Source: Actinomycetes bacterium
Lineage (GTDB): Bacteria; Actinomycetota; Acidimicrobiia; Acidimicrobiales; Ilumatobacteraceae
Assembly (NCBI GenBank): GCA_025359865.1
Contig: JANYDH010000130.1
Span: 1-54,891 of the forward strand
Length of the DNA stretch: 54,891 nt
Direction: 5' to 3'
Shown: one piece after another, positions 1 to 54,891 of the stretch
Numbering within the stretch: the stretch's first letter is position 1
Layout: each line of letters begins with the position of its first letter
Program-made: the position numbers and the translations under genes
Notes under the pieces: model-generated
What the model was told of the DNA's origin: nothing
The model's database searches: none
The model's input: the letters and a program-made list of their open reading frames with translations, nothing else

Positions 1-6
1 GACATC

Positions 7-663
7 TCACGACCAAAGCTGGCTGGTTCGAGTCATGTATTCCAGCGTGGCGGTCACTACGGCGGCGCGCTCGACGTCGAGCGAGGCCACATGACCGCTC
101 GCTGCGAGACGTAATCGCTCGACCGGGCCAGAGACCAGGGAGGCGATCACATCGGAGTTCGCCGGGTCGACGATGTCGTCGTGCTCGCTGGTGACGATGA
201 GCACAGGGCATGAGACCTTGTGCATGTCGATGGAGGCGATGCCCTCGGTCATCGCGATCAGCGCGCTGATCGGGAGCCGGTCGCACGCGTCCTCCCCGAC
301 GGTCGACGGTGCTACCTCGACCCATTCGACGCCGCGCTCGCGGCGCCATTGCAGCCCCTCGAGAGCATCGGGGTCCGGGGCGAGCGGGTTGATCGCGACG
401 ATGGCTCGACACAGGCCGCGCGCCCCCAGGTCGAACGCCAATCCAGCACCCATCGACTGACCGATGACGATGGCGGCGCGGCTGGCCTCGGCAGCGGAGA
501 GCCAGTCGGCCCACGTCACATCGAGGAGGTCTTCTGGCCTGCCCCCATGGCCGGGAAGCGTCGGCGAGATGACCTCATGGCCTGCGGCGGCCAGACCCGC
601 AGCAATTGGTGCCATCGTCGCGGCCGATCCTCCGAGGCCATGCAGGCACAGCACCAGCACCAT
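7..663 (-). CDS. alpha/beta-hydrolase fold esterase/lipase
   Basis: This 218-residue protein has a complete alpha/beta-hydrolase layout. An HGLGG oxyanion stretch lies near residues 8-12. The nucleophile elbow is GQSMG with Ser70. The acid lies in the SEHDD stretch near residues 159-163, and the catalytic His is His191 in the SGH motif. No signal peptide is visible, so it should be cytosolic. Monoacylglycerol lipase/carboxylesterase-like members have this size and motif order, but the substrate cannot be read from sequence. The ATG overlaps the TGA of the upstream Cys/Met PLP enzyme by one base (TGATG), so the two genes are very likely co-transcribed and translationally coupled. Confidence 0.85.
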   Translation of the reverse strand: MVLVLCLHGLGGSAATMAPIAAGLAAAGHEVISPTLPGHGGRPEDLLDVTWADWLSAAEASRAAIVIGQSMGAGLAFDLGARGLCRAIVAINPLAPDPDALEGLQWRRERGVEWVEVAPSTVGEDACDRLPISALIAMTEGIASIDMHKVSCPVLIVTSEHDDIVDPANSDVIASLVSGPVERLRLAASGHVASLDVERAAVVTATLEYMTRTSQLWS

Positions 664-1856
664 CAGTCAGTGGACTTCGCCGGGGTCAGCGCACCGAGCA
701 GGTCGTGCAGCAGGTCCTCGGCGTCCTCCAGGCCGACCGAGATGCGCAGCAACCCTGCCGACACGCCGGCGAACGCGGCCTCGTCGGGAGACAAGCTTGC
801 ATGCGTCGAGGTAGCAGGATGGCAGATCAGTGTCTCTGGTCCGCCAAGCGATGTGGCAACACGCGCGACCTGAATAGCGTCGAGGAATCGTTCGGCCGCC
901 GGCCGTCCACCGGCCAGGTCGATAGACAGTAACGTGCCGGCATTGCGCATCTGGCGTTTCGCAAGGTCGAACTGGGGATGGCTCGGCAGGCCGGGATGAT
1001 GGACAGCAGCGATCGCAGGGTGGTTGTACAACGACTCGGCCAGAAACTGGGCGGTCTCGGCCTGCTGGCGGGTCCGCACCGCCAACGTTCGCATTCCACG
1101 CAGACCATTGAGTGCGTCGAACGGTGACGCAGTGGCGCCGTGCAACACGCTGTAGGCCCAGATCGCGTCGGTGAGCTCACGTTCGCCCGCCACCACGCCG
1201 AGCGTTGCGTCGTTGTGGCCGGCAATGCCCTTGGTTGCGGAATGCAACGACAGGTGAGCGCCGTGGGCAAGAGGTTGTTGTCCGAGCGGAGTGGCAAGGG
1301 TGGAGTCGACCACGGTGATCGGCCCACGGAGCCCGCCGATCTCGTCGAGGTCGACAAGGTCGAGGCGTGGATTCGACGGCGTCTCAGCCAGCACCACCAT
1401 GGTCTTGCCCGGACGTATCGCTGCGGCGAACGATCCCGGTTCGCGGGCATCGACGAAGGTGGTCGTGATCCCGAAGCGTTGGCAAGGACCCTGAAGAAAG
1501 GCGAGCGTGCCCGCGTAGAGCTGCTTTTGGGCAACGATGTGGTCGCCCGACGAACACAACGCCAGTATCACCGTGGCAATGGCGCCCATTCCCGAGGCGA
1601 ACGCGATGGCGTCTTCGGCGCCCTCGAGTGCTGCGACGGCCTCCTCGAATGAGCGGACGGTCGGATTCGCGTAGCGGCTGTAAAACTGGCTCGCTCGGGT
1701 GCCCGTCGCCCGCCGATTTGCGTCGGCGAGACCGTCGGATTCCCACGTGGTGGTGGCAAACAACGCTGGTGCCAGCGATGAACCGCTGGCAACGCGCCCC
1801 GCAGTAATGGCGACAGTGTCAGGCCGCAGCGATCGGTTGGCGTCTGGCGAGGTCAT
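663..1856 (-). CDS. Cys/Met metabolism PLP-dependent enzyme (cystathionine gamma-synthase/lyase family)
   Basis: This is a 397-residue fold-type I PLP enzyme of the trans-sulfuration family. Canonical motifs are visible: YSRYANPT near residues 59-66, FASGMGA near 87-93, the PLP-phenol aspartate in VVDSTLATP near 182-190, and the Schiff-base Lys209 in SATKG. It probably acts on cystathionine, homocysteine or O-acyl-homoserine, but synthase and lyase cannot be separated by eye. I place the start at the ATG at 1856. The open frame runs 61 codons further, but that extension crosses a long intergenic palindrome and is rich in Arg and Pro like non-coding DNA. A second, more divergent family member lies at 49836-50927. 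Confidence 0.88.
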   Translation of the reverse strand: MTSPDANRSLRPDTVAITAGRVASGSSLAPALFATTTWESDGLADANRRATGTRASQFYSRYANPTVRSFEEAVAALEGAEDAIAFASGMGAIATVILALCSSGDHIVAQKQLYAGTLAFLQGPCQRFGITTTFVDAREPGSFAAAIRPGKTMVVLAETPSNPRLDLVDLDEIGGLRGPITVVDSTLATPLGQQPLAHGAHLSLHSATKGIAGHNDATLGVVAGERELTDAIWAYSVLHGATASPFDALNGLRGMRTLAVRTRQQAETAQFLAESLYNHPAIAAVHHPGLPSHPQFDLAKRQMRNAGTLLSIDLAGGRPAAERFLDAIQVARVATSLGGPETLICHPATSTHASLSPDEAAFAGVSAGLLRISVGLEDAEDLLHDLLGALTPAKSTD

Positions 1857-1895
1857 CAGTGGCCACGATACGTCAACTGGACCGTTTGCCCCGAA

Positions 1896-1943
1896 GCGTT
1901 TGGTAGGTTCGGCCCCCTCCAGGGGGCTCGACCTACCAAACGC
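1896..1943. repeat. long near-perfect intergenic inverted repeat
   Basis: A 48-bp inverted repeat sits between two divergent genes. The 5' arm is 1896-1918 and the 3' arm 1921-1943, separated by two bases. The outer 13 bases (GCGTTTGGTAGGT) pair perfectly. Then come two wobble pairs flanking one mismatch, followed by a G+C-rich inner stem around CCCCCT/AGGGGG. No gene ends here, so an ordinary terminator role is unlikely. It would lie in the 5' leader of one or both flanking genes. It could be a REP-like extragenic palindrome or an operator. It has no poly-T run. Confidence 0.8.
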
Positions 1944-1996
1944 TGCGGGATATGGGTGTTCGAGGCGGGGTGAGGCACCGCAGCTAGATTGATGCG

Positions 1997-2668
1997 ATGG
2001 ACCACGACCTCGGGCAACTGTACGAATCGGCGCGGGCACGGATCACCGGCATGCTCGATGGTGCCGACGACAGCCTGAACGTGCCGGCCACACCGGAATG
2101 GACGGTGCACGATGTCATCGCCCACCTGAGCGGGGTGGTCGAAGATGCGCTGTCGGGCAACCTGGACGGCGTGACGACCGATCCGTGGACCGCCGCACAG
2201 GTCGAGCGGGGTCGAGGGACGTCAACCGTGCAGCTGCTTGCCGACTGGAACGCCGAGGCCCCGAAGATCGAGGCGTTCCTCTCCTCCCCAGCCGGAGCAA
2301 CCGCCTTTCGGGCGGTGATCGACGTGCACACTCATGAGGCCGATCTGCGCGGTGCCCTTGGGCTGCCGTCGTTGCTGCCCGACGACTATGGCACGTTCAT
2401 GTTCGAGATGTTGGCGACCACGATCATTGACGCTGTCGCCCAGGCCGGCCTGCCGCCGCTTCGGATCGTCACGCCGGTGGGCGACAGCGTCGGTCCGCAC
2501 GATGCGCCTGTGACGGCGACGATCGATCGCCACGAATTCCACCGGGCATCGCTCGGCCGCCGATCGGCCGCACAGGTCGAAGCCTTCGACTGGGGCGGTG
2601 CCGACCCGCGACCATATCTCGGTCACATGGCTGTGTTCGGCCCACGCGAGACGCCACTCTCGGACTAG
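1997..2668 (+). CDS. maleylpyruvate isomerase family mycothiol-dependent enzyme (MDMPI/DinB-like)
   Basis: This 223-residue protein has the N-terminal DinB-like metal-binding fold of the mycothiol-dependent maleylpyruvate isomerase superfamily. The pattern is TPEWTVHDVIAHLSG near residues 32-46, with a metal-site His in IAHL, followed by a second His-rich stretch VDVHTHEADLRGAL near 109-123. This superfamily is typical of actinomycetes that make mycothiol. Members include real isomerases and many proteins of unknown reaction, so no substrate is assigned. It is divergent from the Cys/Met PLP gene across the inverted repeat at 1896-1943. A distant relative lies at 36892-37644. Confidence 0.8.
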   Translation: MDHDLGQLYESARARITGMLDGADDSLNVPATPEWTVHDVIAHLSGVVEDALSGNLDGVTTDPWTAAQVERGRGTSTVQLLADWNAEAPKIEAFLSSPAGATAFRAVIDVHTHEADLRGALGLPSLLPDDYGTFMFEMLATTIIDAVAQAGLPPLRIVTPVGDSVGPHDAPVTATIDRHEFHRASLGRRSAAQVEAFDWGGADPRPYLGHMAVFGPRETPLSD

Positions 2669-2699
2669 GACCCGGTGGCTCGACCTCTGTACGCGGTTG

Positions 2700-4415
2700 T
2701 CACCGTGAGGCGCGCAGCAAGGTGCCGGGGAGCTCGCCGGTGAACTCGTCGTCGGCCACGGTTTGCACGCCGCTCACGAACGTGGCTCGGTAGCCGGACG
2801 CCTTCTGTACGAACCTTCGCCCCTTGGCCGGAAGGTCGAACACCATCCGCGGGGGCTCGAAGGTGAGGGCTTCATAGTCGATGACGTTGAGGTCGGCCTT
2901 CATGCCGGGGGCGAGCAACCCGCGGTCGGTCAACCCGTACAGTTCTGCTGTCTGGCGGGTCTGTCGGTGGACCACGTATTCGAGTGGCAGCCTCGGTCCG
3001 CGGCGGCGGTCTCTTGCCCAGTGGGTGAGCATGAACGTCGGTGTGCCCCCATCGCAGATCGCGCCGCAGTGGGCACCGGCGTCGCTCAGCCCGAGCCGGG
3101 TGAATGGGTGCAGTGTCGCCTCATAGGTCATCGACAGATCGCCGTAGGCATAGTTGAAGAACGGCGCGTACACCATCCCATTGCCGTCGTGAGCGATGAG
3201 CTGATCAAGGATCAGCTCCATCGGGCGACGGCCGGTACGTGCCGCGAGCGCAGCAACGGATGACGTGGTGTCGGGTTCGTAGTCGATATCACCATCGTCG
3301 ACCGGCCACATCTGACCAAGGTTGGCCAGCACCACCTTTGCGAACAGTCCACCGTCGTCGGGCACGTCTTCGATGATCCGCCGACGTCGTTCGGGCTCGC
3401 CCATGGCCTGTAGCCGTTCAGCCATCGGCAGGTGGGCGACCTCGGCGTAGGCGGGATGGAACAGCAACGGATGAACGCTGCCGTGCAGGCAGTACAGCAC
3501 GCCGATCGTGCGGCCCGCCACCTGTGCATACAGCGGCAGCCCGTCGGCATGGGCTTGATCGAGCAGGGTGAGAACCTCGCGCCACACCTCGGGTGCTTGA
3601 TCCGGTTGATTGAGGTTGACGCTCACGGGTTGTCCGGTGATCGCCGCCAACTCGCGCATCCACGGCCACTCGTCGATGGGGACCCGTGCATGCTCCGGAG
3701 CGAACTGGAACACGCCGTGTCCTGCACGTCGGATCGCCCGGCCGATCCCGAGCAACTCCCTCGCATCAGCCGTGGTGCCCGGCACGAGTTCACCATCTTT
3801 CGAGCGATGCAGCGGTGTGCGACTGGTCGAGAAGCCGAATGCGCCCGCGCGCAGTGCTTGCTCGACAAGCACGGCCATCGCCTCGATGTCGGCGTCGGTT
3901 GCCGGTTCATTGGCCGCACCGCGCTCGCCCATCACGAATGCGCGAAGCGGGCCATGGGCGATCTGGGAAGCAATATCGAGCACACGCGGCGTGGACCCGA
4001 TCACATCGAGATATTCCGGGTAGCTGGTCCATCCCCACGTGACCCCTTCAGTCATCGCACTGCCGGGAATGTCCTCGACACCTTCCATGAGGGCGATCAG
4101 CCAGTCGTGTCTGTCGGGCGCGGCCGGGGCAAAACCGACACCGCAATTACCCATCACCACTGTGGTGACACCGTGCCAACTGGACGGGGTGACCCATGGG
4201 TCCCAGCTGACCTGCGCGTCGTAGTGAGTGTGGATGTCGACGAACCCCGGGGTGACGAGCAGCCCGTCGGCGTCGATGCAGCGGTGCGCTAGCGAGCGCG
4301 TACCAGCCGGCTCGATCGCCGTGACGATCCCGGCGTCGATCACGATGTCGGCTAGTTGCGCAGGTGAGCCACTGCCGTCGACTACCGAACCATTGCAGAT
4401 GACAAGGTCATGCAT
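2700..4415 (-). CDS. amidohydrolase family, N-acyl-D-amino-acid deacylase-like
   Basis: This is a 571-residue metal-dependent amidohydrolase. The N-terminal HxH metal motif is in VDIHTHYD (His62, His64), preceded by the small beta-sandwich typical of the superfamily. A C-terminal LSDAGAHC stretch supplies the conserved Asp, and a closing ADLNVIDY segment is typical of D-aminoacylases. The length matches the N-acyl-D-amino-acid deacylase (DAA) group, which releases D-amino acids from N-acyl forms. Many actinobacterial paralogues are uncharacterised, so substrate specificity is unproven. It starts 9 nt after the stop of the HisN-like phosphatase and is the last gene of the minus-strand run beginning with dxs. 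Confidence 0.82.
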
Positions 4416-4424
4416 GTCGCAAAC

Positions 4425-5255
4425 CTACGCGATAGGGACAACCCGTGGATGCAGCAGCCCGTTCGAACTGACCGCAGAATCATGCCGGAACGTGCGTTCA
4501 CCGAGTCGATCTGTGAATGTTCCGCCCGCTTCTTCGACGACCACCATGACAGCAGCCAGATCGTATGGCGCTACGCCCACGGCGTCGACGGCCACGTCGA
4601 TGGCTCCTTCAGCGACGAGCATGTGCTGCCAGAAGTCGCCGAACCCGCGCGCGCGATACGCCTGTTGTTGCAACTGCACCAACTGTGGAGTGAGGCCGAG
4701 ATCATCCCAGCCTGAGCTGAACGTCACGCAGACCTGTGCATCGGCAAGCTGATCGACGGTGGAGACATGGATCTGGTGAACGCCCGTATCGGGGGTCGAT
4801 ATGTGAGCGCCACGACCGTATCCTGCCCACCATCGTCGGTGAAGAGCCGGCGCCGACACCACACCGATGACGGCGCCATGGGCGATGTGGGTGAGCGCGA
4901 TGAGCGTTGCCCAGACGGGAATACCGCGAACGAAGTTCGACGTGCCATCGATGGGATCGATGATCCACCGCCACGGGGACTGGTGATCGCCGACCAGGCC
5001 GTGCTCTTCACCGAAGAGTCCGTGGTGCGGGCGGTCGGCGAGCACTCGCGCAGATATTGCGCTCTCCGTGTCGCGATCGGCCTCGGTGACCTCGGTACGG
5101 TTCGCCTTCCAGTCGAGGCTGAACGAGCGATCGTCGTAGTGCGGTTTCGTGATGACATCGGCAAGGTCGGCGAGTTCGAGCGCGAACTGCAGTTCGGCGG
5201 CGATGTCGATGCCGAGCACCGGATCGACGCCGACAACCGGATCGACGCCGCTCAC
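4425..5255 (-). CDS. inositol monophosphatase family protein (HisN/IMPase-like)
   Basis: This 276-residue Mg-dependent phosphatase carries all core motifs of the IMPase superfamily: GEEHG with Glu83/84, the metal motif DPIDGTSNF starting at Asp100, and a C-terminal PYDLAA with Asp232. Overall resemblance is to actinobacterial HisN-type histidinol-phosphate phosphatases and to IMPases proper; the two cannot be separated reliably by reading. The N-terminus starts with a repeated GVDPV unit encoded by an imperfect 18-bp direct repeat (about 5218-5252), which may be non-structural. Its ATG overlaps the TGA of the enoyl-CoA hydratase gene (ATGA), indicating translational coupling. Confidence 0.85.
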   Translation of the reverse strand: MSGVDPVVGVDPVLGIDIAAELQFALELADLADVITKPHYDDRSFSLDWKANRTEVTEADRDTESAISARVLADRPHHGLFGEEHGLVGDHQSPWRWIIDPIDGTSNFVRGIPVWATLIALTHIAHGAVIGVVSAPALHRRWWAGYGRGAHISTPDTGVHQIHVSTVDQLADAQVCVTFSSGWDDLGLTPQLVQLQQQAYRARGFGDFWQHMLVAEGAIDVAVDAVGVAPYDLAAVMVVVEEAGGTFTDRLGERTFRHDSAVSSNGLLHPRVVPIA

Positions 5256-6043
5256 TTGACGAACTCCGGTGCCCGCTTGTGTTGGAGTGCGGAGAGGCCC
5301 TCTGCCGCGTCAGGCCCCAGGAAGTTGAGCATCTCGTAGGCGAGCGAGGCTTCGAACGCCGGCAGCGCCTGGCGTAGCCAATGGTTCAATGCGCGTTTGG
5401 TGAGCCGCGTGGCGTCACGCGGGCCGAGCGCCAGTTTGTTGGCGATCGCAAAAGCGGCAGGTAGGACATCATCTGCAGGTACGGCCTTCGACACCAACCC
5501 GATTCGCTCGGCCTCTCGACCGTCGATGAAGTCAGACGTGAGTAGGTAGTACTTCGCCTTGGCCATTCCACACAGCAGTGGCCAGATCGCCACCGCATGG
5601 TCGCCGGCTCCGACGCCGAGCCTGATGTGGCCGTCGGTGAACCGGGTTGCCTCGTCGATGATCGAGATGTCGGCCAGCAACGCAACCGCGAGTCCTGCGC
5701 CGACAGCGACACCGTTGATGGCCGAGATGATTGGCGTGTCGCAGTCGATCATCGTGCGCACGATGTCGCCGGCCTCCTTCATCACCCGCATCGTCTGTTC
5801 GTAGTTGCCCACCTGATCGGCGATCCACGAAAGATCACCGCCGGCGCTGAACGCCTTGCCCTCGCCGGTCACGACGACGGCCCGAACCGACTGGTCGTCG
5901 CCGACCTCGCGGAAAACTCGTGCGAGTTCGGCATGCATGACGGCATCGGTGGCATTGAGCTTTCCCGGATTCGAGAGTGTGATCAGTAGCACCCCATGGT
6001 CTCGGGGTTCGAAACGGAGGCGTTGATACGAAGCGAAGTCCAC
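5252..6043 (-). CDS. enoyl-CoA hydratase/isomerase (crotonase) family protein
   Basis: This 263-residue crotonase-fold protein shows the N-terminal oxyanion-hole region KAFSAGGDLSW and the second oxyanion element ISAINGVAVGAGLAVALLAD. HIRLGVGAG follows, where crotonases place the first catalytic acid. The second catalytic Glu position is not clearly conserved, so it may be an isomerase or another crotonase reaction rather than a classical hydratase. I chose the GTG at 6043, 10 nt after the dxs stop. The open frame extends upstream to 6202, but that extension overlaps the dxs C-terminus and lacks crotonase sequence. It belongs to the dxs to D-aminoacylase run. Confidence 0.85.
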   Translation of the reverse strand: MDFASYQRLRFEPRDHGVLLITLSNPGKLNATDAVMHAELARVFREVGDDQSVRAVVVTGEGKAFSAGGDLSWIADQVGNYEQTMRVMKEAGDIVRTMIDCDTPIISAINGVAVGAGLAVALLADISIIDEATRFTDGHIRLGVGAGDHAVAIWPLLCGMAKAKYYLLTSDFIDGREAERIGLVSKAVPADDVLPAAFAIANKLALGPRDATRLTKRALNHWLRQALPAFEASLAYEMLNFLGPDAAEGLSALQHKRAPEFVK

Positions 6044-6053
6044 AGACCCGAGG

Positions 6054-7997
6054 CTATGACAGCGCGGCGTGAACTGCGGCGATGATGCCGTCGACATCGA
6101 GGCCGAGTTGGGTGAAGATGTCTTCGGACCGTGCCTGTGGGATGAACCTTGTTGGCACACCGAGTACATGCACGGCCGTGAGCGGGGAGATCTCATGGAC
6201 ACGATCGGCGATGCTCATGCCGATGCCACCCTCACGGATGCCGTCTTCGAGCGTGACCACGACGCGGTGGGATGCGGCGTCAGCGATCATGGTCGGATCG
6301 AGCGGAGCGCAACAGCGCACATCCCACACGGTGGCCTCGATGCCGCTGGCGATCAAATGATGGGCGGCCTTCTCGGCATTGCCGAGCATCTTGCCGATCG
6401 CGAGGATGCACACTGTTGCCGACCCGGCGACGGTACGTCTGGCCTGTAAACCGGTGCCGACGTCGTGCTCGGCGACGTTAACGGCTGTGCCTCGGGGGTA
6501 GCGAATGGCCACTGGGCCCTCGTCAGCGAGCGACATTGCATCGTGCAACATGACGTGCAGCTCTTGCGCGCTCGATGGTGCGAGCACGCGCATGCCGGGC
6601 ACCTTCGAAAGCAGCGCCATGTCGTAGACGCCGTGGTGGCTGGCTCCGTCGGGACCGGTGATGCCTGCCCGGTCGAGGCAGAAGATGACGGGCAGCCGGT
6701 GCATCGCAACGTCGTAGACCACTTGATCCCACGCCCGGTTGAGGAACGTGGAGTAGATCGCCACAATCGGTCGAAGGCCGCCCATGGCCATGCCTGCCGC
6801 ACCAGTGACTGCGTGCTGCTCGGCAATGCCGACGTCGAAGAACCGATCGGGGAACCGGGCCTGGAACGGCAGCAAGCCGGTTGGCCCGGGCATCGCTGCC
6901 GTAATGGCGACGACTCTGGTATCGGATTCCGCTTCTTTGATGATCGCATCGGCGAAGGCTTGGGTGTAGCCCGTTGGAACGGCGGGTGGCGGGCCGACGA
7001 GCGGGTCGAAGACGGGCGCGTCGTGGAGGTTCTTCTCGTCGTCGTCTTCGGCAGGCGGGTAGCCACGTCCCTTTTGCGTCAGCACGTGCACGACGATCGG
7101 CCCTTCGGCTGAAAGTTCGATTGCGTTCCGAAGGCTTTCTTCGAGCTGCTCGAGAGAATGCCCATCGACGGGACCGACGTACCGCACGCCGAGCGCTTCA
7201 AAAAACGACGGTGGCTGGAGGAATTCGCGAACCGCCGCCTTGAACGCCTCGACACCTTTCTCGGCCTGCGGCCCGAGATAGGGAAGGTCGCGAAGGAAGC
7301 TCTCGAGGCGTCGTTGCCGCCGCACGTACACCGGGTTGAGCCGGATGTTCGTCAGCGTGTGGGCGAGCTTGTCGGTGATCCGTGATGGCAAGCTGGGATG
7401 ATCGGCCATCGCCCGGTCGACCGCCCTCGGTACAACGGCTGTGAGGTTGGAGATGGTGGGCGCATACGACCGGCCGTTGTCGTTGAGCACGATGATGACC
7501 CGTTGGCCCGAGTGGCCGAGGTTGTTCAGCGCTTCATACGCCATACCGCCGGTCATTGCACCATCGCCGATCACTGCGACGATGTGACGGTGCGGGTCGG
7601 TCCCGGCATCACGCGCGATAGCGAGGCCATACGCATACGACAACACCGTGCTGGCGTGGCTGTTCTCGATGAGGTCGTGCGGGCTTTCCTCGCGATTCGG
7701 GTAGCCGGACAGACCATTCGCCTGCCGGAGATGCTCGAAGCCCGCCTGGCGCCCGGTGACGATCTTGTGCACATACGCCTGATGGCCGGTGTCCCACAGT
7801 ATTGCGTCGGTGGGAGAGTCGAACACCCGGTGCAACGCCATCGTGACTTCGACTACGCCGAGATTGCTTCCCAAGTGTCCGGCGTTCTCGGCAACGGCCT
7901 GAACGATGAAGTCGCGAATCTCGCCGGCCAGATCGTCGAGCTCTGGGTAGCTGAGCGCCCGCAGGTCGGCGGGCTGGCGGATCTGCGACAGGGACAT
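6054..7997 (-). CDS. dxs: 1-deoxy-D-xylulose-5-phosphate synthase
   Basis: Dxs is the ThDP-dependent enzyme that condenses pyruvate with glyceraldehyde-3-phosphate, the first step of the MEP isoprenoid pathway. The 647-residue length is normal for the family. The N-terminal domain has HLGSNLGVVE near residues 41-50, the ThDP/Mg motif GDGAMTGG at 144-151 and LNDNGRS from 171. The transketolase-like pyrimidine domain has GIAEQHAVTGAAGMA and LDRAGITGPDGASHHG, and a C-terminal transketolase domain follows. It is the first gene of the minus-strand run and is divergent from the SDR gene at 8085. Downstream genes are not MEP enzymes, so the operon is functionally mixed. Confidence 0.97.
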   Translation of the reverse strand: MSLSQIRQPADLRALSYPELDDLAGEIRDFIVQAVAENAGHLGSNLGVVEVTMALHRVFDSPTDAILWDTGHQAYVHKIVTGRQAGFEHLRQANGLSGYPNREESPHDLIENSHASTVLSYAYGLAIARDAGTDPHRHIVAVIGDGAMTGGMAYEALNNLGHSGQRVIIVLNDNGRSYAPTISNLTAVVPRAVDRAMADHPSLPSRITDKLAHTLTNIRLNPVYVRRQRRLESFLRDLPYLGPQAEKGVEAFKAAVREFLQPPSFFEALGVRYVGPVDGHSLEQLEESLRNAIELSAEGPIVVHVLTQKGRGYPPAEDDDEKNLHDAPVFDPLVGPPPAVPTGYTQAFADAIIKEAESDTRVVAITAAMPGPTGLLPFQARFPDRFFDVGIAEQHAVTGAAGMAMGGLRPIVAIYSTFLNRAWDQVVYDVAMHRLPVIFCLDRAGITGPDGASHHGVYDMALLSKVPGMRVLAPSSAQELHVMLHDAMSLADEGPVAIRYPRGTAVNVAEHDVGTGLQARRTVAGSATVCILAIGKMLGNAEKAAHHLIASGIEATVWDVRCCAPLDPTMIADAASHRVVVTLEDGIREGGIGMSIADRVHEISPLTAVHVLGVPTRFIPQARSEDIFTQLGLDVDGIIAAVHAALS

Positions 7998-8084
7998 GGC
8001 TGAGTCACACTACCGCTCACAGGGGACCGGTCAGGTCGTCGGCCGAGTCGCTGCTTACTCGGGTACCCAGTAGGTTCGCCGCTC

Positions 8085-8873
8085 ATGGCGATCACCAACC
8101 TTTTTGATCTCACCGACCACGTTGCCTTGATCACAGGCGGCAACGGTGGCATTGGTCTTGGCATGGCCGAGGCCCTCGCCGCTCACGGGGCGGCGGTGGC
8201 CATCTGGGGCACGAATGCCGACAAGAACGCGGCGGCACGTGATCGGCTGACGGCCTATGGCCGGCCTGTCGTCGACCTCGTGTGCGATGTCGGCGACCAC
8301 GATGCGGTGATCGCTTCGTTTGCGGCAACGGTCGAGGCACTGGGTCGCGTCGACTCGTGTTTCGTAAACGCTGGTATCGGTGGCCGAGCGCCCAGCTTTG
8401 TCGGAATGTCCGACGAGGAATGGCACCGCGTGTTGAGGGTCAACCTCGACGGCGCGTTTTACACCGCTCAGGAGGCGGTTCGGCACATGGCGGCGCGACA
8501 CGCCGGGGGCGACACGGCCGGCGGATCGGTGGTATTCATCACATCTGGCTCGGCGAAGTTCGGCCAGCAAAAGGGCCAGCACTATGGCGGGTCGAAAGGG
8601 GCCTTGATCGCGATGATGAAGGGGATCGCCGTCGAGCACGCCCGGCATGCGATCCGCTGTAACGCGATCCTGCCAGGCTGGACCGAGAGCGACATGACCG
8701 CCCCGGCGTTCGGTTGGGACAAGTTCGTCGACAACGTCATGCCTCGTGTGCCGATGCGACGTTGGGGGACGCCGGCTGACTTCGGTGGGCTGGCCGTGTA
8801 CCTGGCGAGCCGCGCGAGCAGCTATCACACCGGCGATGTGCTCACGATCGATGGCGGCTACCACAGTTTCTGA
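8085..8873 (+). CDS. short-chain dehydrogenase/reductase (SDR) family oxidoreductase
   Basis: This is a classical 262-residue SDR. The Rossmann nucleotide-binding motif TGGNGGIG lies at about 17-24, and an NAG-type motif FVNAGIGG lies mid-protein. The catalytic YxxxK is Tyr167/Lys171 in HYGGSKGAL, preceded by the Ser-containing ITSGSAKFG. The C-terminus has IDGGYHSF, as in FabG-like/gluconate dehydrogenase-like SDRs. It is probably a cytosolic NAD(P)-dependent oxidoreductase with unknown substrate. A ThDP enzyme gene follows 55 bp downstream on the same strand, so the two may work together, for example on a 2-oxo/2-hydroxy acyl substrate; that is inference. Confidence 0.88.
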   Translation: MAITNLFDLTDHVALITGGNGGIGLGMAEALAAHGAAVAIWGTNADKNAAARDRLTAYGRPVVDLVCDVGDHDAVIASFAATVEALGRVDSCFVNAGIGGRAPSFVGMSDEEWHRVLRVNLDGAFYTAQEAVRHMAARHAGGDTAGGSVVFITSGSAKFGQQKGQHYGGSKGALIAMMKGIAVEHARHAIRCNAILPGWTESDMTAPAFGWDKFVDNVMPRVPMRRWGTPADFGGLAVYLASRASSYHTGDVLTIDGGYHSF

Positions 8874-8928
8874 GCCCCGGACCGCCCCGCACACCAGTGA
8901 TGGCCAGGCGACCTGCAAGGCTGTCGGC

Positions 8929-10551
8929 ATGGGGAACATGATCGACGGACACGCGGGTCAGCAGGCTGTGGCAGCGATGGCTGCATTCGGAACCGACGTG
9001 ATGTTCACACTCAACGGTGGGCACATTTGGCCGCTGTACGATGCAGCGCGCGATCAGGGCATGCGCGTCGTCGACACCCGTCACGAGCAGACCGCCACCT
9101 TCGCCGCCGAGGCGTACGCGAAGCTCACCCGCAAGCCAGGGTTCGCGGCGCTCACCGCTGGGCCGGGTATCACCAACGGGGTCTCGGCGATCACCTCGGC
9201 CTGGTTCAACGGTACACCGCTGGTGGTGATGGGTGGTCGAGCCCCCGAGGCTCGGTGGGGCGCTGGGTCCCTACAAGAATTCGATCACGTGCCAGTGGTG
9301 CAGTCGATCACGAAGTCGGCGATCACGGTCAAGGACCCGTCCAAGGCAGCTTCAGCGGTCCACGCTGCGGCCCGTCTGGCGTTGACCCCGCATCGTGGGC
9401 CGACCTTTGTCGACTTCCCGCTCGATGTGTTCGGCCCGTCGAGCGGTGAACTGCCCGACGTCGATGAGTGCACAGGTAAAGGTGTCGCTCCCGACTCCGA
9501 CGAGGTGAGCCGGATCGTCGCGCTGATCGCCAATGCCGAACGTCCTGCGTTCATCGTCGGCAGCGACGTCTATTGGGACGGTGCATGGGACGAGTTGCGC
9601 GCGGCTGTTGAGCACCTGCGTGTTCCGTGCTTCTTCAATGGTCTTGGACGCGGCACGTTGCCTGCATCTCATGAGTTGTCGTTTCTTCGCACCCGCGGGC
9701 TCCTCAACAAGCGCGCCGATCTTGTGGTGGTCCTCGGAACCCCGCTCGACTTTCGCCTCGGGTTCGGCCGATTCGGTTCGGCGCAGGTGGCGCACGTCGT
9801 CGACAGCGATGCACAACGGGCCCGCCACGTGGATGTGCCGACTGTCGCGGGCGACTTGATGCTCGTATTGCGCGCGTTCGCGGATCATGGTGGCGACCGG
9901 TGTAGCCACGAGGCATGGATCGCCGAACTTCGTGACGCCGAGATGGCGGGCGTTGCGGCCGATCGACTGCTGCTCGACGCTGCGTCGTCACCGATCAAGC
10001 CGAGCCGAATCTACGGTGAGCTCGGACGGCGTCTCGCCGACGATGCGGTGGTCATCTGCGATGGCGGGGACTTTGCCTCGTACGCCGGCAAGTTCGTTCA
10101 GGTGCAGCAGCCCGGCAACTGGCTCGACACCGGGCCGTACGGGTGTCTCGGCAATGGTCTCGGCTACTCGATTGCGGCCCGGGTCACCCGACCGTCAAGT
10201 CAGGTCGTGCTGCTGCTCGGTGACGGCGCGGCGGGATTCAGCCTGATGGATGCCGACTCACTCGTTCGTCATGGGCTACCTGTGGTGATGGTGGTCGGCA
10301 ACAACGGGATGTGGGGTCTCGAAAAGCACCCGATGCAGGCCATCTACGGCTGGGACATGGCCTGCGATCTGCAACCGCAGTGCCGGTACGACGAGGTCGT
10401 ACGGTCGCTCGGCGGCGCGGGCGAGATGGTCACCGATCCTCGCGAGATCGGCCCTGCCCTCGACCGGGGGTTCGCATCGGGAGTTCCCTACATGGTCAAT
10501 GTCGTGACAGATCCGAATGACGTGTACCCGCGTTCATCCAACCTCGCCTGA
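8929..10551 (+). CDS. thiamine-diphosphate-binding protein, acetolactate synthase large-subunit-like
   Basis: This 540-residue ThDP enzyme has the three-domain acetolactate synthase/oxalyl-CoA decarboxylase architecture. An N-terminal pyrimidine-binding domain carries the cofactor-activating Glu53 in RHEQTATFAAEAY. A central domain follows, then a C-terminal PP domain with GDGAAGF near residue 431 and the NNGMWG motif. The TAGPGITNGVSAI stretch is typical of the ALS family. The length fits oxalyl-CoA decarboxylase or catabolic/IlvG-like ALS homologues, and no regulatory subunit is nearby, so true branched-chain biosynthesis is doubtful. I use the ATG at 8929, with AAGG 8 nt upstream; ATG 8938 is an alternative. 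Confidence 0.85.
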   Translation: MGNMIDGHAGQQAVAAMAAFGTDVMFTLNGGHIWPLYDAARDQGMRVVDTRHEQTATFAAEAYAKLTRKPGFAALTAGPGITNGVSAITSAWFNGTPLVVMGGRAPEARWGAGSLQEFDHVPVVQSITKSAITVKDPSKAASAVHAAARLALTPHRGPTFVDFPLDVFGPSSGELPDVDECTGKGVAPDSDEVSRIVALIANAERPAFIVGSDVYWDGAWDELRAAVEHLRVPCFFNGLGRGTLPASHELSFLRTRGLLNKRADLVVVLGTPLDFRLGFGRFGSAQVAHVVDSDAQRARHVDVPTVAGDLMLVLRAFADHGGDRCSHEAWIAELRDAEMAGVAADRLLLDAASSPIKPSRIYGELGRRLADDAVVICDGGDFASYAGKFVQVQQPGNWLDTGPYGCLGNGLGYSIAARVTRPSSQVVLLLGDGAAGFSLMDADSLVRHGLPVVMVVGNNGMWGLEKHPMQAIYGWDMACDLQPQCRYDEVVRSLGGAGEMVTDPREIGPALDRGFASGVPYMVNVVTDPNDVYPRSSNLA

Positions 10552-10560
10552 GCCAGCTTG

Positions 10561-10926
10561 TCAGGTGCACGGCGAATCAGGTGCGGGCAGGAGCGTGCCC
10601 ACGGCGTCGATAGTGAACAGTGAGGATGCCTTCCGGACGTAGTGCGGCACCAGGTCGTTCCACCCCTTGGGCGGATGGCCTTCGAGTAAGGTATATGACT
10701 CCACCACCTGGGTGAGCGTGGCCCGCTCGCTTGAACAGGCCAGTTCGTTGGCGTCGTGGAGCGCCGTAGCGCCAGCCTCCGCGACATTTGCTCCCGTTGC
10801 CTGACGGGCAGCCTGAGCGCATCCGACGAGGCCGAGCCCGCCGACTCCGCAGACTGCGGTCAGGGCAATGGTTCGTGCTGTTCGTCGGTGTCGACGGTGT
10901 CGACGGTGTCGTCGTTGTCGTGGAAT
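10561..10926 (-). CDS. putative lipoprotein with a probable AUU (ATT) start codon
   Basis: The minus frame closing with TGA at 10561-10563 is open to a stop at about 10930. It encodes a convincing lipoprotein precursor: a strongly basic N-region (RRHRRHRRHRR), a hydrophobic core (TIALTAV..GGLGL), a lipobox LVGC with Cys at about residue 37, and a mature domain of about 85 residues ending in APDSPCT. It contains no ATG, GTG or TTG at a sensible position. The ATT at 10924-10926 is preceded by AGGTG with a 4-nt gap, which fits initiation at AUU. A frameshift in the CACCGTCGA tandem repeats from an upstream GTG (10933, another frame) is the alternative. The mature-domain function is unknown. Confidence 0.6.
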   Translation of the reverse strand: MPRQRRHRRHRRHRRTARTIALTAVCGVGGLGLVGCAQAARQATGANVAEAGATALHDANELACSSERATLTQVVESYTLLEGHPPKGWNDLVPHYVRKASSLFTIDAVGTLLPAPDSPCT

Positions 10927-11033
10927 GGTTCACCTACTCGGGATTGCAGTGCCAGTCGTCGGCCACTGGTTGTCTGATATCGGATGCCCACGCACCCGAC
11001 ATGAGCGCTGGTCGCTGTGGGTAGGCTCGCCCG

Positions 11034-12425
11034 ATGATCGAACAGGGCGTGCTTGAGCGGGTGCTCGGACTAGCGGTCCGGGGTGGGGCCGAATTCGCGG
11101 AGGTGTTTGCGGAGGACAAGCGGTCCACGTCCGCCAGCCTCGACGATGGCCGGGTCGAGCAAGTCACCAGCGGTCGCGACCGCGGAGCCGGTATCCGGGT
11201 CGTCCGCGGTGACACCACCGGTTTTGCTCATACCGCCGACCTCACCGAAACCGGGCTCTGCGCCGCGGCCGAGGCTGCCGCGTCGGCGGCGAGCCAAGGC
11301 GGCGGTGGCGTACGGACCATTGCGCTCACCAGCCGCGCCGGTACCAAGGTCAACACGGTCGAGCGGTATCCCGACGAGGTGTCGAAGTCCACCAAGGTCG
11401 AACTGTTGAAGCGTGTCGACGACGCTGCTCGCAGTGCGGGCGCTTCGATTGTGCAGGTATCGGCCGGATACGGCGACAGCAGGCGGCGGATTCTCGTTGC
11501 CAACACCGACGGTGTGTTGGCCACCGACGAGCAGGTGCGTGGACTCATGCGTATCAGCGTTGTTGCCAGCGGTGACGCCGGAATGCAGACAGGCTTTCAA
11601 AGCGTGGGACAGACGGTCGGGTTCGAAATGTTCGACAACATCGATATCGAAGAACTCGCCCGCGATGCGGCGCGCCAGGCAATGGTCAAACTGGGCGCCC
11701 GTCCGGCGCCCAGCGGCTCCATGCCCGTCGTGATCAAGCAGGGCAGTGGCGGTGTGCTGTTCCATGAAGCGTGCGGCCATGGCCTCGAGGCCGACCTGGT
11801 GTCGAAGAACTCCAGTGTGTACGCGGGCAAGACAGGTGAACTCGTGGCATCGCCGCTCGTCACGCTGGTCGACGACGGGACGATGAGCACCGAGTGGGGC
11901 ACCATCGGCATCGACGATGAGGGTCATCCCAGCGCCTACAACGTGCTCATCCGCGACGGGATTCTGACGGACTACATGTGGGACTACCTCCGTGCACGCA
12001 AGGAGGGTCGCGCCCAGAGCGGGAACGGGCGACGGCAGAGCTACATGCACCTTCCGATGGTACGGATGACCAACACGTACGTACTCAATGGCACCGAAGA
12101 GCCCGACGACATCATCCGGGCCACCGACCATGGCGTCTACATCGCCAAGCTCGGAGGTGGGAGCGTGAATACCGCCACCGGAGACTTTGTGTTCGGAATG
12201 ACCGAGGCGTACCTCATCGAAGGCGGCGAGATCACCGAACCACTCCGCGAGGGCAACCTCATCGGCAACGGCCCGCAGGTGTTACGCGACATCGACCTCC
12301 TCGGCAATGATTTCGCGATGGGTAATCCGGGTACATGCGGCAAAGACGGCCAGGGCGTGCCGGTCGGCGACGGCCAGCCGACACTACGAGTGAAGGCCCT
12401 CACGATTGGTGGCACGGCGACATGA
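11034..12425 (+). CDS. tldD: metalloprotease TldD
   Basis: TldD is the metal-binding subunit of the TldD/TldE protease, known in other bacteria for maturing peptide antibiotics and degrading CcdA. This 463-residue homologue keeps the HExxxH zinc motif as HEACGH at residues 244-249. It also has the family's N-terminal self-association domain and the C-terminal G-rich region (GNPGTCGKDGQGVPVGDGQPT). The gene overlaps its partner tldE by an ATGA, consistent with co-translation of the heterodimer. No peptide-natural-product precursor gene is recognisable nearby, so its substrate here is unknown. Confidence 0.95.
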   Translation: MIEQGVLERVLGLAVRGGAEFAEVFAEDKRSTSASLDDGRVEQVTSGRDRGAGIRVVRGDTTGFAHTADLTETGLCAAAEAAASAASQGGGGVRTIALTSRAGTKVNTVERYPDEVSKSTKVELLKRVDDAARSAGASIVQVSAGYGDSRRRILVANTDGVLATDEQVRGLMRISVVASGDAGMQTGFQSVGQTVGFEMFDNIDIEELARDAARQAMVKLGARPAPSGSMPVVIKQGSGGVLFHEACGHGLEADLVSKNSSVYAGKTGELVASPLVTLVDDGTMSTEWGTIGIDDEGHPSAYNVLIRDGILTDYMWDYLRARKEGRAQSGNGRRQSYMHLPMVRMTNTYVLNGTEEPDDIIRATDHGVYIAKLGGGSVNTATGDFVFGMTEAYLIEGGEITEPLREGNLIGNGPQVLRDIDLLGNDFAMGNPGTCGKDGQGVPVGDGQPTLRVKALTIGGTAT

Positions 12426-13762
12426 GCAGTTTGCAAGACATCGCTGATCGCGTCATTGCGCAGGCCAAACCCGGTGAGCATGTCGAGGCGTTCGTCTCAC
12501 GTGACGGTCAAACCGATGTGCGTGTCTTCGAGGGCGAGGTCGAGCATTTCGTCAGCGCCCAAAGCGAAGGCATCGGTATCCGCGTCATTCGTGACGGACG
12601 CACCGGCTTTGCTTATGCGGGCACACTCGACCAAGCTGCCATCGCCGAGGTGCTCGCCGAAGCACGCGACAACGTCGAGTTCGGCACTCCTGACGAGTGG
12701 GCCGGCCTCGCTGCGCCTGATGGCGTCGATGTGGTGCAGCAGGTGCTGTGGAACGACCAACTGGCATCGTTGGCCACCGAGCGCAAGATCGAACTGGCGA
12801 AAGAACTCGAGCGTCTGACACTCGGATTCGATGCCCGAGTGCGCGTCGACGATTCCAATTACTCCGACGCGTTTGTCGAGTCAGCCGTTGCCAACACCTC
12901 CGGTATCCGCCGTTCGGGACGCGAGAACGGTTGCTACGTCAGCGTCGGCACACTCGCCGACGATGGCGACGAGACCCAGACCGGCTTCGGGTTCAGTGTC
13001 GGGCGTTCTCCCGACGAGTTCGATCTTGCGAAAGCGGCTCGTGAAGCCAGTGATCGGGCCACCCGCTTGCTCGGCGCGGTGAAGCCGTCGAGCAAGCGAC
13101 TCACGGTGGTGCTCGATCCGTACGTGGCGGCCCAGTTCCTCGGCATCGTGTCGAGCACGCTCAATGGCGAAGCCGTCATCAAGGGGCGCAGCCTGTTCAA
13201 GGACCGCGTTGGCGAGCAGGTTGCCAGCCCGCTGTTCACCCTTGTCGACGACCCGACGAACCCGTCCGCATACAGCGCTACCGACATCGATGGCGAAGGC
13301 CTCGCGGCACGCCGCAACGTGTTGATCGACGGAGGTGTGCTGCATGGCTTTGTCCATTCGTCGTACAGCGGTCGGCGGGCCGGTACGACCAGCACCGGCA
13401 ATGCTGTTCGTGGCGGATTCAAGAGCACGCCAGGCGTTGGATGCCTGGCGATGCAACTGCAGCCGGGAGCGAGGATGCAGGCCGATCTGATTGCCGACGT
13501 GTCCGACGGAGTGCTCATCGAGTCGGTGTCCGGCATGCATAGCGGGGTGAACCCGATCAGCGGCGACTTCTCCACTGGCGCGTCAGGCAGACTTATTTCG
13601 AATGGCCAGATCGGCGGCCCGGTGCGCGAGTTCACGATTGCATCGACGTTGCAGAAGATGCTGCTCGACGTGATCGAGATCGGTAACGACGTTGATTGGC
13701 TGCCGATGCGCGCCGCAGGTGTCACGATTGTGATCGCCGACATGACGATGAGCGGTGCGTAG
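12422..13762 (+). CDS. tldE: TldE/PmbA family protease subunit
   Basis: This 446-residue partner of TldD belongs to the PmbA/TldE family, which shares the fold but lacks the HExxxH zinc motif, as here. Family-typical segments include RVFEGEVEHF and SEGIGIRVI at the N-terminus, and GVNPISGDFSTGASGRLI near the C-terminus. I set the start at the ATG at 12422, inside the ATGA overlap with tldD; an upstream in-frame start at 12335 would only add residues read out of frame from tldD. The TldD/TldE heterodimer is expected to be cytosolic. Confidence 0.94.
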   Translation: MSSLQDIADRVIAQAKPGEHVEAFVSRDGQTDVRVFEGEVEHFVSAQSEGIGIRVIRDGRTGFAYAGTLDQAAIAEVLAEARDNVEFGTPDEWAGLAAPDGVDVVQQVLWNDQLASLATERKIELAKELERLTLGFDARVRVDDSNYSDAFVESAVANTSGIRRSGRENGCYVSVGTLADDGDETQTGFGFSVGRSPDEFDLAKAAREASDRATRLLGAVKPSSKRLTVVLDPYVAAQFLGIVSSTLNGEAVIKGRSLFKDRVGEQVASPLFTLVDDPTNPSAYSATDIDGEGLAARRNVLIDGGVLHGFVHSSYSGRRAGTTSTGNAVRGGFKSTPGVGCLAMQLQPGARMQADLIADVSDGVLIESVSGMHSGVNPISGDFSTGASGRLISNGQIGGPVREFTIASTLQKMLLDVIEIGNDVDWLPMRAAGVTIVIADMTMSGA

Positions 13763-13803
13763 CACGGGTCGGTCCGATCTGATCCATCCGCAAATTCTCC
13801 AGC

Positions 13804-13827
13804 GCGTTGAGTAACACCTACTCACGC
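13804..13827. other. short intergenic hairpin downstream of tldE
   Basis: GCG-T-TGAGTA pairs with TACTCA-CGC across the loop ACACC, giving nine pairs with one bulged T. It lies about 42 bp after the tldE stop and about 80 bp before the LPXTG gene. It could be a weak terminator for tldDE or an operator for the next gene. No T-run follows it. Confidence 0.35.
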
Positions 13828-13906
13828 CCCAACTGTGAACTCGTGGTTCTATGGGAGTCGCAAGTTTCGTCCTATTGACGCGACCACGACGGCCTGGAGC
13901 CACATC

Positions 13907-14503
13907 ATGCCCAATCAATCACCACTTCGGCGCGCCTCGAGGGCGGTCACCATCAGTCTCGCCGTTGGCGGCATCTCAGTGCTATCCGCGCCAGCGGCCA
14001 GCGCCAGCGAGTTCAATCCGGTCCCGGTAGTGACGCATTCCTTCGTCTGTGACGGTGGGAGTAACGGCGGTGGACAGGTCAACTTCGTGCTGACCAACAT
14101 CGGCTTGAGTACTGCACACATTCACGTCCAGTGGACCGTCTCAAACGGGGGCGGCCAGTACGACGTGAGCACCTCTCAACTGAATCCTCAGCCCTTCTCG
14201 CATCCAATTGTGGAGGACCAGACCGTGTCGTTCGTCATCACCAACACCGATTCGGGCGGTGCTGGGATCGCCGCGTTCTCGCAGCTGGCGAACTGTCTCG
14301 CTGATCCGACGACAACGACGGCCGCCCCGACCACCACGTTGGAGTCGACGACCACGTTGGCATCTGTCGGTGTGCGGCCACCGGCCCGAGTGTTGCCATC
14401 TACCGGCGGGTCGGACTCGTGGACAATGACTGGGTTCGCGGCGAGTGCAGGCGGCATCGGTCTCGTGCTGATCCGGCTCGCCCGCCGCCGCCCGGCTGCC
14501 TGA
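13907..14503 (+). CDS. secreted, sortase-anchored (LPXTG) surface protein
   Basis: This 198-residue exported protein has a basic N-region (LRRASR), a hydrophobic core and a likely signal-peptidase site after ASA near residue 34. A small beta-rich domain with two Cys follows. Next is a Thr/Pro-rich spacer, then a textbook cell-wall sorting signal: LPSTGG at 163-168, a hydrophobic helix, and an RRR tail. Sortase would cleave between Thr and Gly and link the protein to the wall. The start at 13907 is supported by GGAG about 8 nt upstream; an upstream ATG at 13835 would bury the signal peptide. No sortase gene is in the window. The function of the domain is unknown. Confidence 0.85.
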   Translation: MPNQSPLRRASRAVTISLAVGGISVLSAPAASASEFNPVPVVTHSFVCDGGSNGGGQVNFVLTNIGLSTAHIHVQWTVSNGGGQYDVSTSQLNPQPFSHPIVEDQTVSFVITNTDSGGAGIAAFSQLANCLADPTTTTAAPTTTLESTTTLASVGVRPPARVLPSTGGSDSWTMTGFAASAGGIGLVLIRLARRRPAA

Positions 14504-14532
14504 CCGTGTAGTACGTGAGACAAGAGTGACTT

Positions 14533-14570
14533 TTGGCGTTGGGTTGTTGTCAATGACAGCCCAACGCCAA
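14533..14570. terminator. bidirectional hairpin, copy 1 of a dispersed repeat
   Basis: The element lies between convergent genes (stops at 14503 and 14582). TTGGCGTTGGG pairs perfectly with CCCAACGCCAA, and the stem continues inward with TTGT/ACAG (one wobble) to a TGTCAATG loop, 15 pairs in all. There is no T-run, as is common for actinobacterial terminators. A second copy with only two or three changes, including the same loop, occurs at 49796-49831, again between convergent genes. The position supports a bidirectional terminator role. Confidence 0.8.
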
Positions 14571-14581
14571 CGGTCGGCCAG

Positions 14582-15367
14582 CTAGATCGTATTGATCAAT
14601 TCGCCTTCGTGGGTGACGGCGAAGGCGCGGTAGTCGTCGAACTTGGCGACCCAGTCCAGTCCGCTCTCGCCGAGGGCGAACGCAGCGGTGGCAAATGCAT
14701 CGGCCCAACACAGCGATGGGCCAACCACGGTCAATGACGCGAACGTGTTTGCGGCTTCACCTGAGGCCGTCCAGACATGTCGGCCGCGCTCCGCTATACC
14801 AGATGTTGCCACCGCCCCGGACTTGACCGTGAGCATGGTGATCAGTTTCCCGGGCCGATGTGGATCCGCGATACCGACCGTCCAGTGAGGGGCGTCGCCC
14901 GGCTGGCCGTGCATCAGCATGTCGCCGCCCACCCCGATCGACCAATGTTGTAACCCTTGTCGCAGAAAGTGGGCGCTGGCCCGCTCGGTGGCCCAGCCCT
15001 TCACGAATCCGGCGGGATCGATCCGGTGGTCGTGCCGATGGTCGCGGCGGATCGAGAACGCGCCGGCACTGGCATGTTCCAACCAGGTACAGGCATCAAG
15101 CACGTCGATCACCTCAGGGGAACAGTCGAGCAGCGACAGCGAGCCGGCATGTACTCGACTGATCTCGCTCGACGGACGAAAGGTGCTGAACATCTGCTCG
15201 AGCCGCTCGAGTTCGGCAGCGGCAGCAGTGATCCCGGCAAGGGCTTGTTGTTCATCCACATCGTCGTAGACATGGAAGCTGGCCACGGTGCCCATGACCG
15301 GTACATGACGGCGAACGACGACGCCGGTGGCGATGGCGTCGGCGGCGGCGGCGGCGATGATGGTCAT
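14582..15367 (-). CDS. apbE: FAD:protein FMN transferase (ApbE family)
   Basis: ApbE transfers FMN from FAD onto a Thr/Ser of target proteins outside the cytoplasmic membrane. This 261-residue protein has the family core: AGFVKGWATERA near the middle, the GVGGDM motif and a Thr-containing AVATSG. No clear signal peptide is visible at the present N-terminus, so localisation is uncertain. Its ATG overlaps the stop of the FMN-binding protein gene (ATGA), and that protein carries an SGAT flavinylation motif and is the obvious substrate. It is the last gene of a three-gene electron-transfer operon. Confidence 0.92.
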   Translation of the reverse strand: MTIIAAAAADAIATGVVVRRHVPVMGTVASFHVYDDVDEQQALAGITAAAAELERLEQMFSTFRPSSEISRVHAGSLSLLDCSPEVIDVLDACTWLEHASAGAFSIRRDHRHDHRIDPAGFVKGWATERASAHFLRQGLQHWSIGVGGDMLMHGQPGDAPHWTVGIADPHRPGKLITMLTVKSGAVATSGIAERGRHVWTASGEAANTFASLTVVGPSLCWADAFATAAFALGESGLDWVAKFDDYRAFAVTHEGELINTI

Positions 15368-16038
15368 CCGCCCAGGCTGTCCAAGATCGACTGGAGTGAC
15401 TTGTAGTAGCCGACCGATGTATATGTGGCCCCGGAAACGCCGTTGATGTTCTTGCTCTGCGCAGCCATCACCTGACCATTGAGGATTGGAACGGCGTATT
15501 GACTGATCTGGCGTGACTTGCGCCGGTCACTGGGACTCTGGATTGCATCGACCGAGCAGATGCGGCCACTCGAACTCACTGAGGCTTCCACCTGTACGGG
15601 ACCGAACCGGGTGTTGACCGTCGGTCCATCGACTGTCCGGCACGGCGTGGCAACGGGCGCAGGAGGCACCGTCGAGGCCACGGTTGGTGCAGTCTCGACT
15701 GCGACGGGTTCTGGCGTTGTCGTGACCGAATTGGAATTGATCGTCGCCACCGGGGTGGAGGGGACCGATGAGGTCGTTTCAGGAGTCTGAGGGGCGACGG
15801 TGGGCGCGGGGGCGACCGCGGGGGTGGGCGCTGGGGCGGCCGCGGGAAGTATGGTGACATCGCCGACGGTGATCGTGCTGGCGACGCCATCACCGAGTGG
15901 AGTTGCTGCGTTGGCGGAGTTGTTCGGACGGTCGAGCGCGCTGAGCAGAAAACCGCTGGCGCCGGTGAGTGCTATCGCTGGAAGCGCTCTGCGGGCGAGG
16001 CTCGGGCGGCGGCGTGCATGGGAGGGGGAGGGCTTCAT
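15364..16038 (-). CDS. exported FMN-binding domain protein, predicted ApbE substrate
   Basis: This 224-residue protein has a Tat/Sec-like N-terminus (RRRPSLARRALPAIALTGASGFLLSAL), a long Pro/Ala/Thr/Val-rich linker, and a C-terminal FMN-binding domain of about 85 residues. The flavinylation motif is NGVSGATYTS, in which the Thr of SGAT is the expected covalent FMN site. The usual Asp at the first motif position is Asn here. It should sit outside the membrane and shuttle electrons as a flavinylated carrier. The start at 16038 gives a proper signal sequence; the open frame extends to 16164 but overlaps the upstream gene. It begins 4 nt after the stop of the upstream membrane flavoprotein. Confidence 0.88.
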   Translation of the reverse strand: MKPSPSHARRRPSLARRALPAIALTGASGFLLSALDRPNNSANAATPLGDGVASTITVGDVTILPAAAPAPTPAVAPAPTVAPQTPETTSSVPSTPVATINSNSVTTTPEPVAVETAPTVASTVPPAPVATPCRTVDGPTVNTRFGPVQVEASVSSSGRICSVDAIQSPSDRRKSRQISQYAVPILNGQVMAAQSKNINGVSGATYTSVGYYKSLQSILDSLGG

Positions 16039-16042
16039 CGAG

Positions 16043-17449
16043 TTACCACCAAGCATGTTCGTAATGGATGTCGGAGGTGTGTACGCCGGCCCGCTTGAGC
16101 CCGTGGCGTGCGGCTTGAAGGAGGCGTTCGGGGCCGCACAGAATGGCGACCCGCTCAGCAACATCCGGGATCGCCCGACGCAGCGATGATGCGCTGAAGG
16201 GATCCTTCACGGCGAGCGAAGCTGAAGGTCCGACAAGGGTGAGCACACGTCCGTTGGTACGCGCAGCCAATTCGACTAGTTCGTCATAGTGGATCAGGTC
16301 CTTCCGACTGCGTGCCCGGTAGAGAACCACAGGGGCGGCCGATGCGGGAAGGTCCTCGAGGAGCGCACGTGCGGGCGCAATGCCGATGCCGCCGACGACG
16401 AACATCACCTTGCGGTCGAGGGCGACGTCGGATGTGCAGACTCCGTACGGGCCTTCCACTGCGATCTTTGTGCCGACCTTCAACGACGTGATGTAGTTGG
16501 AGGCATCTCCTCGGTCTTTGATGCTGAACCGCAGGCCCTCGGTGGTGGGCGATGCAGACAGCGAGAACGGATTACAGCGCCACCACCCTGCAGCGGTGAG
16601 TGGCCGCAGGAAGCAGAACTGTCCGGCGGAACCGCGCATCTGCTGCAGCCGGCCACCAGCGAGCCGAACGGTGCACACGTCATGGCTCACCCGTTGAATC
16701 TCGGCTACTCGCAGTGGCCGCAGTGCCGCGACCATCGTGTGTCCCCAGCGGCTCCACACCAGTGTGGCGGCGACTGTCACGTGTAGCCCGATCCAGATCC
16801 AGCGGGCGATCGCGTCATCGGAAAAATCGGTGCCGGAGGTGATCGTATGGCCGAATGACAACGCGAATCCCAGGTAGGCGGTGAGGTGGAGGAAGTACCA
16901 CGCCTCGTACGCCAACCGGTTGCGGATCGACTTGAGCGAAGTAACCGTGACCACGCCGATCAACACGGCTCCGACGGTTGCGCCTGCGAAGTAGGGCACC
17001 CGGCCGGTCACATCGGCAAGGACAGCGCCCCACTGGCCGTCGACCTGCCATGCCATGATGCCAGCCGCAACGTGGACGCCGACCAACACGGCCATCGTTT
17101 CGCCGAGCACGCGATGCCAGTTGAACAGGCGGTCGAGGCCGCAGTGCCGTTCGAGAATCCGTGGGCGGGCCGCGAAGAACAACCCGAGCAGCCCGGCCGC
17201 AGATGCATACAGGCCGGTGAGCTGAGTGACACCAGTAGCAATGCCGATGGTGCCATCGCCGAACTGGGACAACCCGCCATGGATGATCCAGATTCCGGTG
17301 ATCACGGCGATGTAGATGCCAAGTGCCCAGACGAGATCAGTGTCGAGGGCCCGGGATGGCCGAGCGGGAAGCAGTCGGCGGGGCTGGTGCGTTGTCCGGC
17401 GCGTCCCGAGCTGCGTGTTCATGGGTGCCAGCGTGGGCGACGTGCTCAA
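16043..17449 (-). CDS. membrane oxidoreductase: ferric-reductase-like haem domain fused to FNR-type NAD(P)H/FAD domain
   Basis: This 468-residue protein has about six predicted membrane helices in its first 240 residues, with His in NWHRVLGE, VGVHVAAG, FLHLTAY and SFGHT suited to binding b-type haems. A soluble FNR-like module follows, with PFSLSASP for FAD, VVGGIGIAPAR for NAD(P)H and a final CGPERLL segment. This is the ferric reductase/NOX-like design that moves electrons from cytosolic NAD(P)H across the membrane. The next genes encode an exported FMN-binding protein and ApbE, so it is the probable electron donor to the flavinylated carrier. An ATG at 17422 is an alternative start. Confidence 0.88.
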   Translation of the reverse strand: MSTSPTLAPMNTQLGTRRTTHQPRRLLPARPSRALDTDLVWALGIYIAVITGIWIIHGGLSQFGDGTIGIATGVTQLTGLYASAAGLLGLFFAARPRILERHCGLDRLFNWHRVLGETMAVLVGVHVAAGIMAWQVDGQWGAVLADVTGRVPYFAGATVGAVLIGVVTVTSLKSIRNRLAYEAWYFLHLTAYLGFALSFGHTITSGTDFSDDAIARWIWIGLHVTVAATLVWSRWGHTMVAALRPLRVAEIQRVSHDVCTVRLAGGRLQQMRGSAGQFCFLRPLTAAGWWRCNPFSLSASPTTEGLRFSIKDRGDASNYITSLKVGTKIAVEGPYGVCTSDVALDRKVMFVVGGIGIAPARALLEDLPASAAPVVLYRARSRKDLIHYDELVELAARTNGRVLTLVGPSASLAVKDPFSASSLRRAIPDVAERVAILCGPERLLQAARHGLKRAGVHTSDIHYEHAWW

Positions 17450-17483
17450 GATTGACCTGTGAGGAGGGTAAGAGTTCGGTGTG

Positions 17484-17543
17484 ATGTACCGCTCGGCGAC
17501 GCCGAGGATGTCGGGGGTCGAGCGGTCAGAGCGGCCGATACAT
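17484..17543 (-). promoter_or_regulatory. structured leader or terminator region upstream of the electron-transfer operon
   Basis: Between the RmlD-like stop and the membrane oxidoreductase start, the segment can fold into nested stems. ATGTACCGCTC (17484-17494) pairs with GAGCGG and TACAT (17529-17543) around a 4-nt bulge, and CTCGGC/GCCGAG forms a small inner hairpin at 17492-17506. The two stems share three bases, so they compete or abut. It resembles no riboswitch I know, and it lacks a T-run. Confidence 0.35.
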
Positions 17544-18367
17544 CAGGCGTGCAAGACCTGCTCGATTGGACGACAGGCGAAGCCGAACGCCGCCGCCTTC
17601 GACGAGTCGAGCTCGATCCTTCCTGCCCGCCGTTGACCCTGGTCGGTCAAAGCCGAACTGAGCGAGGCGGTCGGTACCACTGCCGGGTCGTGCCCTTGCC
17701 AGCGGGCGAACCACCGGGCGAGATCGGCCCGACTCAGCACCTGCGGTCCACCGATGTGGAGGACGCCGGAGATGTCGCGTCGTTGCGCCAGCCCGGAGAT
17801 AGCCAGTGCGACGTCGTAGGCGTGCGCCGGGCACCGGTATTCGTCGGTGAAGAACCGCATCGACGACCGGCCGGACAGCGCCATGTCGACATCGGTTTGA
17901 ATCGCTGCAGACTCGGTCGTGCCGTACAGCAGTGAGGTGCGCAGGATCAGCGCGCCCGGGTGGGCGGCAGCGACGGCCCGTTCGGCCTCGGCCTTCCACG
18001 CACCGTAGTCATTCACCGGTGTCGCAGCATCGGTCTCGGTGTACGCGAGTTGGCGGCCGCCGAACACCGCGTCGCTGGACATGTGGATCAATCGTGCTCC
18101 GACAGCAGCAGCAGCCCTTGCCACGTTCGTGCTTCCGGCCACGATGTTCCGGCGGTCGCCGCGCCGGTAGGCGAGATGCACGACGGCGTGTGGCCGCCAC
18201 TCGCGGATGTCGTCGTCGATCATCTCGCGATTACAGATGTCCACCGATTGCGATCCGGGTGCGATGACCTCCCAGTCGCGTATGGCGTCGGTGCCGGTGA
18301 GGTGCCGACCGAGAAATCCTGACCCACCGGTGATGTACAGCAGCTTGCTGCGCCGCCACCATTTCAT
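17543..18367 (-). CDS. NAD-dependent epimerase/dehydratase family protein (RmlD-like sugar-nucleotide reductase)
   Basis: This is a 274-residue extended SDR. The Rossmann motif TGGSGFLGRHL is near the N-terminus, and the pattern HLAYRRGDRRNI then SSDAVFGG follows. The catalytic YGAWK provides Tyr and Lys. The layout is closest to dTDP-4-dehydrorhamnose reductase (RmlD)-type proteins, although no other dTDP-rhamnose genes are present, so the nucleotide sugar is unknown. The start at 18367 (ATG) removes an upstream extension that would overlap the divergent PHP gene. The next gene downstream begins after a 93-bp gap, so co-transcription with the flavin operon is possible but not shown. Confidence 0.8.
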   Translation of the reverse strand: MKWWRRSKLLYITGGSGFLGRHLTGTDAIRDWEVIAPGSQSVDICNREMIDDDIREWRPHAVVHLAYRRGDRRNIVAGSTNVARAAAAVGARLIHMSSDAVFGGRQLAYTETDAATPVNDYGAWKAEAERAVAAAHPGALILRTSLLYGTTESAAIQTDVDMALSGRSSMRFFTDEYRCPAHAYDVALAISGLAQRRDISGVLHIGGPQVLSRADLARWFARWQGHDPAVVPTASLSSALTDQGQRRAGRIELDSSKAAAFGFACRPIEQVLHA

Positions 18368-18435
18368 CGCTCGGCCTCGCCAGTGATCACGACCGGTCAG
18401 CGTAGGGCAGCGGCCGGTCGGTACTGTCTCACCCC

Positions 18436-19149
18436 ATGCCCTTGCCAACTGTCGCTGCCGTGGAACGCCACCCACATCTCGCCAGTGTCCTGCCGGCGGG
18501 TTGGGTGCGGGTCGATCTGCACAGCCACACGATGTGGAGTGGCGACAGCACGACCACCCCGGACGAAGTTGGGCAGGCGGTACTCGACAGTGGACTCGAC
18601 GTGGTGTGCATCACCGATCATCACGCGGTGAAGGGTGCGTTCGAACTCACCCGGCAGCTTCCCTGCCGGGTGATCATCGGTGAGGAGATGCGAACACATG
18701 CCGGCGAACTCATCGGACTGTTTTTGCGCGAGCGAATCCCGTTCGGCACTCCACCTTCGGAAGCGGCCCGCGCAATCCGTGATCAGGGCGGCGTCGTGTA
18801 CGTGCCGCATCCGTTCGATCCGATGCGGCGCAACATCACCGAGGCAGCCCTCGACGCGCTAGTGGCAGCTGGTCTCGTCGATGCGATCGAGGTGATCAAC
18901 GCAAAGACCTCGCTGCAGAGCCTGAACCGGAGGGCCGCGGAGTATGCACTGCGGCACGATCTGGCGGCCGGTGCCGGCAGTGATGCACATGTACCGCTGG
19001 CGCTCGGCGCAGCGTATGTGGAGATGCCCGACTTCGATGGCCCGACCGATTTCCTGGCCAAGTTACGCGAGGCGCGCACGGTCGGCCATCACTGGGATGA
19101 GCCGCGCAAGTGGACCGCTCGCGTGCTTCCCGGCACAACCAGCGGGTAG
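18436..19149 (+). CDS. PHP-domain metal-dependent phosphoesterase
   Basis: This 237-residue PHP protein shows the ordered metal ligands of the family: DLHSHTMWSGDS near residues 33-44, ITDHHAVKGA, GEEM, VPHPFDP and a final GSDAHVP. Related stand-alone PHP proteins hydrolyse small phosphoesters, including 3',5'-nucleoside bisphosphates and AMP-type substrates. The specific substrate here is unknown. It is divergent from the RmlD-like gene across 68 bp, and uppP begins 11 bp after its stop on the same strand, so the two are probably co-transcribed. Confidence 0.87.
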   Translation: MPLPTVAAVERHPHLASVLPAGWVRVDLHSHTMWSGDSTTTPDEVGQAVLDSGLDVVCITDHHAVKGAFELTRQLPCRVIIGEEMRTHAGELIGLFLRERIPFGTPPSEAARAIRDQGGVVYVPHPFDPMRRNITEAALDALVAAGLVDAIEVINAKTSLQSLNRRAAEYALRHDLAAGAGSDAHVPLALGAAYVEMPDFDGPTDFLAKLREARTVGHHWDEPRKWTARVLPGTTSG

Positions 19150-19160
19150 AACTGACGACC

Positions 19161-19991
19161 GTGTCAATCCTTCATGCGATCGTGCTCGGCCTCGTCCAAG
19201 GCTTCAGCGAGTTTCTGCCGATCTCCTCCAGCGGTCATCTGCTACTCGTCCCGTGGTTGTTCGGCTGGCACGACTTCGCCGACAACTCGGTCGAGAAGGC
19301 CTTTGACGTGGCCCTCCATCTGGGCACGCTCATCGCAGTGGTCGGATATTTCCGCAAGGAACTCGTGGTCTACGTTCGCGACGGCCTGCAGTTGGTGGTG
19401 CACCGCAAGCGGCCGTCGACACCCGAGGGCAAGCTGGCGTGGTTGTTGGTGGTCTCGTCGATTCCGGCTGCGGCCGTAGGCGCAGTGTTCGAAAAGACGA
19501 TCGACGAGAAGCTCGGCCGACCGGTGCTGATCGGCGTGTCGATGATCGTGTTCGGCTTGCTGCTTGGATGGAGCGACCGTCGCCGTGGAGATCGATTGAT
19601 CGATCAGTACGAATCGGGTGATGCGTTGAAGGTCGGCGCTGCCCAGATCTTGGCCTTGAACCCAGGTACGTCCCGTTCGGGGATCACCATCACTGCTGCC
19701 CGCACGCTGGGGTTCACCCGCGACGCGGCAGTCAGGATCAGCTTCTTGATGAGCATTCCGGTTACCGCCGGCGCAGTTGCTTACAAGCTGGCGAAGTTGG
19801 CCAAGGACGGCATTCCGAGCGGTCTGGGCGGTGCGATGCTCGTCGGGATCGTCACCTCGGGCCTCGCCGGGTGGCTGGCGGTGTGGGGCACGATCAAGCT
19901 GGTTCGTACGCACAGTTTCACTCCGTTCGTGATCTACCGGTTCGTGCTCGGTGTGACGGTCCTGGTCGTTGCCGCAGCGCACTGGCGCTAG
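19161..19991 (+). CDS. uppP: undecaprenyl-diphosphatase (UppP/BacA)
   Basis: UppP recycles undecaprenyl diphosphate to the monophosphate carrier for wall synthesis and confers bacitracin tolerance. This 276-residue polytopic membrane protein has the family motifs: the QGFSEFLPISSSGHL segment near the N-terminus and NPGTSRSGITI in the second half. The start is the GTG at 19161; the frame is open upstream to 19110, but that part lies over the PHP gene and lacks family sequence. The neighbourhood (an undecaprenyl enzyme beside a phosphoesterase and a sugar-nucleotide reductase) hints at cell-envelope polysaccharide work. Confidence 0.95.
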   Translation: MSILHAIVLGLVQGFSEFLPISSSGHLLLVPWLFGWHDFADNSVEKAFDVALHLGTLIAVVGYFRKELVVYVRDGLQLVVHRKRPSTPEGKLAWLLVVSSIPAAAVGAVFEKTIDEKLGRPVLIGVSMIVFGLLLGWSDRRRGDRLIDQYESGDALKVGAAQILALNPGTSRSGITITAARTLGFTRDAAVRISFLMSIPVTAGAVAYKLAKLAKDGIPSGLGGAMLVGIVTSGLAGWLAVWGTIKLVRTHSFTPFVIYRFVLGVTVLVVAAAHWR

Positions 19992-20016
19992 CGCGGCCTG
20001 TCGTTGGCGAAAACCG

Positions 20017-20589
20017 CTATGGCCTGCGCAACGCCAGCACCGCAACTTGCAGACGTGCCGCTTCGCCGACCGCAGCGGTCTGCGCGGCGGGAATCGCGAG
20101 CGCGACCGATGCCGCAGTCACATCAAGCACGAGCGCGTCGTCGGCCAGCATGGTCCCAGCACCGTAGACCGTGACATGGTCGCCTGGGCGCAGCGGCACC
20201 GTGGCGCTGGTGATCGGCACGGCGACACCGAGCCAGCCGTCGGGAAGGGCGTCGACGAGACCGTCGCCGACATCTGCCACGGTGACCTGCTCGCCGGTGG
20301 TGATTCGCTGAACCGCCGTGCGTCCCTCGGGGGAAGCGGTGACAGCGTCGGCGGGCACGGCGGCGGCCGGAAGTTCCCGGCGGGTCACGGTGACCCGGTC
20401 GCCAACAGCAATCGCTCCGGTTGCGACCCAGACCGTGCGCGTCTCACCCCACGAGTGGCGGGCTTGGTCGAGCCCGCGGATCTTGGCGTGAACCGAGGCG
20501 GCGAGTGGTACCAACAATGCGCTCACGAGCAGCCAGTACACGGCCGGGTGTCGGGCCAGAAATGTGCGAATTCGGGCAAGTAGTTGCAT
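20017..20589 (-). CDS. SAF-domain protein (CpaB/antifreeze-like fold), membrane-anchored
   Basis: This 190-residue protein has a single N-terminal membrane anchor (HPAVYWLLVSALLVPLAAS) followed by an extracellular SAF domain. Typical turns such as AIAVGDRVTVTRRELPAAAVP and TGEQVTVADV are visible, and the C-terminus is Ala/Val-rich. SAF proteins include CpaB of Flp pili, but similar short stand-alone forms occur beside fmdB in many actinomycetes with no known role. I chose the ATG at 20589, preceded by GGAGG with a 5-nt gap; a GTG two codons upstream would overlap that Shine-Dalgarno sequence. It lies downstream of the FmdB-like gene on the same strand. Confidence 0.8.
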   Translation of the reverse strand: MQLLARIRTFLARHPAVYWLLVSALLVPLAASVHAKIRGLDQARHSWGETRTVWVATGAIAVGDRVTVTRRELPAAAVPADAVTASPEGRTAVQRITTGEQVTVADVGDGLVDALPDGWLGVAVPITSATVPLRPGDHVTVYGAGTMLADDALVLDVTAASVALAIPAAQTAAVGEAARLQVAVLALRRP

Positions 20590-20670
20590 AGCCACCTCCG
20601 GGAGTCATGGGACAACGGGGGAAGTGGCGCGGCCGCCGCCGCTCGTGATGACATGAGCTTAGCGGTGGGC

Positions 20671-20706
20671 CAGCTCTCGACCAGCTCTCGACCAGCTCTT
20701 GACCAG
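20671..20706. repeat. 11-bp tandem repeat, about 3.3 copies
   Basis: The unit CAGCTCTCGAC occurs at 20671-20681 and 20682-20692, then as CAGCTCTTGAC at 20693-20703, followed by a partial CAG. It lies in the 134-bp gap between the FmdB-like stop and the SAF-protein start. An 11-bp period is close to one helical turn, so each copy would face the same side of DNA, as in some operator arrays. Confidence 0.75.
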
Positions 20707-20723
20707 CAGGGGGTCGGCAGGGG

Positions 20724-21131
20724 TCAGCCGGCGGCAACGGAGGGTTTGCTCGCCGGAGTGCTGCTGGCGGGCGCGCTGCTCGCGGGGGCACTCGGCGTCT
20801 CGCTCTTGCTGCTACTCGACCCGGAGGATGAGTCGCTGCTACTGCTCGAACTGGACGACGAGTCGGTGGTGCTCGTGCTGGAACTACCGGACGACTCGCC
20901 CGAGGTGGAGGTGGTACTCGGCTTGGAGGAACTGCCCGAACCGCTGCGGCTATCGGTCTTGTAGAAGCCGCCGCCTTTGAACGTGACGCCAACAGGGGTG
21001 AATACCTTCTTGACGGCCATGAGTGCGCCGCTCGATGGGTGCGCCACCTCGGTGAGTGTGTCGTCGCTGAACGATTGTTGGACCTCGACCGTCTCACCGG
21101 TCTCGACGAACTTGTATACGTACGTGGGCAT
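20724..21131 (-). CDS. FmdB family protein lacking the zinc-ribbon cysteines, with a Ser-rich tail
   Basis: The first 57 or so residues of this 135-residue protein follow the FmdB/zinc-ribbon pattern (MPTYVYKF, VQQSFSDDTLTE, KKVFTPVGVTFKGGGFYKTDSR). None of the four cysteines of the usual two CxxC knuckles is present. The metal site has therefore been lost although the flanking sequence is well conserved. A low-complexity Ser/Thr/Gly/Pro tail of about 75 residues follows. The start at 21131 is preceded by GGAG with a 5-nt gap; another ATG lies two codons upstream. It sits upstream of the SAF gene and is divergent from galU. The role of FmdB-like proteins is poorly known. Confidence 0.85.
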   Translation of the reverse strand: MPTYVYKFVETGETVEVQQSFSDDTLTEVAHPSSGALMAVKKVFTPVGVTFKGGGFYKTDSRSGSGSSSKPSTTSTSGESSGSSSTSTTDSSSSSSSSSDSSSGSSSSKSETPSAPASSAPASSTPASKPSVAAG

Positions 21132-21258
21132 CGGCACTCCAGCACTCGCGAAGGTTGTTCCACCGGCTCGATGCCTCCGTCCTGCTAGGCGGCTGGCAGT
21201 CGACCGGTTCGAGTGCTAAAGCGTAGCGCCCGATCGGTGCCGCCGTAACATCGATGCC

Positions 21259-22140
21259 ATGCGCGTCCATACCGCCGTCGTACCCGCTGCCGGCATGGGG
21301 ACCAGATTTCTGCCGGCGACGAAAGCCGTCCCGAAAGAGTTGCTGCCGATCCTCGATCAGCCGGCGTTACAGCTCATCATCGACGAAGCCGTAGGTGCTG
21401 GTGTCGACCACATCGTGATCGTCACCAGCCACACCAAACCGGCGATCGAGGCGTACTTTGCGCCCGCCCCCGACGTCATCGCCAAGCTCAGATCGTCGGG
21501 GCGCGAGGCGATGGCCGACCGGTTGCAGTCGATCGGTCGCGACGTGCAGGTCAGCTTCGCGTACCAGGATGAGGCCCGTGGACTGGGTCATGCGGTCGGT
21601 TGCGCCCGAGAGGCTGTCGGTGACGAGCCGTTTGCCGTCCTGCTTCCCGACGAGATCATGGGCTCGTCGGCATTGCTCGATCAGTTGGCGCGATTGTGCG
21701 AATCCACCGGTGGAAGCGTGGTCGGGCTGAAGCGGGTTCCCCATGACCAGGTCGGGTCCTATGGCGTGATCGACCCGGTCGGCGAGGCCGATGAGCGCGG
21801 CGTGATCGCCATCAAGGACATGGTCGAAAAGCCGAGCCCTGCTGATGCGCCCAGCAACCTCATCATCATCGGTCGCTACGTGCTCACACCGGACGTGTTC
21901 GATGAGATCGCCAAGGTGGCGCCAGGGGCGGGCGGCGAGATCCAACTCACCGATGCGCTGCGCGCGCAGGCCACCCGGAGCCCGTTCCACGGCGTCGTCA
22001 GCGACGTCACGCGCTACGACACCGGCAACCCGTTCGGCTGGCTCACGGCCGTCATCGAGATTGCGCTTGCCGATCCATCGATGGGTGCACCCCTCACCGA
22101 TTGGCTAGGTCAGCTGATGCGATGGAACAGCGTCGGGTAG
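21259..22140 (+). CDS. galU: UTP-glucose-1-phosphate uridylyltransferase
   Basis: GalU makes UDP-glucose from UTP and glucose-1-phosphate for glycan and glycolipid synthesis. The 293-residue protein starts with the nucleotidyltransferase signature PAAGMGTRFLPATKAVPKE near residues 9-27. It also has FAVLLPDEI, the GSYGVID substrate loop, MVEKPSP, and PGAGGEIQLTDAL near the C-terminus, all typical of bacterial GalU. Its 3' end overlaps the convergent glycolipid-binding-like gene by 31 bp. In many actinomycetes galU is followed by moeA (glp), rimJ/rimI and a sepX-like gene; the same set, with insertions, occurs here. Confidence 0.96.
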   Translation: MRVHTAVVPAAGMGTRFLPATKAVPKELLPILDQPALQLIIDEAVGAGVDHIVIVTSHTKPAIEAYFAPAPDVIAKLRSSGREAMADRLQSIGRDVQVSFAYQDEARGLGHAVGCAREAVGDEPFAVLLPDEIMGSSALLDQLARLCESTGGSVVGLKRVPHDQVGSYGVIDPVGEADERGVIAIKDMVEKPSPADAPSNLIIIGRYVLTPDVFDEIAKVAPGAGGEIQLTDALRAQATRSPFHGVVSDVTRYDTGNPFGWLTAVIEIALADPSMGAPLTDWLGQLMRWNSVG

Positions 22141-22673
22141 TCGAGTGGCAAGCCGAACTTGTCCACATCGAACTCCTGCGACCAACCGCTACTCAGGTGG
22201 GTGAATGCCCATCGGTGCGTATCGAGGCGGGTGTAGCGCTGGTGCTCCGGTTCGACCTGCAGGGTCTCGACGTCGATGGAAGCGACGATGATGTCGGCAG
22301 TATGACCGACGTGCAACGGTAGCCGTCGGATCGGCAGTGTTTGCGTGAACGGTGTGCAGGCCAAGTCGAGGTCGTAGCAGCCGTCGAGATCCGGCCGATG
22401 GGCACCGTTCATCTCGCCCCATCGTGCCGTGCCGTCGGTGGCCAACCACAGATCTGGTTCGTCGAGGTCTCGAAACAGCAGGAACTGGCGTACTTGCCAC
22501 GAGGCGTTGAGGCGCACCACATACTGGACGCGTTCGCGTCCGACGGTGCCCGAAGCGGTCCACCCCTCATTTTCCCAGATGATCGTAAACTGTTCCACGC
22601 CATCGCCCTGCCACGTGGACCATTGGGTTGTATACCCATCGGCGGGCAAGGCCAGATATGGCGAAGGGTTCAT
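22110..22673 (-). CDS. putative glycolipid-binding family protein
   Basis: This 187-residue, Trp-rich, beta-strand-rich protein (WQGDGVEQFTIIWENEGWTASGTV, then DLWLATDGTARW and GCYDLDLACTPFTQTLPIRRL) matches the putative glycolipid-binding family found in mycobacteria and other actinomycetes. There is no signal peptide. Function is unproven; the name comes from structural similarity in that family. The start at 22673 is chosen because the 17 residues upstream are Arg-rich and do not match. It is convergent with galU (31-bp overlap) and divergent from moeA (42-bp gap). Confidence 0.7.
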   Translation of the reverse strand: MNPSPYLALPADGYTTQWSTWQGDGVEQFTIIWENEGWTASGTVGRERVQYVVRLNASWQVRQFLLFRDLDEPDLWLATDGTARWGEMNGAHRPDLDGCYDLDLACTPFTQTLPIRRLPLHVGHTADIIVASIDVETLQVEPEHQRYTRLDTHRWAFTHLSSGWSQEFDVDKFGLPLDYPTLFHRIS

Positions 22674-22715
22674 CTCCCTACTGTGCCAGCCCGAGCGGCG
22701 GGTACGGTTGCCGGC

Positions 22716-23927
22716 GTGATTCATGAGTCAGAAGCCCGCGAATACGTGCTCGAGCGTTGCCGCGTCCTCACCGCGACCCCTACCCCGCTCTCGCTGCTGA
22801 CCGGTCTGGTGTTGGCCCAACCGGTGGCAGCTACCCAGGACGTACCACCGTTCGCCAATTCGGCTGTCGATGGGTATGCAGTTCGGTCCGTCGACGTCGC
22901 GGACGTTCCGGTTGTGCTCGACGTGATAGCCGAGCTCGCGGCCGGGGCCCATACCACGATGGTGGTGGGGCCAGGACAGGCGATTCGGATCATGACCGGT
23001 GCGCCAATGCCTGACGGTGCCGACGCGTCGGTGATGGTGGAAGACACCGAGCGGGTGGATGGTGGAATCCGCGTGCGCATCGGCCGCAGCGTGCCGTGCG
23101 GTGCAGCCGTGCGAACCGCCGGCGACGATGTGCTGGCCGGCACCGAACTGTTTCAGCCGGGTGCAGTGGTCACGCCGATGGTGGCAGGTGTGCTCGCCAG
23201 CGTCAATGCACGCCTCGTGCTGGCTGTCCCACGGCCGCGAGTGGCAGTGCTCTCCACGGGAGATGAGTTGGTCGACGATGGCTCACCGCTGCAACGTGGT
23301 CAGATCCGCGAGAGCAACAAGACGATGTTGCTCGGCATGGTGGCCGAAGCCGGCTGTGTGCCGGTGGACTTCGGTATCGTGCGCGACGACGAGACCGTGT
23401 TGGAGGCCGTGCTGCGCGATGCAGCCGAATCCTGCGACGCAGTCGTCACGAGTGGTGGGGTCAGCATGGGCGACTACGACGTGGTGAAGGCGGTGCTGGC
23501 GCGGATCGCGACCATGAGGTGGATGCAGATTGCGATCAAACCGGCCAAACCGTTTGCGTTCGGGTTGCTCGGCCCTCGGAACGTGCCCGTGTTCGGACTA
23601 CCGGGCAATCCGGTCAGTTCGATGGTCAGCTTTGAACTATTCGCCCGACCGGCCCTCAAGAAGATGGCGGGCCACACGGCGATTGATCGTCCCGTGTTGC
23701 AAGCCGTGGCTGCTCGACCCATCCAAAGGCGGCCAGACGGCAAGACTCACTACGTGCGCGTGAGCGGCGAATTCGGTGCCGATGGGCGCTATCACGTCGA
23801 CACGGTCGGAGGTCAGGGTAGCCATCAGCTCGCTGCGTCTGCTGCAGCGCAGGCGTTGGCGGTGGTTCCCGATGGCGATGGAGTAGCAGCAGATGGCACA
23901 GTTTCGGTGATGCTGCTGCGGTTGTGA
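22716..23927 (+). CDS. moeA: MoeA/Glp family protein: molybdopterin molybdenumtransferase
   Basis: MoeA inserts molybdate into adenylylated molybdopterin. This 403-residue protein has the family's domains: DVPPFANSAVDGYAVR near the N-terminus, the MoCF-like domain with VLSTGDELVDDG, RESNKTML, VTSGGVSMGDYDVV and GLPGNPVSSMVSFELF, and a C-terminal beta-barrel with THYVRV. The GTG at 22716 is the natural start. It is followed by moaA and, further on, moaC, supporting a cofactor role. It is also the gene next to galU, the position held by Glp, a MoeA paralogue that binds FtsZ in Corynebacterium. It could have either or both roles. Confidence 0.9.
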   Translation: MIHESEAREYVLERCRVLTATPTPLSLLTGLVLAQPVAATQDVPPFANSAVDGYAVRSVDVADVPVVLDVIAELAAGAHTTMVVGPGQAIRIMTGAPMPDGADASVMVEDTERVDGGIRVRIGRSVPCGAAVRTAGDDVLAGTELFQPGAVVTPMVAGVLASVNARLVLAVPRPRVAVLSTGDELVDDGSPLQRGQIRESNKTMLLGMVAEAGCVPVDFGIVRDDETVLEAVLRDAAESCDAVVTSGGVSMGDYDVVKAVLARIATMRWMQIAIKPAKPFAFGLLGPRNVPVFGLPGNPVSSMVSFELFARPALKKMAGHTAIDRPVLQAVAARPIQRRPDGKTHYVRVSGEFGADGRYHVDTVGGQGSHQLAASAAAQALAVVPDGDGVAADGTVSVMLLRL

Positions 23928-23972
23928 CCGTTCGTCATCGGCTAACCGGGCACCCAGCGGTAGGGTTGCCGG

Positions 23973-24992
23973 ATGGATTTGGTCGATCCGTTCGGACGCA
24001 CCATTCGTGACCTGCGCATCTCGGTCACCGACCGGTGCAACTTCCGCTGTACCTATTGCATGCCGGAAGAGGGGATGACCTGGTTGCCGCGGTCCGAGGT
24101 GCTCACGTTCGAAGAGTTCGAGCGCCTCGCACGAATCTTCGTCGAGCGGTTCGAGGTCGACGGCCTGCGCCTGACCGGCGGTGAGCCGACGGTCCGGGCG
24201 CACCTGCCGGTGCTGGTTCGCAAGCTCGCCGCGCTGCGGGTGCCAGCTTCGTCGTCGTCGCCGTTGGCGGGGCGCAAGCCCGACCTGTCGATCACCACCA
24301 ACGGCGCGACGTTTCGTCTGATGGCGCACGAATTGCACGAAGCCGGCATTGACCGGGTCAACATCAGTCTCGACACATTGCGAGCCGACCGGTTTCTGTC
24401 GATGACTCGCCGAGATGAACTGACCCGGGTGCTCGACGGCATCGAAGCGGCCAAAGAGGCAGGGCTCGCACCGGTCAAGATCAACGCGGTAGTCCAGCGT
24501 GGCGTCAACGACGACGAGATTGTCGATCTCGCCCGCTACGGCCGTGATCACGACGTCGAGATGCGGTTCATCGAGTTCATGCCGCTCGACGCCAGCGGTC
24601 ACTGGATGAATGATCAGGTGGTCAGCCAGGATGAGATCGTGGCTGCCATCTCGGCAGTGTTTCCGCTCGAACCGGTACCGGCCAGGGGTTCAGCGCCCGC
24701 TGACCGGTGGCGTTATCTCGATGGCGGGGGATTGGTCGGGGTCATCCCGACCGTCACAAAGCCGTTCTGCGGCGATTGCGACCGGGTTCGTCTCACGGCC
24801 GAGGGCCAGTTCCGCACCTGCTTGTTCGCCACCACCGAATTCTGTTTTCGAACGCTCATGCGCGACGGGGCTTCTGACGATGACATTGCTGTGGAGATCC
24901 AACGGGCGGTGGGCACCAAGTGGGCCGGCCACCAGATCAACCAGGTCACGTTCATTCGTCCGAACAGGTCGATGAGCCAGATCGGTGGCTAG
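23973..24992 (+). CDS. moaA: GTP 3',8-cyclase (MoaA)
   Basis: MoaA is the radical-SAM enzyme that rearranges GTP to 3',8-cyclo-GTP, the first step of molybdenum-cofactor synthesis; MoaC then makes cPMP. The 339-residue protein has the SAM-cluster motif CNFRCTYC near the N-terminus, LTGGEPTVR and NISLDTL. The second 4Fe-4S site is the C-terminal FCGDCDRVRLTAEGQFRTCLF region, split here as CxxC plus a later Cys. It ends with the functional GG tail (QIGG). An unusual Ser-rich insert (ASSSSPLAGR) lies near residues 91-100. It lies 45 bp after moeA, and its 3' end overlaps the next gene by 8 bp. Confidence 0.96.
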   Translation: MDLVDPFGRTIRDLRISVTDRCNFRCTYCMPEEGMTWLPRSEVLTFEEFERLARIFVERFEVDGLRLTGGEPTVRAHLPVLVRKLAALRVPASSSSPLAGRKPDLSITTNGATFRLMAHELHEAGIDRVNISLDTLRADRFLSMTRRDELTRVLDGIEAAKEAGLAPVKINAVVQRGVNDDEIVDLARYGRDHDVEMRFIEFMPLDASGHWMNDQVVSQDEIVAAISAVFPLEPVPARGSAPADRWRYLDGGGLVGVIPTVTKPFCGDCDRVRLTAEGQFRTCLFATTEFCFRTLMRDGASDDDIAVEIQRAVGTKWAGHQINQVTFIRPNRSMSQIGG

Positions 24993-25989
24993 ACCGCGCA
25001 GTGGAAACGTCGGTGGGTTACTGGTTGCCGGCAGCCTGGTCGTCGCTGCAGCCTGGGTCTCGGGTGCCCTTGCCGGTCCGGTCACTGTCATCGGTCCGGC
25101 GCTCGCCAGCCGAGTAGCCAACCGGATCACACCGCCGGCGCCGACCATCGGGGGGTGCGCTGTCTTTCCCGTATCCAACGCGTGGAATCAAGACGTCAGT
25201 GCCCTACCGCTGCGCGCCAACTCGACGCAGATGATCAGTGCGATCCAGGCAAGCGGCAGTGACAACCTGCATCCTGACTTTGGTGAAGACCCCACGTACG
25301 GCATCCCGTACTCGGTGGTGCCCATCGACCAGCCGTTGGTACCGGTGGTGTACGGCGACTATGCCGACGAGAGCGACCCAGGGCCGTTTCCGATTCCGTT
25401 GCTCGCCCCGGTTGAGGGCGGCGTCAATGCCGACGGCGATCGGCATGTGGTGGTCGTACAACAGGGTTCGTGTCAACTGGTCGAGTTGTACCACGCTCGG
25501 CGCACCGGCACCGGATGGTCGGCTGATTCTGGGGCGCACTGGAATTTGACCACCGGCGACCTCCGCCCAAGCGGATGGACAAGCGCCGATGCCGCCGGTT
25601 TGCCGATCTTGCCCGGACTCGTGCGATACGACGAGGTTGCTGCCGGGGTGATCCGTCACGCAATCCGGGTGACGTTCGGTTCCACGCAACGGGGGTTCGT
25701 GTTACCCGCTACGCATTTCGCGTCCTCGGATTCGAATCAAAACCTGCCGGCAATGGGGATGAGGTTGCGACTGAAGGCCGGCTACGACATCAGCGCATTC
25801 ACCGGACAGGCCCGGGTCATCGCCGTGGCGTTGCAGCACTTCGGCCTGATCGTGGCCGACAACGGCAGTAACTGGTTCTTCCAAGGCGGCACGGATCCGC
25901 GGTGGAACGATGACGACCTGAGCCAGTTGAAGGCCGTCCCCGGCACCGCGTTCGAAGTGGTCGACACGGGCCCGGTGCGAACGAGTTAG
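24985..25989 (+). CDS. secreted hypothetical protein inserted between moaA and moaC
   Basis: This 334-residue exported protein has a GTG start overlapping moaA by 8 bp. An Arg-containing N-region, a hydrophobic stretch (GGLLVAGSLVVAAAWVSGALAG) and an Ala-rich segment look like a signal sequence or membrane anchor. The mature part is Gly/Pro/Asp-rich with only two Cys (GGCAVFP and QGSCQL) that could form a disulfide. I do not recognise a catalytic motif. Similar secreted proteins of unknown function occur in other actinomycetes. Its place in the middle of the molybdenum-cofactor genes, translationally coupled to moaA, is unexplained. Confidence 0.75.
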   Translation: MARPRSGNVGGLLVAGSLVVAAAWVSGALAGPVTVIGPALASRVANRITPPAPTIGGCAVFPVSNAWNQDVSALPLRANSTQMISAIQASGSDNLHPDFGEDPTYGIPYSVVPIDQPLVPVVYGDYADESDPGPFPIPLLAPVEGGVNADGDRHVVVVQQGSCQLVELYHARRTGTGWSADSGAHWNLTTGDLRPSGWTSADAAGLPILPGLVRYDEVAAGVIRHAIRVTFGSTQRGFVLPATHFASSDSNQNLPAMGMRLRLKAGYDISAFTGQARVIAVALQHFGLIVADNGSNWFFQGGTDPRWNDDDLSQLKAVPGTAFEVVDTGPVRTS

Positions 25990-26058
25990 CGGTCGTCTGG
26001 CATACAGATCGCGATTGGCGCGCGCGGGGCGCGCGGATTCACTACGATCTCGTGACAG

Positions 26059-26622
26059 ATGAGTGACTTGTCGTTCACGCACCTCGATCCACTGGGCCGT
26101 GCCCGGATGGTCGACGTCACCCCCAAAGAACCCACCCACCGTCGCGCTGTCGCGCGGTGCAAGGTTTTCATGCGCCCTGAGACCACTGCGGCCATCGCCA
26201 ACCGCGAGGTCAACAAAGGCGATGTGCTTGCGGTGGCCCGCGTTGCCGGCATCCAGGCTGCCAAACGCACGAGCGACATGATCCCGTTGTGCCACCCGCT
26301 GCTCATCGGCGCGGTCAATCTCAACTTCGAGATCGGCGATGATTTTGTGGCGGTCGAGGCAAACGTCGACACGATCGACCGTACCGGAGTGGAAATGGAA
26401 GCCCTCCATGCATGCTCGGTCGCTGCCCTGACCATCTATGACATGTGCAAGTCGGCAGATCGTGGCATGGTCATCGGTGAACTGGCCCTGTGGGAAAAGA
26501 CCGGCGGACGGTCTGGTATCTACCGACGCGTTGCCGAGTCCGAGTCCGAGTCCGAGTCCGAGTCCGAGTCCGCGCCGGAGTCCGATGTGTCATTCTCTGT
26601 CACGAATGTAGTACAATCGTAA
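26059..26622 (+). CDS. moaC: cyclic pyranopterin monophosphate synthase (MoaC)
   Basis: MoaC converts MoaA's 3',8-cyclo-GTP to cyclic pyranopterin monophosphate. The 187-residue protein carries the active-site motifs KRTSDMIPLCHPL near residues 72-84, TGVEMEALHACSVAALTIYDMCK, and a final EKTGGRSG. After the normal family end it has an extra tail of about 30 residues beginning with repeated Ser-Glu dipeptides, encoded by six perfect GAGTCC hexamers. Such an acidic tail is not part of the MoaC catalytic domain. It is separated from moaA by one secreted-protein gene and followed at 53 bp by the SepX/GlpR-like gene. Confidence 0.94.
   Translation: MSDLSFTHLDPLGRARMVDVTPKEPTHRRAVARCKVFMRPETTAAIANREVNKGDVLAVARVAGIQAAKRTSDMIPLCHPLLIGAVNLNFEIGDDFVAVEANVDTIDRTGVEMEALHACSVAALTIYDMCKSADRGMVIGELALWEKTGGRSGIYRRVAESESESESESESAPESDVSFSVTNVVQS
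26536..26571 (+). repeat. (GAGTCC)6 hexanucleotide microsatellite in moaC
   Basis: Six perfect copies of GAGTCC encode repeated Glu-Ser at the end of MoaC, with a seventh copy at 26578-26583 after an interruption. Six-base units keep the reading frame, so length changes would only vary the acidic tail. Confidence 0.95.
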
Positions 26623-26675
26623 TGAAGGCCAACATGCTCATCCATTCGTCTCGCGAACTCAGGAACAGGTAGCCA

Positions 26676-27272
26676 GTGGGAAAGATCGTTCTTCTAGCCG
26701 TCGCTGCTGCGTGGGCGGCCGTGTTGCTGCCGCCGTTGTTGCGCAACCGGATGGTCAACCGTCCGGGATCATCGGTCACCGATTTCCGTCGGCAACTCTC
26801 CACGTTGCAGCGCGCGGTTCCTACCCGCAGCATCACCCCGATGCGCTCGATGGCCCGCCCGCTTACACCATCACCATTGCAGAAGCCGGCAGTGCAGCAC
26901 CGGTCGAGCCACATGCCACGTGCTCACCAATCGGCTGAGCACGGTTATGAGCGCCAACACCACACTGGTGAGCTTGCCCGCCGTTCGCCGCGAGATCACA
27001 CCCAGCCCATGCACCGCCAGGTGCATCTGCAGAGTCGTCAGGTCGGTCACCGCGAGATCATTCGCCGTCGGCGTACCAACGTGCTGTTCGTGCTGGTCAT
27101 GGCCAATGTGCTCACGCTGTTCCTGGCCGCTACCACCAAGGCGCACGGGTTCGTCTACGGCTTCGCTCTGGCCTTCGTCTCGTTGTGCGGCTACTGCTAC
27201 AAGCTGGCCCAGTTGCGCCAGTACGAGCAAGACAGCCAGTACAGCGAAGCAAACTGGTTCAACGCCGCCTGA
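26676..27272 (+). CDS. membrane protein resembling actinobacterial SepX/GlpR
   Basis: This 198-residue protein has an N-terminal membrane helix (residues about 3-22, KIVLLAVAAAWAAVLLPPLL). A Pro/His/Arg-rich cytosolic loop follows, with SVTDFRRQLSTLQR near 33-46. Two further hydrophobic segments lie near 135-152 and 158-175, and the tail is polar. The arrangement and the WAAVLLPPLLR / FRRQL pattern resemble SepX of Streptomyces and GlpR, the membrane receptor of Glp in Corynebacterium. Both act in cell division and lie near galU-moeA. Identity as a true orthologue is not proven. The start is the GTG at 26676. It precedes tRNA-Ala. Confidence 0.65.
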   Translation: MGKIVLLAVAAAWAAVLLPPLLRNRMVNRPGSSVTDFRRQLSTLQRAVPTRSITPMRSMARPLTPSPLQKPAVQHRSSHMPRAHQSAEHGYERQHHTGELARRSPRDHTQPMHRQVHLQSRQVGHREIIRRRRTNVLFVLVMANVLTLFLAATTKAHGFVYGFALAFVSLCGYCYKLAQLRQYEQDSQYSEANWFNAA

Positions 27273-27317
27273 CCTTGTCCACCGCAACCTTGACCGCGGC
27301 TACCTTGTCCGCCGCTA
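27273..27317 (+). repeat. 15-bp tandem repeat (x3) overlapping the predicted tRNA promoter
   Basis: Three imperfect 15-bp units starting ACCTTG lie at 27273-27287, 27288-27302 and 27303-27317, filling the gap after the SepX-like stop. Each unit contains a TTGTCC or TTGACC box resembling a -35 hexamer. TACACT at 27317-27322 is a plausible -10, about 14 bp before the tRNA. The best -35/-10 spacing is 20 bp, longer than ideal, so the promoter call is tentative; the repeat itself is plain. Confidence 0.7.
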
Positions 27318-27335
27318 CACTGCGGAAGCCAATCG

Positions 27336-27408
27336 GGGGGTGTAGCTCAGTTGGCAGAGCGCAACAATCGCACTGTTGAGGCCAAGGGTTCAATTCCCTT
27401 CACCTCCA
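27336..27408 (+). tRNA. tRNA-Ala (anticodon CGC)
   Basis: The 73-nt sequence folds into a full cloverleaf. The acceptor stem GGGGGTG/CACCTCC contains the G3.U70 pair that marks alanine tRNAs. The D-stem is GCTC/GAGC, the anticodon stem CAACA/TGTTG has the loop ATCGCAC (anticodon CGC at 27369-27371, reading GCG), and the T-arm is AAGGG-TTCAATT-CCCTT. The discriminator base is A; the 3' CCA is not encoded. Confidence 0.95.
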
Positions 27409-27425
27409 CCCGAAAACGCCAGGTC

Positions 27426-27459
27426 AGAGGCCCTCTCCGAGCAATCGGAGGGGGCCTCT
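27426..27459 (+). terminator. intrinsic-type terminator after tRNA-Ala
   Basis: AGAGGCCCTCTCCGA (27426-27440) pairs with TCGGAGGGGGCCTCT (27445-27459) with a single T.G wobble, capped by a GCAA tetraloop and followed by TTTCGTCG. The 15-bp stem lies 17 bp after the tRNA and is a strong Rho-independent terminator with a short T-run. Confidence 0.9.
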
Positions 27460-27488
27460 TTCGTCGTCTGATCCCGTTTTGAGCCCGC

Positions 27489-27534
27489 GTCTGGGCACCG
27501 GTGGTGGGCTATAGCCCACCACCGGTGCCCAGAC
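27489..27534. repeat. 46-bp perfect palindrome
   Basis: The segment is its own reverse complement over all 46 bases, from GTCTGGGCACC to GGTGCCCAGAC with centre CTATAG, with no spacer. It lies 29 bp after the tRNA terminator and 43 bp before the start of the sarcosine/dimethylglycine dehydrogenase gene. It may be a second terminator, an operator for a dimeric regulator, or a mobile palindromic element. No regulator gene is adjacent. Confidence 0.9.
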
Positions 27535-27577
27535 CTCGCTGTATTGTCGCAGGACGCCCGGTGATGGAGGAGGTCGC

Positions 27578-30037
27578 GTGTCGACAGCAGTGACGGTTCC
27601 CGCAAGGGCGCGGGTGGTCGTGATCGGTGGCGGGGTGATTGGCTGTTCGGTCGCCTATCACCTCGCGCACATGGGCTGGCGCGACGTGGTCTTGGTCGAG
27701 CGCGATCAGTTGACGTCGGGCACGACCTGGCATGCGGCCGGGCTGATGGTCACGTTCGGTTCGACGTCGGAAACGTCGACGGAGATGCGTACGTACACGC
27801 GTGATCTGTATGCCGGGTTGGAAGCTGAGACCGGGCTGGCGACTGGATTCAAACCAGTCGGCTTCATCGAACTCGCCACCGAACCCGACCGGTTGGAGGA
27901 GTACCGACGAGTGTCGGCCTTTAACCGGTACTGCGGGGTCGACGTGCACGAGATCTCGGCTCGCGAGGTCGCCGAGTTGTTCCCTCTGGCGCGTACTGAC
28001 GACGTGCTGGCCGGGTTCTATGTAGCTGAAGACGGACGGGTCAACCCGGTCGATGTGACGATGTCGCTCGCGAAAGGTGCCCGCCTGCAGGGCGCAACGA
28101 TTCTGCAAGGGGTGACGGTCACCGATGTCACGTCGCGCCATGGCGCAGTGCACAGCGTTGTCACCGACCACGGCACGATCGAGGCGGAATACGTCGTCAA
28201 CTGTGCGGGCATGTGGGCACGTCAACTGGGGGCTCTGTCGGGGGTGAACATCGCGTTGCAGGCCGCTGAGCACTATTACTTGATCACCGAGCAGATAGAG
28301 GGGATGAACGGTTCATGGCCGGTGATCGAGGACCCTGCGAACTACGGGTACTACCGCGAGGAGGTCGGTGGGCTGATGATCGGCCTGTTCGAAACGGTCT
28401 GCGCGCCATGGAACGTGGGCGGTATCCCGAACGACGTTTCGTTTGCATCGTTGCCTCCCGATTGGGACCGAATGGGGCCATACGTCGAGCGGGCCATGAG
28501 CCGTGTGCCGATCTCGGCCGATACAGGTATACGCACGTTCTTCTGCGGTCCGGAGAGCTTCACCCCGGATCTCGCGCCGGTGGTGGGTGAGGCACCCGAA
28601 CTACGTAACTACTTCGTTGCGGCAGGTCTCAACTCGGTCGGTATTCTCACCGGCGGTGGCCTCGGCCGTGTGATCGCACACTGGATCACCACCGGGCAAC
28701 CCGATGTGGATGTCACCGGATTCAACATCGATCGGTTCCACCCGTACCAGTCGAACCCCGACTATCGCCGTACTCGCACGGTCGAGTCGCTCGGCATGGT
28801 GTACCAATGCCACTACCCGAATCGCTCGATGCAGACCGCCCGCGGTGCCAAGGTGTCGCCCGTGCACCATCGTCTTGCCGCCCAGGGTGCCTACTTCAAA
28901 GACGTCAGTGGATGGGAGGGTGCCGACTGGTTCGCCGGCACCGGGCAACAGCCTGAGCCCGGCCCGCTCACATGGGGTCGTCCGTCGTGGTGGGCGAAAT
29001 GGCAGGCAGAACACCACGCTTGTCGTACCGGGGTCGTCGTGATGGACATGTCGTTCATGTCGAAGTTCCGCGTGCAGGGCCGTGATGCCGGACCGCTGCT
29101 CGAGCACCTGTCGGCCAACTCGGTCGACGGAACAGCGGGCACCATCACCTACACCCAGTGGCTCAACACCGACGGACGGCTCGAGGCCGATCTCACCGTG
29201 ACGAAGTTGGATGACGGCGAGTTCTTCGTGGTCGCCACCGACACCGCGCATCGGCACGTCCAGACCCTCCTCCGCCGAAGCGCTGCCGATCGGCACGCCT
29301 TCGTCACCGACGTCACGTCAGGCTTTGCTCAGCTCAATCTGCAGGGGCCACGGTCGCGTGATGTGCTGCAGGCACTCACCACGGTCGATCTTTCGAATGT
29401 CGCGTTCCCGTTCAGGACTGCACGCGAGATCGACGTCGGCTTCGCCCGAGTGCTGTGTACCCGCATCACCTACCTCGGCGAGTTGGGCTACGAGCTGTTC
29501 GTTCCCTCTGAACAGGCCATGCACGTCTACGACCGACTGGTCGAGGGTGGAGCACCGCTCGGATTGCGTCACGCCGGGTTGAAGGCACTATCGAGCCTGC
29601 GGATGGAGAAGGGCTACCGCGACTATGGCCACGACATCGACAACACCGATGGTGTGCTCGAGGCGGGCTTGGGGTTTGCCGTTGCGCTCGACAAGCCCGG
29701 GGGATTCGTCGGCCGTGACGCGGTGGCGGCGCAGAAAGCCGCCGGGCCGCTCACGCGTCGCCTCGTGCAGGTGCAGGTGACCGACCCCGCCCCGCTGATG
29801 TTCCATGCCGAGGTCGTCCGCCGCAACGGCATGGTCGTCGGCTACATCCGCGCCGCGTCGTATGGCCACACGCTTGGTGGCGCAGTCGGGTTGGCGATGA
29901 TCGAGGCCGGGGTGCCGATCACAGCGCAGTACTTTTCGGAGGCGTCGTGGACGGTCGAGATCGCCGGTCATGAGTATCCGGCCATAGCCTCGATCTCGCC
30001 CCTCTATGACCCGCGCAATGAGCGGATCAGACTGTGA
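27578..30037 (+). CDS. FAD-dependent dimethylglycine/sarcosine dehydrogenase-like protein
   Basis: This 819-residue two-domain enzyme has an N-terminal DAO-type FAD domain with IGGGVIGCSVAYHL near residues 16-29. It also carries SGTTWHAAGL with His52, the position that covalently binds FAD in sarcosine and dimethylglycine dehydrogenases. A GcvT-like C-terminal half with the barrel domain follows (ITYLGELGYELFVP, RMEKGYRDYGHDI), which passes the released C1 unit to tetrahydrofolate. The length equals DMGDH/SARDH. GTG at 27578 is preceded by GGAGG with a 7-nt gap. It is followed by a class V aminotransferase, and together they suggest use of N-methylated glycine derivatives. Confidence 0.9.
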   Translation: MSTAVTVPARARVVVIGGGVIGCSVAYHLAHMGWRDVVLVERDQLTSGTTWHAAGLMVTFGSTSETSTEMRTYTRDLYAGLEAETGLATGFKPVGFIELATEPDRLEEYRRVSAFNRYCGVDVHEISAREVAELFPLARTDDVLAGFYVAEDGRVNPVDVTMSLAKGARLQGATILQGVTVTDVTSRHGAVHSVVTDHGTIEAEYVVNCAGMWARQLGALSGVNIALQAAEHYYLITEQIEGMNGSWPVIEDPANYGYYREEVGGLMIGLFETVCAPWNVGGIPNDVSFASLPPDWDRMGPYVERAMSRVPISADTGIRTFFCGPESFTPDLAPVVGEAPELRNYFVAAGLNSVGILTGGGLGRVIAHWITTGQPDVDVTGFNIDRFHPYQSNPDYRRTRTVESLGMVYQCHYPNRSMQTARGAKVSPVHHRLAAQGAYFKDVSGWEGADWFAGTGQQPEPGPLTWGRPSWWAKWQAEHHACRTGVVVMDMSFMSKFRVQGRDAGPLLEHLSANSVDGTAGTITYTQWLNTDGRLEADLTVTKLDDGEFFVVATDTAHRHVQTLLRRSAADRHAFVTDVTSGFAQLNLQGPRSRDVLQALTTVDLSNVAFPFRTAREIDVGFARVLCTRITYLGELGYELFVPSEQAMHVYDRLVEGGAPLGLRHAGLKALSSLRMEKGYRDYGHDIDNTDGVLEAGLGFAVALDKPGGFVGRDAVAAQKAAGPLTRRLVQVQVTDPAPLMFHAEVVRRNGMVVGYIRAASYGHTLGGAVGLAMIEAGVPITAQYFSEASWTVEIAGHEYPAIASISPLYDPRNERIRL

Positions 30038-30041
30038 ATCG

Positions 30042-31220
30042 ATGCCCGAGTTCGGCCCCGCCCTACGATCCGAGTGGATGCTCGATCCGGCCATCACCTA
30101 TCTGAACCACGGTACGGTCGGTGCGCCGCCACGGCGGGTGCTGACCGCTCAACGAGCCATCCTTGACGAGATCGAACGCCAACCAGCGCGGTTCATGCTG
30201 CGTGAGTTGGCCGATGTCGAAGCGGGCGGAATGCCCGCACACCCACGAATGCGCACGGCAGCGAATGCGGTTGCGGCGTTCCTGGGTGTGGATGGAGATG
30301 ATCTCGGATTCGTCGATAACGCGACGACCGGCGCCAACGCAGTGCTGCGCTCGTTCCCGTTCGAGCAGGGTGATGAGGTGCTCGTCACCAGCATCGGTTA
30401 CGGCGGCGTCAACAATGCGGTCAGCTACGTCACCGAACGCGCCGGAGCCACGATGCGGACGGTACAGATGCCTGCCGCCGGCTCGCCTCCCGGGCAGTTC
30501 GTCGATGCCGTGGATGCAGCGATCGGTCCGCGTACCAAGATCATGGTGATCGACCACATCTCGGCCGAGACGGCGCTGTTGCTCCCGGTCGCCGACATCG
30601 CCGCCCGGTGCCACGCCAAGGGTGTGCTCGTGTTGGTCGACGGCGCGCATGCGCCCGGCGCGATCGCACTCGACATTGCCGCGCTCGATGTCGACTGGTA
30701 CTTCGCCAACCTGCACAAGTGGGCGTGGGCACCGCGCAGTTCCGGCGTGTTGTGGGCATCGAAGGCGCAGCAGGCGAACCTCCACCCGACGGTCATCTCG
30801 TGGGGGCTGGGTAACGGAATGGCGGCCGAGTTCGACTTGCTCGGCACACGCGACCCCAGCGCGGTCCTGGCCGCGCCGGTAGCGATCGAAATGATGCGCG
30901 AGTGGGGGTTCGACGCGATCTGCGCGTACAACCACGATCTGGCGATGTCGGGTGCCGCGCTGCTCGCCGACCGGTGGGGCACAGCCTTCCTGACGCCTGA
31001 CTCGATGATTGGCACCATGGCCACTGTGCGACTGCCTGCTGCGGCCGGGTCGACTGTTGCCGACTCGGGCCGGATGCGTGAGTTGCTGTGGAACGAAGAA
31101 CGAATCGAGGTGCCGGTCTTCGCCGATGATGCGGGACTGACAATGCGGATCAGCGCGCAGGTGTACAACGGACTCGACGACATCGAGCAACTCGCCGAAG
31201 CGGTCGTCCGGCTGGTGTGA
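30042..31220 (+). CDS. class V aminotransferase family PLP protein (isopenicillin-N-epimerase/kynureninase-like)
   Basis: This 392-residue fold-type I PLP enzyme has YLNHGTVGAPP near the N-terminus, DNATTGANAVLR, the Asp/His motif DGAHAPGAIALDI, and the cofactor Lys in ANLHKWAW. It belongs to the isopenicillin N epimerase-like group of class V enzymes, which includes epimerases, desulfurases and lyases; the substrate is unknown. The ATG at 30042 lies 5 nt after the upstream stop; an in-frame ATG at 30018 would overlap it. It is likely co-transcribed with the dehydrogenase gene, so a substrate related to N-methyl or D-amino acids is possible. Confidence 0.82.
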   Translation: MPEFGPALRSEWMLDPAITYLNHGTVGAPPRRVLTAQRAILDEIERQPARFMLRELADVEAGGMPAHPRMRTAANAVAAFLGVDGDDLGFVDNATTGANAVLRSFPFEQGDEVLVTSIGYGGVNNAVSYVTERAGATMRTVQMPAAGSPPGQFVDAVDAAIGPRTKIMVIDHISAETALLLPVADIAARCHAKGVLVLVDGAHAPGAIALDIAALDVDWYFANLHKWAWAPRSSGVLWASKAQQANLHPTVISWGLGNGMAAEFDLLGTRDPSAVLAAPVAIEMMREWGFDAICAYNHDLAMSGAALLADRWGTAFLTPDSMIGTMATVRLPAAAGSTVADSGRMRELLWNEERIEVPVFADDAGLTMRISAQVYNGLDDIEQLAEAVVRLV

Positions 31221-31289
31221 TCGTTCGCTACCCGCTGGTGAGTTGGGACCGAACCCCGTCGGCCCATGCGGTCTAGGAGATGCAGTTCT

Positions 31290-33092
31290 TCATCGGTCTG
31301 CTTCGATTGAAAGGTGAAGCGTTGGAGAGGTCTCGGCGGTCAGTAGCGACTCCGGAATGTCGACGATTCGGGCGCGGAGGTACTCCCCGAGCCCCTTGGC
31401 CTGACGATCCTGTCGGGTTGCCGAGGCGACGCCTTCGTCGAGCAGGCCGACGAGCACGAAATTGAGCGACCAGAGGTTGGGGAACTCGTAGCGGTGTACT
31501 GCACGATCGCGGGCTTCGGGAAACAACTCGGCGAGGCGCTCGAGGGTGAGGAAGTCGGCCAGCCACGCGTATCCCTCAGCGCTGCGCGCAAATAGCCCGA
31601 CGTTGGCGTTGCCGCCCTTGTCGCCGCTGCGGGCGCCAACCACACGACCGAGCGGTGCGCACGCCGTCGGCCCGGCTGGTAGGTCAGGCAAGCTGACAGA
31701 CGTTGGGGTCACCGGCGCTCCGCCGAGACCAGGCTCGGTGGAGTCCACCACGGTGCGGTCGCCATCCACCACGACATCGTGGTGCACGAGTTGCGACGGT
31801 ACGAGCGTGGGCCAATACACCCCGTAGGAGTCGGCGGCGCGTGGGCCGCCTGCACCGAAGTATCCCGGATATGAGGCGAGCGCCAATTCGATAGCGGGCG
31901 CTGCGAACGCTCGGCCGATTCGGCGCGGGTCGTCGTCTTTCACCGTGATGGTCAGCGATGCAACGGCCTCTTCGTTGGTTGCCGGGTCGGCCTTGTCGGT
32001 GCGCTCGAGTCGCGTGACCGTTTCGCGGAACGACTCGCGGCCGCCAGGGATCTCACTCCACAACTGTCGCTCGACGAGTTCGGCCTTGGCGTCGATGTCG
32101 AGCCCCGTGAGTAGGAACGTCATCGAACTGCGGTAGCCGCCTTCGTAGTTCACGCAGACCTTTAGCGTGTCGGGCGCCGGCTCGCCACGGACGGCGCTGA
32201 TCCGCACCCGATCGGGCGCTTGCTGGTCGAGGTGGATGGTGTCGAACCTGGCGGCGACATCGGGGTTGAGGTACCGCGGTCCGCCGATCTCGTACAGCAA
32301 CTGCGAGGTGACCGTGCCTACGTTGACCGTGCCGCCGGTCCCAGGATGCTTCGTGATGACCGACGAGCCGTCGGCGTGAATCTCGGCGATGGGGAATCCG
32401 AGGTGTCCCATATCGGCGATCTCGGTGAAGAAGCTGTAGTTGCCGCCTGTGGCCTGGCAGCCGCATTCGACCACATGGCCCGCCACGCATGCACCGGCGA
32501 GCGCATCCCAGTCGGTCCGCTGCCAGCCGAAGTGCCAGGCAGCTGGCCCCATGACCACCGATGCGTCAGTCGTTCGACCGGTAATGACGATGTCGGCACC
32601 GCGCTGCAAAGCTTCGACGATGCCCCAGCAGCCGAGGTAGGCATTGGCGGTGAGCGCGCTGCGGTTGCCGAACGGTTCGCCGGTGTCGAGGTTGGCCAGA
32701 TCGATCCCGGCGGCTTGCAGTTCGTCAAGTCGGCCGAGCAGGTCGTCGCCCGCCACATAGGCGATTCGTGGGGCCAGGCCCAGGCGACCGGCCACCTGCC
32801 GGACTGCCTCGGCGCACCCCTGCGGGTTCAGCCCGCCGGCGTTGGTGACCACCTTGATACCCTTGTCGAGGCACGTCCCCATCACGTGGTCCATCTGCGT
32901 GACGAACGTTCGTGCGAATCCGGTGGAGATATCCTTGGCCCGGTTCTTGGCCAGAATCAGCATGGTCAGTTCCGCAAGCCAGTCGCCGGTGAGCACGTCG
33001 ATCGGCCCACCATCGACCATCTCACGCGCCGCCGCAAGCCGGTCGCCGTAGAATCCTGAGCAGTTGGCCACGATCAGCGGTTCGGTGCTCAT
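31290..33092 (-). CDS. acyclic terpene utilization AtuA family protein (DUF1446)
   Basis: This 600-residue protein matches the AtuA/DUF1446 family. It has the N-terminal ANCSGFYGDRLAAA, LTGDWLAELTML, KVVTNAGGLNPQGCAEAV, a GRTTDASVVMGPAAWHFGW stretch and GARSGDKGGNANVG near the C-terminus. AtuA is needed for growth on citronellol/geraniol in Pseudomonas, but its reaction is unknown. Homologues usually sit beside biotin-dependent acyl-CoA carboxylases, as here: its ATG overlaps the stop of the biotin carboxylase gene (ATGA). In this genome it may serve branched or isoprenoid acyl-CoA breakdown. Confidence 0.9.
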   Translation of the reverse strand: MSTEPLIVANCSGFYGDRLAAAREMVDGGPIDVLTGDWLAELTMLILAKNRAKDISTGFARTFVTQMDHVMGTCLDKGIKVVTNAGGLNPQGCAEAVRQVAGRLGLAPRIAYVAGDDLLGRLDELQAAGIDLANLDTGEPFGNRSALTANAYLGCWGIVEALQRGADIVITGRTTDASVVMGPAAWHFGWQRTDWDALAGACVAGHVVECGCQATGGNYSFFTEIADMGHLGFPIAEIHADGSSVITKHPGTGGTVNVGTVTSQLLYEIGGPRYLNPDVAARFDTIHLDQQAPDRVRISAVRGEPAPDTLKVCVNYEGGYRSSMTFLLTGLDIDAKAELVERQLWSEIPGGRESFRETVTRLERTDKADPATNEEAVASLTITVKDDDPRRIGRAFAAPAIELALASYPGYFGAGGPRAADSYGVYWPTLVPSQLVHHDVVVDGDRTVVDSTEPGLGGAPVTPTSVSLPDLPAGPTACAPLGRVVGARSGDKGGNANVGLFARSAEGYAWLADFLTLERLAELFPEARDRAVHRYEFPNLWSLNFVLVGLLDEGVASATRQDRQAKGLGEYLRARIVDIPESLLTAETSPTLHLSIEADR

Positions 33093-35110
33093 GATCCGGT
33101 CCCTTCCACAACCGCCAGCGCGGCCCCCAGCTGCACTTGATCACCCGTGGACACGTGTACCGCGGTGACGAGACCATCGTTTGGAGCGGTGATGCGGTGC
33201 TCCATCTTCATCGCCTCGAGGATCATCAGGATCTGGCCCGCAGAGACGAGGTCGCCCACGACGATCCGCACGTCGAGCACCCGGCCGGGCATCGGGGCGT
33301 TCAGACTCCCTGCTGCAGCGATGCTGCCGGGCAGGATGAACCGCGGGGTGACCCGCAGTTCGATGTCGCCTGATCCGTCGTGCACCACGATCCGGGTGTC
33401 GTTGCGCGTGTCGTTGCGCGTGTCGTAGCGCGTGATCTGGGAGCACACCCGTCGTCCACCGATCTCGACGTCGATGCCATCTGGGTGCCACTGATGAATG
33501 TGCGCGCGAATCGATCCGTCGACCAGGAACGAGCCGTCGCGCAGTGAGCGGTACTGCACCACGATGTTGCGGTCGTGGTGGGTCAATTCGTAGCGCTGAT
33601 CCGGCAGACGTGCGTTGCGCCAACCTGTCGGCAGACGCGTGAGGGACCGGGCATCGGCTCGGTGGCGGCCTTGGATCCAGAGCGCAGCGATGATTGCCGA
33701 CCGGTGCAGTGCTTCGTCGTCGAGCATGCGCGACCGGGCGGGTGCGTGTCGATCGAAGAAGTCCGTCGTGGTGTCACCGGCCAAGAACGCCGGGTGGCGC
33801 AGGGTGGCGACGAGCAGATCGCGGTTGGTGGTGATCCCGGCGAGGTGTGTGCGCCCGAGTGCCAACGCGAGGCGCAGCGCGGCCTCGGTGCGTGAGGGGC
33901 CGTGAGCGATCACCTTCGCGAGCAATGGGTCGAAGCTCGTACCGACCACGCTGTGCTGTTCGACGCCGTTGTCCCAGCGCACGGCAGGCTCGGCGGCGGG
34001 CACGAAACCGTGCAGGGTGCCGGTGCTCGGTAAGAATCCGGCAGCTGCATCCTCGGCATACAGACGCGCTTCGATGGCGTGCCCGGTGAACGTGATGTCG
34101 TGCTGTTCGTAGCCGAGCGGTTCGCCGGCGGCGATACGGAGCTGCTCGCGCACGAGATCGAGGCCCGTAACGAGTTCGGTGACGGGATGCTCGACCTGTA
34201 GGCGGGTGTTCACCTCGAGGAACCAGAACGCCCGCGTGCCATCGGCAGCGGGGGTGTCGTCTACGAGGAACTCGACGGTGCCGGCCGAGTGGTAGCCAAG
34301 GCGCCGAGCGAGGCCAACTGCAGCGGCACCCATCGCCTCGCGCATCGCAGCATCGACCACGGGCGATGGGGACTCTTCGAGCACCTTTTGATGGCGACGT
34401 TGGATCGAGCACTCGCGCTCACCGAGATGCACCATAGTGCCGTGCTGATCGCCGAGGATCTGAATCTCGACGTGTCGTGAGCGGGCGATGTACCGCTCGA
34501 GGAACACTCGCGCGTCGCCGAATCCCCCCAGCGCCTCGCGCTGGGCGGCTTCGACGGCTTCGACCAGATCGTCGGCGTGTTCGACGATGCGCATGCCCTT
34601 GCCGCCGCCACCGGCGGCGGCCTTGACAAGCAGCGGGTAGCCGACGAGGACGGCATCGCCAGGATCCTCTGCCATCGGCAAGGTGGGCACGCCGGCCAGG
34701 ATCGCCAGGCGCTTGGCGGCCAACTTGTCGCCCATCTCCGAGATCGCCTCGGGCGACGGGCCGACCCATACGAGACCGGCGGCGATGACCGCGCGGGCGA
34801 ACCCGGCGTTCTCGGACAAGAAGCCGTAGCCGGGGTGTACCGCGTCGGCGCCTGTGATGTGCGCGGCATGCAGCACGGCCGCCACATCGAGGTACGAGCC
34901 GGCAGGCAACAACACGGCATCGTCGGCATCGTGGACGTGAGGCGAGTCGGCGTCGGCCGCCACGTAGACGGCCACGGTGCGGATGCCCATGTCGCGGGCG
35001 GTACGCATGATCCGCCGTGCGATCTCGCCCCGGTTGGCGACCAGCAGGGTGGTGATCGTGCGTAGTGCACCGAGGTTGTCGGGTGTGTCGGGTGTGTCGG
35101 GCGTGCTCAT
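33089..35110 (-). CDS. biotin-dependent acyl-CoA carboxylase, alpha (biotin carboxylase-BCCP) subunit
   Basis: The 673-residue alpha subunit contains an N-terminal biotin carboxylase domain: LVANRGEIARRI near 23-34, the ATP-grasp loop AAAGGGGKGM, RRHQKVLEE and FLEVNTRLQVEHP. A linker/BT region follows, then a C-terminal biotinyl domain with EAMKMEH (biotin Lys635). It carboxylates biotin for an acyl-CoA carboxyltransferase, here the downstream-partner beta gene. A DTRN repeat (12-bp units, about 33398-33434) near residues 560-571 and a TPD repeat at the N-terminus are low-complexity. The start at 35110 lies in an ATGA overlap; the frame runs on upstream but only as antisense of the beta gene. 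Confidence 0.94.
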   Translation of the reverse strand: MSTPDTPDTPDNLGALRTITTLLVANRGEIARRIMRTARDMGIRTVAVYVAADADSPHVHDADDAVLLPAGSYLDVAAVLHAAHITGADAVHPGYGFLSENAGFARAVIAAGLVWVGPSPEAISEMGDKLAAKRLAILAGVPTLPMAEDPGDAVLVGYPLLVKAAAGGGGKGMRIVEHADDLVEAVEAAQREALGGFGDARVFLERYIARSRHVEIQILGDQHGTMVHLGERECSIQRRHQKVLEESPSPVVDAAMREAMGAAAVGLARRLGYHSAGTVEFLVDDTPAADGTRAFWFLEVNTRLQVEHPVTELVTGLDLVREQLRIAAGEPLGYEQHDITFTGHAIEARLYAEDAAAGFLPSTGTLHGFVPAAEPAVRWDNGVEQHSVVGTSFDPLLAKVIAHGPSRTEAALRLALALGRTHLAGITTNRDLLVATLRHPAFLAGDTTTDFFDRHAPARSRMLDDEALHRSAIIAALWIQGRHRADARSLTRLPTGWRNARLPDQRYELTHHDRNIVVQYRSLRDGSFLVDGSIRAHIHQWHPDGIDVEIGGRRVCSQITRYDTRNDTRNDTRIVVHDGSGDIELRVTPRFILPGSIAAAGSLNAPMPGRVLDVRIVVGDLVSAGQILMILEAMKMEHRITAPNDGLVTAVHVSTGDQVQLGAALAVVEGTGS

Positions 35111-36798
35111 AGTCGGAAGACCCCGTAGCCCTGTGCGCCCTCGACGGCCCGGTTGTTGACCACCGAGAGGCACAGGCCGACAACGGTACGTGTATCGCGA
35201 GGGTCGATGATGCCGTCGTCGGAGATGGCGCCGGTGGCGCGCAACGCAAGCGACTCGGCCTCCTGCTCGGCCTCGGCTTGTTCGACGATCCGACGGTCGG
35301 CATCTTCGTCGAACAGGGTGCCGGCACGTGCCGCCTGGTTGCGGCGCACGATCGACATCACCCCGGCAATCTGCTTCGGGCCCATCACCGCGATCTTGGC
35401 AGTCGGCCAGATGAACGTGAACCGGTTGCCGTAGGCCCGCCCCGACATGCCGTACGTACCGGCCCCATACGACGAACCGATGATGATGGTGATGTGGGGC
35501 ACGGTCGAGTTGGCCACAGCATTGACCAACTGCGAGCCCTTCTTGACGATGCCTGCCCGCTCGTAGTCGCGCCCGACCATGAACCCGGTGATGTTCTGTA
35601 GGAACAGCAGGGGGATGTCCTGCTGGTTGCAGAGCTGGATAAAGTGCGCGCCCTTCTCGGCGGATTCGGGCAGGATGATGCCGTTGTTGCCGAGAATCCC
35701 GATCGGATACCCGTGTACCGAAGCCCAGCCGCAGACCATCGTTGATCCGTAGAGCGGCTTGAACTCTTCGAAGCGGCTGCCGTCGACCACGCGGGCGATC
35801 ACCTCGCGAACGTCGACCGGAATGCGCAGGTCGGTTCCGATCACACCGAGCAGTTCGTCGGGATCGTGAACCGGTTCGTCGTCGAGCAGCGATGGCGGAT
35901 TGCCGTGCTTGCGCCAGTTCAGATGTGAGACCACTTCTCGGCACATTCGCAACGCGTCGCGCTCGTCTTCGGCGAGATAGTCGGCGAGCCCCGACACCGA
36001 GGCGTGCATCTCCGCGCCGCCCAAACTCTCATCGTCGGACTCTTCGCCTGTGGCCATCTTGACGAGCGGCGGCCCGGCAAGAAACACCTTCGACTGACCC
36101 TTCACGAAGATGTTGTAGTCGGACGTGCCTGGTTGGTATGCGCCTCCTGCAGTGGATGAACCGAACACCACGCAGACCGTCGGAATGCCCAGCTTCGACA
36201 GTTCGATCATCTCGTAGAAGAACCTGCCGGATTCGGCGAAATGGCCGCCACCGGCCGCTGGACGACTCCTGCCGGATGAATCGTTGCCTTTGCGCAAGTC
36301 GGCTCCGGCCGACTCGACAAAGCTGACGTAGGGGATGCAGTTGTCGCGGGCGATCTCGAGCGCTCGCATCCACTTCTTCACGACGTACGGCGTCATCGCC
36401 CCGCCGAGGACCGACGGGTCGAACGCGAAGATCACACATTCGACGCCAGCGATCACACCGATGCCGACCACGCTGCCGCCGCCGATCGTGTACTCGGAGT
36501 CGTAGGCCGCCAGTGGGCTGATTTCAAGGAATGGGCTGTCCTCGTCGAGGGCCAACGCGATCCGCTCGCGTACCGGCAGCTTGTTGCGCGAAGCCAACCG
36601 CGCGTGTGCCTTCGGTCCGCCACCTTCGGCCGCCTGATCGAGCAACCTGTCGATCTCGCTGATCAGCGCCACCATCTGTTCGCGATTGGTTCGAAACTGG
36701 TCCGAACGCGGGTCGAGCGAAGTGGGCAACGGGGGTGCGAGCAACCGCGCGATGGCGGACGAATCGCCGTGGCGCGGCGCTGAGTCTGCGGGTGGCAC
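35107..36798 (-). CDS. acyl-CoA carboxylase beta (carboxyltransferase) subunit, methylcrotonyl/geranyl-type
   Basis: This 563-residue carboxyltransferase has two crotonase-like halves. It shows the N-terminal LDPRSDQFRTN pattern, GSVVGIGVIAG, YVSFVESAGADLRKG, VFGSSTAGGAYQPG and KVFLAGPPLVKMATGE, then LFLQNITGFMVGRDYE, IIGSSYGAGTYGMSGRAY and PTAKIAVMGPKQIAGVM. These motifs are nearest to methylcrotonyl- and geranyl-CoA carboxylases rather than acetyl/propionyl types. The start is uncertain: GTG at 36798 or 36816, both without a strong Shine-Dalgarno. It is first in the minus-strand set beta, alpha, atuA-like. Substrate (3-methylcrotonyl-, geranyl-CoA or other) is not decided. Confidence 0.9.
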   Translation of the reverse strand: MPPADSAPRHGDSSAIARLLAPPLPTSLDPRSDQFRTNREQMVALISEIDRLLDQAAEGGGPKAHARLASRNKLPVRERIALALDEDSPFLEISPLAAYDSEYTIGGGSVVGIGVIAGVECVIFAFDPSVLGGAMTPYVVKKWMRALEIARDNCIPYVSFVESAGADLRKGNDSSGRSRPAAGGGHFAESGRFFYEMIELSKLGIPTVCVVFGSSTAGGAYQPGTSDYNIFVKGQSKVFLAGPPLVKMATGEESDDESLGGAEMHASVSGLADYLAEDERDALRMCREVVSHLNWRKHGNPPSLLDDEPVHDPDELLGVIGTDLRIPVDVREVIARVVDGSRFEEFKPLYGSTMVCGWASVHGYPIGILGNNGIILPESAEKGAHFIQLCNQQDIPLLFLQNITGFMVGRDYERAGIVKKGSQLVNAVANSTVPHITIIIGSSYGAGTYGMSGRAYGNRFTFIWPTAKIAVMGPKQIAGVMSIVRRNQAARAGTLFDEDADRRIVEQAEAEQEAESLALRATGAISDDGIIDPRDTRTVVGLCLSVVNNRAVEGAQGYGVFRL

Positions 36799-36891
36799 TG
36801 CTGGATCTTGGCACACCGTCGTCCGCTGGCGTGCCACCGAAGTGGCGGCACCTGGGCTACGTTGCGGTGAATCGGCCAGGGGGAGGAAACC

Positions 36892-37644
36892 ATGCAGCAG
36901 ATCTGTGACGATCTCGAAGCCCAACACGTGGCACTCGATGCCATCGTCGCCGACATCGACGAGGTGGCGTGGCGGTTGCCCACACCGGCGCAGGGTTGGG
37001 ATGTGGCCGACAACATTCTCCACATTTCGTTCTACGACTCCGCTGCTCATCTGGCCGTGGTCGACCCGCTCGGGTTCCAGCACGAGGTGGCGCAGATCGT
37101 GGGCGGCGAGGTGCACTTCGCTGAGTTGGCCGATGCGCCGGGTGACCAGCTGCTCGTCGGATGGCGCGAGGCTCGCACGGCATTGTTGGCCACATTGCGC
37201 GGTCTCGATCCGAAGGCCCGCGTTGTCTGGTTCGGCCCTCCGATGAGCGCGATCTCGTTCGCCACCGCTCGGCTGATGGAGGCGTGGAGCCATGGGTATG
37301 ACATCGCAGACGCACTGGGGCGGACCATTCCCCAGACCGATCGCATTCGCCACATCGCTCACCTCGGTGTGGTCACCCGAGGCTGGTCGTATCTCAACCG
37401 CGCGATGGTGCCGCCCGAGGTGCCGGTCAGGGTGGAACTGGTTGCCCCATCGGGCGCAGCGTGGACGTGGGGACCAGAGGATGCGGCAGATTCCGTGAGC
37501 GGTAGTGCCGTCGACTTCTGTCGTGTCGTCACGCAGCGTTGCTCGATCACCGATGTGGCGCTAGAGGTCACCGGTTCTGCTGCCGCCGAGTGGATGTCGC
37601 TTGCGCAGGCATTCGCCGGACCGCCCACCCTGCCACGCAGGTAA
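36892..37644 (+). CDS. TIGR03084-like metal-binding protein (mycothiol-type maleylpyruvate isomerase superfamily)
   Basis: This 250-residue protein has an N-terminal DinB-like helical domain (VALDAIVADIDEVAWRLPTP, WDVADNILHISFYD with the metal His) and an EAWSHGYDIADALG stretch with a second His. A C-terminal SCP2-like part (VALEVTGSAAAEWMSLAQAFAG) follows. This is the pattern of the TIGR03084 family. Proteins of this kind are often found near acyl-CoA carboxylase/AtuA genes in actinomycetes, as here, where it is divergent from the carboxyltransferase gene (about 90 bp). A role in the same catabolic route is likely but the reaction is unknown. Confidence 0.75.
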   Translation: MQQICDDLEAQHVALDAIVADIDEVAWRLPTPAQGWDVADNILHISFYDSAAHLAVVDPLGFQHEVAQIVGGEVHFAELADAPGDQLLVGWREARTALLATLRGLDPKARVVWFGPPMSAISFATARLMEAWSHGYDIADALGRTIPQTDRIRHIAHLGVVTRGWSYLNRAMVPPEVPVRVELVAPSGAAWTWGPEDAADSVSGSAVDFCRVVTQRCSITDVALEVTGSAAAEWMSLAQAFAGPPTLPRR

Positions 37645-37651
37645 CCGAGGC

Positions 37652-38935
37652 TCAGCCGCGGGTGTTGTCGGGTGAGCGCAGTAGCAGCGCGGCAATGATC
37701 GCTGCGGTTGCTGATGCCACCAGAATCGCCAACTTGGCTTCGCTGCGCTGTACCTCGTCGGTGAACGCGAGTTCGGTGATGAACAGTGCAACGGTGAACC
37801 CGATGCCGGCGGCCCCGCCGATACCCAACGCTGTTCGCAGCGTGGCCCCTTCAGGATCATCGGCCCACTGCGCACGAACGGCCAGTCGCGATGCGAGCGT
37901 GATGCCGAGCGGCTTGCCAATCACCAGACCGACGATGATCCCCCACGTGATCGCCGAACTCGCAGCGTGGCCAAGCAGTGTCACGCTGATCTCGATGCCG
38001 CTGTTGGCAAGCGCGAACAACGGCACGATCGCATAGCTGGTCCACGGGTGCAGCACGTGCTGCAACCATTCGACAACCGAGACCGAGTTGCGGGCAATCG
38101 CCGTGGTTGCCTGCGCCGCTTCGGTGCTCGACAGATCGAGCAACTCCTCGGTGTCGACGAACTCGGGTGCGAGTCGCGCGGTGGTTGGCGCGAGCAAGCC
38201 CATCACGACGCCCGCGATGGTGGCGTGAATACCGGCCTCGTGTAGGCCAAGCCACAGGAATGCGCCGACCACGAGATATGCAGCCGTGTTGTACACCCCC
38301 ACACGTTGCATCGCCACGGTGAGGACGATGCTGGCAAGCGCTGCCGCCAACCAGGGCCACGACACGCCATCTGAATAGAACACGGCGATGACGATGATTG
38401 CTCCGATGTCGTCCACGATCGCGAGGCCGAGCAGGAACACGCGCATCGGTGGCGCAAGCCGAGGCGCGGCGGCGGCAGCGACGCCTAGTGCCAGTGCGAT
38501 GTCGGTGGCCATTGGTATTGCCCAACCTCGTGCTGCGACACCACCTGCGATGGCCAGGTAGAGCATCGCCGGCACGACCATGCCCCCGATCGCCGCCGCG
38601 AACGGAAGCAGCGCCGAGCGTCGAGATGACAGATGACCGGTAGTGAGCTCTCGCTTGATCTCGAGACCAACGACAAGGAAGAAGATCGCCATCAGACCGT
38701 CGTTGATCCAGTGCTGCAGATCCAGTTCCAGCGTATGACCCGCCACCCCGACGGAAATCTTCGATGCCCAGAGGCGTTCGTATGACCACGACCATGGCGA
38801 GTTGGCCCACGCCAACGCGACGAGTGCCCCGGCAGCGAGCAGGATGCCGCCGGCTGTCTCGGTCGCGAGGAAGTCGCGTAGCGGAGACAGCAGCCGAAGG
38901 ATCCGAGGTTGGGCGGGTGTACGACGGCGGTCCAT
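37652..38935 (-). CDS. nhaA: Na+/H+ antiporter NhaA
   Basis: NhaA exchanges Na+ for H+ to control cytosolic pH and sodium. This 427-residue protein has the family's multi-helix layout and signature motifs: AIFFLVVGLEIKRELTTG near residues 70-90, MATDIALALGV, and FLLGLAIVDDIGAIIVIA with the paired ion-binding Asp residues. The start at 38935 is favoured by GAGGG with a 6-nt gap; a TTG start two codons upstream is possible. It is convergent with the TIGR03084-like gene (7-bp gap) and divergent from the acyl-CoA dehydrogenase at 39015. No functional link to its neighbours is evident. Confidence 0.95.
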   Translation of the reverse strand: MDRRRTPAQPRILRLLSPLRDFLATETAGGILLAAGALVALAWANSPWSWSYERLWASKISVGVAGHTLELDLQHWINDGLMAIFFLVVGLEIKRELTTGHLSSRRSALLPFAAAIGGMVVPAMLYLAIAGGVAARGWAIPMATDIALALGVAAAAAPRLAPPMRVFLLGLAIVDDIGAIIVIAVFYSDGVSWPWLAAALASIVLTVAMQRVGVYNTAAYLVVGAFLWLGLHEAGIHATIAGVVMGLLAPTTARLAPEFVDTEELLDLSSTEAAQATTAIARNSVSVVEWLQHVLHPWTSYAIVPLFALANSGIEISVTLLGHAASSAITWGIIVGLVIGKPLGITLASRLAVRAQWADDPEGATLRTALGIGGAAGIGFTVALFITELAFTDEVQRSEAKLAILVASATAAIIAALLLRSPDNTRG

Positions 38936-39014
38936 GTGCAACCCTCAAGGTAGTCGGGCGCTAAGTTGCCCGCACCGGTCGCGTCGCCGACCATTGTTCG
39001 ATGAAAGGTGCGTC

Positions 39015-40283
39015 GTGGACTTCGATCTGCCCGCTGAACTGACCGATCTGCTCGTGGAACTCGATGACTTCATCGAACGCGAGATCAAGCCGCTGGAGCA
39101 GCAAGACGACAACATTCGGTTCTTCGACCACCGGCGCGAGGACGCCCGCACCGATTGGGACCGTGGCGGCCTACCGAACCATGACTGGGAGTTGTTGTTG
39201 CGTGAAGCCCGGCGCCGAGCGGACGCGGCGGGGTACTACCGCTACCCGTTCCCGAAGGAGTACGGAGGACGCGAGGGCACCAACCTCGGCATGGCGGTCA
39301 TCCGCGAACACTTTGCGCGCAAGGGTCTCGGACTGCACAACGATCTGCAGAACGAGCATTCGATCGTCGGCAACAACGTCGGCCTGATGCTCATGATCCG
39401 GTACGGCACCGATGAGCAGAAAGTTGAATGGATCAACGACTTGGCCGAAGGTCGGCGTGGCTTCGCGTTCGGGATCACCGAACCAGAGCATGGCAGCGAC
39501 GCCACGCACATGGAGACCTCCGCAGTCCGCGACGGCGACGAATGGATCATCAACGGGGAAAAGACCTGGAACACCGGTATCCATACGGCCCAGTTCGATC
39601 TGATCTTCGCTCGTACGAGTGGCAACGCCGGCGAAGGCAACGGCATCACCGCGTTCCTCGTGCCGACGAAGTCCGACGGCTTCGAGGTGCTCGAGTTCCT
39701 GTGGACGTTCAACATGCCGACCGATCACGCGCATATCCGGCTCACCAACGTTCGCGTGCCCCACGGTGCGATCTTCGGTGGTGAAGGCCGGGGCTTACAG
39801 GTGGTGCAGCACTTCTTCAATGAAAATCGCATCCGCCAGGCCGCAAGCAGCCTGGGTGCCGCGCAGTACTGCATCGACCAGTCGGTCGAATACGCGAAGG
39901 AACGCAAGCCGTTTGGCAAGCCGCTGGCCACGAACCAGGGCATCCAGTTTCCGTTGGTCGAACTGCAGACCCAATGCGAGATGTTGCGGGCGCTGATCCA
40001 CAAGACCGCGTGGTCGATGGACAAGTATGGCGCATTCAGCCAGAGCGACAAGGTGTCGATGTGTAACTACTGGTCGAACCGGTTGTGCTGCGAAGCCGCC
40101 GATCGGGCGATGCAGGTGCACGGCGGAATGGGTTATTCGCGGCACAAGCCGTTCGAGCACATCTACCGCCACCACCGTCGGTACCGCATCACCGAAGGTG
40201 CCGAGGAGATCCAGATGCGCCGGGTCGCGGGCTATATGTTCGGGTTCATGAGCCAGCAGGCGCCAAAGGGCGTCATTGACTGA
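39015..40283 (+). CDS. acyl-CoA dehydrogenase family protein
   Basis: This 422-residue flavoprotein has the acyl-CoA dehydrogenase layout. The N-terminal helical domain includes YPFPKEYGGREGTNLGMAV. The middle beta domain has FGITEPEHGSDATHMET and EKTWNTGIHTAQFDLIFART, and the C-terminal helices carry QVHGGMGYSRHKPFEH and YRITEGAEEIQMRR. It oxidises the alpha-beta bond of acyl-CoA esters with FAD. The start is the GTG at 39015, preceded by AAAGG. It is convergent with a second acyl-CoA dehydrogenase at 40305, 21 bp away. With the carboxylase/AtuA set it suggests a branched-chain or isoprenoid acyl-CoA route, but the chain specificity is unknown. Confidence 0.92.
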   Translation: MDFDLPAELTDLLVELDDFIEREIKPLEQQDDNIRFFDHRREDARTDWDRGGLPNHDWELLLREARRRADAAGYYRYPFPKEYGGREGTNLGMAVIREHFARKGLGLHNDLQNEHSIVGNNVGLMLMIRYGTDEQKVEWINDLAEGRRGFAFGITEPEHGSDATHMETSAVRDGDEWIINGEKTWNTGIHTAQFDLIFARTSGNAGEGNGITAFLVPTKSDGFEVLEFLWTFNMPTDHAHIRLTNVRVPHGAIFGGEGRGLQVVQHFFNENRIRQAASSLGAAQYCIDQSVEYAKERKPFGKPLATNQGIQFPLVELQTQCEMLRALIHKTAWSMDKYGAFSQSDKVSMCNYWSNRLCCEAADRAMQVHGGMGYSRHKPFEHIYRHHRRYRITEGAEEIQMRRVAGYMFGFMSQQAPKGVID

Positions 40284-40304
40284 CCCTTGTGCGCCGACCG
40301 CCGG

Positions 40305-41546
40305 TCAGATAGGGAGGTCGCCGGTTGCGGTGCGCGTACTGCCATGGTCGGTATAGGCCTTGATGGTGTTCTCCGCGATCCGCATCTGGTGGATCTCGTC
40401 AGCGCCGTCAGCGAATCGCGCCCAGCGGGCATGTTGCATCATGTTGGCCAGCGGCGTGTCGGTGGAGTAGCCAAGCGCGCCGTGCACCTGGATGGCACGA
40501 TCGATGATGCGGTTCAGGCTGTTGGCGACGAAGTGCTTGGCCATCGACACCTCGGTACGGAAGTCGTCGCCGCGATCGATCTTGTAGGCAGCGTGCAGCA
40601 CCATCAACTTGCACTGGTACAGCTCCATCGCGGAATCGGCGATGAGCCACTGGATGCCCTGCTTCTCGGCGAGCAGGCTGCCGTGGCTGTAGCGCTTGAG
40701 TGAGCGGTCGACCATCATGTCGAGCGCTGTCTCGGCCTGAGCGATCCAGCGCATGCAGTGGGCCAATCGGGCAGGCCCCAGACGGTACTGGCCGAGGCGG
40801 TGGCCATTGCCACGACCGCCCAGGATTTGCGCGTCGTGCACGCGCAAGTCGGTGATGATGATCTCGCTGTGGCCGCCGGGGCCGTGCATCGTCTCGATCT
40901 CGCGGACGTTGTTCCAGCCCTCGGTCGGCAGGTCGATGATGAACGCCGTATTGGCACCGCGCGACCCTTCCGGTACATCGGGTTCGGTACGCGCGATGAG
41001 GATCGCGAACTTGGCGCGATCGGCGCCGGAGATGAACCACTTGTGTCCGTTGATGACCCACTCGTCGCCGTCTTGGATGGCGCTCGTCTTGATCAGCGTC
41101 GGGTCGCTACCGGCCACCTCTGGTTCGGTCATCGCGAAGCATGAAGACGAGACGCCCTTGCACAACGGGGCCAGGTACTTTTCTTTCTGCTCTGGCGTGG
41201 CCCAATGCAACAAGGTGTGCATGTTGCCTTCGTCGGGCGCCTGACAGTTCAACACCCACGGCCCGACACGGGTCTTGGCAACCTCGGCCTGCACCATCGC
41301 CAGCGCGACATGGCCGAGGCCCATCCCACCCCAGTCCTTGGGCATGTGCGGCAGCCACAGGCCTGCCTTGACGGCCTCCTTGCGGAGTGCGATGAGGGCG
41401 GTGACGTAGTCGCGGCGGTTGTCGCTGCTCATCTCCTCACGGTGACCGAATTGCTCGATGGCCGGCTTGATCGTGCCGTCGACGAACTCGCGGACCCGGT
41501 CGCGGATCTCTTGATGCTCGGGTGCGAGTGTGAAGTCGATGGCCAT
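40305..41546 (-). CDS. acyl-CoA dehydrogenase family protein
   Basis: This second acyl-CoA dehydrogenase has 413 residues. Diagnostic parts are MPKDWGGMGLGHVALAMVQAEV, CFAMTEPEVAGSDPTLIKTSA, NGHKWFISGADRAKFAILIART, the FAD-adjacent RYSHGSLLAEKQGIQW and the C-terminal IQVHGALGYSTDTPLANMM. The typical length and start (MAIDFTLAPEHQEIRDRVREF) indicate ATG 41546, preceded by GGAGGG on the minus strand. The frame continues upstream but only as intergenic sequence. It faces the other acyl-CoA dehydrogenase gene tail to tail; the two differ clearly and are not a recent duplication. Confidence 0.93.
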   Translation of the reverse strand: MAIDFTLAPEHQEIRDRVREFVDGTIKPAIEQFGHREEMSSDNRRDYVTALIALRKEAVKAGLWLPHMPKDWGGMGLGHVALAMVQAEVAKTRVGPWVLNCQAPDEGNMHTLLHWATPEQKEKYLAPLCKGVSSSCFAMTEPEVAGSDPTLIKTSAIQDGDEWVINGHKWFISGADRAKFAILIARTEPDVPEGSRGANTAFIIDLPTEGWNNVREIETMHGPGGHSEIIITDLRVHDAQILGGRGNGHRLGQYRLGPARLAHCMRWIAQAETALDMMVDRSLKRYSHGSLLAEKQGIQWLIADSAMELYQCKLMVLHAAYKIDRGDDFRTEVSMAKHFVANSLNRIIDRAIQVHGALGYSTDTPLANMMQHARWARFADGADEIHQMRIAENTIKAYTDHGSTRTATGDLPI

Positions 41547-41663
41547 CGTTGTCCCTCCGGGCAGATCGGTTGATGTGCCGCTGCCGCGTACCTTAGGGGA
41601 AGGGATGCATGAGGTAGAATCGAAGTTCCTTGGCAGATGTGACGACACAGGAAAAGAGCGACT

Positions 41664-42044
41664 ATGCGAAATCACGAGTTGACGCGGCGGGTAGTACTTG
41701 CGGGTGCTCTTGCGACCGGCTCGTTGGTGGCCGTAGCCGTACCGAGCTGGTCGGCGGCGGCGAGCCCAGTTGCAACTCAAACGGTGACGAGCACCACTGT
41801 GGTGAGCAGTTCGAGCGACAAGAACTACGAGGTGGTCGACGGGATCTTTTCGACCAAGGAAAAGGCTCAGGAACGGATCGATGCATTAAAGGCGGCGAAG
41901 TTCAAGAAGTTCAAAATCAAAGACATCAGCCCGCAATTTGCCGTGGTCCGGGTCAAGTTGACCAAGGACCAGGCGACGAAGCTGGCGAAGCAGATCAACG
42001 ACGCCGGTGGTCTGGGCAAGGCACGGATCAAGAAGCTGGCCTGA
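41664..42044 (+). CDS. exported SPOR-like domain protein
   Basis: This is a 126-residue secreted protein. The signal peptide (MRNHELTRRVVLAGALATGSLVAVAVPSWS region) carries twin Arg, with a likely cleavage after SAA-ASP near residue 33. It is followed by a short Thr/Ser linker and a single Lys-rich domain (YEVVDGIFSTKEKAQERIDALK, FAVVRVKLTKDQATKLAKQIN). The beta-alpha-beta pattern fits SPOR/sporulation-related repeats, which bind glycan strands of denuded peptidoglycan. A lone exported SPOR-like domain is unusual; binding to the wall is an inference. GGAAAAGAG lies just upstream of the ATG. Confidence 0.6.
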   Translation: MRNHELTRRVVLAGALATGSLVAVAVPSWSAAASPVATQTVTSTTVVSSSSDKNYEVVDGIFSTKEKAQERIDALKAAKFKKFKIKDISPQFAVVRVKLTKDQATKLAKQINDAGGLGKARIKKLA

Positions 42045-42120
42045 CGCAGCGATCCAGATCTCACAGACCCGGACGTTGTGAGGTTCCGGCAGCCCAGCCT
42101 TGACAGCCACACGCAACGGG

Positions 42121-43506
42121 TCAGCGGCTGACCTCGAAGAACTGGATTCGCGGCGGCTGAAACGGTGCGAGGTCGAACGTGATGGTCACCGGAGCACGTT
42201 GTTGATCGAGCGCGGTGATCGTGGCCGCGGCACCGGTACCGGCTTCGATCCTGTCGATGTGCAGTGGGCCATGCCCATCGATCACTGCTACGGCCGCGGC
42301 GCGACGCCGTTCGAACGATTCGTCCAGGTCGACGTTGTCGGCAAAGACCAGGGCGGCCTGACCATCATCCCACCTGTTCAGGAGCGCAACGAGTTGGTTA
42401 GCGATCTGGGTCTGCGTGGTCGTGACGATGCCGGTTGGTTGCAACAGTTCGTCGCGTACTTGGTCGAGCATCCGCAGCGTCAGTTCAGCCATCGGTGCGT
42501 AGGTCACGTTCGACAAAGCGACTGCCCCTAACCGTCGACCCGGAAGCCAGCGCATGTTCGAGCCATAGCCGGGCAATCCGCCGGAATGCCCAACGACGAC
42601 CCCGAGGGTCGGGTCATCCCTGATGAGCAGTCCGTAGCCGTAGCCGGTTGGCGCGCCGCGCCCTGCCAGCACCTTGCTGCCTGCGTAGCGGTGGATCTGA
42701 TGCATCTCTCGCCGTGATGCTCGCGAGAGGGGCCCCAGGTCGGGGCCGTCGCGAGGGGGAAACGCGTCGTCCATCCATGAGATCCACCGGGTCAGGTCTG
42801 CAACACAGGTCCAGAGTCCACCCATCGGCGCCAGTTCGCCGTCACCGATCGGTGTCGCCTCGCGGACGTTGGTTCCATCCTCATGTCGATACGGGTATGC
42901 CCAATCGTGGTGGCCGGGCATGATCCAGGTGGTGCGTTTCATCCCGAGTGCCGGTAGTAGCCGGTTGGACACGTGGTCTTGTACCCGGTGTCCGCTGACC
43001 CGTTTGATCACCCTGCCGATGAGCGCGTAGCCGAGGTTCGAGTATTCGAACGCGGTGCCGGGTGATGCGGCAAACAGCCCTCCCGACGCGATGACGGCGT
43101 CGAGTTCGGCGTCGGTAATGTCGAGGTGGCGGTCGGCCCAGGGATCGTCGGTGGCGAGTCCGGAGCCCATCGATAACAGGTGTGCGATGGTGATCAGCGG
43201 CGCGTCTTCGGCGGGACCGATGAGCGCGGCCAGTTCAGGAGCGTGGCGGGCAATGGGGTCATCCAACTGAAACGCGCCTTCGTCGCGCAGGAGTAGAACG
43301 ACCGCCGCCGTGAAGCTCTTTGTCATTGAGGCAATCCGGTAGACCGTTCGTTCGGTGGGAGCGGTGTCGTCAGCCAGCGCGCCGCTGGATCCGTGGAGGG
43401 CAAGCTCTCCATCCGCGATTACGCCCCAGGCGACACTAGGACAGTGGTGTTCGCACGCAAACGAGTCGACTAGGTCGTCGAGTTCGGTGCGGTGCGACTC
43501 GATCAT
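42121..43506 (-). CDS. serine hydrolase, beta-lactamase/D-alanyl-D-alanine carboxypeptidase-like (class C family)
   Basis: This 461-residue serine hydrolase has the SxxK motif SMTK (Ser60, Lys63), YxN as YSN (Tyr155) and the third motif HSG in VVGHSGGLPGYG. Together these are the catalytic set of class C beta-lactamase/esterase/DD-peptidase-like proteins. No signal peptide is visible, so an intracellular esterase or peptidase is more likely than a true beta-lactamase. The C-terminal third is a separate beta-rich domain. The start is ATG 43506, overlapping the TGA of the CHAD gene (ATGA); the longer open frame upstream is antisense-like sequence over CHAD. Confidence 0.87.
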   Translation of the reverse strand: MIESHRTELDDLVDSFACEHHCPSVAWGVIADGELALHGSSGALADDTAPTERTVYRIASMTKSFTAAVVLLLRDEGAFQLDDPIARHAPELAALIGPAEDAPLITIAHLLSMGSGLATDDPWADRHLDITDAELDAVIASGGLFAASPGTAFEYSNLGYALIGRVIKRVSGHRVQDHVSNRLLPALGMKRTTWIMPGHHDWAYPYRHEDGTNVREATPIGDGELAPMGGLWTCVADLTRWISWMDDAFPPRDGPDLGPLSRASRREMHQIHRYAGSKVLAGRGAPTGYGYGLLIRDDPTLGVVVGHSGGLPGYGSNMRWLPGRRLGAVALSNVTYAPMAELTLRMLDQVRDELLQPTGIVTTTQTQIANQLVALLNRWDDGQAALVFADNVDLDESFERRRAAAVAVIDGHGPLHIDRIEAGTGAAATITALDQQRAPVTITFDLAPFQPPRIQFFEVSR

Positions 43507-44438
43507 CGTGGTCGAACCGTGAGCCGCTTGGTCATCGCCGCGAGGTCGCGCTTGATCTTCGGCGTGTCGAAGTCGGCGAACTGTCCGGCGAACGCTGCAC
43601 GGGCGCAGAGTCGGCGGGTCTCGAGATGCGTGGTGAGTTGCGTGAACGCCGGCCCGAGTTCCATCGTGGCGAGGGCGACGCGCAACGCTTCGCATTGCAC
43701 GGCAACGTCCTGATATTCGCCGAGGTTGTCCTGCAACTGTTTCAGACGTCGTACGTAGCGTGCGGTCGCCCGACGCGGAAGCAGACCCGCAAAGCATTCG
43801 ATCTGATAACGCAGGCGTTTGGCGTCCTTGCGTAGGTCGTGCAGCGCTTCGGGTACCGAGTGGTCGTCGATCCTGCGGCCGTGATGCACGAGTCGGCGAT
43901 GTGCAGACGTGATGTTGGCGGCCACGACCGGCCTCAAGCCGGTGGTGCCGAGTCGACCGGCATCGGCTGGAGGGGTCGCAAGCCAGAGATTCCAACTACT
44001 GATCAACGCCCTCGTCGGTTTCGATTTCATCGCCGTCACGAATGCCCGTCGCGCCCGGCGGCGCTCACGAACGAGCTTGTCGTGTAACGGCTCCAGTGCT
44101 GTGCATGAAGCCGTCAACGATGCACCCGACGCTGCACCCGAATCAAGCGCAGCCATGTACCCCGGCCAGTTCAACAGCAATACGTCGAGATCACGCGGGG
44201 TGGAGGTGAGACCGGCCAAAAACCGGAAGCCGTCGGCAAAGCGCTGCCGTTCTGCTTCGGGTAGTACACCCTTGGCCTGCCCGAGCACGGTGCGGGTCTG
44301 GCGAACGGCAACGCGTAGTTCATGCAGGAACTCGGTGTCGGTGTCATCGAGGGCACCTTGCCAGTTCGCCTCGATCGTGTGCGCCAGATTCGCCAGCACA
44401 GCGCGGAACCCGAGCTCGGCTGGTTGGGCTTTGCTCAC
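43503..44438 (-). CDS. CHAD domain-containing protein
   Basis: The 311-residue protein is an all-helical CHAD domain with the conserved basic/His pattern. There are two related halves: ELRVAVRQTRTVL and RDLDVLL in the first, and LHDLRKDAKRLRYQIECF and LQDNLGEYQDVAVQ in the second. CHAD proteins bind inorganic polyphosphate and often associate with polyphosphate granules. No CYTH domain is fused or adjacent, so this is the stand-alone form. It precedes the serine hydrolase with a 4-bp overlap, and its upstream region carries an 11-bp tandem repeat. Confidence 0.9.
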   Translation of the reverse strand: MSKAQPAELGFRAVLANLAHTIEANWQGALDDTDTEFLHELRVAVRQTRTVLGQAKGVLPEAERQRFADGFRFLAGLTSTPRDLDVLLLNWPGYMAALDSGAASGASLTASCTALEPLHDKLVRERRRARRAFVTAMKSKPTRALISSWNLWLATPPADAGRLGTTGLRPVVAANITSAHRRLVHHGRRIDDHSVPEALHDLRKDAKRLRYQIECFAGLLPRRATARYVRRLKQLQDNLGEYQDVAVQCEALRVALATMELGPAFTQLTTHLETRRLCARAAFAGQFADFDTPKIKRDLAAMTKRLTVRPR

Positions 44439-44449
44439 GTCAGAATCTT

Positions 44450-44480
44450 ACTCGCGCCATACTCGCGCCATACTCGCGCC
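44450..44480. repeat. 11-bp tandem repeat upstream of the CHAD gene
   Basis: The unit ACTCGCGCCAT is repeated at 44450-44460 and 44461-44471, followed by a 9-base partial copy (ACTCGCGCC) to 44480. It begins 12 bp upstream of the CHAD start codon and lies in the divergent promoter region shared with the gene at 44533. The period equals that of the repeat at 20671-20706, with a different sequence. Confidence 0.75.
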
Positions 44481-44532
44481 TCGGCGCAGTGCGTGGACGA
44501 CCGTCGGGCTGTGGACGTGTCAGTCTTGCCTC

Positions 44533-45306
44533 ATGAATCCGGATCGCACGGTTCCCGACGAATTGCTTGGCTGTTGGGTGCGGTCGTGGATCCGTTGGGC
44601 GGATGGGCGGTTCGACGACCGCAGCATCGTCGTCTGGTTGCAGACACCGTTGGCAATGGCCGACCTGCGGCTCGATCATGATCGTCTCGACCTGTCGGCG
44701 CGTAGCTCGTTGGCCGGCTGCACCGTTGACGAACTGGCCGACCTGGCCCGCTCGCAGTCGAGTAGCGGAGTCACCCACTGTCAGCCGCTGGTCTTGGCTC
44801 CCGGTGAGCGGCGGGCCACCGTGTCGTGGCATACCGGTACCGATGGCGTCGACTTCCAACCGGTGTCGGCTTTTCCGGAGCCCGGGCTGATGGAGTGGAG
44901 CGAGGATGGCACGGTGATGATCGAGCGTGCGCCGAGCGGTGCCTACGAGGAGGAGTGGCGGCTGCTTGCGGGCTCGCGGACCTCGTTCATGTATCGCGTT
45001 CTTGATCAGCCAGATGGCAGGCGGTCGGCGCTCTACGTCGCCGGAGATCGGGCGATACTGGTGCGTGACCGCGACCCTGGCTGTTCGTTCGGGGCCTCGC
45101 GTTCGCTTGTCGAACTTGTGCGGGCCAGTCATGATGATCGTCGCCGGGCGGAGCAACTCGTTGACTGCGAGTTCTCGTTCGCCCGCCGATCGGGCGACCA
45201 CTTTGTGATCGAGTCGAGCACGCTCCCATGGCGACGGGGTACTGAAATCCGCTGTGCCGAACCGATCATGTCGTCGCCCTCCAGTTGGATGGGCAGACCG
45301 GCATGA
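44533..45306 (+). CDS. conserved hypothetical protein (HRI1-like), coupled to a Rieske oxygenase
   Basis: This 257-residue protein without signal peptide is Trp-rich and probably all-beta. The opening GCWVRSWIRWADGRFDDRSIVVWLQTPLAMADLRL resembles bacterial relatives of the HRI1/lipocalin-like family (pattern W-R-S-I-x-W-A-D-G ... V-x-W-L-Q-T ... A-D-L-R). The assignment is by eye and tentative. Lipocalin-like relatives could bind small hydrophobic ligands. The start at 44533 is chosen because the open frame upstream (to 43909) is antisense to CHAD. Its stop overlaps the Rieske oxygenase start (ATGA), so it may act with that enzyme. Confidence 0.6.
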   Translation: MNPDRTVPDELLGCWVRSWIRWADGRFDDRSIVVWLQTPLAMADLRLDHDRLDLSARSSLAGCTVDELADLARSQSSSGVTHCQPLVLAPGERRATVSWHTGTDGVDFQPVSAFPEPGLMEWSEDGTVMIERAPSGAYEEEWRLLAGSRTSFMYRVLDQPDGRRSALYVAGDRAILVRDRDPGCSFGASRSLVELVRASHDDRRRAEQLVDCEFSFARRSGDHFVIESSTLPWRRGTEIRCAEPIMSSPSSWMGRPA

Positions 45307-46460
45307 GCGATCTGATGCGGCGGTTGGCCGAGCACGCCGGACTCAGTTTTGACAGAGCCGTACTGTTACCGCCAGAGGCATACACCTCGGCAGAGATGCT
45401 CGACGCCGAGCGAACGCATCTGTTCGCCCACGAATGGCTGTGCGCGGGTCGTACAGCGGATCTGGTGAATGCTGGCGACTATCTCACCGTGGACGTACCC
45501 GCTGGACAGCTCGGTGCTGAGCATGATTCGGTGATCATCGTCCGCGATGAGCAAGGTGAACTGGGCGCGTTCGCCAACGTGTGTGCGCACCGTTGCGCCA
45601 CACTGCTGCTGGGTTGCGGCACGGCAGCACGAATCACCTGCCCATATCACGCGTGGGTGTACCGGTTGGATGGCCAGCTCGTCGCTGCTCCGTACATGCA
45701 CCGCACCGTCGACGCTGACGGTCGGCCGTTCAACACGTCCGACCATCATCTCCAGCGGCTGCTGCTCGAGGTGTGGGAGGGCTTCGTCTACGTGAATGCC
45801 GACCCTGCGGCGCTACCGCTCGGGCCGCGCCTCGAAGGGCTGTCGGCGGTGGTCGGTCGGTACCGGATGGCGGGCTACGTGCCCGTCGCCTGCGGCGTGG
45901 ACGAGTGGAACACCAATTGGAAGTGTCTCGCCGAAAACTTCATGGACGCGTATCACGTGTTCAAGGTGCACCGCAGCACGTTCGCGACCGACGGTGATTC
46001 CACGGCCAACACCACCGTGTATCCGGGTACCGATGCATACGCGTATCACCTTGCAGTCGACGATCCCGCCAGCTCGCATGGCATCGCCCACGCCGACAAT
46101 GTCGTGCTGGACGGCACCTGGCGTCGTACCACCGCACTTGCTGCGGTGTTCCCGAGCCACGTGATGCAGATCCAAGCCGACTGGCTGTGGTATCTGGCTC
46201 TCAGCCCGGTCGGTACCGATCGGGTACGGATCCGCTGGGATGTGTCGGTCGCGCCCGAGCAGCTGGCCGCCCAGCCGGACCCACGGGGGTATGTGGCGGA
46301 GGTGCTCGGGCTGTTGGAGCGGGTCAACGCCGAGGATCGCCCCGTGGTCGAAGGCGTCCATCGCGGACTACGAAATGGCAACGCTCAGCGTGGTCCGTTT
46401 TCGTATCTGGAGCGCAACGTCTACGACTTCGACCGCTACGTCGCGCAGAGGGTGAGCTAG
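45303..46460 (+). CDS. aromatic ring-hydroxylating/Rieske non-haem iron oxygenase, alpha subunit
   Basis: This 385-residue Rieske oxygenase has the 2Fe-2S motif CAHRC...CPYH (Cys94-x-His96, Cys113-x2-His116) and the mononuclear iron motif ENFMDAYHVFKVH (His218, His223). These define the alpha subunits of Rieske dioxygenases and monooxygenases (choline/carnitine-type and aromatic-type). The ATGA start overlap at 45303 couples it to the HRI1-like gene. No beta subunit, ferredoxin or reductase gene is adjacent, so its electron supply must come from elsewhere. The substrate is unknown. Confidence 0.92.
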   Translation: MSDLMRRLAEHAGLSFDRAVLLPPEAYTSAEMLDAERTHLFAHEWLCAGRTADLVNAGDYLTVDVPAGQLGAEHDSVIIVRDEQGELGAFANVCAHRCATLLLGCGTAARITCPYHAWVYRLDGQLVAAPYMHRTVDADGRPFNTSDHHLQRLLLEVWEGFVYVNADPAALPLGPRLEGLSAVVGRYRMAGYVPVACGVDEWNTNWKCLAENFMDAYHVFKVHRSTFATDGDSTANTTVYPGTDAYAYHLAVDDPASSHGIAHADNVVLDGTWRRTTALAAVFPSHVMQIQADWLWYLALSPVGTDRVRIRWDVSVAPEQLAAQPDPRGYVAEVLGLLERVNAEDRPVVEGVHRGLRNGNAQRGPFSYLERNVYDFDRYVAQRVS

Positions 46461-46524
46461 CCGTGAGCCGGGCCGGATAGCATCTCCTTTGGGGCATAAG
46501 ACTGGTGTTCGGAGGGGTGTCATT

Positions 46525-49500
46525 GTGCTAAATGCGTCAGACCGACATGACGATCTCCGCGGTATTGAGGCGATGTCTGCGGAGGAACTGCGCCGAGTCG
46601 TCCACGATCTGCGGGTGCATCACGTCGAGCTGTTCGACATGGCGCCCGTTGGGTACATGACACTTGACGCCGATGGGCTGATCGTCCAGGCGAACCTGAC
46701 CGTCGCGTCGATGTTGGGCGTCGAGCGCGCCACGTTGATCGGGCAGCCGTTCGACCTGCTTGTTGCCGTCGAGCACCGCGATGACGCCCGCCTGGTTCGC
46801 CGGCGGTTGGCAGAGCAAGGTGGTGTGAACGTCCAGGAAATGGTCATGATCCGCCCCACTGGGGCCCGGTTTTGGGCCCGGTTGGAATCCTCGGTGACAA
46901 CGACGGCGATGGCCGATCCGGCGGTGCGACTCGTGTTGAGCGATATCTCTGCTGCGAAGTCGTTGGCACTGCTGCGCGAGCTGGAATGGGCAATGTTGGA
47001 ACGGTGCGCTCGTGGCGTGGCGTTGCCTTCACTGCTCGAATCGCTTGTGGTCGGGTACGAGTCGATGACCCCGGGAATGCGCGGCTCGGTGCTGTTGCTC
47101 GATCTGTCGGGTCGGCATCTCCGTATCGGGGCGGCCCCCCATCTGCCGGTGGAGTATTGCGATGCGATTGACGGCATCGAGATCGGCCCCGCAGTTGGTT
47201 CGTGTGGTACCGCAGCCCATACCGGTCAGACCGTGGTTGCCGCGGATATCGCGACCGATCCGCGCTGGGTCGACTTCTGTGATCTTGCTTTGGCTCATGG
47301 GCTGAGGTCGTGTTGGTCGGTGCCGATCACCGGTGCATCCGGCAGGGTGCTCGGTACGTTTGCGTTCTATTTCGACGTACCTCGTGCAGCCACAGCCGAT
47401 GATCTGGCGGCAATCGAACACGGTGCCAATCTGGCCGGCGTGGCCATCGAACGAGACCGGACTGCAGCCGAATTGGCTGAGAGCATCCAGCGGTTCGAAG
47501 GGGCCTTCGAGCACTCTGCGATCGCGATGTCACTCGCCGCGCCTGATGGCACTCGGATCAGGGTCAATGCGAGGAGAGCCGCAATGCTCGGCTACACCGA
47601 AGCCGAGACCCTGGCGATGAGGTTCGAAGACAGCTGTCACCCGGACGACCAAGCCACTGCCTGGGTGTTGTGGGACCGACTCCTGGCCGGCGAAATCGAT
47701 TCGTACGAGAACCCTCTGCGCTTCATTCACAAAGATGGCCACACAGTGTGGACGTCCGTGGCCAATGCGGCAGTCAGGGATGCTGGCGGAAACATCTTGT
47801 ACGTGGTCAGTCAGGTTGTTGACATGACCAGTCAGACGCTGGTTGAACGTGAACTGCGACGTAGCGAGGAGCAACTGTCCATCACGTTGCAGTCCATCGG
47901 AGATGCGGTCATCACGACCGACGCGGCTGGACTCATCACGCGGATGAACACCACCGCAGAGCGTCTCACCGGATGGTCGCTTGCTGATGCGGCAGGTCTA
48001 CGGCTGTCGCAGGTGTACCAGATCGTTGACGCCCGAACTCTGCTTCCGGCGGTCGACTCCGCTGCGCTGGTCATGGACAGCGGTCGAGTGGTCAGTCTGG
48101 CCGACCACTCCATGCTCATCGCTCGTGACGGCCAGGAATTCCGGATCTCCGACAGCGCCGCCCCGATCCGCGATACGACTGGCGTGATCGTGGGGGTCGT
48201 GGTGGTGTTCAGAGATGTGACCGATGTATACCTGTTGCATCAATCGCTGGAAGCCTCTGCAGGGGTGCTCGAACGCACGGGTGCGATAGCCAAGATCGGC
48301 GGGTGGGAACTCGATCTGCGAACCGGTCAAGGGGTGTGGACGCCCGAATTGTTTCGGATCCTCGACGTCGTCCCTCCGGTGATTCCCCCCCTCGAGGAGG
48401 GATTCGATCGTTTCTTTCCGCCGGATTCCAGAGTGATGGTGCAGACCGCGATGCAAGCAGGTATGTCCGACGGGACACCGTGGGATCTTGAAGTATCAAT
48501 GCTCACCGGCAGCGGTCAGCCGATCTGGATCCGACTTACCGGCGCGGCCACGTTCGATGACGGTCAGCCGGTGCGACTGAGCGGGGTTTTCCACGACATC
48601 ACGCAACGTCGGGCGGCTGAGGAGGCGCTCAGTCGTAGCGAGGCCCGCTTGCGACAAGCGGTCAAGATGGAGTCGGTCGGGCTGCTGGCCGGCGGTGTTG
48701 CTCACGATTTCAACAACATGTTGGGCGTGATACTTGGTCACGCTGAAGTCGCGATGGGCGAGCCCGACGCCGTCGGGCGGGTACACGCCCATCTTGGTGC
48801 GATTTGCCAGGCGGCTGAACGGTCTGCGGCACTCACTCGCCAATTGTTGGCATACTCTCGTCAGCAGCCCGTGGTCCCCGAGGTCGTCGATCTGAACCAT
48901 GCGGTCGATGCAGTGCTGGGGATACTGCAGCGGTTGGTCGGCGACGACGTCAGCGTGCTCGTGCAACGAGGTGCCGATCTGTGGCCGGTCGAGATCGATC
49001 CCTCGCAGATCGATCAGATCCTGACCAATTTGTGTGTCAATGCCCGCGACGCCATCGCTGGGGTCGGCCAGATCGTGATCGAGACCGCGAACTGTGTTCT
49101 CGACGCAGCGTTCTGCGCGTCGAGGTTGGATGCTGAGCCGGGCGAGTACGTGCGGCTGACTGTTCGTGATACTGGGATGGGGATTGACCCGGAGACACTT
49201 CCTCGGCTGTTCGAGCCGTTCTTCACGACCAAAGCAGTCGGTTCGGGAACCGGGCTGGGGCTGGCAACCGTGTACGGCGTGGTCACCCAGAACCTGGGGT
49301 TTGTCGACGTGTCGAGCGATCCTGGTCAGGGTGCCACATTCCTGGTGTATCTACCGCGCCGCGTGAGTGGTGACGCAACGAGCCCAGGGTTGACCGATCA
49401 GCTGGCCGCCGTGCCTGCCGGCGGTTCCGGCATGGTGTTGGTGGTCGAAGACGAGCCCGAGTTACTGGAGTTGGTCACCGAGGTGCTCGAACGTGAGGGG

Positions 49501-49791
49501 TACGTCGTTCTTGCCGCGCCTGGTGCAGCGGACGCTATCCGGTTGGCTCAGGCGCATGTGGACGAGATCCGTCTGGTGTTGACCGATGTGATCATGCCGG
49601 AGATGAGCGGGCACGATTTGACCGAGCGGCTGCTTTCACTCGGGTTGCATGCCGACTATCTGTACATGTCGGGATACACCGGCGGCATCCTCGGCGAGCG
49701 TGGCCTGGTCGGACTGGAGGCGGCCTTCATCCAGAAACCATTTACGATAGCGGCCCTCGTCGCCAAGGTAGGTGCGGTGCTTCAAGGCTGA
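46525..49791 (+). CDS. soluble hybrid sensor histidine kinase (PAS-GAF-PAS-PAS-PAS-HisKA-HATPase-receiver)
   Basis: This 1088-residue cytosolic kinase has no membrane helix. In order, it has an N-terminal PAS (GYMTLDADG, about 40-145), a GAF domain (about 175-310), a PAS (about 320-440), a PAS (TLQSIGDAVITTDAAG, about 450-570), a further PAS-like module (about 580-700) and a HisKA domain with GVAHDFNNML (phospho-His727). An HATPase domain with NLCVNARDAI and GTGLGLATVYG follows, then a receiver with LTDVIMPEMSG (Asp1021). The N-terminal sensing set implies an intracellular redox, light or ligand signal. I chose GTG 46525, with GGAGG 9 nt upstream; a TTG at 46489 is an alternative. No separate regulator is adjacent. 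Confidence 0.93.
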   Translation: MLNASDRHDDLRGIEAMSAEELRRVVHDLRVHHVELFDMAPVGYMTLDADGLIVQANLTVASMLGVERATLIGQPFDLLVAVEHRDDARLVRRRLAEQGGVNVQEMVMIRPTGARFWARLESSVTTTAMADPAVRLVLSDISAAKSLALLRELEWAMLERCARGVALPSLLESLVVGYESMTPGMRGSVLLLDLSGRHLRIGAAPHLPVEYCDAIDGIEIGPAVGSCGTAAHTGQTVVAADIATDPRWVDFCDLALAHGLRSCWSVPITGASGRVLGTFAFYFDVPRAATADDLAAIEHGANLAGVAIERDRTAAELAESIQRFEGAFEHSAIAMSLAAPDGTRIRVNARRAAMLGYTEAETLAMRFEDSCHPDDQATAWVLWDRLLAGEIDSYENPLRFIHKDGHTVWTSVANAAVRDAGGNILYVVSQVVDMTSQTLVERELRRSEEQLSITLQSIGDAVITTDAAGLITRMNTTAERLTGWSLADAAGLRLSQVYQIVDARTLLPAVDSAALVMDSGRVVSLADHSMLIARDGQEFRISDSAAPIRDTTGVIVGVVVVFRDVTDVYLLHQSLEASAGVLERTGAIAKIGGWELDLRTGQGVWTPELFRILDVVPPVIPPLEEGFDRFFPPDSRVMVQTAMQAGMSDGTPWDLEVSMLTGSGQPIWIRLTGAATFDDGQPVRLSGVFHDITQRRAAEEALSRSEARLRQAVKMESVGLLAGGVAHDFNNMLGVILGHAEVAMGEPDAVGRVHAHLGAICQAAERSAALTRQLLAYSRQQPVVPEVVDLNHAVDAVLGILQRLVGDDVSVLVQRGADLWPVEIDPSQIDQILTNLCVNARDAIAGVGQIVIETANCVLDAAFCASRLDAEPGEYVRLTVRDTGMGIDPETLPRLFEPFFTTKAVGSGTGLGLATVYGVVTQNLGFVDVSSDPGQGATFLVYLPRRVSGDATSPGLTDQLAAVPAGGSGMVLVVEDEPELLELVTEVLEREGYVVLAAPGAADAIRLAQAHVDEIRLVLTDVIMPEMSGHDLTERLLSLGLHADYLYMSGYTGGILGERGLVGLEAAFIQKPFTIAALVAKVGAVLQG

Positions 49792-49795
49792 CCAA

Positions 49796-49831
49796 TGGCG
49801 CTGGGTTGTTGTCAATGACAGCCAAACGCCA
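49796..49831. terminator. bidirectional hairpin, copy 2 of the dispersed repeat
   Basis: The element lies between convergent genes (stops at 49791 and 49836). It is nearly identical to the element at 14533-14570, including the loop TGTCAATG and the inner core, with two substitutions in the arms. The outer TGGCG/CGCCA pairs and the inner GGTTGT/ACAGCC stem remain, while the middle is weakened by mismatches. Confidence 0.75.
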
Positions 49832-49835
49832 ACTG

Positions 49836-50927
49836 TCAGGCTGTTGTGCCTGGCGCGTGTGGCTCTAGCGCCTCGGAGAGATCGGCCCACAGGTCGTCGA
49901 CGTCTTCGATGCCGACGCTCATCCTCAGCAGGCCTGGATGGACGTGCGCGTCGCCAGCGTATTTCTGCCTTCGTTCGATTGTGGTCTCCACGCCGCCAAG
50001 ACTGGTGGCTGGCACCAGGATCCGGACTCGTGCACACACCGCGTCGGCCGCGGTTGCACCGTTGCGCATGATGAACGACACCATCGCTCCCTGACCGGGG
50101 TAACGCACCTCCTGCACGGCGGCATGCTTGCGTAGCCGCTCGACGAGCACCGCGGCGTTGCTCTGCGAGGCCCGGAGGCGAAGCGGCATCGTGCGTAGCC
50201 CGCGCAACGCAAGAAAGGCTTCGAGCGCGCCGGGTGTGGCGCCCTGGAATGTGCGCGCCCGAATCAGACGCTCGAAGATCTCGTCATCGTCGGTGATGCA
50301 CAGGCCGATCAGCAGATCACTATGGCCGCCGATGAACTTCGTCCCGCTGTGCAACACGATGGTTGCGCCATGCTGCAATGGCTGCTGCAGCAGAGGCGTC
50401 GCAAAGGTGGAGTCGACAACCATCCGCGCACCAGCCACCGCCGCGGCCGCGCCGATCGCGGGCAGGTCGGCCACGTCGAGCGTTGGGTTGGTGGGGGTCT
50501 CGACCCACACCAGGTCGGCGCCATGAGCGGCAGCGGCGACAGCGGCCGTATCAGTGATGTCGACCGGGCGAAGTTGCACCTGGCCCTGGGCATGATACTC
50601 GCTGAGCAACGACCGGACTCCCAGGTAGCTCACGGTCGGGATGACGACCACCTTTGGTGCCAGGGCGTACACGGCTGCCGCGGCCGCCGCCATTCCGCTC
50701 GCATAGGAGACAGCCCGGCCACCTTCCAGCGCGCCCACAGCCTGTTCGAGCGCCGTCCACCCATCGGTACCGTGTGTGCGGGTGTACTCGCCGCCGTCTC
50801 GAAAGTTCGACGCCAGCACGATCGGCTGGTTCAACGGCGATCCCGGTGCGATGGGGCGGCCGGCAACGACCGCGATGGTGTTCGGGTGCAGCTTGCGTGG
50901 GGGGAGGGCGTTGGTCATGTCGCTCAT
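49836..50927 (-). CDS. Cys/Met metabolism PLP-dependent enzyme, divergent second copy
   Basis: This 363-residue fold-type I PLP enzyme belongs to the same family as the gene at 663-1856 but is divergent. The cofactor Lys is Lys197 in HSGTKFIGGH, and VVDSTFATPLLQQPL is conserved. The YSRxxNPT motif is replaced by YTRTHGTDGW near residues 49-58, so the substrate-binding entry differs. It may act as a cystathionine- or methionine-type lyase or something new. I chose the ATG at 50927; 50918 and an upstream frame start at 50981 are alternatives. It is divergent from hrpA across 77 bp and convergent with the sensor kinase. Confidence 0.84.
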   Translation of the reverse strand: MSDMTNALPPRKLHPNTIAVVAGRPIAPGSPLNQPIVLASNFRDGGEYTRTHGTDGWTALEQAVGALEGGRAVSYASGMAAAAAAVYALAPKVVVIPTVSYLGVRSLLSEYHAQGQVQLRPVDITDTAAVAAAAHGADLVWVETPTNPTLDVADLPAIGAAAAVAGARMVVDSTFATPLLQQPLQHGATIVLHSGTKFIGGHSDLLIGLCITDDDEIFERLIRARTFQGATPGALEAFLALRGLRTMPLRLRASQSNAAVLVERLRKHAAVQEVRYPGQGAMVSFIMRNGATAADAVCARVRILVPATSLGGVETTIERRQKYAGDAHVHPGLLRMSVGIEDVDDLWADLSEALEPHAPGTTA

Positions 50928-51004
50928 GCTCTCACGGTTGAAGCCGCAAACGGGCGTGGGGCGCGGCCGGATCGCTGCCATGCTGAGCCGAGGAGATCCA
51001 CGTT

Positions 51005-54000
51005 ATGTCTGCACAGCCCAACGGCACACCCACATCCGTCATTCCGCAGAAACCCACGGCGGCAGATCGTCGCGCGCTCGTAGCCGAGCAGGTACTCCGC
51101 CAAGGTCGGATCACCTATCCCCAGATTCTTCCGATCACCGAGCGTCATGACGAGTTGCTACAGCTGATCCGCGATCATCAGGTGGTCATCGTTGCTGGTG
51201 AAACAGGGTCAGGCAAGAGCACCCAGCTACCGAAGCTCTGCCTCGAAGCCGGTCGAGGGGTCTCCGGATTGATCGGGCACACCCAGCCACGCCGGATGGC
51301 AGCCCGTACCATCGCCGAGCGAGTGGCTGAAGAGCTCGGCTCCGAACTCGGCGCAGAGGTCGGCTACACCGTGCGGTTCACCGACCATGTTGGCGACGAC
51401 ACGCTGGTGAAGGTGATGACCGACGGCATCCTGTTGGCCGAGATCCAGCGCGACCGGATGCTCAGGCGCTACGACACGCTGATTATCGACGAGGCACACG
51501 AGCGCAGCCTGAACATCGACTTCATCCTCGGCTACCTGAAGCAGTTACTCCCGAAGCGGCCTGATCTGAAGGTGATCGTCACGTCGGCCACGATCGACAC
51601 CGAACGGTTCGCAGCGCACTTCGGTAGTGCTGGTCGGTCTGCGCCGATTGTCGAGGTGACCGGTCGCACGTATCCGGTGGAGTTGCGGTATCGGCCGTAC
51701 GGAGACGAGCCGGGTGACGATCGCGATCAGGTGCAGGCGATCTGCGACGCTGTCGACGAGTTGAGCCGCGAGGGTCCGGGCGACATCTTGGTGTTCCTCA
51801 GCGGCGAGCGCGAGATCCACGACACGGCCGACGCGTTACGCCGACTCGATCTGCGGCAGTTCGAAGTGCTGCCGTTGTATGCCCGGCTGAGCGCAGTCGA
51901 ACAACACCGGATCTTTCAACCGCACGCGAGTCGGCGGGTGGTGCTCAGTACCAACGTCGCTGAGACATCGCTCACCGTTCCGGGGGTGCGGTACGTGATC
52001 GATGCCGGCTCGGCGCGGATCTCGCGGTACAGCTTGCGCCTGAAGGTGCAGCGACTTCCGATCGAAGCCGTTTCGCGGGCCTCGGCCAACCAGCGTTCCG
52101 GGCGATGTGGCCGTGTTGCTCCAGGTATCTGTGTGCGCCTCTATGCCGAGGACGACTACGAGTCGCGGCCTGAGTTCACCGAGCCCGAGATCCTGCGCAC
52201 CAACCTTGCTTCGGTCATCTTGCAGATGACAGCGATCGGGCTCGGTGACGTGGCCGCGTTCCCGTTCCTCGAACCGCCCGACGCCAGGGCCATCCGGGAT
52301 GGCTATGCATTGCTGGAAGAGCTTGGCGCCATCCACCCGGCCGACGAGCACGACCGTCGCACGCTGACGACCGTCGGTAAATGCCTTGCCCGGCTGCCGA
52401 TCGATCCGCGGCTCGCGCGGATGGTGCTCGAGGCCGAACACTACGGGTGCGTCCGCGAGGTGATGGTCATCGCTGCCGCGCTCTCCATCCAGGACCCTCG
52501 CGAGCGTCCATCCGCCGAGGCCGGGGCGAGTGCCAGACAGGCGGCCGAAGAGGCACATCGTCGGTTTGCGGTCGAGGGCTCGGACTTCCTGGCGCTGGTG
52601 AAGCTGTGGGACTACCTCCGCGAACGACAGCGCGCGTTGTCGAGCAGCCAGTTCCGAAAGCTGTGCCGGAGCGAGTTCCTCAACTACCTCCGCGTCCGCG
52701 AGTGGCAAGATCTGTTCAGCCAACTTCGGCAAGTCGCGGGCGGCATCGGCCTGCGGTCGGGTACCGAAGCCGGCCATCCCGACCGCATCCACCAGTCGCT
52801 ACTTGCTGGGCTGCTGTCGCATCTGGGGATGCGTGACGACACGAGCAACGAGCCGAAGGGGCGTAATGCCAACGGGCGTGATGCAAACGGGCGTGAGGTG
52901 AAAGGTCGCGAGGTAAAAGGCCGCGACATCAAAGGCCGCGAGTTCCGCGGTGCTCACGGGTCGAAGTTCGCGATCGGCTCTGGCTCATCGTTGCAGAAGG
53001 TACCGCCGCGGTGGGTGATGGCGGCAGAGCTCGTGGAGACCAACAGGTTGTGGGCGCGGATGGTGGCCGCCGTACAACCCGAGTGGGCGGAACGTTTGGG
53101 CGCCGATCTGGCGAAGTACTCCTACGCCGAACCAACCTGGGATGAGCGCAGCGGGCGGGCGGTCACCATCGAGCGTGTGTCGCTGTACGGTCTGCCGATC
53201 GTGACCGGTCGCCGCATCGGACTCGATCGGATCGATCCCACGGCGGCACGGGAGATGTTCATCACCCACGCGCTGGTGGAGGGCGAGTGGACTGCCCAGC
53301 ACCGATTTGTCGAAGAGAACCGTGCGGTCCTCGATCAGGTACGGGTGATGGAGGATCGGCTTCGCCGGATTGATCTGGTCGATCACGATGCGGTCTTTCG
53401 TTTCTACGACGAGCGAGTGGGCGCCGATGTGGTGTCGTCACGACATTTCGACCAATGGTGGAAGCAGGCTCGTGCCAAGCAGCCCGATCTCTTGCGGCTC
53501 ACGGTCGATGCGCTGCTGGGCGAACGCAGCCGCGGTCATGGCGTAGACGACTTCGCCGACACCTGGCACTACGACGATCTTGAGTTGCATGTGACCTACC
53601 GGTTCGACCCCGGTGCGGCCGATGACGGCGTCACCGTCCACGTTCCGATCACGGTGCTGAACCAGGTCGGCGATGAAGGCTTCGACTGGCAGGTCCCGGG
53701 GTTCCGCGAGGAACTCGCGTCGGCGATGGTGAAGACTCTGCCGAAGGAGATCCGTCGCGAGTTGGTGCCGGCAGCCGACACCACTGCTGCTGCCTACCAA
53801 CTGCTGCCTACTGAGCCGGGGCCGGAGCACGGCACGTTGGCCGAAGCGTTGGGTTCGGCGCTCCAGCAGATCGCGCAGGTCAAGGTACCGTCGCGAGCGT
53901 TCGACATCACGCGGGTGCCCGACCACCTGCGGATTTCGTTCGTCGTCGACGACGACCAAGGGCGACCGATCGGGCGCAGCAAGGACGTCATCGACCTGCG

Positions 54001-54891
54001 ACGCCGGTTCGGCAGCCTCGTTCGTCAAGCGATCGCGGCAGCGTCGCCGGTGCGTGAGCGGGCTGCCATCACCACGTGGGATGTAGGCACCCTGCCGACG
54101 ATGGTCGAGACCGGTGAGTCCGGTCGTACAGTGCGCGGCTACCCGGCGTTACTCGACGACGAACACAGCGTGTCGCTGCGGGTGTTCACCAATGCCGATC
54201 TGCAAGCGCGCGTCATGCGCGGCGGTGTTCGCAGGCTGCTGTTGCTCACGTGTTCGCCCAGCCGCAAAGCGGTGGAGCGTGGGCTCGACAACCACCGCCG
54301 GCTCGTGCTGGCGAGGAGCACGGTCGGGATCGACGATCTCGTAGGGCAGTGCATTTCCGCTGCTGCCGACCGGGTGATCACCGACTACGGAGCGCTGCCA
54401 TGGGATGCCGACGCGTTTGCCGACCTCCAGACGATGGCCCGTGCACAATTCGTCGATCACGCCGCCACCTCGCTGTGTACGGCCATCGACATCATTGACG
54501 CAGCCGCGGCCGTCGAGCGGCAACTTGCCAGGCTCATCGCCCCCACCGCACTGCCCACTGTGACCGATGCGCGTGCCCAACTCGAGCGTTTGGTGAGGCC
54601 GGGCTTCGTCGCGGCCACTGGCATGCGCCGCCTGCCCGATGTGGTGCGTTACCTGCGCGGCATCGAGCGTCGACTCGACAAGATCGCGGGCGAAATTCCC
54701 CGAGACCAGCAACGAATGCGCGAGGTGCAAGCCCTGGAACGACGCTATTCGGCGGTACTGAAACGTCTCGATCGGGTGCGGATCACGCCCGAGGTCGTCG
54801 ATCTCGGCTGGTCGCTGGAGGAGCTGCGGATCAGCGTGTTCGCACAGGCGCTGGGCACCAACGGCCCGGTCAGCGCCCAACGAATCGATCG
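51005..54891 (+). CDS. hrpA: ATP-dependent RNA helicase HrpA (3' end truncated by the window)
   Basis: HrpA is a DEAH-box helicase acting on RNA and stalled ribosomes. The frame runs from ATG 51005 (GGAG 10 nt upstream) to the window edge, at least 1295 codons, and has no stop. Motifs are Walker A GETGSGKST at 65-73, DEAH at 162-165, VTSATID, TNVAETSLTVPGV, QRSGRCGRV, and the long C-terminal HrpA-specific region ending in WSLEELRISVFAQALG. That region normally lies within about 15 residues of the C-terminus, so only a few codons are missing. A pentapeptide repeat lies near residues 619-647. Confidence 0.93.
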   Translation, partial: MSAQPNGTPTSVIPQKPTAADRRALVAEQVLRQGRITYPQILPITERHDELLQLIRDHQVVIVAGETGSGKSTQLPKLCLEAGRGVSGLIGHTQPRRMAARTIAERVAEELGSELGAEVGYTVRFTDHVGDDTLVKVMTDGILLAEIQRDRMLRRYDTLIIDEAHERSLNIDFILGYLKQLLPKRPDLKVIVTSATIDTERFAAHFGSAGRSAPIVEVTGRTYPVELRYRPYGDEPGDDRDQVQAICDAVDELSREGPGDILVFLSGEREIHDTADALRRLDLRQFEVLPLYARLSAVEQHRIFQPHASRRVVLSTNVAETSLTVPGVRYVIDAGSARISRYSLRLKVQRLPIEAVSRASANQRSGRCGRVAPGICVRLYAEDDYESRPEFTEPEILRTNLASVILQMTAIGLGDVAAFPFLEPPDARAIRDGYALLEELGAIHPADEHDRRTLTTVGKCLARLPIDPRLARMVLEAEHYGCVREVMVIAAALSIQDPRERPSAEAGASARQAAEEAHRRFAVEGSDFLALVKLWDYLRERQRALSSSQFRKLCRSEFLNYLRVREWQDLFSQLRQVAGGIGLRSGTEAGHPDRIHQSLLAGLLSHLGMRDDTSNEPKGRNANGRDANGREVKGREVKGRDIKGREFRGAHGSKFAIGSGSSLQKVPPRWVMAAELVETNRLWARMVAAVQPEWAERLGADLAKYSYAEPTWDERSGRAVTIERVSLYGLPIVTGRRIGLDRIDPTAAREMFITHALVEGEWTAQHRFVEENRAVLDQVRVMEDRLRRIDLVDHDAVFRFYDERVGADVVSSRHFDQWWKQARAKQPDLLRLTVDALLGERSRGHGVDDFADTWHYDDLELHVTYRFDPGAADDGVTVHVPITVLNQVGDEGFDWQVPGFREELASAMVKTLPKEIRRELVPAADTTAAAYQLLPTEPGPEHGTLAEALGSALQQIAQVKVPSRAFDITRVPDHLRISFVVDDDQGRPIGRSKDVIDLRRRFGSLVRQAIAAASPVRERAAITTWDVGTLPTMVETGESGRTVRGYPALLDDEHSVSLRVFTNADLQARVMRGGVRRLLLLTCSPSRKAVERGLDNHRRLVLARSTVGIDDLVGQCISAAADRVITDYGALPWDADAFADLQTMARAQFVDHAATSLCTAIDIIDAAAAVERQLARLIAPTALPTVTDARAQLERLVRPGFVAATGMRRLPDVVRYLRGIERRLDKIAGEIPRDQQRMREVQALERRYSAVLKRLDRVRITPEVVDLGWSLEELRISVFAQALGTNGPVSAQRID
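52859..52945 (+). repeat. 15-bp tandem repeat in hrpA (pentapeptide GR[D/E]xx)
   Basis: Six degenerate 15-bp units encode GR-N/D/E-A/V/I-N/K-type pentapeptides (GRNAN, GRDAN, GREVK, GREVK, GRDIK, GREFR). The segment sits between the helicase core and the C-terminal region and replaces a normal linker with a charged low-complexity strand. Confidence 0.85.

Follow-up and report, generated by a model that had tools for sequence, protein, structure and literature searches.

The described systems closest to the locus presented here are the FtsZ-binding protein Glp and the membrane protein GlpR of Corynebacterium glutamicum, and SepX of Streptomyces. Glp is distinguished by binding to the FtsZ tail and GlpR, by proline-rich hinges 1 and 2, and by an altered active site accompanied by a second MoeA in the genome; the SepX/GlpR family is distinguished by localization to septa and by binding to Glp, DivIVA/Wag31 or DynB. 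PMC10522489 places the FtsZ-binding pocket of C. glutamicum Glp at V338, L343, L360, M361, Y369, L370 and F414, and gives pI values of 4.05 and 10.87 for the first and second cytosolic regions of GlpR. The SepX study (PMC8748795) surveyed 673 genomes; Acidimicrobiia may be among them, and the relatives described here may already have been published. A preliminary description of a 54,891-nucleotide contig from a member of the Ilumatobacteraceae (JANYDH010000130.1; the window) recognized a galU-moeA-SepX/GlpR order in it, with moaA, a secreted protein and moaC inserted, and proposed that one MoeA serves both cofactor synthesis and the divisome, or represents a stage before the two roles split.

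Organization of the locus

The locus contains the following genes.

20724..21137, minus strand: FmdB-type zinc-ribbon gene at the upstream limit of the conserved locus (TIGR02605, 21.6 bits, below the cut-off of 31.3)
21259..22140, plus strand: galU, UTP-glucose-1-phosphate uridylyltransferase (PF00483, 1.3e-26; TIGR01099, 291.6 bits, below the cut-off of 326.8)
22110..22724, minus strand: putative glycolipid-binding protein, encoded antisense in the galU-moeA interval (PF06475, 1.4e-38)
22719..23927, plus strand: moeA, canonical type, with a probable GTG start (PF03453, PF00994, PF03454)
23973..24992, plus strand: moaA, GTP 3',8-cyclase (TIGR02666, 367.2 bits, above the cut-off of 284.05)
24985..25989, plus strand: probably exported protein with a hydrophobic segment at its N terminus
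26059..26622, plus strand: moaC, cyclic pyranopterin monophosphate synthase (PF01967, 6.9e-54; TIGR00581, 201.1 bits, above the cut-off of 141.5)
26676..27272, plus strand: sepX/glpR-like membrane protein, 198 aa (hhalign; NF050099)
27336..27410, plus strand: tRNA-Ala (CGC), syntenic anchor after sepX/glpR (ARAGORN)

Searches confirmed the positions given in the preliminary description for galU, moeA, moaA, the secreted protein, moaC, the membrane gene and tRNA-Ala, although its inventory had overlooked the minus-strand glycolipid-binding gene at 22110-22724, and comparison of loci across the class and the phylum upheld the proposed galU-moeA-SepX/GlpR order. An FmdB-like match is present in 38 of 46 class loci, the glycolipid-binding-family gene lies at the same place in all 54 relatives with enough upstream sequence, and tRNA-Ala(CGC) follows in 33 of 35 loci chosen across the phylum. 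The gene order moeA-moaA-moaC-membrane gene recurs in 47 of 52 relatives and is therefore not due to chance. Because this order is common, with moaA after moeA in 52/52 relatives, and because moaC also follows moeA in three Streptomyces-like loci (L111-L113; this label and "mycobacterial-like" are our own presumptive ones), moaA and moaC are ruled out as insertions of this genome. The exported-protein gene is a true insert, found at the same position in 9/52 relatives. Its product has no match in Pfam or NCBIfam; the predicted model of this protein is poor (mean pLDDT 48).

The MoeA protein

A count of moeA paralogues, which the preliminary description had called for, gave a single MoeA_N match in the whole genome (a draft, 96.6% complete); two further PF00994 matches lie in frames without MoeA_N and are, by size, probably CinA- and MoaB-like. 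E. coli MoeA matches the window MoeA more closely (4.5e-70) than C. glutamicum Glp does (8bve; 1.8e-42). The window protein contains the MoeA domains, all 11 checked catalytic residues and 12 of 13 checked E. coli MoeA residues, the departure being a Q in place of K275, a substitution shared by 21 of the order's 23 rows. The family models place it less clearly, with 355.3 bits against a cut-off of 440 for the E. coli-type PRK10680, 329.2 against 560 for MoeA_actino, and 374.2 against 475 for the NCBIfam Glp model NF045515, such that the Glp model scores above the E. coli model with both under their cut-offs. The protein thus appears to be of canonical type by domains and residues only, and distant from the named NCBIfam subfamilies. 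The genome has five PF02738 and 10 PF00384 matches, from which Mo-insertase activity would be expected; PF02738 is found in one of seven genomes without MoeA, and weakly.

Two features associated with Glp were compared directly. At the seven pocket positions the window MoeA is identical at one, five Glp sequences at six or seven, and 41 locus-linked non-Glp MoeAs at three at most. Hinge 2 of the window MoeA reads VPRPR, a motif taken in the literature as a Glp signature, and a PxP at this hinge occurs in 20 of the 41 locus-linked non-Glp MoeAs (the window protein among them) versus four of 45 unlinked ones, which suggests that it is not diagnostic of Glp. Hinge 1 does not align cleanly. The FtsZ tail of this genome, DDDFDVPSFLK, does not discriminate either, because it is alike in 12/12 genomes including one without MoeA. 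As to the fold, the MoeA model has TM-scores of 0.91 (rmsd 2.5) to the Mo-insertase Cnx1E and 0.70-0.76 to Glp, but because E. coli MoeA chains score 0.73-0.86 and the VIA-align Z places Glp 8bve (38.3) above E. coli MoeA (37.3), the predicted conformation is weak evidence, and the monomer model is not diagnostic for MoeA versus Glp.

The phylogeny proposed in the preliminary description drew on 27 of the 46 class loci; from the 74 other loci, 15 that were partial or near-duplicates were removed by hand. The window MoeA falls among the Acidimicrobiia, in a set of 23 rows (22 from the order and one from elsewhere in the class; 98, starred); the class set of 26 rows has a value of 92, not starred. 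C. glutamicum Glp and four mycobacterial-like proteins form a long-stem set (100, starred) within a different set of 13 rows (98, starred), and one mycobacterial-like MoeA matches C. glutamicum Glp at 9.3e-158. An AU test, with six long-branch rows left out beforehand and with groups defined once the first tree had been inspected, rejected a single clade of Acidimicrobiia and Glp (p-AU 0.020). Of the two findings set in advance as speaking against a shared MoeA, one was obtained, in that the protein clusters apart from Glp, among MoeAs whose catalytic residues are intact; the other, a second glp copy, was not found in the genome.

Identification of the window MoeA as Glp is ruled out by the pocket, by its position outside the Glp clade and by its intact active site. 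We also note that the NCBIfam Glp cut-off is exceeded by a Streptomyces-like protein that has 11/11 checked catalytic residues and whose FtsZ loop is shortened, which warns against relying on this database label.

The SepX/GlpR-like membrane protein

Alignment of the membrane protein by hhalign to eight SepX/GlpR-type proteins gave a probability of 97.5, an E-value of 6.8e-12 and a score of 83.5, whereas none of 40 column shuffles scored above 14.8 and the reversed control reached 20.9. Its best NCBIfam SepX_GlpR score is to NF050099 (SepX_GlpR_2; E 4.3e-9, 36.7 bits, cut-off 150). Because the SepX_GlpR cut-offs are not reached, we place it outside the four named subfamilies, and together with the synteny of the locus these matches support the earlier assignment, the protein being a divergent relative of known SepX/GlpR proteins. 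Its parts are as follows.

26676..26747, plus strand: membrane helix 1, residues 1-24, with conserved W and P..R (hydropathy, alignment)
26748..27071, plus strand: basic cytosolic region (IDR1-like), net charge +15, pI 12.0
27072..27200, plus strand: membrane helices 2 and 3, residues 133-175 (hydropathy)

Hydropathy thus predicts the three membrane helices and the cytosolic regions of SepX/GlpR; the relatives, having been chosen by such a pattern, add no support for this topology. The pI falls from 12.0 in the first cytosolic region to 4.7 in the second, whereas the first region of mycobacterial-like GlpR has a pI of 4.1-5.0, and the strict Corynebacteriales feature, oppositely charged regions with the first one acidic, is absent from the window protein. 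A shared C-terminal tail was rejected as a family mark, as the pattern, written after the tails had been seen, fits 25 of 58 proteins (L127 having been dropped as a false pick before the count) and is absent in the window protein, which ends FNAA. The tails seen include RRSAN in several Acidimicrobiales, RAANE in Streptomyces-like proteins and PRAAGQ in mycobacterial-like ones.

We infer a septal role for the SepX-like protein. One could instead propose that the order is simply old and has no functional meaning, with the membrane protein in an unrelated housekeeping role; galU, the FmdB-type gene and tRNA-Ala(CGC) are conserved as well and have no evident tie to division. We consider this highly improbable, and it sits poorly with homology to two proteins independently studied in division, as described in PMC8748795 and PMC10522489.

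Occurrence of the SepX-like gene with and without MoeA

The SepX-like gene occurs in genomes without detected MoeA. In a set of 248 class genomes, 203 of the 213 with MoeA carry it, as do 28 of the 35 without detected MoeA, where it is rarer (Fisher p 0.004); 19 of these 28 come from one family and some of the matches are weak. All 11 SepX-like loci chosen from genomes without detected MoeA encode the W-bearing first helix. A further match, in G021 (L292, 70 aa, one helix), is weak and doubtful. Some genomes encode MoeA elsewhere and yet retain the SepX-like gene next to galU or moaC, as detailed below. Because the SepX-like gene persists without detected MoeA, moeA and the SepX-like gene look like old neighbors rather than demonstrated partners. 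We note that the proximity of the two genes in 47/52 relatives could mean a link.

A different partnership would tie the membrane protein to cofactor synthesis, for example to MoaC, with the division role of SepX/GlpR confined to other lineages. Where MoeA is encoded elsewhere, galU and moaC still adjoin the SepX-like gene in G039, G046, G050 and G055, and moaA and moaC are kept near it in G051 and G129 (a weak match); moaC also lies beside it in four of the 11 genomes chosen from those lacking a detected MoeA (L326, L327, L333 and L334) and in G037 (L286, 84% complete). However, other loci without MoeA (L285, L287, L324, L325 and L328-L332) keep the SepX-like gene with moaC absent from the 7-13 kb read, and we regard such a partnership as unlikely.

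Discussion

The nature of the locus suggests several models, of which we favor, as quite probable, an ancestral-type galU-moeA-moaC-sepX-tRNA-Ala(CGC) locus in which MoeA makes cofactor and the SepX-like protein acts independently of MoeA, Glp having arisen later in another lineage. The single MoeA would insert molybdate into molybdopterin in the pathway begun by the neighboring MoaA and MoaC. The downstream gene would encode a divergent SepX/GlpR-family protein, in which an N-terminal membrane helix is followed by a basic cytosolic segment, a further pair of helices and a short tail, most likely acting at a division or growth site without need for MoeA. In the corynebacterial lineage, MoeA at the locus would later have gained the FtsZ pocket and lost catalytic residues to give Glp. 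The earlier notion of a stage before the split fits this model in a weak sense, since tree and residues are consistent with an ancestral-type locus.

A bifunctional MoeA, which would both make cofactor and bind the SepX-like protein or FtsZ in the manner of gephyrin and animal receptors, deserves consideration because a single copy with its catalytic residues was found, the neighborhood has long been kept, and the hinge-2 PxP is commoner in locus-linked MoeAs. Nevertheless, neither the window protein nor the locus-linked MoeAs have the FtsZ pocket, 28 of the 35 genomes without detected MoeA have the SepX-like gene, and the first cytosolic region of its product is basic rather than acidic. The proposal that one MoeA also serves the divisome is thus unsupported, and we think a bifunctional protein improbable. 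The bolder version, in which acidimicrobiian MoeA makes cofactor and at the same time attaches to the SepX/GlpR-like protein at the membrane, as a bacterial gephyrin prior to duplication and the source of the FtsZ-binding Glp of Corynebacteriales, we likewise hold to be improbable.

For the favored ancestral-type locus, it is relevant that SepX/GlpR relatives extend through Acidimicrobiia and into other lineages of the phylum, the genomes concerned having either a single intact MoeA or no detected one. The SepX/GlpR receptor family, which may predate Glp, offers a partner to which Glp may later have been fitted, an order of events that is testable.

Comparison with the known systems summarizes these relationships. 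Canonical MoeA (E. coli 1g8l; PRK10680) and plant Cnx1E resemble the window MoeA in domains, residues (12 of 13) and predicted fold, and the window protein differs in having Q for K275 and in its PRK10680 score, 355 of 440 bits. Glp of C. glutamicum (8bve/8bvf; NF045515) shares the MoeA fold, the hinge-2 PxP, and the neighbors galU upstream and a SepX/GlpR-like gene downstream, both present here. However, the window MoeA keeps D228, D259 and K279, has one of seven pocket residues and 374 of 475 bits, and is the only MoeA found in its genome and outside the Glp clade. SepX of Streptomyces and GlpR of Corynebacterium (NF045516, NF050099-NF050101) have in common with the window membrane protein three predicted helices with a cytosolic region between, the start with conserved W and P..R, and the position before tRNA-Ala(CGC), although the window protein is shorter at 198 aa, with a basic first region and a second region of 23 aa.

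Results

Gene order at the galU-moeA locus

The window, contig C177 of a draft genome of 5.0 Mb and 96.6% completeness, contains the genes that a preliminary description had listed from galU to tRNA-Ala. The moeA, moaA, exported-protein, moaC and membrane-protein genes lie consecutively on the same strand, no more than about 70 bases apart, and since moaA also overlaps the exported-protein gene, the run is likely to be a single transcript. A glycolipid-binding gene lies antisense between galU and moeA. Further features are:

24985-25989, the exported-protein gene
About 26533-26572, repeats of a GAGTCC unit near the end of moaC
27578-30037, after tRNA-Ala, a protein with DAO (FAD oxidoreductase) and GCV_T (aminomethyltransferase) domains

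The 24985-25989 product is probably exported and is conserved at 61-73% identity across nine relatives; it matches no Pfam or NCBIfam family, and its AlphaFold2 model is poor (pLDDT 48). The GAGTCC units, noticed by eye, encode an (SE)n stretch that may vary in length.

A search with the window MoeA found Ilumatobacter nonamiensis and Desertimonas flava (both Acidimicrobiia, Acidimicrobiales, Ilumatobacteraceae) among the relatives, and the window probably belongs to this family as well. Gene order was read in the best 80 loci from this search, all close relatives, 52 of them with at least 4.5 kb downstream and 54 with 4.5 kb upstream. Among these, moaA is present downstream of moeA in 52/52, the order moeA-moaA-moaC-SepX-like is kept in 47/52, tRNA-Ala(CGC) follows the SepX-like gene in 37/52, and the exported-protein gene is found at the locus in 9/52; upstream, the glycolipid-binding gene is present in 54/54 and galU in 48/54. 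Beyond the class, galU, moeA and a SepX/GlpR-like gene occur together, frequently with moaC, in Streptomyces-like and mycobacterial-like families and in several others of the phylum; further families encode MoeA without this setting. Of 35 loci chosen across the phylum, 33 carry tRNA-Ala(CGC). The locus is genuine and long-standing. The three genes previously regarded as insertions must be separated: moaA and moaC are shared with relatives, moaC also with other families, and are not specific to the window, whereas the exported-protein gene is an insertion.

MoeA copy number, phylogeny and residues

The window's genome (96.6% complete) has one MoeA_N match, and 56 of 61 genomes (its own and 60 relatives) have one MoeA above the cut-off. 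Across the class, 213/248 genomes have a match, with two or three in 16 of the 213 as counted from the table. Among the 92 MoeAs of a tree, the window protein groups in a 23-row set (support 98*), with 22 of its rows from the order and the remaining one from elsewhere in the class; a 26-row class set has support 92, with the long-branched L091 locus of the order outside it. A long-stem set (100*) unites the C. glutamicum Glp with four mycobacterial-like proteins and is nested in a 13-row set (98*) that also includes second, unlinked mycobacterial-like copies and a Streptomyces-like galU-linked copy. It had been proposed that one MoeA serves both cofactor synthesis and the divisome, or represents a state before these roles split; the window MoeA groups with Acidimicrobiia and not with the Glp set. 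A tree constrained to unite Acidimicrobiia and Glp was rejected (p-AU 0.020), in a test with quick searches, a long branch, and groups named after the first tree. The set uniting the galU-linked MoeAs has a support of only 81 and contains unlinked MoeAs too, so that a shared origin for the linked copies is suggested rather than established.

We compared 13 E. coli MoeA positions, of which 59, 100, 137, 142, 188, 228, 279, 350 and 371 correspond to mutants with solved structures, and 259, 275, 298 and 301 were included as further positions. The window MoeA retains 12 of the 13, the exception being K275, replaced by Q as in 21/23 rows of the order. For the 11 positions without 275 and 279, five Glp sequences retain 9 or 10, and all 11 are retained by 36/41 locus-linked non-Glp MoeAs versus 22/45 unlinked ones. 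At seven FtsZ-pocket positions, Glp retains 6 or 7 residues and the window MoeA 1; none of the 41 linked MoeAs exceeds 3, and none of the 45 unlinked ones exceeds 4. The hinge-2 PxP, part of a published Glp signature (PMC10522489), is present in 5/5 Glp, 20/41 linked and 4/45 unlinked MoeAs and in the window MoeA, so this part of the signature predates Glp or is recurrent. In an NCBIfam scan the window MoeA passed no MoeA or Glp family cut-off. The galU-linked MoeA of L111, a Streptomyces-like protein at 6997-8214 in the turned locus, scores 567 bits against a Glp cut-off of 475 although its FtsZ loop is shortened and it retains 11/11 of the checked positions. The AlphaFold2 monomer of the window MoeA (pLDDT 91.9) is most similar to Cnx1E (TM-score 0.91; E. 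coli MoeA 0.73-0.86, Glp 0.70-0.76), and VIA-align also places Cnx1E on top (Z 39.5), closely followed by Glp at 38.3 and E. coli MoeA at 37.3.

The SepX/GlpR-like membrane protein

The 21 aligned Acidimicrobiia sequences share an N-terminal helix that contains a W in every case, an F that is likewise invariant, a cytosolic stretch that varies, a pair of R residues (one invariant, the other nearly so), a further two helices and a Y with almost no exceptions. As the sequences were chosen by position and membrane/motif pattern, these helices and motifs lend no independent support; that comes from the controlled profile comparison, the tRNA and the NCBIfam match. Profile-profile probabilities are 97.5 (E 6.8e-12) against eight SepX/GlpR-type proteins outside the class and 99.4 (E 1.2e-21) against 11 proteins from additional families that also lie outside it, with far lower scores for shuffled or reversed controls, and the window protein matches an NCBIfam SepX/GlpR model at E 4.3e-9, under that model's cut-off. 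C-terminal tails of SepX/GlpR-type proteins at L094, L095, L098, L100, L108, L111 and L116 are alike (RSAN, VIAN, RAANE, RAAGQ) and are possibly a short binding motif; the window protein lacks a tail of this type.

Among 248 genomes of the class, each at least 92% complete, 203 have both MoeA and a SepX-like protein, 28 SepX-like alone (eight families, 19 genomes in one), 10 MoeA alone and 7 neither; 15 of the 35 MoeA-less genomes were derived by comparing two match tables, and the resulting number agrees. Genomes lacking MoeA more often lack the SepX-like gene as well (Fisher p 0.004). Some SepX-like matches in MoeA-less genomes are weak, to about 1e-5; the stronger ones examined in context have the W-bearing first helix in 11/11. 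In 16 MoeA-less genomes, four of which (G021, G030, G037, G043) are 84-92% complete, 14 genes are full-length, one is ended by a contig edge (G030) and one is doubtful (G021). The SepX-like gene remains with galU and moaC in G039, G046, G050 and G055, where MoeA is encoded elsewhere, and with moaA and moaC in G051 and, as a weak match, G129. At L326, L327, L333 and L334 (three genomes of family f89, one of f19) moaC adjoins the SepX-like gene and MoeA is undetected; G204 (L326), the one of these genomes searched for PF02738, gave no match.

FtsZ was found in 12/12 genomes checked and DivIVA-type proteins in 8/8, the MoeA-less G057 included. As judged by domain matches, MoeA accompanies molybdoenzymes: the window's genome has 5 PF02738 and 10 PF00384 matches, and seven MoeA-less genomes have a weak PF02738 match in one. 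In 23 MoeA-less genomes PF00384 has one or two matches each within one open frame, presumably NuoG.

Discussion

The window MoeA is best read as a predicted cofactor enzyme; for the SepX-like protein, the best reading is a putative division-type membrane protein independent of MoeA. The main text of PMC10522489 has no word beginning Acidimicrobi. The Glp of Corynebacterium would be a later alteration of a neighbour gene's product, an order of events that we infer. The first cytosolic region of the membrane protein is basic in 27/30 proteins measured (pI 8.8-12.0) and acidic in three mycobacterial-like GlpR (pI 4.1-5.0), and together with the pocket comparison this indicates that, within our sample, an acidic first region and the FtsZ pocket co-occur. 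The C. glutamicum GlpR has an acidic first region (pI 4.05; PMC10522489), whereas that of the window protein is basic (pI 12.0).
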